Part shown: positions 1-64,000 of the stretch, piece after piece
Layout of the letters: the number at the start of each line of letters is the position of its first letter
Numbering within the stretch: the stretch's first letter is position 1
IMG/VR virus record: IMGVR_UViG_3300017987_000006
Span: 62,001-126,000 of that record
DNA length: 64,000 nt
Source: a virus
Reading direction: 5' to 3' (one strand)
Position numbers and translations under genes: made by a program
Notes under the pieces: model-generated
The model's database searches: none
What the model was told of the DNA's origin: nothing
Seen by the model: the letters and a program-made list of their open reading frames with translations, nothing else

Positions 1-9
1 CAAGGCGAG

Positions 10-318
10 ATGGTTCCGGAGTTGCTGCAACCCGACAAGGGGCCCGGACGTGGCCCTCGTGGGGAAGAGGAGACCATGACGGCGGGGTCTGAGGACGAGG
101 CCGAGAAAAACCGGATGGGATATCTGAAGGACGCCTTCACCCAGTTCGATCCAGACGCCAAGAAGACGGGAAACGAGCTGAGGGGGCTGCTGGACGGTTT
201 TGGTCCCAAGGCCATCGTCTCCAAGGCCCAGGCGGAGGACGCTGCTACAAAGACAGGGTCTGCACGCCTTGGCGCATTCTCTGACGAGCTGAAGAAGATC
301 TACGCCGCAGCGCAGTGA
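10..318 (+). CDS. Small hypothetical protein, possibly 5'-truncated
   Basis: The frame is open back to the first base of the window, so this may be the 3' end of a longer gene. If it starts inside the window, the ATG at 76 is the better choice because GAGGAG lies just upstream; that gives about 80 residues. The protein is highly charged and probably helical, and its C-terminal half is Lys/Ala rich. No family was recognised. It lies 3 bases upstream of the sigma-factor gene and is probably cotranscribed with it. Confidence 0.55.
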   Translation: MVPELLQPDKGPGRGPRGEEETMTAGSEDEAEKNRMGYLKDAFTQFDPDAKKTGNELRGLLDGFGPKAIVSKAQAEDAATKTGSARLGAFSDELKKIYAAAQ

Positions 319-321
319 TCT

Positions 322-1113
322 GTGAACCCGCTCGACGATGTCATAGAGGCTCTCGACATCCAGGAGGAGATGGAGAAGGAGAGCTTCGCCTTTCGGCCAA
401 AGAAGCCGTTTAGTCAGCGGGAGCACGACGAGCTCCAGATGTGGCAGACTTGGAATTCCAAGGGGAGGAAGCCGAACCACTTGAGGCCCCTGGTCAAGTC
501 GCTCCAACCGCTGGTACAACATCGCGCAAAGATCTTCCAGAACAAGCTGCGGGACATCCCACCCGCAGCGATCGAGGCGGAGTTCGACGATCGGTTGCTG
601 GACGCCCTGTCCACGTTCAACCCAGAAAAGGGCCGGATGAAGACGTGGGTGACACGGAATCTGATGAAGGCCAACCGGTTCATCAACACCTACCAGAACC
701 CGGGCCGCATCGGTGAGAAGCGGATATACGACATCTCGAAGTTTCAGAACGCTGAGGGATTCCTAAGAGATCAACTTGGTAGATCGCCAACGGTTCACGA
801 GATCGCAGATCATGCCAAGATGCCGGTACGCGAGGCCGAGCTGTTGCGTTCAGAGGTCCGTAAGGCGATGCCCATCGGCCAGCTTGAGGTAGACCCAACC
901 ATCGTCAGGCCATCCAGGACAAAGGAGGTCATGCGGCTTCTTCCATACGATTTGACTCCTGATGAGAACGCGGTGTTTGAGTATGTGCATGGGGTGGCTG
1001 GAAAGCCTAAACTTGGGACAAACGACATAGCGAAGAAGATGGGACTCAGTGCCCCAAAAGTCTCCAGGATCAAAAGCCAGATAGCAACGAAGTGGCGCAA
1101 GTACGATGGCTGA
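322..1113 (+). CDS. Phage-encoded RNA polymerase sigma factor, sigma-70 family
   Basis: Predicted promoter-specificity subunit that would direct host RNA polymerase to phage promoters. The 263-residue protein shows the family order. Residues about 55-125 are a region-2-like helical core with FNPEKGRMKTWVTRNL. Residues 143-183 resemble region 3, with LGRSPTVHEIADHAKM. Residues 205-260 are a region-4 helix-turn-helix, with TNDIAKKMGLSAPKVSRIKS. Region 1 is absent, as expected for a small alternative factor. The start is GTG. It overlaps the next gene by 8 bases and sits directly upstream of the virion genes, so a late-gene role is likely but inferred. Confidence 0.85.
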   Translation: MNPLDDVIEALDIQEEMEKESFAFRPKKPFSQREHDELQMWQTWNSKGRKPNHLRPLVKSLQPLVQHRAKIFQNKLRDIPPAAIEAEFDDRLLDALSTFNPEKGRMKTWVTRNLMKANRFINTYQNPGRIGEKRIYDISKFQNAEGFLRDQLGRSPTVHEIADHAKMPVREAELLRSEVRKAMPIGQLEVDPTIVRPSRTKEVMRLLPYDLTPDENAVFEYVHGVAGKPKLGTNDIAKKMGLSAPKVSRIKSQIATKWRKYDG

Positions 1114-1330
1114 TAGTCAAAAGAAGATCGCCAGAGATCGAAGGCTCGAACAGCTCGAGCAAGCAGTGCAGCAGTACGCGCTACGGAAGAAGGAGCGTTT
1201 GGAGGCGGACGTGGCATTTATGCAGTCCGTCATCGATAGCAGGACTGGGGCCGGACAGCTCTCTAGTCAATCGGTGTTCGACGCATCAAACCTTTTGGCT
1301 GAGAGCATTAACAGATTCTTGGAGGGGTAA
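1106..1330 (+). CDS. Small hypothetical protein
   Basis: A 74-residue charged protein, predicted helical. The Arg/Lys-rich N-terminal half (residues 5-35) has heptad-like spacing that would suit a short coiled coil. The start ATG lies inside the end of the sigma-factor gene, which implies translational coupling. No family recognised. The stop is separated by no bases from the start of the next gene, so the three form one unit. Confidence 0.6.
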   Translation: MADSQKKIARDRRLEQLEQAVQQYALRKKERLEADVAFMQSVIDSRTGAGQLSSQSVFDASNLLAESINRFLEG

Positions 1331-1615
1331 ATGAGTGGAGAAAAGACGGGCGTGTTGGAGCTGGAGCCGGATGAGATTATGGCTGTGGAGTTAGTCATGA
1401 CCAAGAGCCTTCTGGCATCGTACAAAGAGAAGTCGGCCTCGTTGCAGATCGAGCTGTTGAAACATCAGCTCCAGCAGGTACGTGATGAGGCGGCCAAGGC
1501 AGCACGTGATGAGGCAATCCTGCTGGCCAAGCTGGGGACAGCACGAGGTTTGGGGGGTAGGATAGTGTCGGCAAAGTCGATAGGTGGGGGCCGTCTGGCC
1601 TACGAAGTAGAGTAA
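1331..1615 (+). CDS. Small coiled-coil hypothetical protein
   Basis: A 94-residue protein whose central residues 30-70 are rich in Leu, Gln, Lys and Ala with heptad spacing, so a coiled coil is likely. The C-terminus is Gly-rich. A strong ribosome site, GGAGGGG, precedes the ATG. It follows directly after the 74-residue gene and is the last gene before a 46-base gap holding a TAGAAT element. Function unknown. Confidence 0.65.
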   Translation: MSGEKTGVLELEPDEIMAVELVMTKSLLASYKEKSASLQIELLKHQLQQVRDEAAKAARDEAILLAKLGTARGLGGRIVSAKSIGGGRLAYEVE

Positions 1616-1642
1616 GATATTTCCCATCGGGGCGGCGTTGTT

Positions 1643-1653
1643 GTAGAATCGGA
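1643..1653 (+). promoter_or_regulatory. TAGAAT-type -10 element, GTAGAATCGGA
   Basis: The gap between the small helical gene and the first virion gene contains TAGAAT at 1644-1649, five of six matches to the sigma-70 -10 box. The same 11-mer recurs at 33104-33114, upstream of another virion gene. No convincing -35 is visible here. The implied start site lies very close to the ATG at 1662, so it may instead be the site of a phage sigma factor or a chance match. Confidence 0.3.
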
Positions 1654-1661
1654 GCAACGAA

Positions 1662-1952
1662 ATGGCAGTAGTTGCCAGAAAGAGAGACCCACTCTCGGAA
1701 CGGATAAGGGAGCGAGTCGAACTGACTGGCGCTCTGGATGGGGTGAACAGGACTTACTCGATTCCGGATGTGCAGGGAGCAATCCACGTGCCACCAAAAA
1801 GACAGGTGAAGGTCTGGCATGGGACGAGAATGGTTCAGCCATCTGAGTTTGACGTTACGGAGGCGTCGCCTGGGGTCGTTACAGCGGTGACTTTGATCTT
1901 CGCGCCGCACAGCACGGGAAAAGTCTACGCGGACTATGTGACCGCAAGCTAA
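1662..1952 (+). CDS. Small virion-region protein
   Basis: A 96-residue protein with a basic N-terminus followed by a beta-rich segment; residues 45-95 alternate hydrophobic residues with Val, Thr and Gly. It is preceded by GGAG and the TAGAAT element and is followed by the 664-residue appendage protein. Its composition fits a small structural or adaptor protein, but no family was recognised. Confidence 0.65.
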   Translation: MAVVARKRDPLSERIRERVELTGALDGVNRTYSIPDVQGAIHVPPKRQVKVWHGTRMVQPSEFDVTEASPGVVTAVTLIFAPHSTGKVYADYVTAS

Positions 1953-1976
1953 CAATTCTGGAAGGAGTGCACGAAA

Positions 1977-3971
1977 ATGACAGTACGACCAGGTCTGATC
2001 GACCCCGAACTCGACGTACAAGGTCGAGACACTATCAACAACGCCAGGGACCTGGCGGACGAGGCCGCCGAGCGCGGTCTTCAGGATGGGAGTCAGGCAA
2101 CAGGTAACGGTACCACGGATGGTATTACCGCCCCAGTCAGCAACGTTCAGACGGCGACTGTTGCGGGCGCGTCGTTCGCCGCAAGCATGATCGGAAAGTT
2201 CGTGACTGTGGCCAGTGCGACCAATCCGGCCAACAACGGCACCTTCCTGGTCACCGCTGTCCCAGGCGCGACGCAGATCTCCTACGTCAACTCCAGCGGC
2301 GTTGTGGAGGCCAACACCTCGGCGACCTTTGATGTCTTCGCACCATATTCGGCGGCGGACAACGTGGATTTCACCGCCACCGATCGAAAGAACATCAAGG
2401 GCACGGCCAGCCACACCACGGACGTTCCGACCTATGTCCGGCCAAGCGCGATCGGGACCAACGTCCCGGCCAACCTGACCAACATCGCCGGCAACACCCT
2501 GGACGCGAAGGCGAAGGTCATCGACGTCAAGCAGGCCGGCATCAAGCTGCGCCCCTCGATCACTGACGGCGATCTGACGCTGGCGATTGGGGATGAGACG
2601 GCCGAGTTCACCGGCTACCATTTCACCTCGGACGACCTGAACTCGTTCATCACGATCTCCGGGTCGACCGACGCCGATGGCACCTACCGCATCAAGGCGG
2701 TCACCGACGGTAACACGCTGGAGTTGGATGGTCTGAACTCGGCCACGGCCGAGGGTACCATCACATGGGTGCTCGAGGGTGATCTCAAGGGGTATCTCAG
2801 CTCCCGCAGCTATGCTGACGCGGTGGACCGTCGGGGCATTCCCATCGCGGATAGTGGAGCGGAGGACGAGACCGTATACGAAGCTACCTTTTGTGACATC
2901 GTGGACCCGACGTCCGGTGGTCGTCCATCCGAGGAGGATGGAGACGCAATCTACGGCCGGAGCTTCGGTGATGAGAAGGATCCGAACAACACGGCCACCA
3001 ACGAGGGCACCCGCGCCTTCGTGCAGCTGATTACCGGGACCAACAACGGCTCGGCTGTGGACAGCAGCCTGGAGCCCATCTCCGGCCGTAGCGGCTCGGC
3101 AGCGTCCATCACGGGTGGCAACACGAACATCACCGGCTTGACCGGTATGAGCGACGAGGACATTGGTCGCTGGCTCACCATCTGGAACCTGGCTGCCGAT
3201 GAGGCGGGTCACTACCAGATCGCCACCATCGTGTCCGCCACTGAGGTCACGGTCACCCGCGGCTCGAACTTCACTGCCGACGCCTCCGGAGCTGTCAACT
3301 GGCAGGTTAGCCGACACCCGGGCACCTGGGATTTCTACACCCCCGACCGCTACCGCAAGGACGAGCTTTCAGAGACGGCGGACCGCACCACGCTCATCGG
3401 CGGGATCGTATCGGACGCCGAGCTGACGCTCGACATCGCGCAGATCCGCGAGTATATCGGCGCGGCGGATGGAGACACAACCCCAGACCTGGACAACACC
3501 GGGAACTACTTTCCTTTCTCAGATCTGTCGAACCCGGCCGACACCAGCCTGGAGGAGACGGTCAACATCCTCAACCAGGAGGTCGGCAACCGGGACTACT
3601 CTGCTGGCGCTTTGGCGGCCGTCAGCGGCCTGGCGGATGGACAGACCATTACGGCCAGCATCGAGGCCCTGGCGCTTGCGATCAGCAGCTCCAGTGTTAC
3701 CAGGACCATCGAGCGGCTCTCGGCGGCAATCCCCAAAAATACCGTGCACGATCTGCCGGCTGGCGTTTCTTACACGGTGGACGCGACAAACAACGGGCTG
3801 TATATGGACGTCTACTGGCGCAAGCAGCTTCGTGATCCTGGTCCCAACACTGTGTCCAGCAACGACTATGAGGAGACAAGCGGCAACGGTGGCGCTGGTG
3901 GTGTTGGACAGATCACTCCATATGAGCTGATCAAGTCCGGCGATTCGGTCAACTACTTCGTCCGGGCATAG
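1977..3971 (+). CDS. Large virion appendage protein with three repeated beta modules
   Basis: A 664-residue Thr/Ser/Gly/Asp-rich protein without Cys clusters, typical of fibre or baseplate appendages. Three repeats are visible at about residues 61-121, 196-268 and 375-446. Each has a hydrophobic strand, an NGTF, DGTY or GHYQ turn, a VTAV-like strand and a closing W/F strand. Residues 480-560 are helical. The start is ATG with GGAAGGAG upstream. It heads a run of eight structural genes. The exact virion part is unknown; its size resembles a tail sheath, but no sheath motif was seen. Confidence 0.75.
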   Translation: MTVRPGLIDPELDVQGRDTINNARDLADEAAERGLQDGSQATGNGTTDGITAPVSNVQTATVAGASFAASMIGKFVTVASATNPANNGTFLVTAVPGATQISYVNSSGVVEANTSATFDVFAPYSAADNVDFTATDRKNIKGTASHTTDVPTYVRPSAIGTNVPANLTNIAGNTLDAKAKVIDVKQAGIKLRPSITDGDLTLAIGDETAEFTGYHFTSDDLNSFITISGSTDADGTYRIKAVTDGNTLELDGLNSATAEGTITWVLEGDLKGYLSSRSYADAVDRRGIPIADSGAEDETVYEATFCDIVDPTSGGRPSEEDGDAIYGRSFGDEKDPNNTATNEGTRAFVQLITGTNNGSAVDSSLEPISGRSGSAASITGGNTNITGLTGMSDEDIGRWLTIWNLAADEAGHYQIATIVSATEVTVTRGSNFTADASGAVNWQVSRHPGTWDFYTPDRYRKDELSETADRTTLIGGIVSDAELTLDIAQIREYIGAADGDTTPDLDNTGNYFPFSDLSNPADTSLEETVNILNQEVGNRDYSAGALAAVSGLADGQTITASIEALALAISSSSVTRTIERLSAAIPKNTVHDLPAGVSYTVDATNNGLYMDVYWRKQLRDPGPNTVSSNDYEETSGNGGAGGVGQITPYELIKSGDSVNYFVRA

Positions 3972-3981
3972 GGTGTCGTGA

Positions 3982-4353
3982 GTGCTAAAACCCACGTTGT
4001 CGATCGGGGAGATTCCTAGATTCTCTTGCGGGTGCCGCAGGGATAAGCAGGGGAATATCGTCCGACGTCCAGGATGTGGGTGCTTGTGCCACGAGACGGA
4101 CGGCCCCTGCGACGTTCCCAACCCCCAGTTTCCGCACGATGGTAAATGCTCCTCCGGGCATTATGCACCGGAGGGCACTCGATTTTTTGCTGTAAGTGGG
4201 GAGACATTAGAAGCGTCTAGGACGGGCATCTACTGTGAGCCTTGCTTGATCGTAGCCAACAAGCTAGCAGCCTTGAAAAAGGAGGGCCTCGGACATACGA
4301 TAGACCCCGAAGTAGAGCTGAACAAACTTCTCGCGGAGGGAAACAATGAGTGA
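3982..4353 (+). CDS. Cysteine-rich protein with CxCxCH motif
   Basis: A 123-residue protein with nine Cys, probably metal-binding. Cys pairs at residues 16-18 and 32-36 surround the motif C-x-C-x-C-H followed after five residues by Cys; another C-x2-C lies near residue 86. The C-terminal 30 residues are charged and helical. The next gene carries nearly the same motif, so the two may bind the same metal or each other. It overlaps the next gene by 8 bases. The family is unknown, and Cys-rich proteins are unusual inside a fibre cluster. Confidence 0.6.
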   Translation: MLKPTLSIGEIPRFSCGCRRDKQGNIVRRPGCGCLCHETDGPCDVPNPQFPHDGKCSSGHYAPEGTRFFAVSGETLEASRTGIYCEPCLIVANKLAALKKEGLGHTIDPEVELNKLLAEGNNE

Positions 4354-4918
4354 TGGCAGCACCGGAACCGATCAAAAGAGGCATGGGTCTCATAAGGAGC
4401 ACTACGCTAAGCTGATCGACTCTTTTAAGGAGTTGGAGGCGCTGGCTGCGGCAGACGGAGCTCGGTTCAAGACGCTGGTCTTTACGCTGCTCAAGGCGTA
4501 CGAGACCATGAGGATTGAGCAGGAAGCTACAATCGCTCGCCTGGAGCGCCAGATCGAGTATTGCCGCGCCAAGCAGAAGAGCTGCTCTGAGTTCTCAGAC
4601 CTTTTGGTGGGGATGGTCGCGGTCCAGGTCCAGGAGGCCAAGACAGCGATTCCACCCGCTCCGGCTCCATCGATTGATCGTGCGCCATCTGATAAGGAAG
4701 TCCTAAAGACAATCTGCATATGCGGCTGTCAGGACGATGAAGATGCGGCAAATTGCGATTGTAGGTGTCACACAGAGGGGTACTGCGATGACGAGCGGTG
4801 TGCTGTCTGCGCAGCCAAGAAGTTGGCGCTGGAGCAGGAAACCTCCAAACGTCGAAAGCCACCAGCTCCGACGAAGAAGAAATCCAAGAAGAAGGCTAAG
4901 AAGAAGGCTAAGAAGTGA
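4346..4918 (+). CDS. Coiled-coil protein with Cys-rich domain and lysine tail
   Basis: A 190-residue three-part protein. Residues 10-95 are helical and heptad-like. Residues 122-155 hold about ten Cys, including C-x-C-x-C-H followed after four residues by Cys. The last 25 residues are a repeated Lys/Ala tail that could bind nucleic acid or another polyanion. It overlaps both neighbours (ATGAGTG at the front, GTGA at the back). Function unknown; a metal-stabilised structural or nucleic-acid-binding role is possible. Confidence 0.65.
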   Translation: MSDGSTGTDQKRHGSHKEHYAKLIDSFKELEALAAADGARFKTLVFTLLKAYETMRIEQEATIARLERQIEYCRAKQKSCSEFSDLLVGMVAVQVQEAKTAIPPAPAPSIDRAPSDKEVLKTICICGCQDDEDAANCDCRCHTEGYCDDERCAVCAAKKLALEQETSKRRKPPAPTKKKSKKKAKKKAKK

Positions 4919-5640
4919 GCCTGAACGATGAAGAATGGATCGGAGCCGAGGAGCTTGCCGCTGACGGCTCCGATGCCATCTTCGCGGGTGCCACAGTAGT
5001 CAGCACTACGTCTGGCACCAAGACGATCGTTCTGTCAGGAGTAGACCTATTTCGCCCACCGGAAGAGCTGGAGGAGAACGACAAGGTTATCCTCACAGGC
5101 ACATCGGGTGGCCTGGCTGATGGCACCTATACGGTCGATTCGATTACGGCTATCGCTACCCTGGTGGTCAAGGAGGCCATCGCTGACTCCACCGGCGGGA
5201 GTTGCGATGCCAGGCATCCGTCTGGTGCGGCCAAGGTCGGGCTTGATCCAACTGGCATGGGAAACGTCACGGCCACCGATGTCCAGGGGGCGATGGAGGA
5301 ACTTGACGGAGCCATTTCTACAAGCGGTCTCACGGAGCCTCAACACGAGGCCCTCGATGAGACGCTCGTCCATGAAATGGTTAGAGATGTTTGGGGCACC
5401 ATCTTGTACGGTTTGGGCGACGCTCGGCCTACCTCCCATACGATGTATCGCAATTTGGGGAAGACCACAAAGGACAGGGAGGTCACGATCACTTACAACG
5501 GTCCAGGTGGACGACCAGATACAGTAGTTATCGAGCAATTTGATACATCAGGCAATTCTATTACAGGTCAAACACTGACAGTAAGTTTATCGTATAATGC
5601 AGACTTGCTGCCCGATGACTACACAGTGGTGAAGAGCTAA
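4915..5640 (+). CDS. Virion structural protein, fibre-associated
   Basis: A 241-residue protein starting with GTG inside the previous stop. Residues 50-85 carry one copy of the beta module seen in the 664-residue protein (VILTGTSGGLADGTYTVDSI). Residues 110-125 contain NVTATDVQGAMEELD, a short helical motif common in phage fibre proteins. The C-terminal 70 residues are beta-rich. It overlaps the next gene by one base. A role in fibre or baseplate assembly is inferred from composition and context. Confidence 0.65.
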   Translation: MSLNDEEWIGAEELAADGSDAIFAGATVVSTTSGTKTIVLSGVDLFRPPEELEENDKVILTGTSGGLADGTYTVDSITAIATLVVKEAIADSTGGSCDARHPSGAAKVGLDPTGMGNVTATDVQGAMEELDGAISTSGLTEPQHEALDETLVHEMVRDVWGTILYGLGDARPTSHTMYRNLGKTTKDREVTITYNGPGGRPDTVVIEQFDTSGNSITGQTLTVSLSYNADLLPDDYTVVKS

Positions 5641-6467
5641 TGGGACTGATCAACTTCATATCGGCTGTCATTGACCGAACGACGCCGTTCAGTATCACAG
5701 GACGGTACGATTGGGTCCGATCTGCGACCGACCAATCTGGGGCTATGCTCCCTCCGAGAGGCACCTCGTTTCCAACAACCCCCGTGACAAACGAAGTGTT
5801 TTATCGGACAGACCTGGAGCGTTGGTATCGATGGGATGGGTCTGCGTGGCAAGTGGCATCGGCTAGTGGTGACGTAGTAGGCCCTGCAAGCTCGCTGGAC
5901 AACGCTTTAGTGCGATTCGACGGTACGACAGGTAAACTCATCCAGCAGGCTACGAACAACCCGCCGACGATGGATGACAATGGGCGCGTTCAGGGTACGT
6001 ACACCTACGCTCCCGCCGCGACGAACCCCACAGCAAATCCGACACCGGCTGATGGAGACAGGTACTACAACACTTCCCTACGGCAATGGATGCAATACGA
6101 CGGTGGGCGGTCCAAGTGGCTCAGCGTGGACACGTTCACGGTGCAGATGGGGAGGAATGGTTCTGTAGCATCTCCAGGGGCGCTGCGAGCAATCAACGGC
6201 ATGGCTCTGTCATCTGGAAGAGGCATCCCCACACCGAAGTCGACCATCGTTTACGTCGGTATCGCCAGGACAGACACCGACGCGAGCCAGATAGTGATCG
6301 GGCTGAATGACTCCTCGATTCACACAGTGAACACGAGCGCCACCTTCACTGAGGAGACGACCACGAATGTAGATGTCTCTGGAGGCAGGTTGCAGGGAGG
6401 CGTGCCCAGCGGGCAGAACGCCATCGATAACTGCCAAGTTCTGCTCCTCTTGAAAAGGAGAGCGTGA
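5640..6467 (+). CDS. Tail-fibre-like protein
   Basis: A 275-residue protein. Residues 80-110 contain GDVVGPASSLDNALVRFDG followed by TGKLIQ, a repeat common in phage tail fibres and also present in the next gene. Residues 45-75 and 125-150 contain RWYRWDGSAW and RQWMQYDGG, aromatic strands typical of fibre shafts. The C-terminal 120 residues are beta-rich. It overlaps the next gene by four bases. Likely part of the same fibre as its downstream neighbour. Confidence 0.7.
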   Translation: MGLINFISAVIDRTTPFSITGRYDWVRSATDQSGAMLPPRGTSFPTTPVTNEVFYRTDLERWYRWDGSAWQVASASGDVVGPASSLDNALVRFDGTTGKLIQQATNNPPTMDDNGRVQGTYTYAPAATNPTANPTPADGDRYYNTSLRQWMQYDGGRSKWLSVDTFTVQMGRNGSVASPGALRAINGMALSSGRGIPTPKSTIVYVGIARTDTDASQIVIGLNDSSIHTVNTSATFTEETTTNVDVSGGRLQGGVPSGQNAIDNCQVLLLLKRRA

Positions 6468-8809
6468 TGGCGAACCAGACGATCATAGCCAACAACCAGA
6501 CTGGCGCGGCTATTGAGTTGCTGGCGCTCGGTGTGACCATTCCTGCGTCTGGTGATCTTGAGCTGACGTTGTACGCATCGACGTTCGACATCCTGGACGA
6601 TGCCCAACTGTTCGGTCTCGTAGACACCGATGAGATGCTGCTGACGTTGAACGGTACGCCATTGAGCAAAGCCGATTCGCTGGCATTGATGACGCCTCCG
6701 GTGACAGGAGATTTGGCACACAGTGATCTGACAGGAATCGCAGCAACAGATCACCACAGCAACGCCAACGATCCCACATCGGACCAGAAGGATGCGCTGA
6801 CGGGTGCGGGAGCGATCACCTCGTTGAATCCGTTGGTGTCCCAGGGGACACTTGATACACATACTGGAGACACATCGAATCCGCATAGTGTCACAGCCGC
6901 GCAGGCCGGTGCGCCCACGACTGGCGATTTGACGAGTCATACTGGGAACACGTCAAACCCGCACAGTGTCACGGCGGCACAAGCCAGCGCCATCCCGACG
7001 TCAGAGAAGGGTGCGGCCAATGGAGTGTGCGAGCTGGATTCCGGCGGCAAGGTGCCGGCCACGAAGATTCCAGCGGTAGCTTTACCGGAGGTGCATGTTG
7101 TTGCAGATGAAACCGCTCGCCTGGCACTTACTGTTCAAGAAGGCGACGAAGCGATCCAGACGGACGATGGTTCGCACTGGATCTATGACGGGTCAACTTG
7201 GCACCAGCGCACAGGTGGTACAGGGGATGTGGCTGGACCTTCGTCTGCTACTGATAACGCGGTTGCTCGCTTTGATGAATCGACTGGAAAGGTCATCCAG
7301 AACAGCGCCGTCACCGTTGACGATTCTGGTAACATCGCAACATCCGGCACTGTGGATGGACGCGATGTATCAGCAGACGGTTCCACGCTCGACTCGCATG
7401 TTGCTTCGACGGCGAATCCGCACTCTGTTACGAAGACACAGGTAGGTCTTGGCAACGTTGAGAACTTGAAGGTCAATCTGACTGCCACAGTAGACCCGAC
7501 AGCTGGTGACGATTCAGGCGACGGTTACGCGGTGGGTTCACGTTGGGTCAACGTCACGGATGATAGAGAGTGGACCTGTCTCGACGCAGCGTTGACGGCT
7601 GCGGTGTGGCAGCAAGTCACGGCTAACGACACAGTGCCCGCCCAGTTCTTTGACGGCTACGACGCAACCGGTGGGGTAGACATTTCTTTTGGTTGGACCG
7701 ACGTACCACTGGATACGGAGCGCAAGAAGGATGCACCGTTCCTGCACATAGGTTCTTCGGCCGAGGTAGAGATCGACGAGACTGATACCTATCTGGTGTT
7801 GGGTCGTATGGGTTGGGAACAGACTGGCAACAACAGTCGATCTGCAGTCAAGGTGAGACTCGTATTGGATACTGGTGGTGGCTATGTTGAGGTGCCGGGT
7901 ACTTTGAGTGTTGGCTACTCGCGTCAGATATCTCAGGGTGAGGATTCAGTCAGTTTCAGCGCGGTCATGGCACTATCCGATGGGAATAAGATCAAGCTGC
8001 AAGGCTCCAGGCACAGCGGGAATGGCATAATTGAGACTCTTGCAGATGGGTCTTCGCTTGTCATCGTGCGTATCAAGGGAGAGAAGGGCGACCAAGGTCC
8101 GCCTGGGTCTGGCACCACGTTGACGATGAAGGACGCCTCGGGCGACCTGGCGAACACGCCACATTCAGCGCTGAAGGTTACCGGTGCTGGTGCGACGTTC
8201 GTAGATGAGGGAAGCGGTGTTGCAGCGCTGAACATTCCCGGTGCGCCAGAGATCGATGAGCCGGAGAACTTCGAGGACTGGATCGCAGCTGTCGGCCCTC
8301 GTTGGTATCATAACGGTGCGATTCTCGAAGAACCGGGCGGCGTCGTTCGCCTCACGACGAGTGGAGCGAGTGGCGACAACAAGGACTTCGGGGAGTCTGC
8401 TCGTAGCTGGAAGGCAGCCAACAAGTTTCATTTCAGGTGCAAAACGAAGTTGGGACAGACTGCCAATTGCTATGTAGAAATTGGATTCGCTAATTTCTCT
8501 ACAGGGCACTACGCATTTTTCAGCAACGATGGTACAGCGGGTGCTTGGCGTTCTAGAACGCGAGACGGTTCGACTTACGAGAACACAGACAGCGTAGGTA
8601 CGCCTGACACGAGTTATCATCTGTTCGAGATCATCGCGGATGGGTCGGAGATTGTGTTCAAGATCGACAATGTGACAGTGGCCACGCACACGACTAACCT
8701 GCCGTCTGATGCGATGCTGGGATACAACTACATCGAGGCAACTGCCGCAGTGGTGGTGACCTTGGACAACGACTATATGCGGATCACATGTGAAGATAGG
8801 GTGAGCTGA
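6464..8809 (+). CDS. Tail fibre protein with NPHSVT repeats and collagen-like segment
   Basis: A 781-residue fibre. Residues about 125-175 and 295-320 carry three copies of NPHSVT followed by AAQ or KTQ, the last ending in VGLGNVENL, a classic fibre repeat. Residues 255-290 repeat the GDVAGPSSATDNAVARFD motif of the preceding gene. Near residue 540, GEKGDQGPPGSG is a short collagen-like stretch. The last 190 residues form a separate beta-rich domain resembling a concanavalin/LamG-type binding head, so host or glycan recognition is likely. Family assignment beyond fibre is not certain. Confidence 0.8.
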   Translation: MMANQTIIANNQTGAAIELLALGVTIPASGDLELTLYASTFDILDDAQLFGLVDTDEMLLTLNGTPLSKADSLALMTPPVTGDLAHSDLTGIAATDHHSNANDPTSDQKDALTGAGAITSLNPLVSQGTLDTHTGDTSNPHSVTAAQAGAPTTGDLTSHTGNTSNPHSVTAAQASAIPTSEKGAANGVCELDSGGKVPATKIPAVALPEVHVVADETARLALTVQEGDEAIQTDDGSHWIYDGSTWHQRTGGTGDVAGPSSATDNAVARFDESTGKVIQNSAVTVDDSGNIATSGTVDGRDVSADGSTLDSHVASTANPHSVTKTQVGLGNVENLKVNLTATVDPTAGDDSGDGYAVGSRWVNVTDDREWTCLDAALTAAVWQQVTANDTVPAQFFDGYDATGGVDISFGWTDVPLDTERKKDAPFLHIGSSAEVEIDETDTYLVLGRMGWEQTGNNSRSAVKVRLVLDTGGGYVEVPGTLSVGYSRQISQGEDSVSFSAVMALSDGNKIKLQGSRHSGNGIIETLADGSSLVIVRIKGEKGDQGPPGSGTTLTMKDASGDLANTPHSALKVTGAGATFVDEGSGVAALNIPGAPEIDEPENFEDWIAAVGPRWYHNGAILEEPGGVVRLTTSGASGDNKDFGESARSWKAANKFHFRCKTKLGQTANCYVEIGFANFSTGHYAFFSNDGTAGAWRSRTRDGSTYENTDSVGTPDTSYHLFEIIADGSEIVFKIDNVTVATHTTNLPSDAMLGYNYIEATAAVVVTLDNDYMRITCEDRVS

Positions 8810-8810
8810 T

Positions 8811-9989
8811 ATGGCCATCATCATCAAGAACAACGGCGACAATCAGTGGAAGTTGCTGGACACCAATCCGAGGGTGACCATCAACGCAGACAATCAGAAG
8901 GACCTGGAACTGATCGTCCCACGGATGCAGATCACCTACTCCCAACAACTGTTGAACGATTTGAAGAACGACGATCTGGCGTTGGTGGTCAACGACGGCT
9001 CAAAGGACCTTACCTTCGCCCAAGCCATCTGGCATATCTTCGGCTACGGCCAGCAGCTGCCGGTCAACGCCAGCGGGCGCATCCCCATCGACTCCTACAA
9101 GCCGGACGGCATCGGGATGATCGTCTGCTCCCACGACTTCGCTCGGCCAGAGTCGTGGTATGGAAACTCGGTTGAGGTAGTCGAAGAAGAGCTGACCAAT
9201 CCCTCACAGGATGGCATCACCTGGCGCAGCGAGTACAAATGGTGGATCGACCTGATGCACGGCTACGTGCCTCGGGAGGGAAACATCAACACCGACTATG
9301 CCATCAAGGTCGAGGTCAACATCAACGATGCAGGATGGGTGAAGAAGCTCGAGGGGCATGACTTTCTTGCCGACTACAAGCATGGAGAAATCCTCACTGC
9401 ATTCCTGAACCCTTACCTGTCCGACAGCGCCTACCGTGACCCGCAGAATCAGCCGCCCAAGTTGGGCATGGGGGCCTTGAATCCGGTGCAGGACAAACTG
9501 CGAGCCACCTATCATCACGCTAACGGTGCAGGGGCCTCGACGTGGATCATGGCCCCGACGCCTGGGAAGATTCGGCGCATCATCAAGACCGAGGTCAACC
9601 ACACCAACGACGTCATGATCCACTCGGCTGTGATCTTCTGCCCATTCCTGACCAATCCCGCTGACCCTGATGGTCCAAAGGTGCCGTACATGCCAGAGAT
9701 GGCAGTGTACAAAGGCGGTCAGTGCTTCGTGTCCGAGGGCAACCTTGGCACCGGGGTCATCCCGCCATTCGGTGGCGGCGCGGAGCGTGTGGGCTTCACC
9801 AAGCGTGGGCTTCGGCATGACACCTCGGTCAAGCCCTTCGACTACGTCTACGCCAAGGGGCTAGCCAGCAGCGTCGGCATGGAGCTGAGGGTGTGGATCT
9901 TGAACGACGTTCCTGTTGACGGGGAGTACGCCAACGTGACGTGCTACTGCTCCGAAGAAGACGATCCCAACTGGGTGGATCCGGAGTAG
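8811..9989 (+). CDS. Virion structural protein, unknown
   Basis: A 392-residue protein of mixed alpha/beta composition, rich in aromatic residues and Asn/Asp and without the simple repeats of the fibre genes. The C-terminus holds CYCSEEDDPNW. It follows the fibre gene by one base and precedes the papain-like enzyme. No family recognised; placement suggests a fibre-tip, adhesin or baseplate component. Confidence 0.6.
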   Translation: MAIIIKNNGDNQWKLLDTNPRVTINADNQKDLELIVPRMQITYSQQLLNDLKNDDLALVVNDGSKDLTFAQAIWHIFGYGQQLPVNASGRIPIDSYKPDGIGMIVCSHDFARPESWYGNSVEVVEEELTNPSQDGITWRSEYKWWIDLMHGYVPREGNINTDYAIKVEVNINDAGWVKKLEGHDFLADYKHGEILTAFLNPYLSDSAYRDPQNQPPKLGMGALNPVQDKLRATYHHANGAGASTWIMAPTPGKIRRIIKTEVNHTNDVMIHSAVIFCPFLTNPADPDGPKVPYMPEMAVYKGGQCFVSEGNLGTGVIPPFGGGAERVGFTKRGLRHDTSVKPFDYVYAKGLASSVGMELRVWILNDVPVDGEYANVTCYCSEEDDPNWVDPE

Positions 9990-9992
9990 CGC

Positions 9993-10571
9993 GTGGCGCT
10001 CAAGAAGGTCATAGTCGGTGGCAGCGTCGGAGACAGTTGGTTGTCCCGAGCCATACAGTACTTCCAGCGCCTGATGCCACGGCGCAGAAAGGACTTGGGC
10101 GATGTTCCCTCTCACGCTTGGGCGGCTGGGTATTCGGAAGAGTTCGGCTGTGTGCTTGTGCTTGAGAGCACTCGGCATGGCTATCGTCCAACGGAGTGGT
10201 CGCGCTGGCTTGCGCACAGCCGCGTGGTTCGGGCGTACCATCTGCGGGACATCGACATGTCCCCCGCAATCAAGTGGGCGGGCAAGCAGACGGGGGTAAA
10301 GTACGAGTTTTCGTCCATCGCCCGGTACGTCTGGACAGTGCTGGTCTACTGGTTCACGTTGCGCTGGACTCATCGCCCGGAGAACACCCCCAACGCCATG
10401 ATCTGTAGCGAGGCAGCGACACGCTTCGTGCAGCAGGTGGGCGTGCTGGAGATCAGCAGGCCGGAGCAGATGACACCGCTGGAGTTCATCCAGGCCATCG
10501 AGCATGTGCCCGCTGCCGCAGACGTGACCAAGCAGGTCCAGGATGGATCTTGGTGGTCGGAGTTTGAGTGA
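9993..10571 (+). CDS. Permuted papain-like (YiiX/NlpC-P60-type) hydrolase
   Basis: Predicted cysteine hydrolase of the circularly permuted NlpC/P60 group, which typically cleaves peptide or amide bonds in cell wall or modified proteins. In this 192-residue protein the likely catalytic His is H41 in PSHAWAAGY. The likely nucleophile is C138 in the AMICSEAATRF motif, which matches the family's C-S-E signature. The start is GTG. It is followed at once by small Cys-rich and membrane-protein genes, so a lysis or wall-penetration role is plausible. Enzyme class is well supported; substrate is not. Confidence 0.7.
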   Translation: MALKKVIVGGSVGDSWLSRAIQYFQRLMPRRRKDLGDVPSHAWAAGYSEEFGCVLVLESTRHGYRPTEWSRWLAHSRVVRAYHLRDIDMSPAIKWAGKQTGVKYEFSSIARYVWTVLVYWFTLRWTHRPENTPNAMICSEAATRFVQQVGVLEISRPEQMTPLEFIQAIEHVPAAADVTKQVQDGSWWSEFE

Positions 10572-10777
10572 TGACGCCGATCAAATGTGAAAAGCATCAG
10601 GAGTGGCATGTGCCAGATGTGGGGTGTCCGAAATGCCTAGCTGAAAAGCAGGGCTTCGTGCGTTGCGTGTGGTGTCGGCGAAAGATGCCGGCGGACAAGA
10701 TCGTCTGGCAGGATGGTAAGGGGCGGTGTCGCAACTTTGTCGAGTGCGACACGGCGAAGATGGAAGGTGAGAAATGA
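10568..10777 (+). CDS. Small zinc-ribbon protein
   Basis: A 69-residue protein with paired cysteines: C-E-K-H near residue 6, C-P-K-C near 19, C-V-W-C near 32, and further Cys near 50 and 57. This pattern suits two small zinc knuckles. It overlaps its neighbours by four bases on each side. Binding partner unknown. It is one of several zinc-ribbon mini-proteins in this genome (compare 24.0-24.6 kb and 43.3 kb). Confidence 0.65.
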   Translation: MMTPIKCEKHQEWHVPDVGCPKCLAEKQGFVRCVWCRRKMPADKIVWQDGKGRCRNFVECDTAKMEGEK

Positions 10778-11070
10778 GTCCGATATTCGATTGGTGGATC
10801 TTGCCGCACATGGCCTTCTTCTTGTGGCTCGCCTCGGCCATCCACAGCAAGTGGGAGCCTCGTTGGCGAGCCCACGTGCTGTTGTGGTTGGCGTGCTCCT
10901 TTGCCTGGGAGATCCCAGAACATTTCCTGCAAAGAATGTACCCCGAGACCTGGGTTGTGGTAGAACAGCCCATTAACGCATGGGTCGTTGACCCGTTGTC
11001 CAATGGGGCGGGGTGGTTAGTAGGTGCTCTAGTGGGACGTTGGTCGAAGAAAAGGAAGGCCAGGGCGTGA
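10774..11070 (+). CDS. Small membrane protein
   Basis: A 98-residue Trp-rich protein with hydrophobic segments at about residues 6-23, 33-50 and 72-90, and a basic tail ending KKRKARA. Three short membrane passes or two passes plus an amphipathic helix would fit. It is encoded between the papain-like enzyme and another membrane protein, so a holin-like or lysis-accessory role is possible but unproven. Confidence 0.6.
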   Translation: MSPIFDWWILPHMAFFLWLASAIHSKWEPRWRAHVLLWLACSFAWEIPEHFLQRMYPETWVVVEQPINAWVVDPLSNGAGWLVGALVGRWSKKRKARA

Positions 11071-11378
11071 GCTACGAAAACTGCGCATTGAGTCTCGTTC
11101 CGGGTTTTGCTCCAGAAGTTAGACCGGAGGCACCACATGAACCTACTTTGGAAGACACCATCTGCTATCTCCGTTGGGCGTACCCGGAAATGATTGAGAC
11201 TCTCGACCAGAGGATGGAGCGCCAAAAAGCCATGGTAGATCGGCTCCTTAGAGACCGTGGCATCGATCCGGACGAGCTCGTCGAAAGGACGCCCAGTGAA
11301 GTACCGGACGACGAAATTGTCCGTTTCTGTTATCATGTTCTGAGGGACATCGAGTACATAGATGGGCTGCGCTGTTGA
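11067..11378 (+). CDS. Small hypothetical protein
   Basis: The GTG at 11067 overlaps the previous stop (GTGA) and is preferred over an earlier in-frame ATG that would run deep into the upstream gene. The 103-residue product is acidic, with helix-rich residues 35-75 (ERQKAMVDRLLRDRGIDPDE). No family recognised. It overlaps the following gene by one base. Confidence 0.6.
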   Translation: MSYENCALSLVPGFAPEVRPEAPHEPTLEDTICYLRWAYPEMIETLDQRMERQKAMVDRLLRDRGIDPDELVERTPSEVPDDEIVRFCYHVLRDIEYIDGLRC

Positions 11379-11638
11379 TGGAAACACTCGCGATCAAGTC
11401 ATTGCTCCAACTTGGTGGTGGCTATGTTTTGGCCGCCATCGGTTTTGTCCTGTTCTTTTTGGAACGTAGGCGTAACAACCAGCTTCAAGAATCGAAAGAC
11501 CAGCTCTACGATCGACTGTTCGACTCGTCTGAAAGCGTGACCACGGCAATCACAGAGATTGGGGGAGTTTTAAGGGAGCATGATAGGATGCTTGACAACG
11601 TGGTAGAGACTACAAAGATGTTATCGGGGAGGCGCTGA
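11378..11638 (+). CDS. Membrane-anchored coiled-coil protein
   Basis: An 86-residue protein with one transmembrane helix at about residues 11-28, then basic residues (ERRRNN) and a long helical, coiled-coil-like tail. The topology resembles phage holin- or spanin-type small proteins. The start is the ATG in TGATG at the upstream stop. It belongs to the run of membrane and lysis-like genes from 9.99 kb; exact function unknown. Confidence 0.6.
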   Translation: METLAIKSLLQLGGGYVLAAIGFVLFFLERRRNNQLQESKDQLYDRLFDSSESVTTAITEIGGVLREHDRMLDNVVETTKMLSGRR

Positions 11639-12015
11639 TGTCACCACCGACATTGCCGGAGCTCCTGGTTCGTCTGGGGTATATCACCAAAGATCAGATG
11701 AACAACGTCATTGATAAGATCACGATGTCCACCGAGGAAGATCGGATCGCCATGATGTTTGTTGCTCTCGATCTTGTGACGAACAAGCAGCTCGAGGAGG
11801 CGCGTGAGCTGCTGAAGAAGATGAACAGCACGAACCGCGTGGAGCGTGCGGAGGCGGCCCACGACTTTTCACAGAAGCGCGTTGCCACTATCACCTCCTT
11901 AGCCTGCAGGCTAAGGGCGAGGGCTGGAACGGTGAGGGGAATGACGGATGAGGCTCGTAAGGTTACGGGCGAGCAAGCCGCCATACCAATGTTGGCAAAG
12001 CCTACTGATTCTTAG
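11638..12015 (+). CDS. Small helical hypothetical protein
   Basis: A 125-residue, mostly helical protein. Residues 1-60 (LPELLVRLGYITKDQM and the following helices) resemble a small helical bundle; the C-terminus is basic, then flexible. It overlaps the previous gene by one base. No family recognised; a tail-assembly or baseplate accessory role is possible from position only. Confidence 0.55.
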   Translation: MSPPTLPELLVRLGYITKDQMNNVIDKITMSTEEDRIAMMFVALDLVTNKQLEEARELLKKMNSTNRVERAEAAHDFSQKRVATITSLACRLRARAGTVRGMTDEARKVTGEQAAIPMLAKPTDS

Positions 12016-12030
12016 TAGTATGGCTGGGCG

Positions 12031-12588
12031 ATGACGCTCCCAGCCAAAGTAGGCGAGCCGGTCCCCATAGTTGTTGTCCTAGAAGACGGCAACGAGACGC
12101 AGTACCCGCAGACCAAGATCTATGCCGCAGGATCTGGAACTCCCGCCGCCACGATCGATGTTGCCCACATTGTGGCCGGGCGTTATGAGGATTCCTGGAC
12201 TCCCACCTCAGTTGGAGTTTACACGGCTCACACCATCATCTACTCGGACGCGGCAAGGACGGTAGAGAATATCGTCTACACGCGTGAGGCGGAGCAGATC
12301 GTAGCAACGGAAACGAACGTTGATGATCTGGCATCGGGCATCGTGCGGCTGCTGGGGCTGACACACGAGAACGTCTTCATAGATAACACCACGTTCGACG
12401 TTGCTGGGCAGCTCATCACATCCAGGATCAGACTTTACGACTCGAAGGCCAACGTGGAGAACGCCACGGACGGTGGTGATGAGACCATCCTTCCGGAGTC
12501 CGCCGGTTTGGTCGCGGTATACGAGATGGAGGCGGTGCATGAGGCGACGGGTCGGTTGCAGACGTACCGAATGAAGAGGACGGCATGA
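12031..12588 (+). CDS. Virion structural protein with Ig-like N-terminal domain
   Basis: A 185-residue protein. Residues 1-95 form an all-beta segment with an immunoglobulin-like pattern, including GRYEDSWTPTSVGVYTAHTI. Residues 100-180 are a second alpha/beta part. Such proteins usually decorate tails or fibres. It overlaps the next gene by four bases. Function beyond structural protein is unknown. Confidence 0.6.
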   Translation: MTLPAKVGEPVPIVVVLEDGNETQYPQTKIYAAGSGTPAATIDVAHIVAGRYEDSWTPTSVGVYTAHTIIYSDAARTVENIVYTREAEQIVATETNVDDLASGIVRLLGLTHENVFIDNTTFDVAGQLITSRIRLYDSKANVENATDGGDETILPESAGLVAVYEMEAVHEATGRLQTYRMKRTA

Positions 12589-12884
12589 GCTCCACCAGCC
12601 TCGTCACGCGTGGGATGATTTGTTACAGCCAGATCTTGGGGGACAAGCTGATGAGCTGCGCACACCCGGATACGACCAGTGTCCTGGAGGTTCGGCCCAA
12701 GATCAGACGTGCTGCGGCAGAGGACCCAGTATCTGTTGGACCTCCGTCCATTTTATCTGCACGGGAAGTGAAGCCGCGGACCAGTGCCCAGGCGGAGCAA
12801 GTTCCGTCTGCTCCGGAGCCGCCTACGATCTTGTCAGGTCAAGAGATGAAGCCTAAGATCGTCAAGATCGAAGAGGAGGACTAA
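12585..12884 (+). CDS. Small repeat-containing protein
   Basis: A 99-residue protein. The N-terminal 40 residues contain two Cys and end in LEVRPKI. The remainder is two copies of a short repeat, PPSILSAREVKPRT and PPTILSGQEMKPKI, separated by a Pro/Ala/Glu linker. Repeated peptides like these often act as docking motifs. It ends in an acidic tail next to a structural gene. Family unknown. Confidence 0.6.
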   Translation: MSSTSLVTRGMICYSQILGDKLMSCAHPDTTSVLEVRPKIRRAAAEDPVSVGPPSILSAREVKPRTSAQAEQVPSAPEPPTILSGQEMKPKIVKIEEED

Positions 12885-13835
12885 GTGGCGACCATCAAAT
12901 TGAAGCTCTTCGTGTCCGAGCTGGCCAACGTCATGTCATTGTTCGATGTGATCCAGGTCCAGCGTTCGGCCACTGCTCCTCCTACCGTCACCGCTGTCGA
13001 TCTCACGGAGGACACAGCTCAGCCGGCCGAGCTGACGGGAACTATCGAGGGGCCATACGCGCTCAACGGTAAGATCTTCACGTTCAAGGTCAACGGCACC
13101 GAGCTCTCCGTCACCTTCACCTCGCCAGATCCAATCGCCATCCCAGATGTGGTGGATGAGATCAACACGGCGCTGACTGGGGCTGGGTTGGATGCCACGG
13201 CATCAGACTCGAGCGGTTTGTTGAAACTCGAGACAGATGATTCTGGGACGCAGTTCACGTTGGAGATCATCAGTGGGACGGCGCTGGCGGTTCTGGGCTT
13301 TACGGCCGGCGACAAGGACAACGGCGAGGCCGTCCACACACTCCTGATTGCGGATGTGACCGAGTACGTTTTTGATGATGGGAGTGGGGAGGCTTCTTAC
13401 TACTACCGGACGCGCTTTTACAACACGGCCAACGGGACCTACAGCGCCTGGTCGGACTGGGAACAGGGGACGACGAGCGCCGCGGTGGACTCGGCCGAGC
13501 TCATCGTGGGGAAGGTCCAGCTCGCCAAGCTCGATGGCACGGCCTGGTCGGGGGCGAAGGTGGTCATCGCCAACGTGTTCGAACCCTCCAAGGCGGATGG
13601 GTACGGTATCTTCGGGAAATCAATAGAGATTGAGACAGACGGTACGGGAATGGCTGAGACAACCCTTGTGAAGGGCTCGCTGGTAGATGTAATATTCGCG
13701 GGCACTTCCATCATCCGGCGGATCCAGGTCCCGGATACTGGAACGGAGTTTGACCTGCTGGACGACAGCTTGGTAGTGAACGACAGGTTCGAGATTCAGA
13801 CGCCGGATATTCCGTATGCCCCACGTCGCACATAG
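12885..13835 (+). CDS. Virion protein with flagellin-hook-like module
   Basis: A 316-residue all-beta protein starting with GTG. Residues about 45-145 hold a module with a strand pair, DVVDEINTALTG helix, more strands and a closing LGFTAGD. The same module recurs in several other virion genes here and resembles the flagellin/FliD IN module. Residues 150-200 are Tyr-rich (ASYYYRTRFYN), resembling a fibronectin-type strand, and the C-terminal 110 residues look like a carboxypeptidase-regulatory-type beta sandwich. Probably an appendage protein. Confidence 0.65.
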   Translation: MATIKLKLFVSELANVMSLFDVIQVQRSATAPPTVTAVDLTEDTAQPAELTGTIEGPYALNGKIFTFKVNGTELSVTFTSPDPIAIPDVVDEINTALTGAGLDATASDSSGLLKLETDDSGTQFTLEIISGTALAVLGFTAGDKDNGEAVHTLLIADVTEYVFDDGSGEASYYYRTRFYNTANGTYSAWSDWEQGTTSAAVDSAELIVGKVQLAKLDGTAWSGAKVVIANVFEPSKADGYGIFGKSIEIETDGTGMAETTLVKGSLVDVIFAGTSIIRRIQVPDTGTEFDLLDDSLVVNDRFEIQTPDIPYAPRRT

Positions 13836-14036
13836 AGCCTCTGAGAGGCCCGTGGCGGGCCCGGCATTTCGGGCGGTGCTGCGGGGCGACCCGGGTAGCT
13901 CAGGCCCAAATTTGAGCTGCTCAGGCCCGTTCTCGAGCACGTTAGCTTGTTGGCCGCGGGCCTGTTGGACAGCGGCACGCTGGACGTGGAGTGGGGCATG
14001 TGTTTTGGTAACCCAACTTACAAAAAAAGGTGCGTC
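13836..14036 (+). other. 201-base non-coding gap with inverted repeats
   Basis: No convincing reading frame spans this gap. It is very GC-rich and holds small inverted repeats: GCCTC-TGA-GAGGC near 13849, and AGCTCA pairing with TGAGCT at about 13899-13920. The sequence GCTCAGGCCC occurs twice, about 20 bases apart. An A-run precedes the GTG at 14037. It could contain a processing hairpin, a weak terminator or a small RNA. Confidence 0.45.
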
Positions 14037-14759
14037 GTGAACACAGAGTCATTCTTCGACGAGTTGGAGAAGATAGCGTTCGACTGGGCGGATATGAATC
14101 GGGTGCTGCGTTTGAGTAGAGCTCGGACGCTTCGACTTCCACAACGTCTACTTCCGGTAGGGCCGATGTCTGTCCCCGCGGCCTCCAAACCTTACCAACT
14201 AGCTGCCGCTAGGGAAGCCGTTGAAACTGGACAGATTCCTGCGGCACTAGGCGACGCATCGATGCGGTTTGTCGGGCAGACGAGCGGCAAGGCCCTAATG
14301 CCGAAGGGAGGCGTGGTCCGGCAACTGGAGCAGCGTGGGATGCCGTCTGGAGTGGTCAAAGGCAGGGAGCGCAAGGCCATGGAGTCTCTGTTACGGGGAC
14401 ATGAACTCGATGAGGTCACCTTGGGTGCGAAGAAGTTCGACCCGGAGTACACCATAAAGACGACGCACGTTAGTCCCGACGTGGTTCTGAGGGAGAGAAA
14501 CAGGCTTCTGACGATGCCGCCTGAGGTGCGTCCGGCTGTCACAGAGGCTATGTCACCTATCCGCTCGGTGCTTGATACACCTGCTCTGGAGCGGGCGACC
14601 AGAACCGTTTCTGGGAAGGGGCTAGATTATGGCAGTGGCCCGCGGTTGAGCCGTCACGCGCGCAAACGGATCTCCAAAAGGATGAAGGAGATCACGAAGA
14701 GCCCAGATACTCCGTCAGCCACAGAGATGATCAGAGAGGCAATGGAAGGGGCAGCGTAG
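14037..14759 (+). CDS. Putative capsid-cargo protein with N-terminal FFDELEKIA motif
   Basis: A 240-residue basic protein. The GTG at 14037 is chosen because it places the motif SFFDELEKIA at residues 5-14, the same position as in six other proteins of this window. The body is Arg/Lys/Thr-rich and shows no recognisable enzyme domain; residues 195-225 are strongly basic (LSRHARKRISKRMKE). It lies alone among baseplate and fibre genes, after a non-coding gap. By analogy with T4 internal proteins, the motif may target it into the prohead. Function of the body unknown. Confidence 0.65.
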   Translation: MNTESFFDELEKIAFDWADMNRVLRLSRARTLRLPQRLLPVGPMSVPAASKPYQLAAAREAVETGQIPAALGDASMRFVGQTSGKALMPKGGVVRQLEQRGMPSGVVKGRERKAMESLLRGHELDEVTLGAKKFDPEYTIKTTHVSPDVVLRERNRLLTMPPEVRPAVTEAMSPIRSVLDTPALERATRTVSGKGLDYGSGPRLSRHARKRISKRMKEITKSPDTPSATEMIREAMEGAA

Positions 14760-15692
14760 ATGGCTAGCGAGACAGTACGAGTCTTCGTAGTAGACGAGCA
14801 GACGCCCACGCCAGATCCGATCGAGAGTGTGCTGGTACGGGTCTTCGATGCGACTGGGACCACCTTTATCACGGAGGACTACACTGATGCGCTCGGTATT
14901 GCAGATTTCACGCTCGATGGGGACGACCCACCCAACGAATACCAGATCCGGCTGTCAAAGACGGGTGTCGCGTTCGATGGCAGTTTGGGCGACGACTCGA
15001 AGTCACCTCAGCTCATCGAGGTCTGGACTCCGGCCGCCTCCTCGCCCAGCGGCACCAACGACTTTGAGGTTCAGGGACAGACCTTCAGTCGTCCTGTCGC
15101 GACAGATCCTCGGCTGTGTCGTGCGAGCGGTTTCTTCCGTCGGGCTGATGGTTCTGCGTATCCGCACCTAGATCTGATCTTCAAGCCCCTCTTCAGACCG
15201 GCCATCGTAGACGGGGACAGCGTGATGTGGACATCTATCAACACGCGAACCGATGAAGACGGATACCTCGAGATCGATCTGTATCGTGGCGGCGAGTACA
15301 GCGTGGTGGTGGAGTCCCTCGAAGATGATCCACGCAGCGTGGTCGTCCCGGATGCGTCATCCGTCAGCTTGATCGATCTGCTGTTTCCGGTCGTCGCCCA
15401 GGTCGTCTTCGATCCTACTTCGCTGGCCATGTCCGAGGGGGATTCCGAGGAAGTCACTCCGACCGTCACGGCCAGCGATCTCCAGGAGCTTACAGGTACC
15501 GCTCCCGATGACGTGGAGTACACCTCGTCGGACGAGGACGTCGCGACTGTTAGCGTTCGTGACGATGTCATTATTGTCACTGCTGTCGGGGCCGGGTCGG
15601 CGCAGATTGACGTGGCGCGCAAGGACGAGTCGATCGTCATCGTCCCTGATTCTGGAATCACCTACACTGCTCTGTCTATCACGGTGACGTAG
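14760..15692 (+). CDS. Virion protein with Ig-like (BIG2-type) C-terminal domain
   Basis: A 310-residue all-beta protein. Residues 1-110 resemble a carboxypeptidase-regulatory-like domain (DALGIADFTLDGDDPPNEYQ). Residues 120-210 form a second such domain (TRTDEDGYLEIDLYRGGEY). Residues 215-310 match the bacterial Ig-like group 2 pattern, with YTSSDEDVATVSV and AVGAGSAQIDV. Such domains commonly bind carbohydrate surfaces. It precedes the baseplate genes and is likely an adhesin or appendage component. Confidence 0.7.
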   Translation: MASETVRVFVVDEQTPTPDPIESVLVRVFDATGTTFITEDYTDALGIADFTLDGDDPPNEYQIRLSKTGVAFDGSLGDDSKSPQLIEVWTPAASSPSGTNDFEVQGQTFSRPVATDPRLCRASGFFRRADGSAYPHLDLIFKPLFRPAIVDGDSVMWTSINTRTDEDGYLEIDLYRGGEYSVVVESLEDDPRSVVVPDASSVSLIDLLFPVVAQVVFDPTSLAMSEGDSEEVTPTVTASDLQELTGTAPDDVEYTSSDEDVATVSVRDDVIIVTAVGAGSAQIDVARKDESIVIVPDSGITYTALSITVT

Positions 15693-15693
15693 C

Positions 15694-16014
15694 GTGTGGC
15701 CGTCATTCCTCGTTGTGCGTCGGATTTATCCAGAAGATGGAGGGGTTAAGCTCCTCCTCGCAGCGATCATTCGCCGTGCCGCCTTCGACATCGCGTTGTA
15801 CTCAAACGATCGACGTTTGGCCAACAGGAAGATTGCTGTGGGCGCATACAATTGGATGTTCTCTGACACAGACCCTGAGCATCAAGAAGATCGGTTTACA
15901 TCGTTCCTCAACATCTGTGAGGTCCTGGATATAGATCCGGGATGGATCAGAGATAGAACGATGAAGCTGAAGAGGGTCGATGTGAAGAAGTTCAACCTTG
16001 TGGGTCCGGCATGA
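15694..16014 (+). CDS. Small helical hypothetical protein
   Basis: A 106-residue protein with a GTG start. It is helical and contains LLAAIIRRAAFDIALY, then NWMFSDTDPEHQ and an FLNICEVLDIDPGWIRDR segment that reads like a small helical DNA- or protein-binding bundle. It overlaps the next gene by four bases. Function unknown; a position before the baseplate genes suggests an assembly role. Confidence 0.6.
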   Translation: MWPSFLVVRRIYPEDGGVKLLLAAIIRRAAFDIALYSNDRRLANRKIAVGAYNWMFSDTDPEHQEDRFTSFLNICEVLDIDPGWIRDRTMKLKRVDVKKFNLVGPA

Positions 16015-18884
16015 GCAACTTCACCGAGCAAGAGGTACAGAACGCCGTTTCACAGTTCGTTCGTGAGGGGGTGAAGCTCCAAAGGAGTCAGCTGGGGCCA
16101 CTGGATACAAACAACACGTTCTCGGAAGTATTGGAGTATGCGGCGGGGACACTTGTCTTCAATCCGAGCTCCATCTTCTATTTGATCTCCCTAGCGGCCA
16201 ATCGTGTGAATCAAGACGTGGAGCTCGCGCTGGAGTACCTGGACGATATCCTGATTGGTATCAACGAGGTGGGGCGCGACACGGTGAAGGTCACCAGAAC
16301 ATCCCTGCTTGAGGACGCTGCCGCGGCTCTGCTCGAAGCAGAGCGGATCTTGACCGAATCATCCGCCATCACCGAGCGACAGTTTTCCAGGTATGAGGCT
16401 TCTCTGAACAAGTTCACAGAGGCCTCCCTGACGCCCAACATCCGCGAGTCCACAGGGCAGCCGTTTCCCAACACGTACCAGATCTCCAGGCCGCCGCAAA
16501 AAGCACAATCGGCGATCAAAACATCTGTCGCATCCCTCAGCACGCTGCACACCACGTTGCTGAGTGAGGTTTCCCAGCTGCGGAGCACCTTCAGCGAGTT
16601 CCTGGCATTGAATCTCCCGCTGCTATCCATCCAGGGAACGGTAGAGAAGGCCAGGACGGACCTGAGAACACTGAAGCGTGAGTTTGACGCCGCCACGACG
16701 GATGATGCGATCGGTATGACGCGGGACGCATTTTTACGCATCGAAGCCGGTAAGGCCGTCGTCCTGAATCTGACAAGTATCTCAGACCCGACAGAGGCGC
16801 GGATGGAGGGGACAACCTCCAACACGATACGAGCTCGCGTGTCTTCGTCTCCGGCGTCTGGAACGGCGGCCAGCATTGCCTTGACCAGGTCAGCGCCCTA
16901 CGAGGTAATCCCCGGAACGCAGGATTCTATCCAGCTCGCCGTGGATGGTGGAGGAACGCAAACAGCCACCATCATCCCGGCAGATCCCGCCTTCCTGGTG
17001 GGAACTCAGGGAGAGACGTTCGATATTCATGCGTCATCGGCCGCGAATTTAACAAGTGTGGGGGTTGGGCCGTATACTGTTCCAGCGTCTCCGAACAACG
17101 TCTTCGATGTGTTTGTGGACGGGATAGGGTATCGGGCGACTCTGACCTCGGGTTCCAGGACGGCGGCGCAGGTAGCTGCCAAGATCGATGCGGCAACACG
17201 CATCGATGGATCTCCAGGGACGTTCTCGGCCGTGGCCACGGCCTCAGATAGTGGCGGAAGTCTCCGGCTGCAGCACGACATCGCAGGTGAGAATACCATT
17301 ACGATCGGAGACCAAACGACGCTCAACACGGCACTTGGATTCACCTCCGGTCAATCTTCCACCGGACAGGCCGATAACAGAGAGATCAGATTCTTGGTGG
17401 ATGATGTGGTGGTTGTGGCCGCAACGCTAACCACAGGAACCAGGACAGCCGCACAGGTGGCGGCTGACATAGCTGGGGCTTCTGCCTCGATCGACGCTTC
17501 TGCGATCACTGTTGAAGCTCTGCCATCGAACCTGGAGGCGGTGAAGGTTCGATCTACAAGCTACGGGGACGGCTCCTCGATCGCGATTAAGCCGATAACA
17601 GACGTTCACCGAGAGGCGATGGAGACGTTAGGGTTCCTGGAAGATCAAACCGCTCGCAGCGAATCTACCAGCCTCGATACCCTGCACGAGGCAATCAATG
17701 CATTATCGGGTATCACTGCGGAGCAGAGCCGGGAGACGCTCCAGGAGGGAGACGGAGGGGAAACTATTCTGGATGGAGCTGACTACAAGTTACGCCTCGC
17801 CTCTGGTACAATCAACGCAACACCTGCCAGCGGCGATGTAATCAGGATCGTCGGCGGATCGAATGTTGGACACTACCGCATCACAGCTGTTTCATTGGGC
17901 GGAACGTTCGACGACGTCACGGTAGATCGCCCATTCCCAATTGTCACAGGCACAGAATCCCAGAACCAGTCCTGGGAGCTGCTGCGCGACGTGCTGATCA
18001 TTTCGTCAGACACGATCTCCTCGTCCTCTAGCCTGGAGGTAGTCGGTGGGACGCTGATCGCCGAGGTCGGTCTGACGGCGGGCACTGTCCGGGGCACCGT
18101 CTCCGGTGTTCGTGTCTCGTCCTCTGGGGTCGATCAGAGCTTCTCCGGCAACGATGTGCGGATCGGAGACCTGTTGACGTTAGCCGGGCCGACGTACTCC
18201 ACGACGCACACGGTGACGGATGTCACGGACGGAGGGTATCAAATCGAGGTGACGCCTGAAATCTCAAACGATATGTCGGCGCATCTATTCTCCATTCAGG
18301 GGTCAGCTTACGTCGAGTATCGGGAATTTGAAGATCAGATCTCCTATTGGGACTCAAACGTCCTCGGCCCATCATCTTTCAGCGAAAATATCTTGGAGCT
18401 CGAGCGGTTGCTGAACCCACTCCTCGTGAACAAGAATCCATCCGCAGCGCTGGTTAGCGGAGCGAGAACGGCGGCACAGAACCTCCAATCGATATACGAA
18501 GACCTGAGCACGATATTGGAGGATTTCAGCGTATCGGCCGTGACGCGGATCGACGCCCTGCTGGATATGCTGCTCGAGCGCGGATTAGACCGAGCGCATG
18601 AGCTTCTCCTTCTCGGCCAGGTATCGGAGTTTTTTAGCATGACCCGAGACAGCGCATCGTACAGCGGGAATCTTCTGGAGAAAATGCGAGAGATGGCTCA
18701 GAATGATGTACCACTGGGACGGGGCGCGGAGATGGGTCACACGGAGGAGAGGCTTCTCGGTAGTTATGAGGATACTGATTTCAACTGGGACTTCTCTGAT
18801 GCTGACGCAGAGTTGGACATTCCGGAGATCGACGATACGGTCTTGGAAGAGGAAGAGGATGACTTCTTGACAAAGGTTTACTAG
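16011..18884 (+). CDS. Large baseplate-region protein with helical ends and beta modules
   Basis: A 957-residue protein. Residues 1-260 are helical with heptad patterns. Residues 362-450 and 458-545 are two flagellin-hook-like modules, each with a TAAQVAA helix and an LGF turn. Residues 590-770 carry two small beta modules (GHYRITAV and TTHTVTDV types). Residues 780-930 are helical again, and the C-terminus is acidic. This helical-beta-helical plan suits a long tail or baseplate hub protein. It precedes gp25-like and gp6-like genes. Exact family not recognised; a tape-measure role was considered and is less likely. Confidence 0.7.
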   Translation: MSNFTEQEVQNAVSQFVREGVKLQRSQLGPLDTNNTFSEVLEYAAGTLVFNPSSIFYLISLAANRVNQDVELALEYLDDILIGINEVGRDTVKVTRTSLLEDAAAALLEAERILTESSAITERQFSRYEASLNKFTEASLTPNIRESTGQPFPNTYQISRPPQKAQSAIKTSVASLSTLHTTLLSEVSQLRSTFSEFLALNLPLLSIQGTVEKARTDLRTLKREFDAATTDDAIGMTRDAFLRIEAGKAVVLNLTSISDPTEARMEGTTSNTIRARVSSSPASGTAASIALTRSAPYEVIPGTQDSIQLAVDGGGTQTATIIPADPAFLVGTQGETFDIHASSAANLTSVGVGPYTVPASPNNVFDVFVDGIGYRATLTSGSRTAAQVAAKIDAATRIDGSPGTFSAVATASDSGGSLRLQHDIAGENTITIGDQTTLNTALGFTSGQSSTGQADNREIRFLVDDVVVVAATLTTGTRTAAQVAADIAGASASIDASAITVEALPSNLEAVKVRSTSYGDGSSIAIKPITDVHREAMETLGFLEDQTARSESTSLDTLHEAINALSGITAEQSRETLQEGDGGETILDGADYKLRLASGTINATPASGDVIRIVGGSNVGHYRITAVSLGGTFDDVTVDRPFPIVTGTESQNQSWELLRDVLIISSDTISSSSSLEVVGGTLIAEVGLTAGTVRGTVSGVRVSSSGVDQSFSGNDVRIGDLLTLAGPTYSTTHTVTDVTDGGYQIEVTPEISNDMSAHLFSIQGSAYVEYREFEDQISYWDSNVLGPSSFSENILELERLLNPLLVNKNPSAALVSGARTAAQNLQSIYEDLSTILEDFSVSAVTRIDALLDMLLERGLDRAHELLLLGQVSEFFSMTRDSASYSGNLLEKMREMAQNDVPLGRGAEMGHTEERLLGSYEDTDFNWDFSDADAELDIPEIDDTVLEEEEDDFLTKVY

Positions 18885-18887
18885 CCA

Positions 18888-19241
18888 GTGCCGCCGAGAA
18901 ACGAGAGAGCGGTCTCACCAGAGGCCCAGCAGACTCAGTTGAATCTCCAGATCAGAACTGTTCTGGGGGAAGCATACGCATTTCTGGTAGGGGAGCAGTA
19001 TGCTGAGAGCATCGCTGCAGTCTCGCTTGAAACATTGATGCGGGAACAGATAGATCAGATCCAGGGGACGTCGGGCCGTACCTCCATCCGCCTGAATCAG
19101 ATCGATCGTATTGATAGGATGTTGGCGCAGCTGAGTCAGGTTGTGGATGCCGTGACAGCCCTGCCTCCAGAGGCGTTCCAAATCGAGGCCAGTGAAGAAA
19201 CCCAGAACGTTAATTCTCCATTAGACGGGATACCGGAGTAA
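18888..19241 (+). CDS. Small baseplate-region protein
   Basis: A 117-residue helical protein with a GTG start, three bases after the 957-residue gene. Residues 20-100 contain several amphipathic helices (LGEAYAFLVGEQYAESI and following). It overlaps the gp25-like gene by one base. No family recognised; it is probably a small structural or chaperone partner of the baseplate. Confidence 0.6.
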   Translation: MPPRNERAVSPEAQQTQLNLQIRTVLGEAYAFLVGEQYAESIAAVSLETLMREQIDQIQGTSGRTSIRLNQIDRIDRMLAQLSQVVDAVTALPPEAFQIEASEETQNVNSPLDGIPE

Positions 19242-19891
19242 TGGACATCCAGGTTGTATATCTGCGCGACGTTCTCAATGTCACTTCCGTGACCAACGTT
19301 CCCGACATGGTTCCACGGACATTAGACGTGCGGGGTCCTGATTTTCGGAGCGTGGATCGCGTGGAGGTGAACGAGGAGGATTCTCCGAGCTTCATCGTGA
19401 TGAGCAGTAAGCGGATTTTAGCCCAGGTTCCGCCATCGCAAGAACAGCAGGCTATTCGATCCATCTCCGTTCTCAGCAGCAGGTTCACCAAGACCGATCG
19501 CAGCCAGGTAAAGTTCGAGTTTACGAACCACCCGAAGAGGGCGACCGGGCTCATCAAATTGATCCAGACTTTCCTCCTCTACTTGATGCGGACCCCAGGA
19601 ACAGATGCCTGGTATCCAAACTCCGGCGGGGGCGTCATGCGTTTGATCGGATCAACATTTTCCAGGAACCAGACAGGTGGTGTGGCGGCCGATTTCACCA
19701 CCGCGGTCAGCCGTACCAGGACCCAGATCATGGCCTTGCAGGCATCACGCCCGCGTTTGGCATCATCGGAAAAGCTGGCCGGTGCCCAGGTCCTGCAAGC
19801 CATCTTCAGCCCGGAGCAAACAGCGTTGCTCGCGCGGGTGGAGCTGTCGAACCAGTCTGGTGAGCGGGCCATCGTAGGCTTGGAGCTCTAA
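19241..19891 (+). CDS. Baseplate wedge protein, gp25-like (tentative)
   Basis: A 216-residue protein. Residues about 90-140 contain HPKRATGLIKLIQTFLLYLM followed by a TPGTDAWYPNSGGG segment and MRLIG. This resembles the gp25/gpW wedge fold, where a helical stretch leads to a P-x-x-G turn. Its place immediately before a 1366-residue gp6/J-like gene matches the conserved myovirus order, which is the main support. It would join the baseplate to the tail tube and sheath. The N-terminal 80 residues are extra relative to small gp25 proteins. Confidence 0.55.
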   Translation: MDIQVVYLRDVLNVTSVTNVPDMVPRTLDVRGPDFRSVDRVEVNEEDSPSFIVMSSKRILAQVPPSQEQQAIRSISVLSSRFTKTDRSQVKFEFTNHPKRATGLIKLIQTFLLYLMRTPGTDAWYPNSGGGVMRLIGSTFSRNQTGGVAADFTTAVSRTRTQIMALQASRPRLASSEKLAGAQVLQAIFSPEQTALLARVELSNQSGERAIVGLEL

Positions 19892-19893
19892 AA

Positions 19894-22800
19894 ATGGCAG
19901 GAACAGAAGACCTTCGCGAGTTCATTGAAGAGCGTCTACTCATTTACGATCCGGACATGGACATCTCAGATGGATCTCCAGCGGATGTGGAGATTATCGA
20001 TCCGATCGTGCGGCGCTACACCCCAGACCCGTTCGAGACAGACATTCGCTCGTTTATCCAGACCAGGCTGGAGCAGGAATACCCCGATCTGGACAAGGAA
20101 GAGGGCGATGTTTTGATGGACCTCCTGGTAAAGCCGGGAGAGGTCCTTCTTGATCCGATCATCCGTGAGGTGGAGTTCCTTCGCAAGAATAAGTCCCTCA
20201 ACGATCCAGATCTACTGTCTCCGTCAGAGGCGGACTCGTTGATGGGGAACATCTTTGTTTCGCGCTCGCGGGGGACGTTGTCTGTTGGACAAGTCCGGGT
20301 GTACTTCAACGCCCCCATCGCCGTTTCGTTGTCTATCAGCAATGTGGCGTCTACTGCAACCGGCCTAAACTTCATCCCGTCCTCGACGCAGGAGATTTCC
20401 GCTGAGGCGATGTTGTTCAACCAGGACGGCAGCCTGTTCTACTTCGATGCGTTTTACCAGGCCGAGCAGGAGGGGACGGAGTACAACATTGAGGCTGGAG
20501 AGATCATTTCGATCTCTAACGTGCAAGCATCGGTGAAGATTACGAACCTTTCTAGGTTCCGTGATGGATCTCCAGAAGAGAGCACGTTGAACTTCATCGG
20601 CCGCGGAGAGGACAGCGTGACTGAGCGATCTCTCGTCATCCCGCGTGGGACGATCGCTCGTCTGTTTGATCAGTTTCAGGACCTTCAGCACCTTCAAATC
20701 GTCGGGTTCAAAGATCCGGAAATGGAGCGGGACGTCGTCACTGGCGGAGGCCTTGGTCCCATCGTTCTCTACGGGACGGACGGTCAGACCTCGGACGATG
20801 GGGACGGAGATGGGTACGCCACGTTGGTAGAAAGTCCGGCCGGGGGCTTCGTCGCCAATGTCGGAGCGATAGGACCTGTCGAGGGTTACTCCATAACCAT
20901 CGCTGGAGAAGACTATCCAATCGTGGAGGTGGTGAGTGACGAGATCATCAGGATAACGGCGTCGGGCGGCGGGATCCCAGATCTAGCGGACACACTTTCT
21001 GGAGAGCAGTTTTATGTCCGGAAGAACGTCATCACCTTATCTGGAATCCCAGGCGGTATTATTGGGGAGTCTATCAATGGCGAAGTGGAGATTAACGATA
21101 ATGAGATCCACATCGGAGGCTGCACGGACTTCCACATTCGAGGTACATCTCTGGAGGACTCGACACAGACCATCGAGGCGGTAACAGACGAAGATCCGAT
21201 CACGGAGGGGACGGGGCTCCGAACTAAGCAAGCCACGCTCCCCGATGACGTCGTCGAAGATCCCACGCTTTTGGCTGCAAACGATTTCGTCGCCATGGAA
21301 GTCCAGGTGGGTCAGACACTGGTAATCGAGACTGACGCTGGAAACGCCGGGCCGTACCAGATCATTAAAGTGGCTCCTGGAGGAAACGGGCAGCGGCTAC
21401 AGGTAGATCCGGCCCCAGGATCTACCGTAAGCGATCAAAAATACAAGATCGTAGATACGATCGATGTGAATTTGAACGAGCCAAAGACTGTGCGCGGGTC
21501 CGGAACCGATCTGAAGACTATCTTAGGCAGCACGCAGGTCAGCACTGTCGCCGAAGTCGACTTTGATCAGCTTGGCGTGGAGGAGGGAGACGTCCTTCGT
21601 ATTGGCGGTAACACGTTGAACGCGGGGGACTACACGGTGGTATCCATCAGCGGCACCGGGAACAAGTTGCTGACAGTTGATTCACAGATGCGGAAGACAA
21701 GCAGCTCCGAGACGTGGCAGGTCTACAAAGCGCAGGAGGGGATGAGCCCCCCTGTCCTTCGCATCACCAGCATCGACATTCTAGACTCGTCGAAGCAGCC
21801 AACGGGGAACACTATTCCCTACGCAGATCCCATCGATATCCGTTCTACGGCATTCTCCAACATCGGTATCGGGGAGAAGCTGGAAGTGACGGATGCCCGG
21901 ATTGGGATCTTGGGGTTGACTGACCTGTCTGGTGCAATCGCGACCATCAACACCAAACAGTTGAAGGTCCGCATCAACAACGGTGCAGTCAATACCATTA
22001 CCTTCTCCGGTGTGGTCGCCGTTCAGGATATTATCGATCAGATCAATGCCGGGATATCAGGATTCAATGTCGCCGATATCGTAGAGGTGAATGGGGTCTC
22101 CAGACTTTCGATGCGTTCGCGCAACAACTGGATTTGGATTGATCGTACGGGAACAGCGAATACGGACCTTGGTTTATCCACGTCGTTCGACGAGGACAAC
22201 CGTCAGGTAATCAGCTCGTCGATCTCCGATTGGACATCATCCCTTTACGGGTTGGTCTCGGAGCGTGATTCAGTTTACGTACTGACGGGCGATAACATCG
22301 AGTTCTGGTTCTTGCAGGAAGTCGTAGCCGATCGACTACTGATTGTGCGAGTGCAGGATGGGAAGGCCGTGTTTCCGCTGACCGATGAGAGCGCAACAGT
22401 GCGTCTAGGGTCTCGTTCCTTCGGCAAGGTACGCTGCTACTTCCTCGAACCCACCTCGTTCGAGGTCCGGGGGGCTTACCGTCGGGCGGCATTGAGTGAG
22501 ACGAACCACGACCCGAACGTCGTGTTGGGCGTTCAGAGTGATGAGCCTCCGCGGGCGGAGTTTTCCTTCGATGTCTTCGGTGATGAGTCAGCGTTCTACA
22601 GGTACTTCCCAGATCCGGCCCTGGAACACCAGCTCCTCCCTGTGACAGACGAAGACGTCCCGGACAACCTTTACATCGCTAACATCGGCGACGTCTATGT
22701 GGAGAGCGAGAAGGACCCACCCTTAGGTCCCGGTCAATTTTCCAGGGATGCGGAAATAGATTTTCTGCTGCGAGAGGCGCAGCCGGGAGATATTTTGGAA

Positions 22801-23994
22801 GTAACGTACCATCCGGTCCAGGGGACGGCCGATATCCGTGCTGTTGGATCGGGCGGCACTGTGGACTATGCTTTAGTCCCCTCTAAGACGTTGATCTTCT
22901 CGCTCGAGAACGGCCCAGATAGAACCGTCACCTTTTCTGCTCAGGTGAGCAGCCCAGAGCGGGTCGTGAGCGAAATCAACAACCAGCTGGGAGAGACGGT
23001 AGCTTATATTGAAGAGGATACGGGCACGAACGCCAAGTATCTCCGCCTTGAGGCTGACTTTTCATTCATCCTGCGCTCGCCCGGGACGGCAATGGCGCTC
23101 CTGGGAATGACGAGCGTGGCCGGGAACAACGACGCTCCGGCCAAGGGCAAGTACATCATCTCAGATGTGGGGTACATCTCCGGGACGACATCGAACCATA
23201 TGCGAATGACGATTGGGAGCAAGGTTGGTGATGCTGGGTGGACGTCGTTCACTGCTGGGGAAATCGGACCATCGCAGCACTTCACCATCGTTCGTCCGGG
23301 ATTGCAGCGTGTGAGCGCGACGGATATGCAGGACAACGTTGAGGGCTCACTCTATTACGCCGACATCGAGCTGGTCTCGTTCGGTCCAGGAGACGAGTTC
23401 AACGTGGGTGCGGATGAGCGATTCTTGGTGCAAGATCACTACTCGGAGGGATACCGTATCGCGAACGACGATGAGAACCTGGCCTTCTCGACAGAGGAGG
23501 AGTTGTCGATGACCATCAGCCGTCGTGTGCTGCTTCCGGGCGGGACAGACTCTCCCGAGAACATGACGCAGATCTCTCAGCAAAACCTGCAGATCAATTA
23601 TGAGAGATCTCCGCTGGTCGAGCAGATTCAAAACTTCGCGTCCAGCGAGTTGGACCGAGTGCTCGTGGCCAGCATTTTGGTCCGCCATCTTATCCCACAC
23701 TTTGTTCGATTTGAGCTGGATTATGTGGGCGGCTCAAAGGTCTCTGTGGTTCGGGCAGACATCGAAGATCTGTTGGACAGCCTCCTGCCAGACGACGAAC
23801 TCGAGGCTACCGCCGTCACGGAGCTCCCACGCAAGCGTGGGGCCACGAGCGTAGAGGCTCCACTCACATTGATCGGAGTGGTTCACAATGTGGACAGGAC
23901 CATCGAGGCGGACCGATCACAGAACGCCATCAGCACCGGCAGGCTGGCGACGTTTATCGAGGATATTATCACAATCACTCGGGTTCAGAGTTGA
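19894..23994 (+). CDS. Giant baseplate wedge protein, gp6/gpJ-like
   Basis: A 1366-residue protein. Residues 1-110 have the J-like N-terminus (GDVLMDLLVKPGEVLLDPII). Residues 130-260 form the conserved sandwich with a GTEYNIEAGEIISI turn and an ITNLSRFRDGSPEES segment. Residues 480-620 contain small beta modules, and about 690-760 and 1000-1070 contain flagellin-hook-like modules. The C-terminal 150 residues are helical (NFASSELDRVLVASILVRHL). Most gp6/J proteins are far shorter, so the middle has gained surface modules. With the gp25-like gene it supports myovirus morphology. Confidence 0.75.
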   Translation: MAGTEDLREFIEERLLIYDPDMDISDGSPADVEIIDPIVRRYTPDPFETDIRSFIQTRLEQEYPDLDKEEGDVLMDLLVKPGEVLLDPIIREVEFLRKNKSLNDPDLLSPSEADSLMGNIFVSRSRGTLSVGQVRVYFNAPIAVSLSISNVASTATGLNFIPSSTQEISAEAMLFNQDGSLFYFDAFYQAEQEGTEYNIEAGEIISISNVQASVKITNLSRFRDGSPEESTLNFIGRGEDSVTERSLVIPRGTIARLFDQFQDLQHLQIVGFKDPEMERDVVTGGGLGPIVLYGTDGQTSDDGDGDGYATLVESPAGGFVANVGAIGPVEGYSITIAGEDYPIVEVVSDEIIRITASGGGIPDLADTLSGEQFYVRKNVITLSGIPGGIIGESINGEVEINDNEIHIGGCTDFHIRGTSLEDSTQTIEAVTDEDPITEGTGLRTKQATLPDDVVEDPTLLAANDFVAMEVQVGQTLVIETDAGNAGPYQIIKVAPGGNGQRLQVDPAPGSTVSDQKYKIVDTIDVNLNEPKTVRGSGTDLKTILGSTQVSTVAEVDFDQLGVEEGDVLRIGGNTLNAGDYTVVSISGTGNKLLTVDSQMRKTSSSETWQVYKAQEGMSPPVLRITSIDILDSSKQPTGNTIPYADPIDIRSTAFSNIGIGEKLEVTDARIGILGLTDLSGAIATINTKQLKVRINNGAVNTITFSGVVAVQDIIDQINAGISGFNVADIVEVNGVSRLSMRSRNNWIWIDRTGTANTDLGLSTSFDEDNRQVISSSISDWTSSLYGLVSERDSVYVLTGDNIEFWFLQEVVADRLLIVRVQDGKAVFPLTDESATVRLGSRSFGKVRCYFLEPTSFEVRGAYRRAALSETNHDPNVVLGVQSDEPPRAEFSFDVFGDESAFYRYFPDPALEHQLLPVTDEDVPDNLYIANIGDVYVESEKDPPLGPGQFSRDAEIDFLLREAQPGDILEVTYHPVQGTADIRAVGSGGTVDYALVPSKTLIFSLENGPDRTVTFSAQVSSPERVVSEINNQLGETVAYIEEDTGTNAKYLRLEADFSFILRSPGTAMALLGMTSVAGNNDAPAKGKYIISDVGYISGTTSNHMRMTIGSKVGDAGWTSFTAGEIGPSQHFTIVRPGLQRVSATDMQDNVEGSLYYADIELVSFGPGDEFNVGADERFLVQDHYSEGYRIANDDENLAFSTEEELSMTISRRVLLPGGTDSPENMTQISQQNLQINYERSPLVEQIQNFASSELDRVLVASILVRHLIPHFVRFELDYVGGSKVSVVRADIEDLLDSLLPDDELEATAVTELPRKRGATSVEAPLTLIGVVHNVDRTIEADRSQNAISTGRLATFIEDIITITRVQS

Positions 23995-24289
23995 TGATAG
24001 GTGTGGTTGGCTCGACGGCTTTGGCGACGTTCCCGATCCGAATAATCATACCAGTGTGAGGATCGAACTGTTCTCCGCAGGCCAGACACTCCAGGTAAAA
24101 CTTCGGCAGGGGAGCGTCGCCGTTGAACATGGTCCTATGGTCTGCCAGCTTTTTGCAACTTCCGCCGCAGCGAGGACAAGCCTGGGACGCGTAGTACTTT
24201 TCGTTTTCTCTTGCCAGAGGCGACAGTACGTCCTCGTGACCTTCGATCAATTTTTGTATAATTTCGGGGTCCAGAAATTTCAGAGACAT
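23975..24289 (-). CDS. Antisense-strand zinc-ribbon protein
   Basis: A 104-residue protein encoded opposite to all its neighbours. Residues 37-75 hold ACPRCGGSC and LECLACGEQF, a four-Cys zinc ribbon. The N-terminus (MSLKFLDPEIIQKLIEGHED) is a clear helix. Its stop overlaps the end of the baseplate gene by 20 bases. A consensus promoter (TTGACA/TATAAT) lies at 24293-24319, so close to the ATG that the transcript could be leaderless; GAGG 12 bases upstream is the alternative ribosome site. It may be an early-expressed regulator inserted in the late cluster. Function inferred only. Confidence 0.65.
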   Translation of the reverse strand: MSLKFLDPEIIQKLIEGHEDVLSPLARENEKYYASQACPRCGGSCKKLADHRTMFNGDAPLPKFYLECLACGEQFDPHTGMIIRIGNVAKAVEPTTPIINSEPE

Positions 24290-24292
24290 GGG

Positions 24293-24319
24293 ATTATATT
24301 GCCTCACGTGAGGTGTCAA
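24293..24319 (-). promoter_or_regulatory. Consensus promoter with palindrome in the spacer
   Basis: Read on the minus strand, TTGACA (24319-24314) and TATAAT (24298-24293) are both perfect sigma-70 hexamers, 15 bases apart, slightly short of the ideal 17. The spacer contains the perfect 12-base palindrome CCTCACGTGAGG at 24302-24313, a plausible operator. It faces the zinc-ribbon gene at 23975-24289. Confidence 0.6.
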
Positions 24320-24327
24320 TACAAGAT

Positions 24328-24357
24328 TTGACCTAAGACTACCGAAAGCTGTAGAAT
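24328..24357 (+). promoter_or_regulatory. Sigma-70-like promoter, TTGACC-18-TAGAAT
   Basis: TTGACC at 24328-24333 and TAGAAT at 24352-24357 match five of six bases each, with an 18-base spacer. The start site would fall near 24364, upstream of the ribosome site GAAGGAG at 24371 and the ATG at 24387. It diverges from the minus-strand promoter next to it. Confidence 0.6.
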
Positions 24358-24386
24358 TTTCCATCCATCGGAAGGAGATCCACACA

Positions 24387-24554
24387 ATGTCATTTCAGGT
24401 GAAATGTGATACTTGTGAAACAACGGTTGACTGCCCAACAGTGCAGCCAAGACCGCCCCACATTCCACGCGAGCCGGACGGTTGGCAAGTGAAGATCTAC
24501 GCTAACGGTACCATAGAAACCCTCTGCCCCGATTGCAAAGACGAGCCGGAGTAA
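24387..24554 (+). CDS. 55-residue zinc-ribbon mini-protein
   Basis: A short gene reading ATG to TAA with a good ribosome site (GAAGGAG, 11 bases upstream). The product holds CDTC near residue 7 and CPDC near residue 48, the two knuckles of a zinc ribbon, separated by a Pro-rich loop and a WQVKIYANG hairpin. It is the first gene behind the plus promoter at 24.33 kb and faces another zinc-ribbon gene across the divergent region. Function unknown. Confidence 0.7.
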   Translation: MSFQVKCDTCETTVDCPTVQPRPPHIPREPDGWQVKIYANGTIETLCPDCKDEPE

Positions 24555-24557
24555 GAC

Positions 24558-25925
24558 ATGACTCTCAGATATTTAAACGGGGTAGTTGTTGGTGGCCCAC
24601 GCAGTGTGATTGGAAGCGGCTATGGCCATGCGCACCAGCAATTTTTGCGTTTGATGTACAACTGGTTGATCGACGAGTGCGGGTGGACCAAGATCGAGGA
24701 CAATGAGAATGCTCGTTGGACACACACAGTCGCCGAGGATACAGCCGACGGCGCGACCGACACGACAGGTGGCGGAGATGTGGAAAAGTTCACGTCCACG
24801 TCTACCGACTTCTCTACACTGGGTATAGATCCGTCAACCACTCGCTACTACCTGTACGTTACTGGTTTTTCCACTGACGGCGAATACCGAAACGGATTCT
24901 ATCTGGTAGACAGGATTGACAGGACGAACGGGAAGATCTTGTACATCAGGAAGCGCTACTCTCATCGAACGGATGGCTTTCTTCTTGACGAGACTGGCCT
25001 CGATTGGAAGCTGTTTGATTTTTATTCTACAGACCGCGATCTCTGCGTTAGTCAAACATCTGTTTATGCAGTGCTGCAAGGAACTGGAACCGGTGGGGAT
25101 TTCCATCTGTTCATGGAGGCATTCAAGGGCCAGAACTTTATGAAGGATAGATTTGCCATCTCTCCATACGCCGACTGGGACGATCCGGGCAGTGATCCGT
25201 ATTCTGGTGGAGATGGATCATGGACACCCACCTCAGGTTGGGCTGCGCCACTCAGAGCAACAGATCTACAGGGCTACAACCAGGGCCATGGTTCCGCCGA
25301 TGCGTACAGAGATAGCGCAGTCGTGTTCGGTTTCGCTGACGCGGATGTGGCTTTTTTCTGGGTACGGCATTACCAGTACGACATGTTGTGGAGTTCCACG
25401 GCCAGTGCTCTCGTACATACAGCATACTATTTCGGGGACCTCGACATTCCTGCCGTACGGCAAGCCGTCGATCCAAATCCGGTTGTGTGCATGCCTTTGA
25501 AATTGGACCTGACAACCATGCGCCTGCATTATGTGGCTAGTTCCGGAATAGCACGCAATAATCCTGGGCATGTGGGGATGTTGGACGGAAGCGACGTGTC
25601 TACTCAAGGACGTTGCGCATGGTGGTCTGAAAACGGAGCTGGTAACAGTGCTACGTCCTCCGTCTTAGAAAACGGAAACCAGCTTAGAGACAGATCTTTC
25701 CATTCCGGGAACAAGTTCAGACTCCCAATTCCAGTATTGAATGATGCTTCCGGAAAGGTCGAGTTGAGGGGATTCTTAAAATATCTCAACTTTACTCACC
25801 TGTTTGGGTCTAATATGACGCTTACTCCATTCGGAAATGCCCCCGGAGACCCCAGAGACAGATTCGTTCTAGCAGGTGTAGAAATGCCCTGGAACCGCTC
25901 GGGCATGTACATCAACGTTTTCTAA
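24558..25925 (+). CDS. Virion protein, paralogue of the next gene
   Basis: A 455-residue protein rich in Tyr, Trp, Gly, Asp and Ser. Residues 60-160 carry the beta module (DFSTLGIDPSTTRYYLYVTG, GEYRNGFYLVDRI). The middle has many aromatic strands and the C-terminus ends GVEMPWNRSGMYINVF. The next gene has the same size, layout and ending, so the pair probably arose by duplication. Likely a fibre, collar or baseplate appendage. Start ATG follows the mini-protein stop by three bases. Confidence 0.65.
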   Translation: MTLRYLNGVVVGGPRSVIGSGYGHAHQQFLRLMYNWLIDECGWTKIEDNENARWTHTVAEDTADGATDTTGGGDVEKFTSTSTDFSTLGIDPSTTRYYLYVTGFSTDGEYRNGFYLVDRIDRTNGKILYIRKRYSHRTDGFLLDETGLDWKLFDFYSTDRDLCVSQTSVYAVLQGTGTGGDFHLFMEAFKGQNFMKDRFAISPYADWDDPGSDPYSGGDGSWTPTSGWAAPLRATDLQGYNQGHGSADAYRDSAVVFGFADADVAFFWVRHYQYDMLWSSTASALVHTAYYFGDLDIPAVRQAVDPNPVVCMPLKLDLTTMRLHYVASSGIARNNPGHVGMLDGSDVSTQGRCAWWSENGAGNSATSSVLENGNQLRDRSFHSGNKFRLPIPVLNDASGKVELRGFLKYLNFTHLFGSNMTLTPFGNAPGDPRDRFVLAGVEMPWNRSGMYINVF

Positions 25926-25937
25926 GGAGCCTAGCAG

Positions 25938-27188
25938 ATGGCTAATTATTGGTTGAGAGGTTGCATTCCGCCGAGCGCTGGAGGCAGTAACCATATGCAG
26001 TACACCCGTGCTGCGTTTTGTGTGTACTACTACTTTTTCAAAAAAATTCTCGGTTGGAGTGTGTTGGATGAATCGGCCGATATAGAATCGGTTGTCGGGA
26101 TCGGATCTGGAAGCGACGGGGCCCTATCCAGCTCCAACCAGATCTTTTCATCGTCCGGATATTCTTTCAGTGGTGCAGATCAAGACAGAATGATCGCCAT
26201 TCTGGACTCAGGGAATCCGGAAAATTCAGGTGTCTATAGACTGGGCTCAAATGTGGACTCGGATAATCAAAACTTTGATTTTCTATCCTCCGACAATCCC
26301 ACCTCTGCCACGGGTCTTGCTTTTTGGATCTTCGATGTGACTAATGCCTCGGGGCTGGGAGAAAACTATGCAGTGTTCAACGTAGCGCACCCGACTTCAC
26401 CATATCAGATCAAGCTCTCGATGACCGGTTTGGCGACTGGAAATCAAGTAGTCACATTTGAGATCTGTCCGGACAATGGTACAGATGGGTGGGACGCTAC
26501 CGGTCACGACTGGTATTCTGGGTCTCCGCACCACGATAGATTGTTGCGAATCTATTGTGGGTATCCTGCTCTCGTGTGGCCGAATGGTCCTCCCAGATGT
26601 TTGGCTTACGGATCTACAGACGGAGAAACAGTCATCGTCTGTAGTTGGGGAGATGCCGGGAACCAAGCAAAAAATATGGTCTGTTGGGGATTTATTGATC
26701 CTATTGAAACCTCTCCAGCGCACGATGCAACAGAGAAAATAGTCTCGTTTGGTGGGACCAACCAGGGAACGGGTGCCCAGTCTGATTTCCGTGACGGAAA
26801 CGCCATAAACGGAATTGATGTTGGTGTTTGGTACAGTGCGCTCAGAGCTCCTGGTCTCAAAACTGCCTATATGGTATCGCTAAATTACATACGTACTTTG
26901 AGCAACGCCGTTTATGACGTTTTCAAAAACAACGACGCCAATGAGCCAGATCATAGGGATGGGACAAATCACGGTGCTATGCCGATTCCGGTTCAGGTAG
27001 ACGTGAATTCTGCTTCTGGGGCCAATCCGGCTTGGAGTATTCTAGGCTTTTTAAATTCAGATTACATATACTATGGTCATCAGGTGATAGGTTATGGTGC
27101 ATACGAGACCTTCGGGGCTAGTAATGAGGAATTTCATGCTATAGATGGCGTTTGTTTTCCATGGCCCGAGTTGGACACAGACTGGTAA
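25938..27188 (+). CDS. Virion protein, paralogue of the previous gene
   Basis: A 416-residue protein with the same plan as its neighbour: an aromatic N-terminal helix (YTRAAFCVYYYFFKKILGW), one beta module at about residues 60-135, an aromatic core with HDRLLRIYCGYPALVWP, and a conserved tail (GVCFPWPELDTDW). Ribosome site AAGGAG precedes the ATG. The two proteins are diverged duplicates and may form a hetero-oligomeric appendage. Confidence 0.65.
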   Translation: MANYWLRGCIPPSAGGSNHMQYTRAAFCVYYYFFKKILGWSVLDESADIESVVGIGSGSDGALSSSNQIFSSSGYSFSGADQDRMIAILDSGNPENSGVYRLGSNVDSDNQNFDFLSSDNPTSATGLAFWIFDVTNASGLGENYAVFNVAHPTSPYQIKLSMTGLATGNQVVTFEICPDNGTDGWDATGHDWYSGSPHHDRLLRIYCGYPALVWPNGPPRCLAYGSTDGETVIVCSWGDAGNQAKNMVCWGFIDPIETSPAHDATEKIVSFGGTNQGTGAQSDFRDGNAINGIDVGVWYSALRAPGLKTAYMVSLNYIRTLSNAVYDVFKNNDANEPDHRDGTNHGAMPIPVQVDVNSASGANPAWSILGFLNSDYIYYGHQVIGYGAYETFGASNEEFHAIDGVCFPWPELDTDW

Positions 27189-27192
27189 GTAG

Positions 27193-27300
27193 ATGTTGTT
27201 ACTGCCGGTAACATTTGAGACAAGTGCTAACGCACCATCGCAAAACGAAGATGGTGTTACTAAAATACCATTGACCTCTGAGCAACAGGACCCTGATTAG
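27193..27300 (+). CDS. 35-residue ORF resembling the N-terminus of the next gene
   Basis: A short open frame from ATG to TAG whose stop overlaps the GTG start of the next gene by one base. Its first 20 residues (LLLPVTFETSANAPSQNEDG) align with LLLPLDFNLTGNAPSYYYDG at the start of that gene. It may be a degenerate remnant of a tandem duplication or a genuine mini-protein. No ribosome site stands out. Confidence 0.4.
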   Translation: MLLLPVTFETSANAPSQNEDGVTKIPLTSEQQDPD

Positions 27301-28130
27301 TGTCGTTATTGCTCCCTCTGGATTTTAATCTGACGGGCAATGCGCCGAGTTATTACTATGACGGTGCGTTATCAACGTTTGATGTGGATGCTGATGTAGA
27401 TCTTGAGCCCACTATTCAGGATTATCCTCGGCCATGGACTTTGATCAAGTCCGATTTCAACATCCCGATAATAGATTCTCAATTTCCTACCGGTATTGAT
27501 GTTCCGCTAGACACACTCATCTCTTTTTCTACTAAAGACACCGGGGGGATGGGAATAGATCTTAGCACACTGGATGTGACGGTTGGTGGGGTGCAGGCAA
27601 TCGCTGGTGGTGTATTTCAATCTGGATGGGATGGTCCTTCTAGCGCGGCGGTTGGGAACGGCTACGATGGTTACGATGTAGTAGTCGATCCAACATCAGA
27701 CCTGGATGCCTTTGATAGTTTGGAGGTGGTGGTATCAGTAAAGGATAATGGGGGAGCGCGTGTTATTCTCAACTGGTCCTTTACCACAGAGGACGTATTG
27801 GGAGTTCTTGTTACTCCCATAGATCCAACCAACGGCGAAATTGATGTTCCGTTCGGATCAAATATTGAAGTCCAGCTCAGTGATGAAGATGTGGTCTTGG
27901 AAGACTGGATCAAAGTTGAGGTGGATACCGGATCTGGGTTTCAAGATGCTTTCGTCTTTTCTGACACCCCGAAGTTCAAGTCTGGGTGGGATGGACCTGG
28001 ATCTACGTGGGATAATACAGGAGGTGTCTACACTATTACGATCGATCGTACTTCGAATTTCCCTTCCGGGGCGACCGTCCAGGTGCGGGTAACGGCATCA
28101 GATCCAACAGGCAATTCGACGAGATTGTAG
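27300..28130 (+). CDS. Ig-like repeat virion protein A
   Basis: A 276-residue all-beta protein with a GTG start overlapping the previous TAG. Residues 60-165 form a domain with LSTLDVTVGGVQAIAGGV, a GWDGP turn and YDVVVDPTSDLD. Residues 170-275 form a second domain with PTNGEIDVP, VEVDTGSGF and YTITIDRTSNFP. Both domains recur in the next gene. The pattern fits Ig-like or cadherin-like adhesion modules on a tail fibre. Confidence 0.65.
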   Translation: MSLLLPLDFNLTGNAPSYYYDGALSTFDVDADVDLEPTIQDYPRPWTLIKSDFNIPIIDSQFPTGIDVPLDTLISFSTKDTGGMGIDLSTLDVTVGGVQAIAGGVFQSGWDGPSSAAVGNGYDGYDVVVDPTSDLDAFDSLEVVVSVKDNGGARVILNWSFTTEDVLGVLVTPIDPTNGEIDVPFGSNIEVQLSDEDVVLEDWIKVEVDTGSGFQDAFVFSDTPKFKSGWDGPGSTWDNTGGVYTITIDRTSNFPSGATVQVRVTASDPTGNSTRL

Positions 28131-28131
28131 G

Positions 28132-29520
28132 ATGGCTCCTTTCTTAGACAACCTCGACCCAGCATCTGGATCTCCAGGAAATCTGGCAACTACAAACGTG
28201 TATCTGGAGATTAAGGATACTGGTAGTGGGGTCGATCTGGATTCTGTTGTCCTGAAGATTGACTCTGTGATCTGTTGGAGCGGTGACTCTCAGCAAGGCG
28301 CGTTCGTAGTAACAAAGACCTCCGTGACCAATGGTTATGGTTATGAGATCAATCCAAACGCAAGGTTTGATATTGCTGCCACGGTGACGGTCGAAGTCTA
28401 CGCGGAAGATCAGACGACTCCCACTCCTGGGGTATTAGACACATCATACACGTTCGATATCGCCGAGGCTTCATCTGTAACCTACTCATTCGATGTGGAA
28501 ACAGATCTCTCCGGCCCGTTGATCACCAACAAAGACCCAGCTCCATTTACTACCGGGGTCGATAGAGATAAGGCGGTGTCGTTCCATATTGAAGACACCC
28601 CGGCTGGAGTCGATCTAAATAGTACATATATCTACGTCGATGCGGTCTTGGTGTATGATGGGTCTACATCTTCGTGGCATGCGGACTTCGATCCTGGATC
28701 TAGCATAACAGGAGATTCATCAGACTACACCGTTGAGCTCGTAAAAGACGTGGATTGGGACTCAAATGCGACAGTTCAGATCCATGTAGTGACAGAAGAT
28801 GCGGTGGGGAATCCCACCGATGAATCATGGTCCTTTGAGATCGAGGACTATGAAGGGCCGACCATCTCCGCAAATTCTCCTACGGGGACCGGGGTGGCTC
28901 ACGACACGAACATTTCTTTTGTCACAGAAGATGATGGATCGGGAGTAGATTTGGCGACACTGGAGGTGGTGGTTGGTGGGTCCTCCGCAATTTCTGGTGG
29001 TGTTCCGCAGGCAGGGTGGGATGGTCCGGGGACCAGTATCACCCCCAATGCAGGCAATGGGTATGACGTCGTAATAGATCCAACGTCAGATCTCCCGTCC
29101 TACTCATTGATCAGCGTGACGGTGGATGTGGATGATAATGACGGCAACTCCGCCAACTTTGGGTGGTCGTTTGAGACGGAGGACTACGAGGGAGTTCACG
29201 TACAGCCGCAGAGTCCGACGAACGGAGAAATGAACGTCGACGTTGATACAAATATTGTCATCCTCTTGGAGGATGACGACGAGGTAGTCGCCACCTCGAT
29301 TTTGGTGGAGGTGGATCGAGGCTCTGGATTTGAGACGGCTTTTGATTATAATCAGACCCCAAAGTTCAGACTCGGGTACAATGGAGCGGCGTCGCTGCTG
29401 GAGGTGGTAGGAGGGGCCTATACAATAACGATAGATCCAGAAACAGCATTCTCGCTAGGCACAACGATCCAGGTTAGAGTGACAGCGGAAGATCCAGAAG
29501 GCAACCCAGAGAGACTTTGA
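28132..29520 (+). CDS. Ig-like repeat virion protein B
   Basis: A 462-residue all-beta protein made of four Ig-like domains. The last two (residues about 245-350 and 355-460) are close copies of those of the preceding gene, with LATLEVVVGGSSAISGGV, YDVVIDPTSDLP, PTNGEMNVDV and YTITIDPETAF. Residues 1-240 hold two more distant copies (SGVDLDSVVLKID, AGVDLNSTYIYVD). Start ATG is one base after the upstream stop. Domain gain by tandem duplication is evident. Likely a fibre or adhesin. Confidence 0.7.
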   Translation: MAPFLDNLDPASGSPGNLATTNVYLEIKDTGSGVDLDSVVLKIDSVICWSGDSQQGAFVVTKTSVTNGYGYEINPNARFDIAATVTVEVYAEDQTTPTPGVLDTSYTFDIAEASSVTYSFDVETDLSGPLITNKDPAPFTTGVDRDKAVSFHIEDTPAGVDLNSTYIYVDAVLVYDGSTSSWHADFDPGSSITGDSSDYTVELVKDVDWDSNATVQIHVVTEDAVGNPTDESWSFEIEDYEGPTISANSPTGTGVAHDTNISFVTEDDGSGVDLATLEVVVGGSSAISGGVPQAGWDGPGTSITPNAGNGYDVVIDPTSDLPSYSLISVTVDVDDNDGNSANFGWSFETEDYEGVHVQPQSPTNGEMNVDVDTNIVILLEDDDEVVATSILVEVDRGSGFETAFDYNQTPKFRLGYNGAASLLEVVGGAYTITIDPETAFSLGTTIQVRVTAEDPEGNPERL

Positions 29521-29524
29521 TCCC

Positions 29525-32500
29525 ATGCCAATTACCTACAGCTTTACAACCACGCTGCAGCTGCCTACGTCTAGTTCGTGGCCCTGCATGGACGTGGGCG
29601 AGCTGTCGATGCCGAACATCCTCCTCTTTCCGGCGGTGTCGGCAAGCAGGGGAACTCCATGGATCTACACGGACGGAAATAACGATCTGGTCCTGTTAAG
29701 CAATGACGGAATACCCTCCGTCGTTACGATCTCTCTTCCCATCGGACAGAAGTTCACCTTTGAGACCGATTTCATCCCGTCTCAGCTCCCGCAGAACCTG
29801 GACGATCTGGCAAATTCACACCTTTTCATCTCCGTGTTCAACGCCCAGGACGACGCTGGCGGGGTGCTGCTGTCCAAGTCCGGCCTGGCCATCGTCTCCT
29901 CTTATGGCAACACGGTCATGCCGGTGGGCGGAAGTCAGGATATCTTGCCCGAGAGCAACGACTACTACACCCTGCGGATGGTCGTCGACGGCGAGAACAA
30001 CGTGATGGACTTGTACATCACCAAAACATCGGATCTCGCGAGTATTGGCCACCAGCTCCGGTACACCACCGCTGCACCGATTACTCCCTCCGGGACACCG
30101 GACAGTGTGCGCCTCGAGGTCCTGGGAAATGGAACTGTTCAGGTCGAAGGTAAGTTCTCTACTCTCCGCTGTAACTGTAACGGTTTGAACATCCCGAACA
30201 AGCGGCCCATCGCCGAGGCCGGCCGGGACCAAACAGCTGTCATCGGCTCTATTCTCCGCTTCGATGGTTCCGACAGTTACGATCCGGAAGGGGCAACACT
30301 GACTTACAAGTGGACGCTGGCCCTGGCCCCGGAGAACTCGGGCTTCCGACTCTCGGGTACCAACGGGTTCACACAGGACGATGGAGACGGGGACGGATGG
30401 ACAGACGTGTTTGAGAGCACGGTTGATGCGTGGAATGTGGCGAATGCGCCCGGATTACAACCAGGTGATCTCCTGGTCGTGGGGGATGGGGAGTATGAAG
30501 TAGCGACTACCGATTGGACTTACAACTCGACCACCGGTGAGTGGGAACGTGGAGGAACGTTCGATCCGAAGAAGCTGCGCGTCACCACGGAATCAATCTC
30601 AGATAACCTTTCCTCAGCTTCGTGGGAAGTCTTCCACCAGTCGTCATTTTGGGATGATCGGACATCCCCGCAGCCGACATGTGTGCCGGATGTGCACGGT
30701 GTCTACGTGCAACGGTTGGTGGTGAATGATGGCTCGTTGGACAGCCTGCCCGATGAGGTTTTGTCCAACATCTCTGAGTCCAATGTTGCAATGGGGGTGA
30801 TCCCAGATGTCAACTTCATCTGGGACTATCTCTCGGACGCGTGGGGATTCTACGACGACCGCGGTCCCGTGACGACGATCTGGTCCGGCTTCGCTCAGGT
30901 TGCGGCTAATATCTTGTTGACGGCCTGGCAGCTGGACTACGCCAAGAGCCTTGTGGATATCCAGCGGACTTTTCAACGCAGATGGTTGGACTATCGACCG
31001 CTGTTCAGCGAACCAGCAGACGATCGAGACGATGCGGAGATCAAGATCGTACGGGGAACGATTTACAGTGATGAGATTCCGGGAGGCGGTCTGGTCTTCG
31101 GCACTAGCGATACCCTTCTCATCTCCAGGGATGACGAGAGCCAGGTAACGGTGACGCTGAGCGGGACAATGACCGCGCAAGAAACTGTTGATGCGATCAA
31201 CGAGGCGCTGGGTGAGAAGAACGCCACCAACAAGACTGCCAGCGTTGTAACTGTCGCTACCAAGGACTACTTGGCCCTGGACTACGCCACGTTGCTAGTC
31301 CTCGATAAGGACGGTACTGCGAACGCCGTGTTGGGTTTCAGCACAACGGAGGACACGGAGAATATCTACGGTGGGTCTGACGGGTCCATCGGCAGTGTGG
31401 CCACCGCGTTTCAAGTCGGCGCGGCAGACCTGGAAGTCAATTTCCTGACAAAGGGCATCTTGCGGGAGGACCTGTTTGTGTTTACGGGAGTCGGGTATGA
31501 GGTCCAGAAGGTGGCCGACCAGACGCAGCTCACGTCTATTCAGGACATGGCTGCTGTTGGGACCAGGACGGATTGGCAGTTGAGCTCCTACATAAAGGCG
31601 GCGAACACGAATTTCACGGATGAGCTGGTAGGAGAGGGGGACATCCTCATTATGGAGGTGCGGGAGCTCGGGGCCGTTACAGTTCGGGAGGTGTTGTGTG
31701 AGGTGACGGGGGCCCGGAATCAGCATGTCGGATTCAACCCGCGTCCGTTGTTCGAGCTGGTGGGGGCGGACCTTGATAACTATGAGATCTCATTGATTGG
31801 GGTACGAAGAACAAGCGCAATCCCTGTAGACGAGCTCGTGCAGCGCATACCGCGTTTGCAAGAGGTCATCGTGGACCCGACCACCATCTATACCGAGAAC
31901 CGAGATTTCATCATTGAGGAGGACGAGAACGAGATTAACGGAGTGCGGTTTTCGGACGGGCTATTCAGTTTCGAGAATCCACCGCCGGATATCTTATGGG
32001 CTGAAGTCACGTTCTTAGATAATCGGCCGATGATCGAGGACAACTTCGGTAAGGCTGTAGACTTCACAGTTGAGGACCTCGAGGCCCGCACCGACGATCT
32101 GGACTACCTCTCCGCCGTGCGGGGGTTATGGTATGCGTTCTTCAACGGCCCATCTCTTTGGAGCGTGCGAATCGGTACGCAGATCTTGCTGGGGCTGCCG
32201 TTCGCCGAGGTGGACGGCACCATTGAGGACATCAATCTGACCTTCAACGCGAACAGCATTCGGATCTTGGTACGAGATAAGATCGACACGGCCGTCATCA
32301 GGACGTACTTCATACCTCGGAGCACGTACTTCGAGGAGAACGGCCTCTCGATGGTGGCGGTCAACCCGGACACGGACACGGAGTACGTTATCGGAGATGA
32401 GGTCTCACAGTTCTATCCGTTGTCTAAGGGTGTGGACATTTTGGACTGGGTGAAAGATCCTGACTGGTGGCGGGGATACCAGGGGCAGGGTGTATTCATC

Positions 32501-33085
32501 GAGATTGAGAAGTACTTTCGCTACATGCTGCAAGCTGACATTGACGTTTTCAATATCACGAACTTGGTATTTGCGATCGACTTCGCCAAGAAGATCGATC
32601 CGCACTTCACCTATCCATGGTGGGTCGTACTCAAGCGTGTGCCTGCGGCGGAGATCAGCGTCACGGACGAGTTCATGATGAGTGGCACACTATACCTTTA
32701 CGACCACCCGGCCTGTGCCAAGCAGATAACGGACGCGGGGACTGGAGGAGCGTACCGGTTCGATGATACGGATGAGTCAGGCAACTACAATTGGGCCTTC
32801 GATGGAGCGCCCCACAGTGGGAGTCCGAAGCCCGAGTTCTTGTACGACCGGAAGTTCCTGTGTCCCAGTCAGCAACTTCTCCTGCTGATGAGAGGGGTCC
32901 ACGGTGGCAGCTATTTCCCGTTCGATTGGTTTTGGGCGTTTGATGATGGGGGAGGGACTGACAACCCAGCACTTAGCGGCCCGGACTCTTCGCCTCCGGC
33001 TCCGTACGGACCCCTTGTCGGTACAGTTAAGTTCGACACGACGTACCCAGCGGGAACTTATACACGCGGCAAGGTGATAACTTGA
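29525..33085 (+). CDS. Giant virion protein with PKD-like domain
   Basis: A 1186-residue protein. Residues 40-215 are a lectin-like beta sandwich. Residues about 220-275 match a PKD-type domain (AEAGRDQTAVIGSILRFDG, then SDSYDPEGATLTYKWTL). Residues 300-365 carry the small beta module. Near 530-620 there is a flagellin-hook-like module (TAQETVDAINEAL). The C-terminal half is mixed and aromatic. Such multi-domain proteins are long tail appendages with glycan-binding parts. It ends 40 bases before the promoter-like gap at 33.09 kb. Confidence 0.7.
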   Translation: MPITYSFTTTLQLPTSSSWPCMDVGELSMPNILLFPAVSASRGTPWIYTDGNNDLVLLSNDGIPSVVTISLPIGQKFTFETDFIPSQLPQNLDDLANSHLFISVFNAQDDAGGVLLSKSGLAIVSSYGNTVMPVGGSQDILPESNDYYTLRMVVDGENNVMDLYITKTSDLASIGHQLRYTTAAPITPSGTPDSVRLEVLGNGTVQVEGKFSTLRCNCNGLNIPNKRPIAEAGRDQTAVIGSILRFDGSDSYDPEGATLTYKWTLALAPENSGFRLSGTNGFTQDDGDGDGWTDVFESTVDAWNVANAPGLQPGDLLVVGDGEYEVATTDWTYNSTTGEWERGGTFDPKKLRVTTESISDNLSSASWEVFHQSSFWDDRTSPQPTCVPDVHGVYVQRLVVNDGSLDSLPDEVLSNISESNVAMGVIPDVNFIWDYLSDAWGFYDDRGPVTTIWSGFAQVAANILLTAWQLDYAKSLVDIQRTFQRRWLDYRPLFSEPADDRDDAEIKIVRGTIYSDEIPGGGLVFGTSDTLLISRDDESQVTVTLSGTMTAQETVDAINEALGEKNATNKTASVVTVATKDYLALDYATLLVLDKDGTANAVLGFSTTEDTENIYGGSDGSIGSVATAFQVGAADLEVNFLTKGILREDLFVFTGVGYEVQKVADQTQLTSIQDMAAVGTRTDWQLSSYIKAANTNFTDELVGEGDILIMEVRELGAVTVREVLCEVTGARNQHVGFNPRPLFELVGADLDNYEISLIGVRRTSAIPVDELVQRIPRLQEVIVDPTTIYTENRDFIIEEDENEINGVRFSDGLFSFENPPPDILWAEVTFLDNRPMIEDNFGKAVDFTVEDLEARTDDLDYLSAVRGLWYAFFNGPSLWSVRIGTQILLGLPFAEVDGTIEDINLTFNANSIRILVRDKIDTAVIRTYFIPRSTYFEENGLSMVAVNPDTDTEYVIGDEVSQFYPLSKGVDILDWVKDPDWWRGYQGQGVFIEIEKYFRYMLQADIDVFNITNLVFAIDFAKKIDPHFTYPWWVVLKRVPAAEISVTDEFMMSGTLYLYDHPACAKQITDAGTGGAYRFDDTDESGNYNWAFDGAPHSGSPKPEFLYDRKFLCPSQQLLLLMRGVHGGSYFPFDWFWAFDDGGGTDNPALSGPDSSPPAPYGPLVGTVKFDTTYPAGTYTRGKVIT

Positions 33086-33110
33086 TTTGCTAGGCAAGCC
33101 CTCGTAGAAT
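33082..33110 (+). promoter_or_regulatory. Promoter-like element, TTGATT-17-TAGAAT
   Basis: TTGATT (33082-33087) and TAGAAT (33105-33110) with a 17-base spacer lie in the 40-base gap before the next virion gene. The 11-mer GTAGAATCGGA is identical to 1643-1653. The predicted start coincides with the ribosome site GGAGG at 33117, so the leader would be very short. Confidence 0.45.
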
Positions 33111-33125
33111 CGGACCGGAGGATTT

Positions 33126-33833
33126 ATGCAGCTACGTGATTATCCACTGAAACCGAAGGGGATCTTGATCCCTGCAAACGTCAAGATCACAGTTCGGGAG
33201 CGCGGGAAGAGGGTCCCGCAGCACTGCCGCGAGGACCACAACATCTGGGTCAACCTGGGGCGCGAGTATCTGCCGCGGGTCATCGCGCCGAACGCCGCCT
33301 TCACCGACCACTACGCGGAGAATCCTCCCACGAACCCGCGGGAGTTCATTCGCTATATGGGTGTTGGTATCGGAGGGGGCAGCCAGGTTCATCCGGCTGC
33401 GTACACGACACCGCTGTCCACTGACTATCCCCCTGCGGCGTCGAGCGGCCTCCCAGGCTCGGTGGGGAATCAGCAGTCTGACGAGGACCTGACGGTCACC
33501 CAGCTCGAGAGGCCGGTGAAGATCGACGCGACGGACTGGCTCAAGGACATCGTCACGCCCGTCGTTTTCCCCAACACCACCACGTTGCGGTGTGACCACC
33601 TCTTCGACGTCACCGATATCAACTCGGTTGGACCGTACACGACTGTGCCTTTATCGGAGATCGCTCTGTTCTTATCGACACAAGATCCGGACGCGGCAAA
33701 TGTGTACGACACCGGCAATCCCCCGACCATGGTCGGTGCGGGTCGTCAGACAGTCGTTGCTTACAACACGTTTGATCCGATCCCGAAAACCATCTCGTTC
33801 TCGCTGGAAGCACAGTGGGAGCTTCGCTTCTGA
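33126..33833 (+). CDS. Virion structural protein
   Basis: A 235-residue mostly beta protein. N-terminal residues 15-50 are basic (KITVRERGKRVPQHCREDHN). A Gly-rich turn (YMGVGIGGGSQ) sits near residue 80, and the C-terminus ends in PKTISFSLEAQWELRF, a strand typical of proteins that pack in an oligomeric ring. Good ribosome site GGAGG. It sits between giant fibre genes and the tailspike, so an adaptor that attaches spikes is plausible. Confidence 0.6.
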   Translation: MQLRDYPLKPKGILIPANVKITVRERGKRVPQHCREDHNIWVNLGREYLPRVIAPNAAFTDHYAENPPTNPREFIRYMGVGIGGGSQVHPAAYTTPLSTDYPPAASSGLPGSVGNQQSDEDLTVTQLERPVKIDATDWLKDIVTPVVFPNTTTLRCDHLFDVTDINSVGPYTTVPLSEIALFLSTQDPDAANVYDTGNPPTMVGAGRQTVVAYNTFDPIPKTISFSLEAQWELRF

Positions 33834-33846
33834 TTAGGAGACCCCC

Positions 33847-36800
33847 ATGTCGAACCTGCCACATCCCCTCGGTGATTCCTCCGCTGGAGATATGTTTTAC
33901 CCGGGCTCGCCGTCTGTCATCGCGACTGACACGCCCGGAGCGGCCGGTAGTCGAGCGGTCGAGTTTGGCGAGGATGGGTTGTCATCGGCGGTTAATCGTA
34001 TGGGATACGCCTTGGCCAAAAACGACGAGTACATGCAGGCCAGGATGGAGGCGAAGATCGCAAAGCCCGAGTTTGCGACATTTGTTCCTTCTGGCGGAAA
34101 TGGCGATACCTACACCTTCAGCGGGGTAGATCTGTTCGTGGGCGCGGCGGACTATCTACCGGAAACGCAAGCCGTTCGCGACTCGTTGATCTCCGTTCTG
34201 GACACAAGCTACAACGAGCTGCTTGACGCCAGCGGAGACCGTGTGGTCGTCAAGGAGATCAGAAACGTCGGCGATTTGTCCTCCATTGTGGGCGATACGG
34301 CTGGAGCTGGCGGAGACGATGATGGGTTCTACGATAGTGGAGCGCTCATTCGTTTTGGAACAGTCGATCCCGTCACGGGCGCGGCAAACCCCGGGTACTA
34401 CACGTTGCCAGACGCGGTGGGAGTTGTCTTTGTGCATGGCTTGGCCAGGACGATCGATAGCTTGGCCACGGGTGGGTCAGAGCACTTGCTGCGGGATGGA
34501 TGGTTCAAGGGTGCGACGAGAGGAATCTCGGAGATTCATGCGGGGACGTTTCTGAAGGACGGCAGCCGACTAGCCACCGGCAATTTCGACATGAACAGCA
34601 AGAAGCTGTTGAATGTGGATGAAGCTAGAGGTGCCTCCGGCGCGGACATGCTTCTACATTCGCAGCAAGATCTCAACTTGCAAGATCAATATCTCACCGT
34701 CCCTCTTTCCGAGGCCGGTGATACCTCGGTGGTCGGCGGTAAGAGCTCGGTGGTCGGCGCGGTCAACAACAACACATATTTGACGAATGCGTTATCCGGA
34801 AACAGGTGCGTTGCTGGTGGGGCACTCACATTTGATCCAGGCGGCGCGTCGATAACAGTCCCGGCCGGGACTGTCGTGTCGCTTAACGGAACTGCGACTC
34901 CCAAGAGCGGAGTTCACACCGTGGTAGGGTTGGGGTCAAACCTTGTTTTGGTAGTGGATGCGAGTGGGGCGTTCCAGGAGCGAGTAGTTGGCGGTGTCCT
35001 ATCAACGGATGCACCGATAGCTATATTTAATAGCACCGGGGCGGCCTTCGATCTGGAAATCGATGCGCGGTGGTTGGCCTCCCGAAACTCCTCTACTGAT
35101 GAGATCACTGTTGGCGATCGTCAGGGATGTGATTTTGTAGACCTGCAGGGTGCGCTGGACTTGGCCTACGCCGCATCTCTCATCACTGCAACTGGTACGG
35201 TAATGTCCGGGATTCCTACTATCCGTGTGCGTGGGACCGTCCCCGTGGCGAGCACGCTGTCTGTCCGTTGCGACGTCCGTATCATTGGAGATCCTGGTGC
35301 GTTGTTGGAGTCCGACGCCGCGTTTGACGTCGACACGAATTTCATCGAGTGCCCTACGACTGCTCATAAGATCATCATGGAGAACTTGTTAATCAAGTGG
35401 AGCGGATCATCTGCGCAGAACGCGGCCAACTCCATGATCGTCAACTGCGCTACAGGCAGCGTCTTTCTCGACCTCGACATCTATGGTGTGAACAGCACAA
35501 ACGGATTCGGCAGAGGATTCTTTTGGTCTTTGGCCGGTCAGGAACACATCGCTCTTCGGCGTTGTCGTTTTCGCCACCTGCAGAACAGCGTACTCAACAC
35601 CAACTCCAATGTGGACTACATGTCCATGCACAACATCCGCATCAGCGACTGCGATGGATCTAGCGATATCGGCCTGGCGTTGCTGGGAGAGGGGCACACG
35701 CTGGACCGCATACGGTTCGAGGATGATTCGTACGGAAGCGCAGTGAAGATCGGCCCAGGAAGTGAAATTAGGGAATCACATCTTCAGGGGGTTGGTCCGG
35801 TTGTGGAGTTTGATGACTCTAGCTCGACTCGCAAGGACTTCTTGATCGATGGGTGTACAATCTCTGCTACCACTCAATACGGTGTCTACACCGCGTTGGC
35901 GGCCAGCTATGAGATCCGGTGTACGATCAGGAACAGCGATATTTCTGGTAGTAGAGCACTTCAGATCGACAACGCCTCTAGTCCAGACAGAAGCACTCGC
36001 TACCATGTCGAAAACTGCAAGCTGTATGGCGACTCGACCTATATTGCGTACTTCTCGAACGCCAGGGACGTGCTCCTGACCAGCACCTACATCAAAGACG
36101 ACACAGGACTCAGCTCGGTTTACGCAACGGGTGATACTTCCCTGCGGGTCAAGTCCAGCACGTTCGAGGGAAACGCCGCGACAGAGCATATCGAGATGGA
36201 CAGCCCGACGGATGCACTGCTCGAGGGAAACCACTTCCTTAGCGGCAAGTATCAGATAAGCGGTACCGCGAGTCATATCCGTATTATAGGGAACTATCAC
36301 TATTACGGGGAGGAGGCTGCGATATATCTGTCCGGGGCGTCGGATGGGATCAAGATCATTGGCAACCACTTCGTCGGCAACAACTACTACTCGATCAGAA
36401 TTGATCATACATCAGCACTGCGTCCGATCATTTCAGAAAACGAGTTTTATCAGTGTGAGGCCCAGCCGGTTAGTGGAGACAACGGATTCGTAGTCCGGAT
36501 CCATGGAGCGACGGACTCGCACGCCAAGATCATCAACAATTCGTTCTACGAGTGCGGTGATTCAAGCGCCACGGACAACCGAGTGACATACATAGTGGAA
36601 ACAGGTGGGAGGAGTGAGGTTCGCGGGAATACGTTTGTCCAGGCATTGGGTCAGAATACACCCAGCATCTCTGACGAAGTGCGGTTTGTGGTGGTAGGGA
36701 ATTACTCCACTGTGGCAGACAACGAATTTCACCACGACTTTACGGTTGCGGATAGCGCACAACCGGAGAATATGATCGGGATCATTCCGGGAACATACAA

Positions 36801-37434
36801 CCGTGTTTCTGGAAACAGGTTCTATTGGCTCGGAACACACCCGGAGACCGCATCGCAGATGGTGGTTGTACGCGGGGTAGATCTGGCCAACGACCACTGT
36901 ACGCTGGAGAGCAACTTCATGGGGGCACACACTATGTCCCCGGTCACCTACCTCATTTACGCAGGAACGAACAACAGCATCGTCGCGCGGAACCAGTCCA
37001 TCGACGGTAGTATACTATCTACTGGTAATTACAACATGTTCCTCAGCAACGTAGTGGAGAACGACGATCTCAATGCTGGGGGGGATACTGATGACAACAA
37101 CGTTCTCATCGGAAACATCTCTGTTGGTAATGGGGATATAATGTGTGAGGGCGATAACTGCGTATTCGTCGGAAACGCGGCCTACGGAAACGGGGACATA
37201 TCTGCCGGCGTGACGCAAGAGACAGACGGAAACGAGAACGTTGTCATTGGGCAGCTGATGGGAGGGACGGGGACGTTGTATGCGCGGGGGCAGGATGTGA
37301 TCACTTTGGGTAACCAGAACACTGGAGCAGCAACGCTGTCATTCAACGTGAGCGCCGCCAGCGCAGCCAAGCCGCACAACGACACCATTACCAACCTCGG
37401 GGCACAGAACCTCAGAGATCAAATGAACGGATAG
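33847..37434 (+). CDS. Tailspike with right-handed beta-helix domain
   Basis: A 1195-residue protein. Residues 1-250 form an N-terminal attachment region. At residues 420-470 a VGDRQGCDFVDLQGALDLAY segment opens a pectate-lyase-like fold, and residues 470-1100 show repeated short strands with N-x-F, G-N and S-x-I turns (IIGNHFVGNNYYSIRI, IINNSFYECGD), the signature of a right-handed parallel beta-helix. Such spikes bind or cleave surface polysaccharides. Catalytic residues cannot be assigned by eye. The C-terminal 90 residues are a Gly/Asn-rich strand domain. Confidence 0.8.
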   Translation: MSNLPHPLGDSSAGDMFYPGSPSVIATDTPGAAGSRAVEFGEDGLSSAVNRMGYALAKNDEYMQARMEAKIAKPEFATFVPSGGNGDTYTFSGVDLFVGAADYLPETQAVRDSLISVLDTSYNELLDASGDRVVVKEIRNVGDLSSIVGDTAGAGGDDDGFYDSGALIRFGTVDPVTGAANPGYYTLPDAVGVVFVHGLARTIDSLATGGSEHLLRDGWFKGATRGISEIHAGTFLKDGSRLATGNFDMNSKKLLNVDEARGASGADMLLHSQQDLNLQDQYLTVPLSEAGDTSVVGGKSSVVGAVNNNTYLTNALSGNRCVAGGALTFDPGGASITVPAGTVVSLNGTATPKSGVHTVVGLGSNLVLVVDASGAFQERVVGGVLSTDAPIAIFNSTGAAFDLEIDARWLASRNSSTDEITVGDRQGCDFVDLQGALDLAYAASLITATGTVMSGIPTIRVRGTVPVASTLSVRCDVRIIGDPGALLESDAAFDVDTNFIECPTTAHKIIMENLLIKWSGSSAQNAANSMIVNCATGSVFLDLDIYGVNSTNGFGRGFFWSLAGQEHIALRRCRFRHLQNSVLNTNSNVDYMSMHNIRISDCDGSSDIGLALLGEGHTLDRIRFEDDSYGSAVKIGPGSEIRESHLQGVGPVVEFDDSSSTRKDFLIDGCTISATTQYGVYTALAASYEIRCTIRNSDISGSRALQIDNASSPDRSTRYHVENCKLYGDSTYIAYFSNARDVLLTSTYIKDDTGLSSVYATGDTSLRVKSSTFEGNAATEHIEMDSPTDALLEGNHFLSGKYQISGTASHIRIIGNYHYYGEEAAIYLSGASDGIKIIGNHFVGNNYYSIRIDHTSALRPIISENEFYQCEAQPVSGDNGFVVRIHGATDSHAKIINNSFYECGDSSATDNRVTYIVETGGRSEVRGNTFVQALGQNTPSISDEVRFVVVGNYSTVADNEFHHDFTVADSAQPENMIGIIPGTYNRVSGNRFYWLGTHPETASQMVVVRGVDLANDHCTLESNFMGAHTMSPVTYLIYAGTNNSIVARNQSIDGSILSTGNYNMFLSNVVENDDLNAGGDTDDNNVLIGNISVGNGDIMCEGDNCVFVGNAAYGNGDISAGVTQETDGNENVVIGQLMGGTGTLYARGQDVITLGNQNTGAATLSFNVSAASAAKPHNDTITNLGAQNLRDQMNG

Positions 37435-37443
37435 GAGAGGGAC

Positions 37444-37812
37444 ATGGAAAAGATCACTGCGGTCATGGCGAGCTGGGAGGCCTTCCTTTTGGCGTTCGCC
37501 GCCTTCGCGATCATTGGAGTCATCAGGCGAGCCGGCACGAAGAAGGACAAGGACGGAAATGTGGTCGGGGGTTGGGCGCAGAGCAAGCCGTTCAGCATGT
37601 TCATGGACTTCTACCCTTACATCTTCTGCGGCGGGATGGTGTTCGTACCAGGGATCCCATTACCAGAGAAGCTGGAAGCGACAATCGGGGCCAAGGTCTT
37701 GTACGCTATCTACTGTGGGTGGCTCTCTGACAAGTCCTTTGCCATCGTCAAACGCGTGCTGGAGAAGGGGCTCGGCATGAAGTTCGGGGCGGACAAGAAC
37801 GGCAAGAAGTGA
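37444..37812 (+). CDS. Holin-like membrane protein
   Basis: A 122-residue protein with hydrophobic segments at about residues 8-27, 52-70 and 82-96 and a Lys-rich tail. It is followed without a gap by a membrane-anchored coiled-coil protein. Size, topology and placement at the end of the tail genes fit a holin, but no holin family motif was recognised. Ribosome site GGAGAGG precedes the ATG. Confidence 0.55.
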   Translation: MEKITAVMASWEAFLLAFAAFAIIGVIRRAGTKKDKDGNVVGGWAQSKPFSMFMDFYPYIFCGGMVFVPGIPLPEKLEATIGAKVLYAIYCGWLSDKSFAIVKRVLEKGLGMKFGADKNGKK

Positions 37813-38135
37813 TGTCCAAGACCTGGTCCTGGCTGAAGAAGAACTGGATGTGGTTGATCGCCCCCGTGACGATCGCCGTCCTCGTCATCCTCTACCTCAT
37901 GGGGTGGAGACCAGAGAAGAAGGACGACGTGGACTCCGTCACCCCGGACGATGCCGCCGACCAGGCCGTGGAGGACACCAACACGGCGCACGATGAGCGG
38001 GAGAAGGCCATCAAGGAGCTGGAGGCGGAGCATCGCGAGAAGCTCAGCGAGATGACGGAGGAGCAGCTCGAGGAGTTCGAGGAAGTCAAGAAGAAGCCCA
38101 TAGACGAGGTAGCTGCATGGATAGACAGTCTGTAG
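37812..38135 (+). CDS. Membrane-anchored coiled-coil protein, i-spanin-like
   Basis: A 107-residue protein. The N-terminus is basic (KTWSWLKKNW), then a transmembrane helix spans residues 14-31 (LIAPVTIAVLVILYLMGW). The rest is a highly charged helix with heptads (DEREKAIKELEAEHREKLSE). This is the topology of inner-membrane spanins. The ATG lies in TGATG after the holin-like gene, and its 3' end overlaps the next gene. Candidate outer partner: the signal-peptide protein at 41.58 kb. Confidence 0.55.
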   Translation: MSKTWSWLKKNWMWLIAPVTIAVLVILYLMGWRPEKKDDVDSVTPDDAADQAVEDTNTAHDEREKAIKELEAEHREKLSEMTEEQLEEFEEVKKKPIDEVAAWIDSL

Positions 38136-38596
38136 CATCTTTCCTGGATGAGCTAGAAAAGATCGGTGCCACCGTCTTGATGAAGAGCTTGTCCCCTGCG
38201 GCCAAGCGCCTCATGCGCAAGGCAACGGGATTTACCGGATTGGCGGAAAAGGCGCAACCGGCGGCGGCCGCACAGATGCGGAGGGCCTTGGCGGGCCAGG
38301 GTCTTCACACTGAGGCCAGCATTCGTGCCGGTGGAGCTGGTCGGATAGCCAAGCGTCAAAGCCGTCGAGCGTACGATGAGGTCTTGAAGAGGCAGGGCCG
38401 GGTGTATCAAGGTACGCCGGGGTTGCAACAGCAGCTCGCGGCGATTCCTGGGCATCCGGGAACCATCACCAGAACACCGGCACGTATCGTTCCGCGCAGC
38501 GGTGTTTCGACCGTTAAACCTTCAGACGCGACTAGATCTGTAGCAGTTCCAAGACCTCAGCTGGCAGATCCATACGCTGCCACCGTTCTGGCGTAG
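38117..38596 (+). CDS. Putative capsid-cargo protein with FLDELEKIG motif
   Basis: A 159-residue very basic protein rich in Arg, Ala, Pro and Gly. Residues 8-17 (SFLDELEKIG) match the shared motif. The body has a helical basic part (residues 20-70, AAKRLMRKATGF) and a flexible Pro/Thr-rich tail. A small, basic, low-complexity protein behind a targeting motif resembles T4-type internal proteins that coat packaged DNA. The ATG overlaps the upstream gene by 19 bases. Function of the body unknown. Confidence 0.65.
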   Translation: MDRQSVASFLDELEKIGATVLMKSLSPAAKRLMRKATGFTGLAEKAQPAAAAQMRRALAGQGLHTEASIRAGGAGRIAKRQSRRAYDEVLKRQGRVYQGTPGLQQQLAAIPGHPGTITRTPARIVPRSGVSTVKPSDATRSVAVPRPQLADPYAATVLA

Positions 38597-38599
38597 ATC

Positions 38600-40012
38600 A
38601 TGAATCGGAGAACTTTAAGATCGCTGTGGGAGGAGCTGGAGAAGTGCGCGGCTAAGCTAAAGACGGAACTTCTGCCGCACCAAGAGCGTGTGGTGCAGAA
38701 GATCAAGGGTCAGCGCGGACTTGTCGTCGCCCACGGTCTCGGTTCCGGAAAGACTCTTTCCTCCGTCGCCGCCGCGGTACAGCTCAAGCCCGATAGTACC
38801 AAGGTGCTCGTCCCCGCATCCCTGCAGGAGAACTACAAGAAGGAGATGCGGAAGCACGTCAAGGGCAGGCTGCCAGGCAAGCTGAAGGTGGAGAGCCTGC
38901 AGAACTACGCTTCCAAGGGCCTGATACCAAACAGCGATCTCCTCGTTGTAGATGAGGCGCACCGCGCACGCAACCCCGCGTCGAAGACCTATCAGATCTT
39001 GCATGACGCGGACAACAAGAAGCGACTGCTGCTGACGGCCTCCCCAACCTACAACCGGCCGGCGGACGTGGCGACGTTGGTGAACCTGGCGGCGGGGGAC
39101 AAGGTCCTGCCGGCGGGGGCTGAGTTCGACAAGAGGTACATCGCCAAGCCGGCCAAGGGTGTCTGGTCTCTGCTCCCATTCACTCGCAAACGTCCGGGGC
39201 TGGTCCGCAAACACGAGCTGAAGAAGCCGTTGCAGAAGTGGGTCGACTACCACAAGGCGGAGGGGGCGGACTTCCCGGACACCAGTGAGGAGCGGGTGGT
39301 CACCAGGATGTCCAAGCGGCAGACGCAGCTGCACGATCATGCTTGGGGCAAGCTGCCGCTGATGACTAGGATCAGATTGAGGCGCGGTCTCCCTCCTGGT
39401 AAGGAAGACCTGCCCAAGATGAACTTCTTCATGGGGCAGTCGCGCCAGATCGCGAGCACGGAATCACCCTTCACCAAGGGACAGGCCGAGACATCGCCCA
39501 AGCTCGTCCGCGCGGTGGACGATCTATCAGCGAGGACCGCCGAGAACCCACGGCATCGGGGTTTGGTGTACTCCAACTACCTGGGCACGCTACGTGACTA
39601 CTCGCGAGAGCTGGAGAAGCGGAAGATCCCGCATGCAGCGTTCACGGGAGCACAGTCCCAGAAAACACGCAAGCAGCTGGTCCGGGACTACAACAAGGGC
39701 AAGCTGAAGGCGTTGCTGGTATCCTCCGCCGGAGGCGAGGGGCTCGATCTGAAGGGTACTCGGCAGGTGCAGGTGCTCGAGCCGCACTGGAATGAGGAGA
39801 AGCTGAAGCAGGTCATCGGTCGAGCAGTGCGGCATGGATCTCACAGCCACTTGCCCGCAGAGGAGAGACATGTCAACATCCAGAGGTTCGAGGCAAAACC
39901 ACGTCACGGTGGGCGAGGAGTCGAGCAGGTGCTGTATGATACGGCAGAGGACAAGGAACGCTTGAACCAGGAGCTGCGTGGGTTGATCACCAAGGGACAA
40001 CGTCATGGGTAG
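38600..40012 (+). CDS. SF2/SNF2-type helicase with N-terminal cargo-like motif
   Basis: A 470-residue DNA-translocase-type ATPase. Walker A GLGSGKT is at residues 46-52, DEAH at 118-121, the motif III-like TASP at 146-149, motif V (SSAGGEGLDLKG) near 375, and motif VI (QVIGRAVRHGSH) near 405. These are strong SF2 signatures closest to SNF2. Residues 8-17 (SLWEELEKCA) match the cargo motif. It is separate from the replication operon and lies among the cargo genes, which argues for packaging and ejection rather than ordinary replication. SNF2 domains are known in phage polyvalent proteins. Confidence 0.8.
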   Translation: MNRRTLRSLWEELEKCAAKLKTELLPHQERVVQKIKGQRGLVVAHGLGSGKTLSSVAAAVQLKPDSTKVLVPASLQENYKKEMRKHVKGRLPGKLKVESLQNYASKGLIPNSDLLVVDEAHRARNPASKTYQILHDADNKKRLLLTASPTYNRPADVATLVNLAAGDKVLPAGAEFDKRYIAKPAKGVWSLLPFTRKRPGLVRKHELKKPLQKWVDYHKAEGADFPDTSEERVVTRMSKRQTQLHDHAWGKLPLMTRIRLRRGLPPGKEDLPKMNFFMGQSRQIASTESPFTKGQAETSPKLVRAVDDLSARTAENPRHRGLVYSNYLGTLRDYSRELEKRKIPHAAFTGAQSQKTRKQLVRDYNKGKLKALLVSSAGGEGLDLKGTRQVQVLEPHWNEEKLKQVIGRAVRHGSHSHLPAEERHVNIQRFEAKPRHGGRGVEQVLYDTAEDKERLNQELRGLITKGQRHG

Positions 40013-40250
40013 ACGATCTATGAGAGCGTTCTGGGGGGAGCTGGAGAGCCTGGAGAAGCAAGCGGAGACCCACAAGCTAGGTGCTATGTACCACGGCTCT
40101 CCGCGCAAGTTGGGCATACTGAAGCCTCGAGACGAGCATGGAGACCCACGCGTTGTAAAGCAGCGGCGGTGGTCAGAGAAGGATGATCGGGGGGACCTGG
40201 AACTGGAGCGAGGCGCGTGTGCCTCTGGCTATGGCGCAGCAAGCTCGTAA
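40005..40250 (+). CDS. Short protein with cargo-like motif and HGSP fragment
   Basis: An 81-residue protein. Residues 8-20 (AFWGELESLEKQA) follow the shared N-terminal pattern. Residues 28-50 (AMYHGSPRKLGILKPRDEHG) match the opening of HGSP-type proteins, some of which are ADP-ribosyltransferase-like. The rest of such a domain is missing, and the tail from residue 53 looks like out-of-frame sequence. It is probably a truncated or frameshifted remnant. It overlaps the preceding helicase gene by 8 bases and the next gene by 20. Confidence 0.5.
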   Translation: MGRRSMRAFWGELESLEKQAETHKLGAMYHGSPRKLGILKPRDEHGDPRVVKQRRWSEKDDRGDLELERGACASGYGAASS

Positions 40251-41058
40251 GCGGAGCCTCAACATCGATGAGGCTCTGTGGGAGCTGGAGAAGAAGGCGC
40301 GGTGCATCGTGAAGTCGGAATACCTTGCCTGGAAGAAAAAGCGTGAGAAGCAGCTTGGTAGACCAATGACCTTCAAAGAGCTGGACACGGAGTTGTACAC
40401 CAGCCGTACGCCTCCTTGGGAGAAGAGGGCCTACAAGCTCCAAGGCAAGACCGAAGTCCAGGGCATCCCAATCTCCATTGAGAACCGCAAGGGCTCTGTC
40501 CGAAAGGGCACGGACTCGGACGGTAACGAGTGGAAGACTAAGATGCTCCTACCGTACGGATACGTCCGCGGCACGCGCGGAGCGGATGGCGAGCCGGTAG
40601 ACGCCTACGTCGGCCCGGACAAGGAAGCTCCGGACGCCTACGTTGTACACCAGAGGGATAAAGAGACCGGGAAGTACGACGAGGACAAGATCTTTTTTGG
40701 CATGAAATCCAAGAAGGATGTCAAGGAGGCGTTCTTGAAACACTACGACAGTCCAAAGTTCCTTGGGCCGATATCCCGTGTTCCTGTCGAGCGGCTAAAG
40801 GAGCTCATCACCTCCAAGCGCCGCCTCGTGAAAATCTCCGCGGCCAAAGATCAAAAGAACAAGGCCCTCCACTTCGCCCGCAAGGCAGGCCCTGGCCTCG
40901 GCGGCCTGGCCGGCCTGGGCATCGGCGCGGTCCTGGGAGCCCGCCGCGGAAAGCTCCTTAAGGGAGCCATCGCGGGTCTGGGAACCGGGGCAACACTGGG
41001 GTGGGTGCCGGACATGGCCGCCAACGCCCGCGAGGCCATCAGGAAGGTGAGTAAATGA
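40231..41058 (+). CDS. Polyvalent-type protein with inorganic-pyrophosphatase-like domain
   Basis: A 275-residue protein. ATG 40231 is preferred over 40183 because it gives the same KRSLNIDEALWELEKKA opening as its neighbours. Residues 68-195 match the phage polyvalent-protein pyrophosphatase-like domain: QGKTEVQGIPISIENRKGSV, KTKMLLPYGYVRGT, VDAYVGPDKEAPDAYVVHQ and a closing FLKHYDSPKFLG. Residues 215-262 are Gly-rich and hydrophobic, suggesting two membrane-inserting helices. The domain family is known from injected polyvalent proteins. Activity itself is not demonstrated. It overlaps the next gene by four bases. Confidence 0.75.
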   Translation: MAQQARKRSLNIDEALWELEKKARCIVKSEYLAWKKKREKQLGRPMTFKELDTELYTSRTPPWEKRAYKLQGKTEVQGIPISIENRKGSVRKGTDSDGNEWKTKMLLPYGYVRGTRGADGEPVDAYVGPDKEAPDAYVVHQRDKETGKYDEDKIFFGMKSKKDVKEAFLKHYDSPKFLGPISRVPVERLKELITSKRRLVKISAAKDQKNKALHFARKAGPGLGGLAGLGIGAVLGARRGKLLKGAIAGLGTGATLGWVPDMAANAREAIRKVSK

Positions 41059-41585
41059 TCGCCTCGTTCTTCGATGAGCTGGAGAAGATAGCGCTGAGCC
41101 AGGGCTTACTCACCAGGGCGTACACCAAGGCCACACATCTGGCGGAGCGGTACGGTCGGCAGGGTGATAAATGGCGGCAGCGTAAAGGGTTCCCGAAGAA
41201 GAAGCTCAAAGACCCCCAGCGCTCGGAGAAGGCGTATAAGAAGGCGCGTAGGTACAGCGGCATAGGTCAGGCGATCAAGAAGAAGCTCGAGGAGGAGCCG
41301 CGTTCTCTGAAGCTGCGGAACGTCAGCCGCGGAGAGCACAAACACTTCCGCCAGATCTTCGAGACGCGCCAAGCGGTGAAGCAGAAGGCTGAACAAGAGG
41401 CGAAGAGGAAGATGAGAGCAGAAGTCGAGCGCCAGGTTCAGAAGAGACTCCTCCGCGAAACAAATCCTCGGGAGTACGCGTACCAGTTGTGGCGCGGCCC
41501 ACATACTCCAGACGATGCGATCTCCAAGAAGATGTTTGCGAAAAGGATGAAGCACCACGACGCTTCGATAAAGGCTACTAAATGA
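41055..41585 (+). CDS. Basic putative capsid-cargo protein with FFDELEKIA motif
   Basis: A 176-residue, strongly basic protein (Lys/Arg throughout). Residues 4-13 (SFFDELEKIA) are nearly identical to residues 5-14 of the product at 14.04 kb. Residues 85-145 are helical with many Lys, Arg, Gln and Glu (AVKQKAEQEAKRKMRAE), suited to binding nucleic acid. No enzyme motif. The ATG overlaps the upstream stop, and the gene overlaps the next by four bases. A DNA-coating internal head protein is the most natural reading, by inference. Confidence 0.65.
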   Translation: MIASFFDELEKIALSQGLLTRAYTKATHLAERYGRQGDKWRQRKGFPKKKLKDPQRSEKAYKKARRYSGIGQAIKKKLEEEPRSLKLRNVSRGEHKHFRQIFETRQAVKQKAEQEAKRKMRAEVERQVQKRLLRETNPREYAYQLWRGPHTPDDAISKKMFAKRMKHHDASIKATK

Positions 41586-42130
41586 GGGTCCTAATTATCT
41601 GCGCGCTAAGCCTCCTCAGCGCCCCTGTGAGCGCCCGGACCCCCTGCACCATCCAGGACTACTCCGACCCCTCCAAAGCGCCCGATTTCGGCTGCCCAGG
41701 CCCCCAGGAGCCCGCCCTGGTGCCCGAGCTGAGGCCCAAACCCTCAATGGGGATTGAAAACGGCGCGACGGTCCTAATTAAGAAGAAAAAGATTCCGGTA
41801 CTTTATGACGCCGTTCTGATGGACAAGCTGAAGGTCATCGAGCTGGGCTTGAAAATCAAGGGGTTACGAAGGCTGCGCTGGCTCGAGCGCCACAAGGGGG
41901 AGAAGCTCCTCGCGGTGGAGCGGAAGTACGTGGGCCAGCGCTACCAAGCCCAGCTGAAGCTCGAGCAGGAGCGGGTCAAGACCGCCAGGGGTCAGCGGGA
42001 TGACGCCAGGCAGGAGAGGGACGATTCGCGGAAGTGGTATAGGTCCTTTTCCTTCGGCTTCACCGTGGGGGCTGGGACCGTGGTCGTTGTCACGGCCGGC
42101 ATCGTCATCGCTGTCCTCGCCGCGCGATAG
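41582..42130 (+). CDS. Exported coiled-coil membrane protein, spanin candidate
   Basis: A 182-residue protein with an N-terminal signal sequence (MRVLIICALSLLSAPVSA, likely cut after residue 18), a Pro-rich stretch, a long charged coiled coil at about residues 95-150, and a C-terminal transmembrane helix (GTVVVVTAGIVIAVLAAR). The two ends recall unimolecular spanins, but no lipobox is visible at the signal (RTPC is not one). It is the last plus-strand gene before the terminator. A lysis or envelope-fusion role is possible. Confidence 0.55.
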   Translation: MRVLIICALSLLSAPVSARTPCTIQDYSDPSKAPDFGCPGPQEPALVPELRPKPSMGIENGATVLIKKKKIPVLYDAVLMDKLKVIELGLKIKGLRRLRWLERHKGEKLLAVERKYVGQRYQAQLKLEQERVKTARGQRDDARQERDDSRKWYRSFSFGFTVGAGTVVVVTAGIVIAVLAAR

Positions 42131-42524
42131 CTAAGAAAAGATCCCGTGTGGTGGATCTGATCTGCAAGGGCCTTTTCGCTTCCGTTTCCGAAAGCCCGTA
42201 GCGACACGGATGATGCGGGACGTTAGCGCCCGACCCCTTGCCCGGACTCCAATTTCCTTCCTCACTACTTCGCTTTGACATCGCCCTCTGCTTCCACACA
42301 AGCAGGAGATCTGCCACCGACTGGTTAGGCCGGAGTCCGGCGTGCGGACCCCTACGAAAATGGAGAGATTGACCACTACCTCGGTTTCCCAACACGTGGC
42401 CAATGTTGGGGCCGGCAGGGAATGAAGGACACCTCCAGAGAAGAAGTTACGTTCCTCCCTGCACTTTTCTTATGACGCTTTTTGATCGTCGTTTGTAGAC
42501 TAAAGACGGTATAGGGATTGAAAA
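42131..42524. other. Convergent intergenic gap, about 390 bases
   Basis: This gap lies between the end of the plus virion genes and the minus replication operon. No credible coding frame was found. It holds a small GCCGG-AGT-CCGGC hairpin near 42331. A GCAGGGA...TCCCTGC pair at about 42415-42463 is followed by ACTTTTCTT, which could form a weak plus-strand terminator. No tRNA-like cloverleaf or T-loop was seen. Confidence 0.4.
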
Positions 42525-42556
42525 GGACCGCCCCGGAGAAGGGGCGGCCCCTTATT
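42525..42556. terminator. Bidirectional intrinsic terminator hairpin
   Basis: Stem 42525-42534 (GGACCGCCCC) pairs with 42541-42550 (GGGGCGGCCC) around a 6-base loop, with one mismatch on the plus strand that becomes a G-U pair on the minus strand. On the minus strand the stem is followed by TTTTC. On the plus strand it is followed by CTTATT. It sits exactly between converging transcripts, so it probably ends both. Confidence 0.75.
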
Positions 42557-42767
42557 AGGTGATGAACTCTGCGTCGTTCAGTAGGCGGGTTCTGGCCTGC
42601 TCCATCGTCGTACAACCCTGGAGGCTGACGCCGATGCGATCGGCCAGCTTCTGTAGCTCGTCTGGACCGAGCTGGTAGAATGGGTCTTTGAGAACTTCAA
42701 CGAACTCCTCATCCGTGGGCGAGACAGTGGCTCGGCGACTTACTCGTCGCCCTCGTCTTCCCCCGAG
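42555..42767 (-). other. Open frame lacking a canonical start, protein-like
   Basis: From the TAA at 42555-42557 the minus frame is open back to a stop at 42770-42768. It reads as a believable acidic-helical peptide: TDEEFVEVLKDPFYQLGPDE, then LQKLADRIGVSLQGC, ending LLNDAEFIT. No ATG, GTG or TTG occurs before the last third. It is in the -1 frame of the upstream gene, which has a run of five G (within 42760-42765) inside the overlap. It could be a frameshift extension, an ORF with a rare start, or a sequence error. Confidence 0.4.
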
Positions 42768-43327
42768 TCACCCTCGTTGATCTCCGTCTCAATCTTCTCC
42801 TGCAGCTCCTCGAAGCCCAAGCCCTCCGGGGCGACCTTGGCACGCATCACGTTGTCCTCCTCGAGCCAGGTGCCGAGGTGGATGAGGTTACGCAAGATCT
42901 TGTAGTTCTCACTCAGGACGTTGTTGATGGCGTCCTCGATCGAAGACCGAAGCTCGGCGAGCTCCTCCTTGAGATCTGCGAACCCATCGTCCACGGTCTT
43001 CCCCAACGTATCAACTCGATCTTCTATATCTCCTCCAGACCGACTGGACTTGGGAGGCTTCTTTTCCTCCTCCTTCCTGGATTTGGCCTTGGTCTCGGTC
43101 TTGTCCTTGCCCTTAGTGCTAGATCTGCTCTTGCCCTTTTTCGAGCTGCCCCCATCTTCCCCGGCCCCCTCCTGCTTCGCGTAGAGCCACTCGACAACAT
43201 CATCGAAGTCCATCTCCGCACACTCTTGAACGTCCAGGTCGAGTTCCTTCGCGATGCGGCGGACCTCCAACCTGTTCATGTCGTGCAACTCTTCCTTCGT
43301 GTAGAATTTGTGTTCGTCCCTTGCCAT
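42740..43327 (-). CDS. Acidic/basic modular hypothetical protein
   Basis: A 195-residue protein. Residues 1-50 form a small helical domain (LEVRRIAKELDLDVQECAEM) similar to SAP/HeH-type DNA-binding folds, but this is uncertain. Residues 55-100 are a Lys/Ser-rich linker. Residues 102-150 are a coiled coil (VDTLGKTVDDGFADLKEELA). The tail is very acidic. Ribosome site AGGAGG overlaps the upstream stop. It is the last confident gene of the replication operon. Possible DNA-binding or assembly protein. Confidence 0.6.
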   Translation of the reverse strand: MARDEHKFYTKEELHDMNRLEVRRIAKELDLDVQECAEMDFDDVVEWLYAKQEGAGEDGGSSKKGKSRSSTKGKDKTETKAKSRKEEEKKPPKSSRSGGDIEDRVDTLGKTVDDGFADLKEELAELRSSIEDAINNVLSENYKILRNLIHLGTWLEEDNVMRAKVAPEGLGFEELQEKIETEINEGDSGEDEGDE

Positions 43328-43331
43328 CTGG

Positions 43332-43544
43332 TTACCTCCTGGTTGTTGGTGGCGGTTTTATTAGCATCGCTTTGAGCGCACGTGAACCCGCCAACCCACG
43401 TGCTCGAATTCTCGCTGTTTTATCCGAAAGTGTGGCTTCTTCCCACGCACCACACCCACAATCATTCTCCAGCATTTTGAGTGTCGCATCCGGGCATTTT
43501 CCCAGAAGTGAGCACGTCAAACACATTTTTCGTTCCCCGCTCAT
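43332..43544 (-). CDS. Small Cys-rich protein
   Basis: A 70-residue protein with five Cys in the first 32 residues (CLTC, then KCP, then CGCG) and a basic C-terminus. It probably binds zinc. The ATG overlaps the previous gene by four bases (ATGA), and its stop is five bases from the next start. One of several zinc mini-proteins in this genome; function unknown. Confidence 0.6.
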   Translation of the reverse strand: MSGERKMCLTCSLLGKCPDATLKMLENDCGCGAWEEATLSDKTARIRARGLAGSRALKAMLIKPPPTTRR

Positions 43545-44065
43545 GACCTCTCCTCTGCTGTCAAGAGGGCGTGGTTTTCCAGCTCACATTCCAGCGCCTT
43601 CACATCCGAACACTCCCAGCAGTACGTACTGCATTGGATCTGAGAATTGATGTACTTCCACTCGTTGTAGAACATGTTCTGCAGTCTGCATCTAGCCCGG
43701 TGCGTTGGATTGTTGTCCAGGTCCTTCGCTGCTTCGATTCCTTCTATGATCAACGCTATCAGCGTTGTTCTAGGAAGATGCCTGCCGACCACGCGCCACA
43801 TCGTCGTGCCCTTCCTCGATGCCGGATGATGTCCGTAGCGGCGCTTGTCTGACAGCAAGAACGTGTAGGCGCACAGCTCGACCAGTTCAGTGTTGTTCAG
43901 ATCGTCCCACGGAATGAAGGTCGACTTGAACTTGATCGGGTCTGCTTTCTTCCGCCTCCCCTTGTGCTTGATCCACTCGATGTGGTTATAGAACCTGTCA
44001 TCATGTGCGGGCTGCGGAATGTCGTCTTCTGGATCGATTACGATGGTTTCAGATCGATATTCCAT
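43541..44065 (-). CDS. Hypothetical protein of the replication operon
   Basis: A 174-residue protein. Residues 30-110 are mixed alpha/beta (STFIPWDDLNNTELVELCAY). The C-terminus has three Cys (CSTYCWEC) that could bind metal. It overlaps the RusA-like gene by 28 bases and the Cys-rich gene by four. No family recognised. Confidence 0.6.
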   Translation of the reverse strand: MEYRSETIVIDPEDDIPQPAHDDRFYNHIEWIKHKGRRKKADPIKFKSTFIPWDDLNNTELVELCAYTFLLSDKRRYGHHPASRKGTTMWRVVGRHLPRTTLIALIIEGIEAAKDLDNNPTHRARCRLQNMFYNEWKYINSQIQCSTYCWECSDVKALECELENHALLTAEERS

Positions 44066-44517
44066 TGAGCCCTCCCGGCCACCTCAGCCAGAGTAATTTC
44101 CAGCCGAGGGTTTTCTGGGTCGCAGTCTTTGATCAACACGTGGAAGAATGTCGCGCAATCGTCCACACCGGTTACGATCTTCACCGTGTCCTCCGCCAGC
44201 TTCACCCTGTTGGACGTGTCAATCTTCTTCCACTTCGTCTCAGCCTTGCGCTGGCCTTTCTTGATCCCACGCGTGTAAAACTCATTCCACCCCTTGTTGA
44301 TCACACGCTCAAAATAGAAATGCAGGACCAAGAAGTACATCTGGTTTGGATCAAGAGCCTTTAGGAAGCCGAGATTTGCTTGCCGCGTCAACTCTTTGAC
44401 AGATCGCGTCCTCCACGTTCTGGCTTCGGACGACAACATCCGACCTCCACCGGGACGCTTGATGTAGATGTTGTTGCTTGTTGGAGGCATCGTCAGTGTA
44501 CCCTCGACCTTCCTCAC
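44038..44517 (-). CDS. RusA-like Holliday-junction resolvase
   Basis: A 159-residue protein predicted to cut four-way DNA junctions during replication and packaging. Near residues 15-35, YIKRPGGGRMLSSEARTWR matches the RusA N-terminal strand. At 97-125, KKIDTSNRVKLAEDTVKIVT followed by GVDDC matches the RusA core, in which Asp residues bind Mg2+ (here D100, D110 and D119/D120). The C-terminal strand LEITLAEV also fits. GTG start with a GGAGG ribosome site; it overlaps both neighbours. Confidence 0.7.
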   Translation of the reverse strand: MRKVEGTLTMPPTSNNIYIKRPGGGRMLSSEARTWRTRSVKELTRQANLGFLKALDPNQMYFLVLHFYFERVINKGWNEFYTRGIKKGQRKAETKWKKIDTSNRVKLAEDTVKIVTGVDDCATFFHVLIKDCDPENPRLEITLAEVAGRAQWNIDLKPS

Positions 44518-45266
44518 AGCTTCCTCCTGCGCGGAGGCTTGATGGACGGCCGTCTTGTTCCCCTACGTTCCTCTGGCATCTCCGCCTCTTGGTCCAGCGT
44601 CTCCTCGTCCTCGAGCTCCAGGAAGTACCCGGATGGAATCTTACGAGAATCGATGGACCCGGAGCGCATCGCTGTCTTGATTTTCTGATCGCGTAGGCTG
44701 ATGTGCCTGGACAGCATCTTGAGGTCCGTTTCCAGGCCCTTTGCGACTTTCGTCATCAGCCTACTGAGGCAACGGAGTTCCAGCTCTTTGGCATCGGCCA
44801 GCACGAACCGTCGGTCCGTGGTCATCAGGTTGGTCTTGTCTGTCTGCTTGCCGTCTTTACCCAGCCGCACCTTTGCTGCGATGAATTCCTTCTGCTTTTT
44901 GGCCTCATCATACTGGTTTTCGATGAGGCCGAGCTGCTCGTTGACGTATGTGGCGTAGCTGCCAACGATGTGAAAAAGATCTCCCAAATCGTCATTTTCG
45001 AGGTCGACAACTCTCCCTGGTATTCTGGGGACGCCGTCATCGTCCAAGTACTGAGACTCGAACGGTGGGGGCCATTCCCTGGGATGGATACCAAGGTTGA
45101 TCAACCCGTCGTAGGCCGACTCCGCCACCCTGTATGCGTCCTCCCCCTCCTGCGTCTCCATTTGCAGCGAGCCGATGGCACGCGGCGGGACATATGTCTT
45201 CGGCATCTCTGGGTCTTGCCGTTTCTTCTTTCGTATCCTCGGCATCTTGGGAGGTTTCTTTGCCAT
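44514..45266 (-). CDS. Hypothetical helical protein
   Basis: A 250-residue protein with basic ends: the N-terminus is Lys-rich (KKPPKMPRIRKKKR) and the C-terminus Arg-rich (SIKPPRRRKL). The centre (residues 85-205) is helical with coiled-coil character (VNEQLGLIENQYDEAKKQKE). It sits two bases downstream of the Cas4-like nuclease gene. It may be a structural partner or DNA-binding scaffold of the recombination proteins. No family recognised. Confidence 0.6.
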   Translation of the reverse strand: MAKKPPKMPRIRKKKRQDPEMPKTYVPPRAIGSLQMETQEGEDAYRVAESAYDGLINLGIHPREWPPPFESQYLDDDGVPRIPGRVVDLENDDLGDLFHIVGSYATYVNEQLGLIENQYDEAKKQKEFIAAKVRLGKDGKQTDKTNLMTTDRRFVLADAKELELRCLSRLMTKVAKGLETDLKMLSRHISLRDQKIKTAMRSGSIDSRKIPSGYFLELEDEETLDQEAEMPEERRGTRRPSIKPPRRRKL

Positions 45267-45267
45267 C

Positions 45268-46110
45268 CTATCTTCCTCCGTTCATTGTTAGAGATCCATG
45301 TCGGCTGCCACGCCGCCCGCGCCTGGGAGGCTTGCAGACATGGGCGTACCGGCACGTACGGCAGTGAAAGCCGTCCTCCCTGGGAGGTTCTTCTCCATCG
45401 ACGGCGTGGCGGCGCACAAAGTAGATCTTCTGCTTGATCGCTTCCCAGTGATCTTTATCGAACGTGATGAAGTACTCCGCCATGATCGAATCGTTCTTGT
45501 TGTAGTATAGGATGCACATCATCGGCAGGTCCAGACAACCCATGTAGACCTGTGCCTGGGTGATAACTTCCGGGCCGGGGCCGTTGAGCTTGTCGAACAG
45601 CTCCTTCTTCATCGATTTGATCTCCAGTCCCACACGGATCTCGTCGCCTTCTGCTCTGACTGCCCAAATACCGTCTGTAGTGGAGTCAATGTCCAGATCC
45701 ATCGCCGGGCCTGGGGTCCTCTCGTCAAAGTGGACCTCATCGACGAACACCTCTGTGTCCTCTGAGGCGCGGGCGACCTTGTGTAGATAGCCTTGGAGCT
45801 GTTCGTGAATCTTGGTCCCGGTGTTGAAGATCATCCGCAGTCGAGGATCGATGTTCTGTTTCGGCTCGACCCCGCAATATCGGTAGTACATCACCCGTGC
45901 ACATCCCATCACGTACTTCCCGCACAGCGACTTCCCTCCCTTGCTCCCGATATCGGACGCGCTGAACACCCCCATGCGCTTCGAGTGCGGCTTCAGGTTC
46001 AGATCGTCGAGGTGGGAAAAGATGCGAGGTATGACCTGTGCCTTGGTGATTGCCCGCCTGATGGTCTCTTCATCTGCGTCTTCTAGGTCTTTGATCGTCT
46101 GTATCTTCAT
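45268..46110 (-). CDS. Cas4/RecB-like PD-(D/E)XK exonuclease with Fe-S cysteines
   Basis: A 280-residue nuclease. Residue D146 (DIDSTTDGIW), the pair E163-x-K165 (GLEIKSMKK) and Q185 (TQAQVYMG) form the PD-(D/E)XK core. Cysteines at 63-70 and a C-terminal cluster C250, C253, C259 (FHCRTCRYAHVC) match Cas4-type Fe-S nucleases, which resect DNA ends. It is encoded with a RecA-like recombinase, so a role in end processing for phage recombination is natural. ATG with GGAGATG upstream; its 5' end overlaps the previous gene by 41 bases. Confidence 0.75.
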   Translation of the reverse strand: MKIQTIKDLEDADEETIRRAITKAQVIPRIFSHLDDLNLKPHSKRMGVFSASDIGSKGGKSLCGKYVMGCARVMYYRYCGVEPKQNIDPRLRMIFNTGTKIHEQLQGYLHKVARASEDTEVFVDEVHFDERTPGPAMDLDIDSTTDGIWAVRAEGDEIRVGLEIKSMKKELFDKLNGPGPEVITQAQVYMGCLDLPMMCILYYNKNDSIMAEYFITFDKDHWEAIKQKIYFVRRHAVDGEEPPREDGFHCRTCRYAHVCKPPRRGRRGSRHGSLTMNGGR

Positions 46111-46639
46111 TAATCATCTCCAGGAAAAGTGAGAGAGGGAGGATTGCAAAACGTTCCCCGATCTTGCGGAATTCCAGCACCAGCGCCGGCATCTCGTTGG
46201 CCTCCATCGCGATGGAGGTGATGCGGGCTAGATCGACCAGCTTCAGGGAGTAGTTGGCCAGTGAGTCAGTAAACTTGTGCTCAACGCGCCAGCTACCTAG
46301 CTTACGTATGTCTCCCTTATACCCACTAAGGCGCGTATTTCCGGAGCCGGGCTGACGGCGTCCACCCATCTTCTTGGCCAGCTCCCTCTCGAGCTTCTGG
46401 GACTGTTTGATACGCCGCTTGGAGTTCCTGCTCTTCTCTGGGTCCGGCCCGGCATCCACATGAACGTCAGCCTCGACGATCTCCTCCAGCAGGCACTTTT
46501 CGCAGAGACGTATCTCGCGGATTGGATCTCCGTCACGAATCAGACTGAACGAGAATGTCTTTCTGACTCTTTTGCAGCTGTTGCAGGTTTTCCCGTGAGG
46601 CAGGGCCTCGGTTCGTAGCACCAGCGGAACATAGCTCAA
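46070..46639 (-). CDS. Zinc-ribbon-fused Holliday-junction-resolvase-like nuclease
   Basis: A 189-residue protein read from TTG 46639, which overlaps the recA-like stop and is preferred because longer starts run through that gene. Residues 19-49 carry a zinc ribbon (CNSC and CEKC). Residues 105-160 show SGYKGDIRKLGSWRVEHKF, with D110 and E120-x-K122, then SLKLVDLARI and PALVLEFRK. This is the pattern of archaeal-HJC-like PD-(D/E)XK nucleases. The fusion is unusual. It probably cleaves branched DNA; the zinc ribbon may bind DNA. Confidence 0.65.
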   Translation of the reverse strand: MSYVPLVLRTEALPHGKTCNSCKRVRKTFSFSLIRDGDPIREIRLCEKCLLEEIVEADVHVDAGPDPEKSRNSKRRIKQSQKLERELAKKMGGRRQPGSGNTRLSGYKGDIRKLGSWRVEHKFTDSLANYSLKLVDLARITSIAMEANEMPALVLEFRKIGERFAILPLSLFLEMINEDTDDQRPRRRR

Positions 46640-48015
46640 CGGAACCTCACGTGAGAAAGACCTGCCTTGATGTAGACCAGCTCGCTGATCGACTGTTGTA
46701 GATCTGGCTCCCGTTCGATCAGATCGATCATGCTGTTCTTTCCGTGGACATCTTCCATGTCGATGTCGGGTATCGAGTACCAACCGCCGTCACGCTTCTT
46801 GATGACTCCGAAGATTTCCGCCTGGGCGAATAGGTCCCCGATGGTATCCACCTCGAGCGGGTCGAAGTAGAGAACGAACTGACCAGTCTGGCCCTCACGA
46901 GCTCCAGCCTTCGCCTTGGTGACCTCCCAGTTGACCTCTTTGCCGATCTTCTTGCCGCTCTTGTTTGTCAGGAAGGCACCCGGGTTAGCAGAGACGCGGG
47001 CGTGATTGAGGTGCTTGAGTGAGTGCGCGCCCTTCGCTTCGTATGGCCGCCCGAACTGACGCTTTCCGGTTGTTTGGATCTTAGCCCGAACCTGGCGGAT
47101 ACAGTAGACCGAAGTCTCGTTGACCTCGACTGCTGGATCGTCACCGCTCCACCCACACCCGCCGGCTCCCTTCTCAGTGGGGCAGACGTACTTGAAGTTC
47201 ATCTTCGCTTCGCTCGTGACCCTCTTGGTCAAGGGAGCGAACCCACACTCCGGGCACCGGAATACTGGGTTGAATGCATCCAGCACCTTCTTGCTGAAGC
47301 GAGTCTGTACCGTGGCGGGAGACGCAACCTGTGGAATTTCCTCAATGGACTTCTCGTCTTCTTGGATCGTGATCATTGCATCCCATGAGTCCACCCCGAT
47401 GAGCTGGTAGGCGTTGGCCTCCACGGCGTAGACAATGCCGTCCAGCACCTTTTCAGATGGGCCCTCAAAGATGTGGAACGCTCCCACGTCCTTGCAGGAT
47501 AGGGCTTCGTCGATCTCCTCCTCCGTCAGCAGCTCCTCTCCGCGGTTGAGCCGTGCTCGCTGAGAGACCTCGATGTCGTAAGGGGACATGGCGATCTTGC
47601 AGCCACAGAGCTGCGCGAAGTGCTTGTCCACGAACGACTCGAAGCAGGCCATGGCCAAACACGTGTCCTCGCCGTAGTGCTTCTGCACGTTGGCGAAGAA
47701 CCGGTAGAGCAGATAGTTCTTGCCTATGCCCTCGGGGCCGTCGAACTGGTGCACCTTCCCGGCGATGAGGCCGCCGCCCAGGGCGACGTCCAGGCTGGTG
47801 ATACCACACGGCCGGCGTAGATCTGATGCGTCCCACGCCTCGTTGGCCGGGCGAATGATCGGACCCGTATTGCCGAACTTCATGTTGATGTCTCGTACGA
47901 TCATCTCCGGCGGACGCTTGGGAAAGCTCCGCCAGAGAAGGGACTTGTCCGACTTGTTGAGCTTCTTCGTGGCCTTCTTTTTGGCCGTCTTCTTCGTGGC
48001 CTTCTTCTTAGCCAT
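46636..48015 (-). CDS. RecA/UvsX-like recombinase with zinc-ribbon insertion
   Basis: A 459-residue strand-exchange protein. ATG 48015 (MAKKKATKK) is chosen because it overlaps the previous stop. Residues 1-25 are a Lys-rich tail. The RecA core starts near 60, with Walker A GPEGIGKN at 93-100 and Walker B QLIGVDSWD at 204-212. Residues 254-287 hold four Cys (C254, C257, C278, C287), a zinc ribbon inserted after the Walker B strand. The Walker A ends in Asn instead of Thr/Ser. It probably loads on single-stranded DNA with the SSB-like protein of this operon. Confidence 0.8.
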   Translation of the reverse strand: MAKKKATKKTAKKKATKKLNKSDKSLLWRSFPKRPPEMIVRDINMKFGNTGPIIRPANEAWDASDLRRPCGITSLDVALGGGLIAGKVHQFDGPEGIGKNYLLYRFFANVQKHYGEDTCLAMACFESFVDKHFAQLCGCKIAMSPYDIEVSQRARLNRGEELLTEEEIDEALSCKDVGAFHIFEGPSEKVLDGIVYAVEANAYQLIGVDSWDAMITIQEDEKSIEEIPQVASPATVQTRFSKKVLDAFNPVFRCPECGFAPLTKRVTSEAKMNFKYVCPTEKGAGGCGWSGDDPAVEVNETSVYCIRQVRAKIQTTGKRQFGRPYEAKGAHSLKHLNHARVSANPGAFLTNKSGKKIGKEVNWEVTKAKAGAREGQTGQFVLYFDPLEVDTIGDLFAQAEIFGVIKKRDGGWYSIPDIDMEDVHGKNSMIDLIEREPDLQQSISELVYIKAGLSHVRFR

Positions 48016-48529
48016 CCTCAGGGTTCTCCTCGTAGGGCTCGGTGCCCAGATCGGGGTCCTTGGGGACGTTGACGTTTGGATCGTCAATGCCTTTAGGCTT
48101 CTCCCCGGACGCGCCCCGCTTTTCCTTCTCCGTCTTCTTCGGATCGATCTTTACTCCGTACTTTTCCATGAATGCCTCTCTTTCATCCATTGTGAATAGA
48201 TGCTCGTGACGATAAAAGAAGTACTGCGCACGCGCCGCCTTCAACATGTCCAGATAGATTAAGTCCTTGATGATCGCACGCAAGGGAGACTCACTATATC
48301 CTTTGGCGCTCCCGCTCACGTACCCCTCTGCGGGAGGCGGAGGAAGCTCGAAGCAGCGCTTGAGCGTCTTCTCCATGTGCTGCTGGTCCAAATCGATGTG
48401 GGTGATCTTCCCAACGATCTGTCCACCAGCGACAACTCGCACGCCGTTGAAGTCATCCTTGTTCTCGTTCAGCTTGGGGTTCCTGATGGGAGGCCCCTTC
48501 GTTCCGCGTGGTTTCCAGTTTCTACTCAT
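48008..48529 (-). CDS. Hypothetical protein of the replication operon
   Basis: A 173-residue protein starting at ATG 48529 directly after the polymerase stop; longer starts would run into the polymerase gene. The C-terminal third is charged and Pro/Asp-rich (KDPDLGTEPYEENPEDG). Residues 55-125 are mixed helical. No family recognised. It overlaps the recA-like start by 8 bases, so the two are translated together. Confidence 0.6.
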   Translation of the reverse strand: MSRNWKPRGTKGPPIRNPKLNENKDDFNGVRVVAGGQIVGKITHIDLDQQHMEKTLKRCFELPPPPAEGYVSGSAKGYSESPLRAIIKDLIYLDMLKAARAQYFFYRHEHLFTMDEREAFMEKYGVKIDPKKTEKEKRGASGEKPKGIDDPNVNVPKDPDLGTEPYEENPEDG

Positions 48530-48530
48530 A

Positions 48531-50534
48531 TTAGTGCGCCTCCATCCAGGATGTACCCGTGCCGAGGTCCACGTCCAGCGGGACAGACAACTCACGTATC
48601 GGAACCCCCAGCATCTCTGGAATCTCTTCCAGCGGATGCTCCATTAGGTCCTTGATCCTGCTACAGCATTCCTTGAGGTTCTCGTCCGGGATCTCGAACA
48701 AGATCTCATCGTGGATCTGCAGCAGCTGCTCTGCACCGAGATCGCGCAGGACGGGGTCGTTCTCACAGCGGAGCTGGGCTAGTTTGGCGATGACGGCAGC
48801 GCCGCCCTGAATCCTGGAGTTGACGTCCTGGCGGAGAGCCCGCGCAGCCAGCTTACCAGGTCGCTCTGGGACGTAGCGCCGCTGCTTGGGACTCCAGTAT
48901 CCCGGCTGCCAGTCGTGATTCGCGTCTGGTAGTCGGCGCTTGTGTCCGAGGAAGCCCTGAACGTATTTGTTCTTGCGAACGAAGTCGTGTGTATCGGCGA
49001 TGAAATCCCTGACTCTGGGGTAGGGTTTGAAGTACTTTTCCTTCCTGGCTCGTGCTTCATCCACGGTGATCCCTAACTTCGCGGCCAACGCCCAATCACC
49101 TTCTCCGTAGTTGATACCGAAGCCGATGGACTTTGCGGTCTGCCTCAAGCCCATCAGCTCAGTGATCCATCCTGGCCACTCTTCGAAACGAACCTTCTCT
49201 GCTTCAAGCCACCCGGCCATGAACTTGGCTTCCTGTATGCGATCGTACTCAACACCGTACATCACAGAGGCGGTGCCCATGTGGATGTCCCAGCCGCGCC
49301 GGATGACGTTCCGCATGTTCTCGTCGCCGGACTCGTGTGCTAGGATTCTCATCTCCAGTTGAGCGTAGTCGGCAGCCGCCATCGTGTATCCGTAACGCGG
49401 CATGAACATCCCCCGCAGATTCCAAACGTCATCGTCGGGTCGCGGGATATTGTGCAGGTTCGGGTCCGTCGATGAAAGTCTGCCGGTTACGACCTTGTGC
49501 TGTGTCAACTTGGGGTGGATCCTGCCGTCCGAGCTGGTACGCTTGATCATACCTTCGACGTACGTGCCGCGAACCTTGTCCAACGACCTGTAGTCGACGA
49601 TCAGCTTGGCGACCTCGTGACCCTGTTTGGCCCAGGCTTGTAGCGTTGTTACGTCCACTGACGGCTGCTTGTTTCCGCTAGATCCGCCTGATGTCCATCG
49701 AAGTGGTACGAGCTTTTGGTCATGCACGAAGTAGTCGATCAGCTGTTTCGGCGAGCGGATGTTGATCTCCTTGCCGACCTTCTTGTTGATCTTGAACTGG
49801 ATGCGCTTCAACGCCTCGCCGATGGGTTTAGCGATGTCGTGCAGGTATCCCACGTCTACTGCTACTCCGCGGCGGATGTTGTGGTAAAGAACGCGCCCGT
49901 AAGGGGCCTCGAACTTCTCGAACAGGTCCCACATCGTCAGGCCGTGAGCAGCTTCCTCGCGTTCGAGCTTTCGCTTTAGATCTTGGTAGACAGCCAGCGA
50001 GGCGAAGGCGTCGAGTGAGGCATAGTCGATGGCGTCGTCTGGGTTCTGCTCCATCATTCGGAACAGAACATCCTGGTAGGTTTCTCCCTTCTGTTTCTTG
50101 AAGACCTTCTTGAACTCCCGCATGTTCAGCCCAAGGTGCTCGAGAGCAGTCTCCTTGAGGCCGTGCTTGCGACGGTTTTCATCGTGTAACCAGTCCATGA
50201 CGAGCGTGCAGTGGATGGGGCCAGGCATCAACGGAATGCCGGAGTTGGCCAGCATGCAGTTGTCGAAGTTCATGTTGGTCATGACCCAGGTGATGTCCGG
50301 GTTCTTGGAGATCTCCTTCTTGAAGACCGGGAGCATCAGCCTGTCCAGGCAGTATCGGACCCCGAGGTGTGGACAGAGCGACCAGATGATGATGTGTTCT
50401 TTCGTCCAATCATCCTTTCCGGTGGTCTCTGTATCAAGCGCACAGATGCCTGTGTCCTTGATCTCTCGGCAAACCTCGATGGTCCTTTCCGGCGTATCTA
50501 TCCACTCTGGCGTGGGCACTTTGATGTACGCCAA
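48531..50534 (-). CDS. Family-A DNA polymerase (DNA polymerase I type)
   Basis: The replicative polymerase, 667 residues. The start is the second of two TTG codons, six bases after AGGAGG. The 3'-5' exonuclease has ALDTETTG (D34, E36), NFDN near 90 and YASLD near 171. Polymerase motif A is ADYAQLEMR (D389), motif B is RQTAKSIGFGINYG (464-477) and motif C is QIHDEILFE (H608, D609). All catalytic residues are present. The residue at the E. coli 762 position is Phe, as in the bacterial enzyme. It acts with the primase, helicase and SSB-like genes upstream. Confidence 0.93.
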   Translation of the reverse strand: MAYIKVPTPEWIDTPERTIEVCREIKDTGICALDTETTGKDDWTKEHIIIWSLCPHLGVRYCLDRLMLPVFKKEISKNPDITWVMTNMNFDNCMLANSGIPLMPGPIHCTLVMDWLHDENRRKHGLKETALEHLGLNMREFKKVFKKQKGETYQDVLFRMMEQNPDDAIDYASLDAFASLAVYQDLKRKLEREEAAHGLTMWDLFEKFEAPYGRVLYHNIRRGVAVDVGYLHDIAKPIGEALKRIQFKINKKVGKEINIRSPKQLIDYFVHDQKLVPLRWTSGGSSGNKQPSVDVTTLQAWAKQGHEVAKLIVDYRSLDKVRGTYVEGMIKRTSSDGRIHPKLTQHKVVTGRLSSTDPNLHNIPRPDDDVWNLRGMFMPRYGYTMAAADYAQLEMRILAHESGDENMRNVIRRGWDIHMGTASVMYGVEYDRIQEAKFMAGWLEAEKVRFEEWPGWITELMGLRQTAKSIGFGINYGEGDWALAAKLGITVDEARARKEKYFKPYPRVRDFIADTHDFVRKNKYVQGFLGHKRRLPDANHDWQPGYWSPKQRRYVPERPGKLAARALRQDVNSRIQGGAAVIAKLAQLRCENDPVLRDLGAEQLLQIHDEILFEIPDENLKECCSRIKDLMEHPLEEIPEMLGVPIRELSVPLDVDLGTGTSWMEAH

Positions 50535-50595
50535 CAAAGACCTCCTATTGAAGGCCGTCCAGGAGCACACGCTCCCGGACGGCGGTTAGGTGTTG

Positions 50596-51729
50596 CTAGA
50601 ACGGAATGTCCTCGTCGTCGGCGGGGTCATCCTTGGTGTCGTCGCGGTCCTGGAGGTGACGACGGCTATCGTCGTCCGACCACGGGTTGCGCACCTTCAT
50701 GACCTTGGCCTGATTCTCGATCGGGTCAGGGGCGAAGATGCGGTGCAGTGTCGGTCTCTCAGGTACGAGCTTCTCGCACCGCTCGTCCAGGTCGCACACG
50801 CGGTGCTTGTGGAACGAGAGGGTGGTGCGGCGTTCGTCCTGGCCTCCCTGGCGGGAGACCTGCAGATCGACGTCCCAGATGCGGACGGGTTTGGGGCTCT
50901 TGCAGCTGTCGCAGTCGCGAACAGGGAGCAGAGGGGCCGCCGTGTCGCACTTCTTGCAGTGGTAGGGGCGGCTAGTGATGGACTTGAGCTGTTTCTTGCT
51001 CAAGTCGAAGTCGCTGGCCTCCGTATCGATGACCTCGCGGCCACACCCACGACACTCCCAGATGGGGGTGCTGATGGCTCCTCCGCAGTGGCACTCGCCT
51101 TGCAGCTCGTTGACCTTGCCGATGAGTTGGCGGAAGTGATCGGAGCCCAGGCTCCAGTGCAGGCGGTGGCCGAAGACGCGCTCCCAGCCCTCGCGCTCCA
51201 TCTGGCGCTTGCTGAACTTGTCCATCAGCTCTTCCTCCAGCACCTTCTCGAGTATCGGGTCTCCACGATTGGCCCACTTGGTGTCGCGCTCGTGGAATTG
51301 CGGACGACCGTCCCTGTCCGTTGCCTGAACCAGGCGGTACCACGCGAGATGGATGATCGAGAAAGCCGATAGACGGCGGAAGCTGATGTGGTTCGCACCG
51401 TCATCGATGAGGTAGCACGAGATGCACTTGCCACTGCCGTGCAGCTCTCCGTCGTTATCCTCCTTCCAGATCTTCGAGCACACGTGCGACCGCTTGACGG
51501 TGGAGTTGTAGTGCTCGATGCGCTCGTGGTGCGGAGCGTTCCGTCCTCGGAAGTCCTTGTGCACCTCAAGTAGGATGCGGATCCAGTCAGGATCGTTGAG
51601 GGGTGGTTTGAAGCGGCGGCGGAAGCGCTGACTTAGCCAGGGCTTGATCTTGCCTTTCCTCTTATCGAGTTCGGGTCCGTAATTCTGCAGGTAATCTAGT
51701 CCTGCGTCGAAGTCGAAGTCTTCGCTCAT
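50596..51729 (-). CDS. Zinc-cluster protein with SSB-like acidic tail
   Basis: A 377-residue protein likely to be the phage single-stranded-DNA-binding or mediator protein. The C-terminus ends DDEDIPF, the acidic tip through which SSB recruits partners. Residues 215-275 have three Cys pairs (CHCG, CRGC and CKKC) and a further CDSC. Residues 80-110 contain additional Cys (CSKIW, KCISC). The N-terminus is acidic, then basic (KPWLSQRFRRRFK). It is encoded between primase and polymerase. The family as a whole was not recognised, so the role rests on tail, zinc sites and context. Confidence 0.6.
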   Translation of the reverse strand: MSEDFDFDAGLDYLQNYGPELDKRKGKIKPWLSQRFRRRFKPPLNDPDWIRILLEVHKDFRGRNAPHHERIEHYNSTVKRSHVCSKIWKEDNDGELHGSGKCISCYLIDDGANHISFRRLSAFSIIHLAWYRLVQATDRDGRPQFHERDTKWANRGDPILEKVLEEELMDKFSKRQMEREGWERVFGHRLHWSLGSDHFRQLIGKVNELQGECHCGGAISTPIWECRGCGREVIDTEASDFDLSKKQLKSITSRPYHCKKCDTAAPLLPVRDCDSCKSPKPVRIWDVDLQVSRQGGQDERRTTLSFHKHRVCDLDERCEKLVPERPTLHRIFAPDPIENQAKVMKVRNPWSDDDSRRHLQDRDDTKDDPADDEDIPF

Positions 51730-52720
51730 AGCTTACTCTCCAGTTGCTGAAAGTTTCTGCTGTTCTTGCTGTTGTCTCAAGTTCATCTGCTGTCATGTCG
51801 TCTGGTTGAGCGTTGTCTGGTAGATGCCTTGGGTACTCACACACACGTACGCGGTGGCTTCGTGAGAGAACCTTTCCTGCTGCACACACTCCATCTCTGG
51901 CCTGCTCCGTGTTATCGAGGAAGATGTAGATCGTTGCGGCAAGCCGTTGCAACAATCTCCTCTGCATGAACGACAGGTATGTCCCCATCAGGGCCACGGT
52001 GTACTCATAGCCGTGTTGGATCAGCCACAGAGCTGCCTTGAAACCCTCCACGATGAAAACGTCAATCTTCCCGCAACTCTCATCCCGCATCAAGGGGTAA
52101 ACACGATGCATGTTCCACAGGTAGTTTTTCTTCTGAAAATCGTACCCTTTGTAGTCCTCGGAGTACTTGATCAGGTCCGGTTCCTTGTAGAACTTGTACC
52201 GCGGCACCTCATCGATCACCGTCCTTCCGGATATCCCCACCAGCGCACCGAGATGATTCCTGATCGGAAACGTGATACGCATCTCTTCCTTATCGAACCC
52301 CACCTCGTATTCTTGCAGCACCTTCTTATCGAAGCCGGCATCCACCAAATCTACCGGGTGATAGTCGAAGATTCCCAGGAGCCCCTCGTTCAGCACCATC
52401 TGCTCACGAATCGGATCGGACCTGCCAATCTTCTCGTCTTTTCTGGTGCGCTTGGTAAGCTCTGGGCCGGCGCGATCCATGATGACGGCTCTCAGCTTTC
52501 TGGGCGCTCCAATTTCCTTCAGGAAGGTGTACAGAGATCCCTTGATCTGACAGCCGTGACAGATGAACATTCCAGTCTCGGTGGACATGTAGAACGCACC
52601 CTCCGTCTTCTCGACGTGGAACGGGCACGCGCCATAAATGTTCCGCCCATCGCTAGTGGTCTTCCACCACTTCAAGTACCGTGTGCCTACATCCTCAATC
52701 AGCTTCTTCAGATCGCTCAT
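51662..52720 (-). CDS. DnaG-type primase
   Basis: A 352-residue RNA primase. Start ATG 52720 is inside the helicase gene's end. A CHC2-type zinc domain occupies residues 30-60 (C32, H35, C54, C57). The TOPRIM core follows, with E225 in VFIVEGFKAALW and D269 in IYIFLDNTEQ. The last 25 residues are a strange Arg-rich tail that overlaps the next gene in another frame; a one-base shift would give a short ending at a TGA coupled to that gene's ATG. It works with the DnaB-like helicase just upstream in the operon. Confidence 0.85.
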   Translation of the reverse strand: MSDLKKLIEDVGTRYLKWWKTTSDGRNIYGACPFHVEKTEGAFYMSTETGMFICHGCQIKGSLYTFLKEIGAPRKLRAVIMDRAGPELTKRTRKDEKIGRSDPIREQMVLNEGLLGIFDYHPVDLVDAGFDKKVLQEYEVGFDKEEMRITFPIRNHLGALVGISGRTVIDEVPRYKFYKEPDLIKYSEDYKGYDFQKKNYLWNMHRVYPLMRDESCGKIDVFIVEGFKAALWLIQHGYEYTVALMGTYLSFMQRRLLQRLAATIYIFLDNTEQARDGVCAAGKVLSRSHRVRVCEYPRHLPDNAQPDDMTADELETTARTAETFSNWRVSYERRLRLRRRTRLPAELRTRTR

Positions 52721-54173
52721 CTTCCTTCTCTTTCTCAAGGCTGAGTTGGCGGCCTCTTTGCTTGAAGGCGCGCTCTTCTTCCTTGGCTTGAGCAATTTCT
52801 TCAGCTCGGAAACGTGCGAGTACTTGCCGATGTGACTCGAAGATCTGAGTCATCTGAAATTTGACGGCAGGGACGGCCACAAGCTCGAACCCAGCCATTT
52901 TGATCTCTCTCGCTCCAGAAATGATTACCGATAGGAGTGTGTCTCCGTCATCGCTCTCAGTTTTGATCACACGTAGGGCCAGATCACACGCCTGAGCGAA
53001 GGCGTCACTGTATGCGATCTCCGCCATCGTAGACCCTTTGGTTTCCTCCCCAAGCCGGTTGGCCTGGGAAGTCGCCAGCAAAGGGATCTTGTACTCGCGG
53101 GCTATCTCTTTCAGTCCGTAGGCGATCTCGCCCTTGTCCTGGTACATCACGCCCGATCCCTTCTTGACAGCCTGGATCAAGTAAACGGAATCGGCGCATA
53201 CGATGTCCGGCTCGAACTCCTCGATCTTGGCCCGCAGCTCCATCAATCCGCTCGCGGAGCTATTGCCCCACCCGCTGGTGAACAGCACAGACCGATTACG
53301 GTTCTTCTGCTTGAAGATCCGTGTCTCCTCCTCCTTCAGGTGCTGCACCGTGTCGACCAGCGTGGCCTCGTCCTCAGCAGACAGCTTTCCATTGCGAAAG
53401 GCCTGGTAGTCTACTCCGATCATGCGTGCCACGAAACGTGTCCGTAGCTGCTGCGGTGCCATCTCCTTGGTGAAGACAAGGACGCGACAATTGTGGTGAA
53501 GGTAACACTCCACGGCCACGTCCATGAGCAACCACGTCTTTAGGCTCTTCGGCCTGCCGTACAGCAGGATGAACTCCGTGTTCAGCATGCCCCTGGTCTG
53601 TTCGTTCAACGGGTGAAACTGCTGACCCGTCTTCTTTGAGACCTTTGGCTTGCCGCTCTTCGTGTGGTACCCCCACCCCATCGGGTATGGAATACCCAGA
53701 TACCCAAGTTGATCTTTCGCCTGGTAGTACTCTCGCAGGATGTCACCGCTGGAGTCCGCGAGGATTTCATCGTCTCCGACCTCGCTGCCGGCGGCTATGG
53801 ACTTCGCATCCTGGTACATGCACTGGACGGCCCCTCGCGGGTCATCCTCGTACATGTCCTTGATCTTATCGTTGATCTCTTCCACCCTCCCCCGGACCCA
53901 TTCGTCCCGAACCTCCTGACACAGGGCCTCGATGGTCATGTGCTCTGGAGGGTCCGGGAGGTCGAGTGTGGGGTACTGGTTCAATACCATGTCCAGGGTC
54001 GGAACTGAGTTCCTGGTCTTCTTACCCTGAAAGTAGTCGATCAAGTAGTTGTAGAGAAGCCGCCCGTCATCGGTGCGGAACATCTCATACCTGATCCCCT
54101 CGTGCATCATGGTCTTCATGCCGCCGGTCTCGATGACCTTCGACAGAAGGAGAAGCTCGTAGTGACTTGCCAA
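52695..54173 (-). CDS. DnaB-like replicative helicase
   Basis: A 492-residue RecA-fold hexameric-helicase candidate. It starts with TTG after GGAGGAG. Walker A is GRPKSLKT (206-213), lacking the usual glycine before Lys. Walker B is PDIVCADSVYL (D328). The N-terminal 140 residues resemble the helical primase-binding domain. Residues 350-380 (GLKEIAREYKIPLLATSQAN) match helicase motif H3. It overlaps the primase gene by 26 bases, and both would act at the fork. The C-terminal tail is charged and probably flexible. Confidence 0.85.
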   Translation of the reverse strand: MASHYELLLLSKVIETGGMKTMMHEGIRYEMFRTDDGRLLYNYLIDYFQGKKTRNSVPTLDMVLNQYPTLDLPDPPEHMTIEALCQEVRDEWVRGRVEEINDKIKDMYEDDPRGAVQCMYQDAKSIAAGSEVGDDEILADSSGDILREYYQAKDQLGYLGIPYPMGWGYHTKSGKPKVSKKTGQQFHPLNEQTRGMLNTEFILLYGRPKSLKTWLLMDVAVECYLHHNCRVLVFTKEMAPQQLRTRFVARMIGVDYQAFRNGKLSAEDEATLVDTVQHLKEEETRIFKQKNRNRSVLFTSGWGNSSASGLMELRAKIEEFEPDIVCADSVYLIQAVKKGSGVMYQDKGEIAYGLKEIAREYKIPLLATSQANRLGEETKGSTMAEIAYSDAFAQACDLALRVIKTESDDGDTLLSVIISGAREIKMAGFELVAVPAVKFQMTQIFESHRQVLARFRAEEIAQAKEEERAFKQRGRQLSLEKEKEDERSEEAD

Positions 54174-54182
54174 CGGCTCCTC

Positions 54183-54506
54183 CTATGCGGGGCTCAGGTA
54201 TTCGATTTTCCCTTTGTTGTAGACCCGGGGAGTTCCGTCCACCTCTACACCGAGGGTGTAGCGATCGGTGTAGAGCAGCTTCCCGACGATCGGCTCTGAC
54301 AGAGAGTCCGGTAGGAATTCTACCTCCCTGCCGATCCAGCCCTTCACCCGGCTGTGCCAGTTGTCGTCCACCTGGAGGATGTCCCGCAGCTTGTGGACCA
54401 CGACCTTCAACTGCGAGACCGACTCCCTCAGATTTTTGAACTCGTTGTAGAAGTGCCCGATGTTGATCTTGGGCGGCCTTCTCTTCTGACCATTATTCTC
54501 GGTCAT
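54183..54506 (-). CDS. Small protein with Sm/Hfq-like C-terminal fold (tentative)
   Basis: A 107-residue protein. Residues 15-50 are a helix. Residues 55-105 (VKGWIGREVEF, PIVGKLLYTDRYTLGVEVDG, VYNKGKIEYLSP) read like an Sm-type small beta barrel: a strand, a Gly-Asp turn, a Val-Glu-Val strand and a Lys-Gly-Lys-Ile strand. It ends 9 bases before the helicase start. Such a fold would bind RNA or single-stranded nucleic acid. Hfq-like function is not shown; the assignment is from strand pattern alone. Confidence 0.5.
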   Translation of the reverse strand: MTENNGQKRRPPKINIGHFYNEFKNLRESVSQLKVVVHKLRDILQVDDNWHSRVKGWIGREVEFLPDSLSEPIVGKLLYTDRYTLGVEVDGTPRVYNKGKIEYLSPA

Positions 54507-54517
54507 GCTGCACCTCC

Positions 54518-55648
54518 TTACGCGGCGCGAGCCATGTACTCTCCAGCCAGCTGCTCCAGCTCGAACCGCTTGTCCATGTCCTTTTCCTCTTGCGAAGCTC
54601 GGGAGATGGCTTGGAAGATGCCGTAGCGGTTGTGCAGGGGCTCGATGGCGAAGACCTCCTTGGCTCGGTCCTGGAATGTCTGCGTTGTCTTCTTCCGGTT
54701 CAGGAACTTCAGCATCTCAGCTTCGGGATCTTCCACGGGTTGGTCCTGCAGCGCAACCATCATCTTCTGGTTCTTGGAGATGACGGTCGGGAGCTTGCTG
54801 AGAGAATCGTCCAGCAGCGTGTCGATGGCGTCATCGCTGATGCCGCGGTGCATCCGGTAGAGGATGCGACCATCTGACACCGTCACGATGGCACCGTTCA
54901 AGCAGACCAACCTGAACGTTGAGGCGTCGATCGTGACGGCCGTGTACCCCACCTCAGAGTTACGCAGGTGGAATCCTTGGTGGACGATGTCGTTCTCCGG
55001 CAGCAGGCCCTCAGCTTCGGCCGCGTTGTAGAAGCGGCGCACCTGCTCGTTGGGATGGTTCCTGTCGATAGGTCCCAGGTTGGTCTCTTTCGTCACTACC
55101 GTGTAGTGGCTGGACTTGTCGCAGTGAAAGCCCGTGCCGAATCGGTTCTTCATGAACCGCATCTCGTTGGTGTTGATCCGCTTGTTGCGGCTCATCCGGT
55201 CGAAGATTCGAACATCGTCGATGGCCGAGTACGTTGGGCTCAGGATGGCCCTGACGAACCCGTTCGCGTCGCCGTTGCCGGGGTCGTCCTTGTCGTACCG
55301 ACGCGCTCTGATCTTTCTCGTATCGTGGGTGCGGGAAAACCGTCGGTGCAGCTCCTGCTGGATCTCCTCTGCCTTGATGTGCTCCGGGTCGAACCACTTG
55401 CCCCAGTTCACGCCCAGAATCGATCCGAGCTGGCGTTGCGCCCAGTCGGTCATCGAGAGGCGGCCCAGCTTTGGGACTTCCATGTGAACGCTCGGGAAAA
55501 CCGTGTTTCCATCGGGGACGATGCGAACGTCCTCCAGGTCGACAACCTTGTCCTCGTAGTTGCGCTCGTGCAAGCGGGTGATCATGTTGAACACCGCGCT
55601 AAACTTGAGCATCTTCTTCCGCTTCATCAGCAAGTCCTGTGGGTTCAT
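54518..55648 (-). CDS. DUF932-like phage/plasmid protein
   Basis: A 376-residue protein read from ATG 55648. Residues 105-280 resemble the phage/plasmid-related DUF932 family: NGFVRAILSPTYSAIDDV, SHYTVVTKE, GFHLRNSEVGYTAVTIDA, and TFRLVCLNGAIV at a conserved spacing. The biochemical role of the family is unknown; members are common near phage replication genes. The last 100 residues are helical and charged. It overlaps the next upstream gene by 50 bases. Confidence 0.65.
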   Translation of the reverse strand: MNPQDLLMKRKKMLKFSAVFNMITRLHERNYEDKVVDLEDVRIVPDGNTVFPSVHMEVPKLGRLSMTDWAQRQLGSILGVNWGKWFDPEHIKAEEIQQELHRRFSRTHDTRKIRARRYDKDDPGNGDANGFVRAILSPTYSAIDDVRIFDRMSRNKRINTNEMRFMKNRFGTGFHCDKSSHYTVVTKETNLGPIDRNHPNEQVRRFYNAAEAEGLLPENDIVHQGFHLRNSEVGYTAVTIDASTFRLVCLNGAIVTVSDGRILYRMHRGISDDAIDTLLDDSLSKLPTVISKNQKMMVALQDQPVEDPEAEMLKFLNRKKTTQTFQDRAKEVFAIEPLHNRYGIFQAISRASQEEKDMDKRFELEQLAGEYMARAA

Positions 55649-55928
55649 GAAGGCCCTCTTTTTTTCCTTCGGCCGTGGCCGGTTGTTGGTTGAAAATTGT
55701 TGCTGCCACATCACTCTCAAGCAGATCGATGAACTTGGTCATCGCCTCCTGCGTCTCCTTGCTTGCTACTTCGTGCGCCGACATCTTGATCGCCCCGTAT
55801 GGGGTGGACGTCTTCGTGTCCAGGTACTGTGCTGTCAGCTTGATCGTCACACCGATGCCCGTCCTGTTCAGCTCTGCGCTGACGATGGAGACAGCATCAA
55901 ACCGAGGACTCCCTTCGATCTTCTTCAC
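55599..55928 (-). CDS. Small hypothetical protein
   Basis: A 109-residue protein with a mixed N-terminal half (VSAELNRTGIGVTIKLTAQY) and helices at residues 55-75 (EAMTKFIDLLESDVAA), ending in an acidic tail. It overlaps neighbours on both sides. No family recognised. Confidence 0.55.
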   Translation of the reverse strand: MKKIEGSPRFDAVSIVSAELNRTGIGVTIKLTAQYLDTKTSTPYGAIKMSAHEVASKETQEAMTKFIDLLESDVAATIFNQQPATAEGKKEGLHEPTGLADEAEEDAQV

Positions 55929-56266
55929 TTCTTCTTTCCTTCCAGGTATTCACGCAGATACTTGTTCAGGTTTCGTGCGAGGAACTTGTGCGCTAGGTGC
56001 GCAGCACTCTCGTTGGCCACTTCAATCTCCGCTACGGACTGTCCACACGACAGCTTGATGAAGCATGTCGATTCGATGGACATCCCCTTGTCTTCTCCGA
56101 GCCTCCAAGGTTTGACGCCCAGCGTGACACCGACTTCGGCCGGGCCGGGGGAGATGTCGAAGTGCTCCCAGTCCGTCTTCCGATCATCTAGGACAACCTC
56201 TCCGTTCTTCTTGACCGTTGTGTGCTGCTGCGCTGGTCCAAGTTGCCGCCGCTTGAACTTTCTCAT
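55925..56266 (-). CDS. Small hypothetical protein
   Basis: A 113-residue protein. ATG 56266 overlaps the upstream stop (ATGA) and is preferred over a start seven codons earlier. It begins basic (MRKFKRRQLG), has a beta-rich middle with GPAEVGVTLGVKPWRLG and two Cys, and a C-terminal helix (LAHKFLARNLNKYLREYLE). No family recognised. It belongs to the tightly coupled chain from the UDG gene to DUF932. Confidence 0.55.
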   Translation of the reverse strand: MRKFKRRQLGPAQQHTTVKKNGEVVLDDRKTDWEHFDISPGPAEVGVTLGVKPWRLGEDKGMSIESTCFIKLSCGQSVAEIEVANESAAHLAHKFLARNLNKYLREYLEGKKK

Positions 56267-56727
56267 AGCACCAGCGCCTTCGGGCATCCTGCGATGAGCG
56301 AGAGCGTCGGCGGCTTCTCGCTGTAGGCTTTGAAGGCCTTGTCACGGTCCAGCTCGCCCTGCCGGATCATTTGATCGAGCCTCTCCTCATCCACAAGGTA
56401 CGTGACCTTCTCCGTCAAGAAGTGCTGAGAGATCCTAGCCGGAAACAGCCGTGCCAGCTCGGTCCCATCCCAGACCTGGGTACGCTTCTTGAGTGCCCCC
56501 AGCGGCCCGATGATGAGCTTCTTCTTGTCCGAGTTCTTCAGCTCCGCCTTGATGGAGGTCGTTGCCTCCTTGAGCGAGACGTTGTAGTCGTCCACGAGAG
56601 AGCGCAGCTCGTCCATGAAGTCGTCGTTGTCATCCATGAACTCGTGCAGCGCGTCTCGTGCTTTCTCGAAACGCTTGACCGCCCCTTTGGCGGTCTCGGC
56701 TCTACGCCGATTCGGTCGTTTTCTCAT
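56263..56727 (-). CDS. Helical hypothetical protein
   Basis: A 154-residue protein from ATG 56727, which overlaps the UDG stop. The first 70 residues are a charged helix or coiled coil (RFEKARDALHEFMDDNDDFM). Residues 75-154 are mixed, with LIIGPLGALKKRTQVWDGTE. It is encoded between UDG and the small beta protein. No family recognised; nuclease-inhibitor or scaffold roles could be imagined but are unsupported. Confidence 0.6.
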   Translation of the reverse strand: MRKRPNRRRAETAKGAVKRFEKARDALHEFMDDNDDFMDELRSLVDDYNVSLKEATTSIKAELKNSDKKKLIIGPLGALKKRTQVWDGTELARLFPARISQHFLTEKVTYLVDEERLDQMIRQGELDRDKAFKAYSEKPPTLSLIAGCPKALVL

Positions 56728-57491
56728 GTGAGCAGTCCTCCTTGCACTAGAAACATATCGCGCATTTTGTATCCTCGATCGGGCATGGGAGTGTCCCAGT
56801 ATACCTGCCGAAGTTTGTCTAGCAGGTAGGCCGCGCGCCTCCACGCAACCAGGGCCTGGCCCCATACTCCTATCTTTCTCTTGTCCCCGCTCCGCGCGAG
56901 AAAAGCGGGGTGATACATCGACATCACCGGGTAGGTGACGTCGGTCGCCTTGCCGCGGATAACGCAGTGCTGCACCTGTCCTTGGACGTTCCGCATCGTG
57001 ACTGAGCGCTGACCCGTCACCTCGAGCACGGCGGGCTTACCCATCGCCACTACCAACAGTGGATCAATCTCGTACAGGACCTCCTCCCAGAACGGCCGAC
57101 AAGCAGCCCGCTCCTTACTGGACGGGTCCCTGTTCTCTTCTCGCTTACGACCAGATCTCTCATCGGTGGAGATGGAGAACGGACGACACTGGACAATGTT
57201 CATCACGAACACGCTTCTGCGATCTATCTTCACGGCCTCCAGGTACTCATTGAGGATGTCTCCCGAAGGTCCTATGAAGGGAGCGCCTTCGAGATCTTCT
57301 TCCTCCCCCGGGCCGATGCCGATGATGACCATGTCCGCATCGACGTTTCCATCCGGCATTACGATTCTTCCAGCAGTGCCGTCCGTTTTGAGTTTCTTTT
57401 GCTCTCGCAGCTCTCCAAGTCCGCACTTTGTACACCCGCGCCATTTCCTAAAAATGGAGAGCACCCTCTGCTCTCTTTCGGTTGGGCTCAT
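56724..57491 (-). CDS. Family-4 uracil-DNA glycosylase with Fe-S cluster
   Basis: A 255-residue DNA repair glycosylase that removes uracil from DNA. Four Cys (C20, C23, C102, C131) fit the 4Fe-4S cluster of this family. The active-site loop is GIGPGEEED at 58-66, followed by FIGPSGDILNEYL, and the DNA-intercalating loop contains YHPAFL with H194. Length is slightly above the family norm of about 200, with a C-terminal extension. The ATG overlaps the helicase stop. In a phage it could protect replicating DNA from uracil. Confidence 0.85.
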   Translation of the reverse strand: MSPTEREQRVLSIFRKWRGCTKCGLGELREQKKLKTDGTAGRIVMPDGNVDADMVIIGIGPGEEEDLEGAPFIGPSGDILNEYLEAVKIDRRSVFVMNIVQCRPFSISTDERSGRKREENRDPSSKERAACRPFWEEVLYEIDPLLVVAMGKPAVLEVTGQRSVTMRNVQGQVQHCVIRGKATDVTYPVMSMYHPAFLARSGDKRKIGVWGQALVAWRRAAYLLDKLRQVYWDTPMPDRGYKMRDMFLVQGGLLT

Positions 57492-59350
57492 TCTTGGTCT
57501 CTCCGAGGCTTGAGCGTTTTGAATTCATACGGGCCGCCTTCATCCGACGGCCAGCGCCTCAGCTGCAGCTTCAGTTTGTTGCACATCCTGTGGAAGAGAT
57601 AGATATAGACATCGTCGTAGATCACCACGAGCGGATTCTTCATCCCTTCGTGGTGGCGATACCCCTGGATCCGCCCCATCCCCTGCTGCAGCGCGTTCTT
57701 TCCTCCTTCCGGGTGTTGTGAGCCGAATGGCGTCATCCAGAACAACGTGTCCAGGCTGTCTTCGTCGATGGCCTCCATCACCAGCTGGTGTGTTCCAAAG
57801 ATCAGCTGCTTCGTTCGGAGCGCTTCCCACCTCTCTTTCACCTTCACTGAGCCTGTGCAGATACCTGTTGAATATCCCTCCTCCAAGAACTTGGCGTGCA
57901 TCAGACGAAGGTGGTCTACGCTGTGACTCAGCGCCAGCACCTTTCGTCCTGCCGCGATAGCATCTCGCAGGTCTTTGGCGATGTACTCGTTGCGTTCTTC
58001 CATCCTGCCGACGTATGATCGCAGCAGTCCTATGTTGGGCTTTCCGGCCTTGTCGATGACGTACTCGTTGTAGTCTGCTGGGGATATCTGAAATAGCGTT
58101 TGACGGAAACGGATGTCTGTGGGGACGTCCTGTGACAGGTCTTTGTGGAATGGTTCGCCGAGGTGGTAGTTGTAGACCACCTCGGTGCCGTCTTCGCGGT
58201 TCACCGTAGCGCTGAGCCCGAACCTCCGACCGCAGAACATTGTCGCGGTGATACAGAAGTACGGGGCCGCTAAATGATGACAGTTGTGGACTACTACATT
58301 GGACGAGCTTACTTGGTAGGTAGGGGTTCCGCCGATTTGGAGATTGTATACAAGACCGTTTGGACAACGTCCTCCAAATGTTCCATCGGGCGTAGAGTCT
58401 ACCCGCCGGACAGCCTTCACCTTTTGCTTCTGCGCAGAGCACAGCACCGTGTCATCGCTGCTTAAAGCCAAAGCAGGGACCCACCCTCTGGCGGTCCAGA
58501 ACGGGTGCTTTGGCGTACAAACGATCTCTACTCCGTCTATGAGGACAGAGACCAGTGCGTGTGGACGCGATACGAAGATCCTTTCAATAGGCCGCTTCGA
58601 GAACAATCCCATGTGTTCATCAAACGACCAAACTAGATCTCCCACTCTTCGCCTCTCTATTGGCACACCATCAACCAGAGTCCCGGCTACAAAGCACTCA
58701 TCCCATATGATAGTCCCAAACCATCTACGCATCTCTGGAGTTACCTGATCGGCATACTTTGCCAGTGTGTGCAGCGTGGCGACAACGATTGGCCGTTTCC
58801 AAGTCCACCTGCTGGGACTCCCACGGATCAATCCGATTCCGCCATCGAACTCCAAAAATTCCCTGATCTTCTCTTCCCACTGATCAAGTATCGTCGTCTG
58901 GTTTACGATGACTAGGGCGTTGTGCCCGAAGTGGGCGATGGCGTGCAACGCGATTGTTGTTTTTCCTTTCCCACAATTTAGGTTCAGCAGCCCGTTGTCC
59001 GCCTTGATGAATGCGGCGAACGCTTTGCGCTGCGTGTCCTTGTCCGGCTGCAGCTTGTCCAGGACGACGTTGCTCTTGAACACCGCCCGCGGGAAATTCC
59101 CTGGCGTGATGTCTACGATGGGGAATGTCAGCTGGCCGTACGTGTCGGGAGGAACATACTCTCGCGGCACAGCGATGTGGTGTGGGCTGTCCTCCCAGAG
59201 CTGAAGGAACTCCATCCCCTCTTCTCCGCTGACCTCGAACTCCAAACTGGCCTTGATCGATATCGTGTTGACGTGCTTCTTAGGAAGCCACATCCGTGTC
59301 CCCAGGTACGCCCTTTCGGGGTCCCTGACGATGAATTTGAAACCTTCCAT
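57488..59350 (-). CDS. DEAH-box SF2 helicase interrupted by a mini-intein
   Basis: A 620-residue precursor. ATG 59350 is chosen because GGAGG precedes it and an upstream TTG start would read through a repeat region. Walker A is CGKGKT (126-131). The DEAH-type motif DECHH is split by the intein between DE (217-218) and CHH (357-359). GLSAT (378-382) and QGMGRIQGYRH are motifs III and VI. The spliced enzyme would be about 482 residues and similar to phage XPB/UvsW-type helicases that rewind or unwind branched DNA. Confidence 0.85.
   Translation of the reverse strand: MEGFKFIVRDPERAYLGTRMWLPKKHVNTISIKASLEFEVSGEEGMEFLQLWEDSPHHIAVPREYVPPDTYGQLTFPIVDITPGNFPRAVFKSNVVLDKLQPDKDTQRKAFAAFIKADNGLLNLNCGKGKTTIALHAIAHFGHNALVIVNQTTILDQWEEKIREFLEFDGGIGLIRGSPSRWTWKRPIVVATLHTLAKYADQVTPEMRRWFGTIIWDECFVAGTLVDGVPIERRRVGDLVWSFDEHMGLFSKRPIERIFVSRPHALVSVLIDGVEIVCTPKHPFWTARGWVPALALSSDDTVLCSAQKQKVKAVRRVDSTPDGTFGGRCPNGLVYNLQIGGTPTYQVSSSNVVVHNCHHLAAPYFCITATMFCGRRFGLSATVNREDGTEVVYNYHLGEPFHKDLSQDVPTDIRFRQTLFQISPADYNEYVIDKAGKPNIGLLRSYVGRMEERNEYIAKDLRDAIAAGRKVLALSHSVDHLRLMHAKFLEEGYSTGICTGSVKVKERWEALRTKQLIFGTHQLVMEAIDEDSLDTLFWMTPFGSQHPEGGKNALQQGMGRIQGYRHHEGMKNPLVVIYDDVYIYLFHRMCNKLKLQLRRWPSDEGGPYEFKTLKPRRDQE
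58283..58696 (-). mobile_element. Mini-intein (138 residues) in the DEAH helicase
   Basis: Residues 219-356 of the precursor form a self-splicing intein. Block A is CFVAGTLVDG (Cys1). Block B is VCTPKHPFWT. Blocks F and G are VYNLQIGGTPTYQV and VVVHN followed by Cys+1. No homing-endonuclease motif (LAGLIDADG or HNH) fits in the remaining length, so it is a mini-intein that cannot spread alone. It lies inside the catalytic motif of the host protein. Confidence 0.9.
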
Positions 59351-59366
59351 CCGGCCTCCAGGTGCT

Positions 59367-59404
59367 CTCCCCAGGTCTGGAGAATACTCCCCAGGTCTGG
59401 GGAG
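59367..59404. repeat. Two-copy direct repeat with inverted symmetry
   Basis: The 14-mer CTCCCCAGGTCTGG occurs at 59367-59380 and 59387-59400, exactly 20 bases apart. The second copy extends to CTCCCCAGGTCTGGGGAG, nearly palindromic, which as minus-strand RNA gives an 8-base-pair hairpin. It lies in the leader of the helicase gene, so it may be an operator or translational control site. Confidence 0.6.
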
Positions 59405-59432
59405 AGCTATCCGTTCTTCCAAGTCCCTGAAA

Positions 59433-59774
59433 TTAGAAGCGCCACCAGCTGAAGAAGTCCTCGATCTCTCTACCGGCCTCCCTACATGCTCCTGTAGCGA
59501 TCATGCAGAACAGGTGCTTCGCCGGGCTCCTTCCTTCTGGGATCTCCCGCGGTCGCTCGATATTATCGTATCTGCGTCTGGAATGCTCCATCCTGGGTTC
59601 ACTCCGCTGTACCGGAATGCTTGTTCCTCGTCTCTTCTCTCGGACCTTTTCGCCGCACGACCTGAAATAGTCACACCGCTGACAGTCGTAGGACCCGGGA
59701 TCAAAATACTGGTCCCTACCGTAGCAGTCCAGCTCCCTCTCGGCCGGGTATCGATCGCTGTATCTCAGTCCCAT
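59433..59774 (-). CDS. First gene of the replication operon, Cys-containing
   Basis: A 113-residue protein with six Cys, including CQRCDYFRSC at about residues 31-40 and others near 17, 89 and 97, which may bind metal. The rest is charged and Arg-rich. Ribosome site GGAGGAAG precedes the ATG. As the first gene of a minus operon it may be regulatory, but no family was recognised. Confidence 0.6.
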   Translation of the reverse strand: MGLRYSDRYPAERELDCYGRDQYFDPGSYDCQRCDYFRSCGEKVREKRRGTSIPVQRSEPRMEHSRRRYDNIERPREIPEGRSPAKHLFCMIATGACREAGREIEDFFSWWRF

Positions 59775-59801
59775 TCTTCCTCCTAGAAGTAGTTGATTCA
59801 G

Positions 59802-59823
59802 TGTCGGAAGCCTTATACCGACA
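59802..59823. promoter_or_regulatory. Inverted repeat TGTCGG-N10-CCGACA in the divergent gap
   Basis: A perfect 6+6 inverted repeat with a 10-base centre lies upstream of the minus operon start (ATG 59774). On the minus strand the centre holds TATAAG, a possible -10 box, so this could be an operator overlapping the replication promoter, or a hairpin in the leader RNA. Confidence 0.4.
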
Positions 59824-59845
59824 TTTTCTAGTTTCTTTTGGCTTC

Positions 59846-59875
59846 TTGACGTTTTAGATCTAGGGCGGTTAGGAT
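59846..59875 (+). promoter_or_regulatory. Sigma-70-like promoter, TTGACG-18-TAGGAT
   Basis: TTGACG at 59846-59851 (five of six) and TAGGAT at 59870-59875 (four of six), with an 18-base spacer, lie upstream of the head-region gene starting at 59908. The transcript would begin near 59882, leaving a 26-base leader with CAGGAG as ribosome site. Confidence 0.5.
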
Positions 59876-59907
59876 GTAGGGCATCGCCTCAGACCAGGAG
59901 CTTTAGA

Positions 59908-61140
59908 ATGATCAACGCCCTGCTGGATATGTACGACGACCCCTCCGGCATCGTTCTCAAAGAGAAGGTCGCTTCGCTGGAGGATGTACCGGAGTTTATC
60001 AAGCAGGCTGAGCGCCTGGACCGAGAGACGCTGGACAAGCTACCTGATGACGTCTTCGCCCTGGTCATGCTGGACAGCGGAGACAAGATGCGTAAGTACG
60101 CCTGCACCGACAAGGGAAACACCGCCCTCTCAGTGCTCTACTTCATGGAGACCAAGAACAACCTTCCGGCGGAGGCTCAGAAGACAGCGGCGAAGAATCT
60201 GATGGAGGCCTGTCGATGGTACAGCATGGAGCCCCCCGCCGAACTTGAGAAGACCGCCCTTCTCGGCCCGGCGATGGGAGCAGTAACCCTTGGCATGGGG
60301 GCAATGGAAGGCAACCGCCGATACAAGCAGCGCAAGGCGGCGCTTCAGCAGGGTGCAACGGGGTCGCAGATCATGAAGATGAGCGAGATGGGAGCCAACA
60401 TCATGCCCAAGACCAAGGTACCTGAGAAGACGGCCTCCCTGAAGCCCCACGTCGACATCACGGGCAAGCACCCACCGCAGCAAGTAACCCAGGAGACCGG
60501 AAGGTTCTACGCGCTCACCAAGGAGGGTGGGGCCCGATACCCAATCGACACCATGGGTCAAGTCCAGAAGGCGATCACGTATTTCGAGAAGTACGCCGAG
60601 CGCTTCACACCTCCTGATCGCCACCTCTTCTGTGCGAACGTGTCTCGGAGGGCGGACGAGCTCGGCGTACCCGTGACTGAGAAGATCGCCAAGTACGGAG
60701 CGTCCACCATGGCCCAGGATGCCCCCGTAGCGATTTATCAGCGCCAGAGGATGTTCCGTGAGGGGACCAGCGAGCACGGCCTACTGCAAGAGATGCGCGA
60801 GAAGTGTGCCTCGATCAAGCCCGAGTTCCTGGCGGTCACGCTGGAGAACTTTGATAAGCAGGCGGGGCTGGACAGGCTGTGGGACAACGGTCTGCCAGAT
60901 CCGTACTACTCGATCTTCGGTGTGGAGAAGCGAGCTGAGTACAGCTTCACCACCGCGAACGACACGATCAACGAAACACGCTTGAAACGCTGCGCCAAGG
61001 AGTGTAAGAAGCAGGTCCAAGATCTGTTCAACGAGGATGTGGCGGAGGAATTTTCCAAGGACCCGGTGCAGATTTTCGATTCCCTTCCCCTGGACCAAAA
61101 GCGTATTATCATGCGACTGGCATCCCAGGTCGAAGAATAA
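59908..61140 (+). CDS. Head-region protein, unknown family
   Basis: A 410-residue mostly helical protein. Around residue 112 there is PPAELEKTALLGPAMGAV, which resembles the cargo motif but is internal and followed by a Gly/Ala-rich segment. Residues 200-260 contain YPIDTMGQVQKAITYFEKYA and PPDRHLFCANVSRRADELG. The C-terminus is charged. It is the first plus gene after the divergent gap and precedes genes that look like head components. A scaffold or internal-core role is plausible. Confidence 0.6.
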   Translation: MINALLDMYDDPSGIVLKEKVASLEDVPEFIKQAERLDRETLDKLPDDVFALVMLDSGDKMRKYACTDKGNTALSVLYFMETKNNLPAEAQKTAAKNLMEACRWYSMEPPAELEKTALLGPAMGAVTLGMGAMEGNRRYKQRKAALQQGATGSQIMKMSEMGANIMPKTKVPEKTASLKPHVDITGKHPPQQVTQETGRFYALTKEGGARYPIDTMGQVQKAITYFEKYAERFTPPDRHLFCANVSRRADELGVPVTEKIAKYGASTMAQDAPVAIYQRQRMFREGTSEHGLLQEMREKCASIKPEFLAVTLENFDKQAGLDRLWDNGLPDPYYSIFGVEKRAEYSFTTANDTINETRLKRCAKECKKQVQDLFNEDVAEEFSKDPVQIFDSLPLDQKRIIMRLASQVEE

Positions 61141-61153
61141 AGGAGAGATCACG

Positions 61154-61900
61154 ATGACAAAAGAGAGCAAGGCATTCGGTACGCAGCGCGCCAACAAGCA
61201 GCACCTCGTGCTGGGTAAGGGCGGCGTGGCTGGTGAGGTCGCAGATCTCCGCCGCGACGTGGAAGAGGGCTTTCAGAACAACGAGGAGCGCGCGGGCTTC
61301 CCCGAGGTCGACTGGGTCGATGGCGGCGCGATGTCCGTGGACGGCGGAGACGACTTCGTCATCAAGGGATCGAACCTGCTGCAAGATCAGGAGTTCGACT
61401 CGGTGACGCTGGGCACCGGCAACGCGGCCGTCACCTTCTCGGCGTTGAAGCCGGGCGAGGGCAGCGGGCTCTCCGTAGTCATCGAGCAGGGTGTTGGGGC
61501 TCTGGCGGTCGATCTGACAGACGGGCTTCTGACCGTCACGCTCGCCGCGGCGAACAGTACGGCCACCGAGGTAGCTGCGGCCGTCAACGCCGACTCCGAT
61601 TGTATCGGGGTGATCCTGGCCGTCGCCGGTGGAACCGGTGCGGATGACGTCGTGGTAGCGACCGAGACCGAGTTGACCGGCGGCGTCGGCACCTACGCCG
61701 AGAACAAGGTCCTCATCTCTGGCGTGGAGGCGCTGCCGAAGCAGGAGGCCGACTCGTGGGGCGACGACTCGATCACCGTGAAGACGCCAGATCTGACGGC
61801 TGAGACCGATGCTCGAGCGGAGGGCGACCTGGCCACCATCCGTGTTATGGTGGACGGTAAGCTGTCGCTTCAGGCGACCATGGCGCTGGGCGCGGCATAA
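61154..61900 (+). CDS. Head or decoration protein, beta-rich
   Basis: A 248-residue protein starting at ATG 61154, with AGGAGAG eight bases upstream and a strongly biased, clean codon choice that suggests high expression. Residues 1-45 are helical and charged. Residues 50-245 are beta-rich, including one flagellin-hook-like module (TATEVAAAVNADSDC, then GADDVVVATETELTGG). It sits between the 410-residue head-region gene and a gene before the portal-like gene, so a capsid decoration or structural role is likely. Not a recognised major capsid protein. Confidence 0.65.
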   Translation: MTKESKAFGTQRANKQHLVLGKGGVAGEVADLRRDVEEGFQNNEERAGFPEVDWVDGGAMSVDGGDDFVIKGSNLLQDQEFDSVTLGTGNAAVTFSALKPGEGSGLSVVIEQGVGALAVDLTDGLLTVTLAAANSTATEVAAAVNADSDCIGVILAVAGGTGADDVVVATETELTGGVGTYAENKVLISGVEALPKQEADSWGDDSITVKTPDLTAETDARAEGDLATIRVMVDGKLSLQATMALGAA

Positions 61901-61912
61901 CAGCGAGATCTG

Positions 61913-62719
61913 GTGTCCCGGGACTACGAAGCTGAGCTCCGGGAGGTCCTGGAAAAGACGGGTCAGTCAGCCGGCATCACCAACACGACGGACGAGTCGG
62001 CCGAACACGTCGAAACCACGTCTCCGGAGACAGAGCACACGGAGGCGGAGAAGGTTGTTGTTACGCCCTTCTCCGCCGCCAAGCTCTTTGTGCACCACGA
62101 CACACATCCTCTGGTCTTGGACATCAAGCTGATGGATCAGTATGGGCTCTCGTGGTTCGAGTGGGAGCCCACGACGTTGTGGCGAGAGATCATGGACGAT
62201 TTTCGGACGCCCTCGATCTCGGACCACGTCAAGAGCAAGATCCAAGCCCTACGTACGACGCACATCACAGATAAGGCGTTCGCGAAGTGGGAGACGTTCT
62301 CCGTCATCACGCAGGCACTGAACAACAACATTCCAGACTTCGAGATCATGCGGAGGCCCACCATCTCCCAGCTGTTTGCGGCAGTGGACATGATGACTAT
62401 GGTTCGCAACGATGTCCCGTTCAGCGAGGAGATCGAGTACTGGTGCGGGGCCGCACTGCTGGATGCGGGGGTGGTGTGTGCCCCCCAGCCCATCGCTTTC
62501 TGCCAAGACGCAATCCTGGAGATTCAGGAAGAATTGGGAGTAGAGGTTGACCCAGCTCCCGTAAAGGAGAAATATAGACTATTGCTGTCTGTCCCCGCGG
62601 AGGAGGTGGAGCTCAGGGAGAACCCGGTGGACATCCAGGTGATGAAGCTGATCATTGCCAGGGACTACCTTTCTTTGCGTCGCGGCCAGATGAAAGAACA
62701 GCTGAGGGCCCTACGATGA
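61913..62719 (+). CDS. Head-region hypothetical protein
   Basis: A 268-residue protein with a GTG start. Residues 1-45 are acidic and disordered. Residues 60-265 are helical, with SWFEWEPTTLWREIMDD and a WCGAALLDAGVVC pair of Cys. It overlaps the next gene by four bases. No family recognised; position suggests a connector, scaffold or packaging-related protein. Confidence 0.6.
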   Translation: MSRDYEAELREVLEKTGQSAGITNTTDESAEHVETTSPETEHTEAEKVVVTPFSAAKLFVHHDTHPLVLDIKLMDQYGLSWFEWEPTTLWREIMDDFRTPSISDHVKSKIQALRTTHITDKAFAKWETFSVITQALNNNIPDFEIMRRPTISQLFAAVDMMTMVRNDVPFSEEIEYWCGAALLDAGVVCAPQPIAFCQDAILEIQEELGVEVDPAPVKEKYRLLLSVPAEEVELRENPVDIQVMKLIIARDYLSLRRGQMKEQLRALR

Positions 62720-63597
62720 ATGCATACAAGACCCTGGCCTTTGTAGACGAGCTGGAGAAGCTGGCCCTCGCACCTTCGTTGGTCCAGCGGGCCCTACGGT
62801 CTGGTGTCGGCCGTGCTGTCGTCAGCAACGTCCCGAAGGTCTGGGGCTCTGGTTTCGGGCGCGCGGCAGCGGGAGCCCTGCCTGGGGCGGCCATAGGTGC
62901 TGTGGCAGACCCGCAGGACAGTGTTCGGGGGGCAGTCCTGGGCGGTCTTGCTGGAGCTGGAGCTGGCTATGCATCACCCCTGCTCACGGCTGGGGGTCGC
63001 GCTCGTGCTAGAGAGGCCCTGAAGCAGTGGGGCAGGGAACAGAAGCACTCCTTCGTTGGTGGTGAACTCCCCATCAAAAAAAGCATGAAGCCGGAAGAAA
63101 TCGCGAAACTTCGATCTGCGGAGAAGGCCGGGCTGACTAGTCTGCCGGGCGTAGTCAAGGGGATGGCAAAGAGGCCGCTACAGACGATGAAGGCTGGTTG
63201 GCAACACGCTGGAGGTCTGGGCAAGGCTATGATCGTGGGGGATGTGGCGCTGCAGGCTCCGGGCCTTGTAGACCCAACCACCCCAGAAGGAACGGGGGAG
63301 AAGGCCCTGCGGATGCTCGGAGGGACAGCAGGATTTCTTGCCGGAGGAAAGCTGCCGATGTTGGCTAGCCTGGCCCCCATGGCCGGGCTGGCGTACCTCG
63401 GCGGGAAGGCTGGTCGCGGGATCGATGTGTTGACAGGCGAGAGAGCAAAGAAAAAGAAGATGATGACTGCGGCGCAGCAGGCCGAAGCCGACAAGTTTTT
63501 GCGGGTCAGGCCTACTACTGCTCTCGCTCAGCGGGAGGCGCGGAAACTCGTCCCGGCCGGGTACATCCCGGCTGGGTACGGACCGGGGGTTGTCTGA
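62716..63597 (+). CDS. Putative capsid-cargo protein with FVDELEKLA motif and Gly-rich helices
   Basis: A 293-residue protein. Residues 8-17 (AFVDELEKLA) match the shared motif. Residues 30-95 are Gly/Ala-rich and hydrophobic (AAAGALPGAAIGAV, GAVLGGLAGAGAGYASPLL), with a second such block at about 180-240. The C-terminus is basic, then Pro/Tyr-rich. The Gly-zipper helices could insert in a membrane, as in phage DNA-ejection proteins. It lies just before the portal-like gene, a place where internal and ejection proteins are often encoded. Confidence 0.65.
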   Translation: MNAYKTLAFVDELEKLALAPSLVQRALRSGVGRAVVSNVPKVWGSGFGRAAAGALPGAAIGAVADPQDSVRGAVLGGLAGAGAGYASPLLTAGGRARAREALKQWGREQKHSFVGGELPIKKSMKPEEIAKLRSAEKAGLTSLPGVVKGMAKRPLQTMKAGWQHAGGLGKAMIVGDVALQAPGLVDPTTPEGTGEKALRMLGGTAGFLAGGKLPMLASLAPMAGLAYLGGKAGRGIDVLTGERAKKKKMMTAAQQAEADKFLRVRPTTALAQREARKLVPAGYIPAGYGPGVV

Positions 63598-64000
63598 TGG
63601 ACCTCGGAACAGTTGGCGCTACACGCTTCTCCAGATCTCGCGGCAGGATAACTGGATCTGGAACCAGCGGCATCAGCTATCCGAGCCCGTTCTTCGATAT
63701 CGGGCATACGTACCTGCCCACCACCGTCAAGCAGATGTTCAGGTGGTGTCGGTACTACTTTTTAGTTCACCCGCTGATCAACTCGATCATCTTCAAGATG
63801 GCCCAGTATCCGATCACGGACCTGGTCTATCACACCGACGATCCGCACTTGAAGGACCGGTGGAGGGAGATCTTCGAGGACGTTCTCAAGTACCGCTGCT
63901 TCCAGATGGAGATCGGTCTCGACTTCAACACGTACGGCAACGGGTTTGTCTCAATGTTCTTTCCGTTCCGGAAGATCATTGAGTGCACGAACTGTCATAA
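63597..64000 (+). CDS. Portal-like protein, 5' part only
   Basis: An open frame starting at ATG 63597 (TGATGG overlap) and running off the window. The first 134 residues include GHTYLPTTVKQMFRWCRYYF, HPLINSIIFKMAQYPITDLV, RWREIFEDVLKYRC, and FNTYGNGFVSMFFPFRKII ending in a Cys pair. The YGNGFVS and FPFRKI stretches resemble the region of portal proteins where a conserved Gly-Asn pair sits. It follows head-region genes. Portal is the best guess, but terminase-associated or other connector proteins are possible. Confidence 0.5.
   Translation, partial: MDLGTVGATRFSRSRGRITGSGTSGISYPSPFFDIGHTYLPTTVKQMFRWCRYYFLVHPLINSIIFKMAQYPITDLVYHTDDPHLKDRWREIFEDVLKYRCFQMEIGLDFNTYGNGFVSMFFPFRKIIECTNCH

Follow-up and report, generated by a model that had tools for sequence, protein, structure and literature searches.

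The window analysed here is a stretch of 64,000 nucleotides, bases 62001-126000 of a virus record of 178,259 bases (G000). Seven genes in it, all on the + strand, encode proteins that share a short N-terminal pattern, and all seven N-termini are present as a sequence-only reading of this DNA had described them. The gene at 14037..14759, which has a GTG start within a longer frame, encodes a protein of 240 residues with no database family (tag SFFDELEKIA; N-terminus VNTESFFDELEKIAFDW). A basic protein of 159 residues, likewise without a database family, is encoded at 38117..38596 (tag SFLDELEKIG; N-terminus MDRQSVASFLDELEKIGATV). The 470-residue product of 38600..40012 (tag SLWEELEKCA; N-terminus MNRRTLRSLWEELEKCAAKL) is an SNF2/helicase protein that matches Pfam SNF2 and Helicase_C, phrog_62 and, by tblastn at 37.6%, gp217 of the cultured Salmonella phage Arash; the tag lies outside the helicase core, the alignment with gp217 beginning at query residue 23. 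The short ORF at 40005..40250 (N-terminus MGRRSMRAFWGELESLEKQAE) has no family match. Its tag, AFWGELESLEKQA, was called degenerate in the sequence-only reading, with which we agree, and still ends in LEKQA. This ORF contains a YHGSP stretch, overlaps the InPase gene described next and is possibly a decayed or frameshifted cargo gene. The gene at 40231..41058, with a start in frame within ORF 40183, encodes an InPase-domain protein (Pfam PF18823, E 1.2e-41; N-terminus MAQQARKRSLNIDEALWELEKKA) bearing the divergent tag ALWELEKKA; its homologue in the relative G007, 62% identical, carries the full tag RFFDELEKIG. A Lys/Arg-rich protein of 176 residues with no family is encoded at 41055..41585 (tag SFFDELEKIA; N-terminus MIASFFDELEKIALSQ), and a protein of 293 residues with a weak glycine-zipper match at 62716..63597 (tag AFVDELEKLA; N-terminus MNAYKTLAFVDELEKLALAP).

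Two other features of the window, both on the + strand, are related to this set. At 274..315, the end of an ORF that terminates at 318 and starts upstream of the window encodes a C-terminal tag-like sequence, GAFSDELKKIYAAAQ/AFSDELKKIYAAAQ. At 59908..61140, an untagged late protein of 410 residues contains five [DE]K[ILVTQM]A motifs, with KEKVA at residue 18, and is a candidate head protein. Scanning the whole record revealed at least four further tagged genes outside the window, at genome positions 60764, 151112, 160783 and 170421, and a tag-like copy, GFVDELAKIV, within the protein encoded at genome 61222.

The record belongs to a tailed phage, as evidenced by PHROG matches to tail fibre, major tail proteins and the large terminase (phrog_675, E 1.1e-66). 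The record's head genes map to genome 143-161 kb, beyond the window. Their capsid protein, for which the AlphaFold model is of low confidence, has a profile match to the Bacillus phage G capsid protein gp27 (6wkk, E 2.3e-6) and a tblastn match (26% identity) to the annotated capsid protein (MCP) of Arash. Between the phrog_675 terminase gene (TerL) and the capsid gene, at genome 148304-150175, lies a gene whose product is likely a prohead protease, a prediction made from its fold: it has 51 BFVD structure matches at E<1e-3, many of them annotated prohead protease, the top named one being Bacillus phage G gp19; among solved structures in the PDB, T4 gp21 is matched weakly (E 0.67). At least 555 loci of this protease were matched in the wider clade. 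The G000 protease recurs unchanged on two IMG/VR contigs from other samples (L326 and L327), and thus this phage has been seen more than once. Separately, in the protease-like genes of L332, G002, G013, G014 and G021 the catalytic signature is the site of large insertions that look like inteins (in one, EYWS is followed by CFPDGAAVKTAHGRMPIEEV).

To characterise the tag, we compared metagenomic records, reading in full 13 genomes, i.e. G000 and 12 relatives, which range in G+C from 40 to 67%; genes in the relatives were called by a simple script of our own, and some starts may be wrong. The pattern first proposed, with E-L-E-K at its centre, required correction, the core being [ASG]-F-x-D-E-L-x-K-[IVL]-[AGS]. 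Its Lys is needed (99/100 tags), but the Glu preceding it is not essential (62/100). The F-D-E-L part is as conserved as K-I-A, and in 32 of 100 tags Gly, Ser or Lys takes the place of the final Ala. The search pattern set no residue at position -1, yet 97/103 cases have Ala, Ser or Gly there; conservation at this unselected position is independent evidence that the motif is real.

Hits were scored with a position-specific matrix at a threshold of at least 14 bits, the first 30 residues being taken as N-terminal. Among 249 called proteins of G000 we observed 7 N-terminal hits, against a mean of 0.005 when N-termini were shuffled. Across the 13 genomes, 99 hits were N-terminal by this criterion and 19 lay elsewhere, so that the density in the first 30 residues is 34 times that of the rest; shuffling the N-termini reduced the 99 to 0. 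The motif is short and rich in common residues, which is what chance or low-complexity convergence would exploit, but these counts, together with the unselected residue at -1 and the diversity of the proteins behind the tag described below, make it highly improbable that either such convergence or whole-protein paralogy accounts for the tag.

A signal at the nucleotide level can be dismissed as well: the codons of the tag vary synonymously (GAC/GAT, CTG/CTA/TTG/CTC, GAA/GAG) in genomes spanning the G+C range given above, indicating that it is the protein that is conserved and not the DNA. We then searched with a degenerate DNA pattern for FxDE[LF]EKIA. In IMG/VR it yielded 116 matches, 107 of which gave complete proteins (97 of them non-redundant), with the motif nearly always within the first ~15 residues. 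Applied to 257 Gb of bacterial and archaeal genomes, it yielded 60 matches, mostly deep inside proteins; the clear N-terminal ones resemble phage fragments (L137, L143), and a cellular motif is ruled out. The tag pattern is virus-specific and N-terminal. Its prevalence in the clade at large is uncertain: the strict tag is missing from some relatives that have the same protease, and the strict tag model matches 10 of 22 records chosen by their protease gene, a set that includes short fragments. We found no earlier description of such a tag in the literature.

The proteins that follow the tag are highly diverse. The 118 tagged proteins of the 13 genomes fall into 80 body families by blastp, 58 of which are singletons. 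Thus, the same short N-terminal peptide is found on unrelated bodies, as it is in capsid-targeting sequences (CTS) of the T4 type, and the earlier claim that the tag is shared and the fold is not holds well beyond the window; restriction of the motif to full-length homologues of single families, which would have spoken against that claim, is not what is observed. Some bodies could be named from Pfam: SNF2 helicase, InPase, LigD-type phosphoesterase, NUDIX, GNAT acetyltransferase, C92 papain-like, NlpC/P60, zinc peptidase and HNH. Each genome has roughly 4 to 19 tagged genes, and arrays of them are observed at 33-53 kb in G003 and at 16-30 kb in G020. One widespread tagged family (genome 60764, L026, L056, L074, L079, L112, L137) has a conserved RRPIRVxxML directly after the tag and may be a core protein of the head interior; when the gene at genome 60764 was first used as a query for homologues, no match was returned. 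Internal or C-terminal tags are seen at G021 68008, where one protein has two, at G014 65805 and 85058, G024 132230 and G003 53276, and at 274-315 of the window; these perhaps represent fused or polyprotein cargo.

The tag ends in Phi-E-K-x-A, where Phi is a hydrophobic residue; this motif, like the more general Phi-x-K-x-A, is abundant in proteins of the head module. Excluding tagged proteins and deriving expected counts, here and below, from composition only, we counted 98 Phi-E-K-x-A motifs within 9 kb of the capsid gene where 9 were expected, and 100 against 50 elsewhere. The motif is 11-13-fold over-represented, independently of the tag, in head-module proteins only, and among residue pairs in the proteins encoded close to the capsid gene K-x-A shows the strongest excess. 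The excess disappears when Lys is replaced by Arg, Ala by Gly or Ser, or when E and K are swapped (observed/expected near the capsid gene: Phi-x-R-x-A 0.87, Phi-x-K-x-G 1.03, Phi-x-K-x-S 1.06, Phi-K-E-x-A 0.58). When 59 loci were chosen for their protease gene and without regard to the tag, 287 motifs were found against 22.8 expected, with the consensus [MLFI]-E-K-[ITLQV]-A-[SA], Ser or Ala being favoured after the Ala. Late-strand untagged proteins of the 13 genomes have the head motif in their first 45 residues 251 times against 109 expected, while those of the opposite strand have it 73 times against 79. In phage G head proteins the counts are small (12 against 4.2 expected). The motif of the T4 head protease is L/I-x-E. 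Known protease motifs were also considered for the head proteins here and rejected, as L-x-E is only 1.18-fold enriched, as in the rest of the genome, and [SAG]-x-E stands at 0.99. The capsid protein itself has a conserved EKIA, with no hydrophobic residue before it; it lies in a strongly conserved stretch and we therefore do not count it as evidence of cleavage. Within cargo bodies, 28 protease-type sites were found against 36.7 expected, a weak avoidance on which we do not rely.

The distribution of the motif within the protease-like protein is informative. Of 52 non-redundant homologues, 50 have a Phi-x-K-x-A upstream of their catalytic signature, the nearest copy almost always 36-37 residues before it, and 38 have one within 45 residues after the core, while all 52 cores together contain 2 sites. 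In the AlphaFold model of the G000 protein, residues ~50-270 form a confident domain, and disorder covers residues 1-49 together with most of 271-357; sites 45, 278 and 310 lie in, or at the edge of, the disordered segments, and two protease sites are within a predicted helix. Sites that surround the folded enzyme yet avoid it form the pattern that self-processing would leave. From these sequence patterns and models, Phi-E-K-[ITLVQ]-A is probably the recognition site of the prohead protease, with a putative cut after the Ala. No cleavage specificity described for this prohead-protease group was found in the literature.

Could the motif act by docking alone? The tag would then bind a head or portal component and so retain the cargo, and Phi-x-K-x-A would be a binding repeat between head proteins. 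The 32 tags with a non-Ala ending, the internal and C-terminal copies, which a docking motif would tolerate, and the equal conservation of F-D-E-L and K-I-A all suit such a role. Against it, the motif flanks the protease core, is nearly absent within it and lies largely in disordered segments, and the demand for Lys over Arg and Ala over Gly/Ser, followed by Ser/Ala, is typical of protease sites. We consider docking alone unlikely. The non-Ala endings, taken with the lack of enrichment of Phi-x-K-x-G/S in head proteins, do indicate that a cut at this site is not needed for every tag.

Because the tag ends in a sequence repeated through the head proteins, it probably marks head cargo. The sequence-only reading had proposed a modular head-cargo tag that delivers enzymes into the host; its modular part is strongly supported by the diversity of the bodies, and the link to the head finds support in the Phi-E-K-x-A ending and in several further observations. 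Tagged genes are on the strand of the capsid gene, the late strand, in 97/100 cases against 1741/2910 (60%) for all genes. Tagged bodies are basic (median net charge per residue +0.076 against -0.004). The same capsid protein and protease-like protein are encoded in 24 of 26 tag-bearing records, and a homologue of the window helicase, untagged in this case, is abundant in Arash virions (PMC10585845). A tag that sends proteins to a late structure other than the head (tail, membrane or host target), or that acts in regulation or degradation with no tie to the head, would fit the several tagged bodies that are small, glycine-rich and possibly membrane-associated, and the proximity of some tagged genes to tail genes. 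However, the motif at the tag end is enriched in head-module proteins and not in the tail genes adjoining them, which have few or no Phi-x-K-x-A motifs, the bodies are basic, and InPase and SNF2 helicase are classes tied to packaged polyvalent proteins (PMC5512222). A role of this kind is improbable in our estimate, somewhat more so than docking alone.

The DELEK tag was not found in the cultured phages Arash, PA-SR01 and Bacillus phage G. Arash gp217, the untagged homologue of the window helicase, is represented in virions by 38 unique peptides and 1148 spectra (PMC10585845). In Arash, Phi-x-K-x-A occurs 38 times in head proteins against 5.8 expected, and 11 times in tail, polymerase and helicase proteins against 10.7. 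In its virion proteome, which lists 116 proteins, some possibly contaminants, proteins with at least 5 unique peptides have 81 sites against 40 expected, and the remaining proteins 22 against 27. Since Arash lacks the tag, it seems that a particular lineage added the tag ahead of an older site. Many late proteins of G043 and G047 (L410-L428), which are without the DELEK tag, have bare LxKxA N-termini, in agreement with the tag being a later addition. Elsewhere in the G000 record, a 2566-residue ORF (genome 129807-137507; L013:5807-13507) has an N-terminus resembling that of Arash gp206, which is annotated as RNA polymerase beta and is the most abundant protein of the Arash virion data; by this resemblance, its product is a possible virion RNA polymerase. 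The gene next to it carries a variant tag, AFLSELSEIEKQG.

The closest parallels are capsid-targeting sequences. In the T4 CTS, targeting residues come first and processing residues last, and internal proteins are cut by gp21 (PMC9026906). Like the T4 CTS, the tag is a short N-terminal propeptide on divergent mature proteins, with basic cargo that varies between related phages, and places targeting residues before a putative protease site (PMC9026906). It differs in sequence, in its protease motif (Phi-E-K-x-A) and in its far greater number of putative cargo families. For phage P1, 30 N-terminal residues of DarB are enough to direct a reporter to the capsid (PMC9024508); DarB itself is counted among the polyvalent proteins, in their methylase-SNF2 helicase group (PMC5512222). 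The window likewise contains an SNF2-type helicase with an N-terminal tag; unlike the P1 signal, which is described on DarB, one motif is here found on dozens of families. The tag is likely analogous to the T4 and P1 signals, with no claim to membership of the T4 type. In Salmonella phage SPN3US and phiKZ-like phages, propeptides are removed from many head proteins, some of them ejected, by the prohead protease gp245, and, as here, Ser is preferred at P1' (PMC10052503). SPN3US differs in that cleavage occurs after A-x-E and most propeptides are long, and the available portion of that source reports no shared short tag (PMC10052503). Polyvalent proteins, among whose domains are InPase and SNF2 ATPase, were predicted to be packaged and injected (PMC5512222). 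The sequence-only reading had assigned two window proteins to such classes: the InPase and SNF2 domains are indeed present, but polyvalent proteins have two or more disparate domains and, by Pfam and PHROG, each window protein has at most one functional domain. The text of Iyer et al. 2017 does not mention an "N-terminal motif" (PMC5512222).

We infer from these sequence patterns that the motif is, with fair though incomplete confidence, a capsid-targeting propeptide ending in a prohead protease site. Cargo proteins of unrelated fold would begin with ~10-25 residues that hold [ASG]-F-x-D-E-L-x-K-[IV]-[AGS]. Docking on some component inside the prohead would fall to F-x-D-E-L, which is probably helical, and L-E-K-I-A would serve as the protease site, the same one that litters presumed scaffold-like proteins, such as those encoded at L014:7254-8054 and L014:8377-9477, and the protease's own tails. 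During head maturation the prohead protease would trim the tag, and the trimmed cargo, free in the head, would exit with the DNA. A broader proposal, which we hold to be evenly balanced between right and wrong, is that in one clade of large, uncultivated phages a single readable, cleavable address tag, N-terminal and perhaps also internal or C-terminal, serves to load ~4-19 different cargo proteins in each phage, which between them represent scores of families, and that this tag evolved by elaborating a prohead-protease site, Phi-E-K-x-A, not described before.

Phage proteins that enter the host with the DNA are usually unknown before virion analysis. If the broader proposal is true, the cargo list for the whole clade, i.e. 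its injected set, would be readable from genomes alone, and dozens of unknown families would become candidate early host-takeover or counter-defence proteins. The tag would also constitute a delivery handle comparable to the T4 and P1 signals. Finally, Phi-E-K-x-A offers a cleavage rule open to test for this group of prohead proteases, one that would also apply to the cultured phage Arash.
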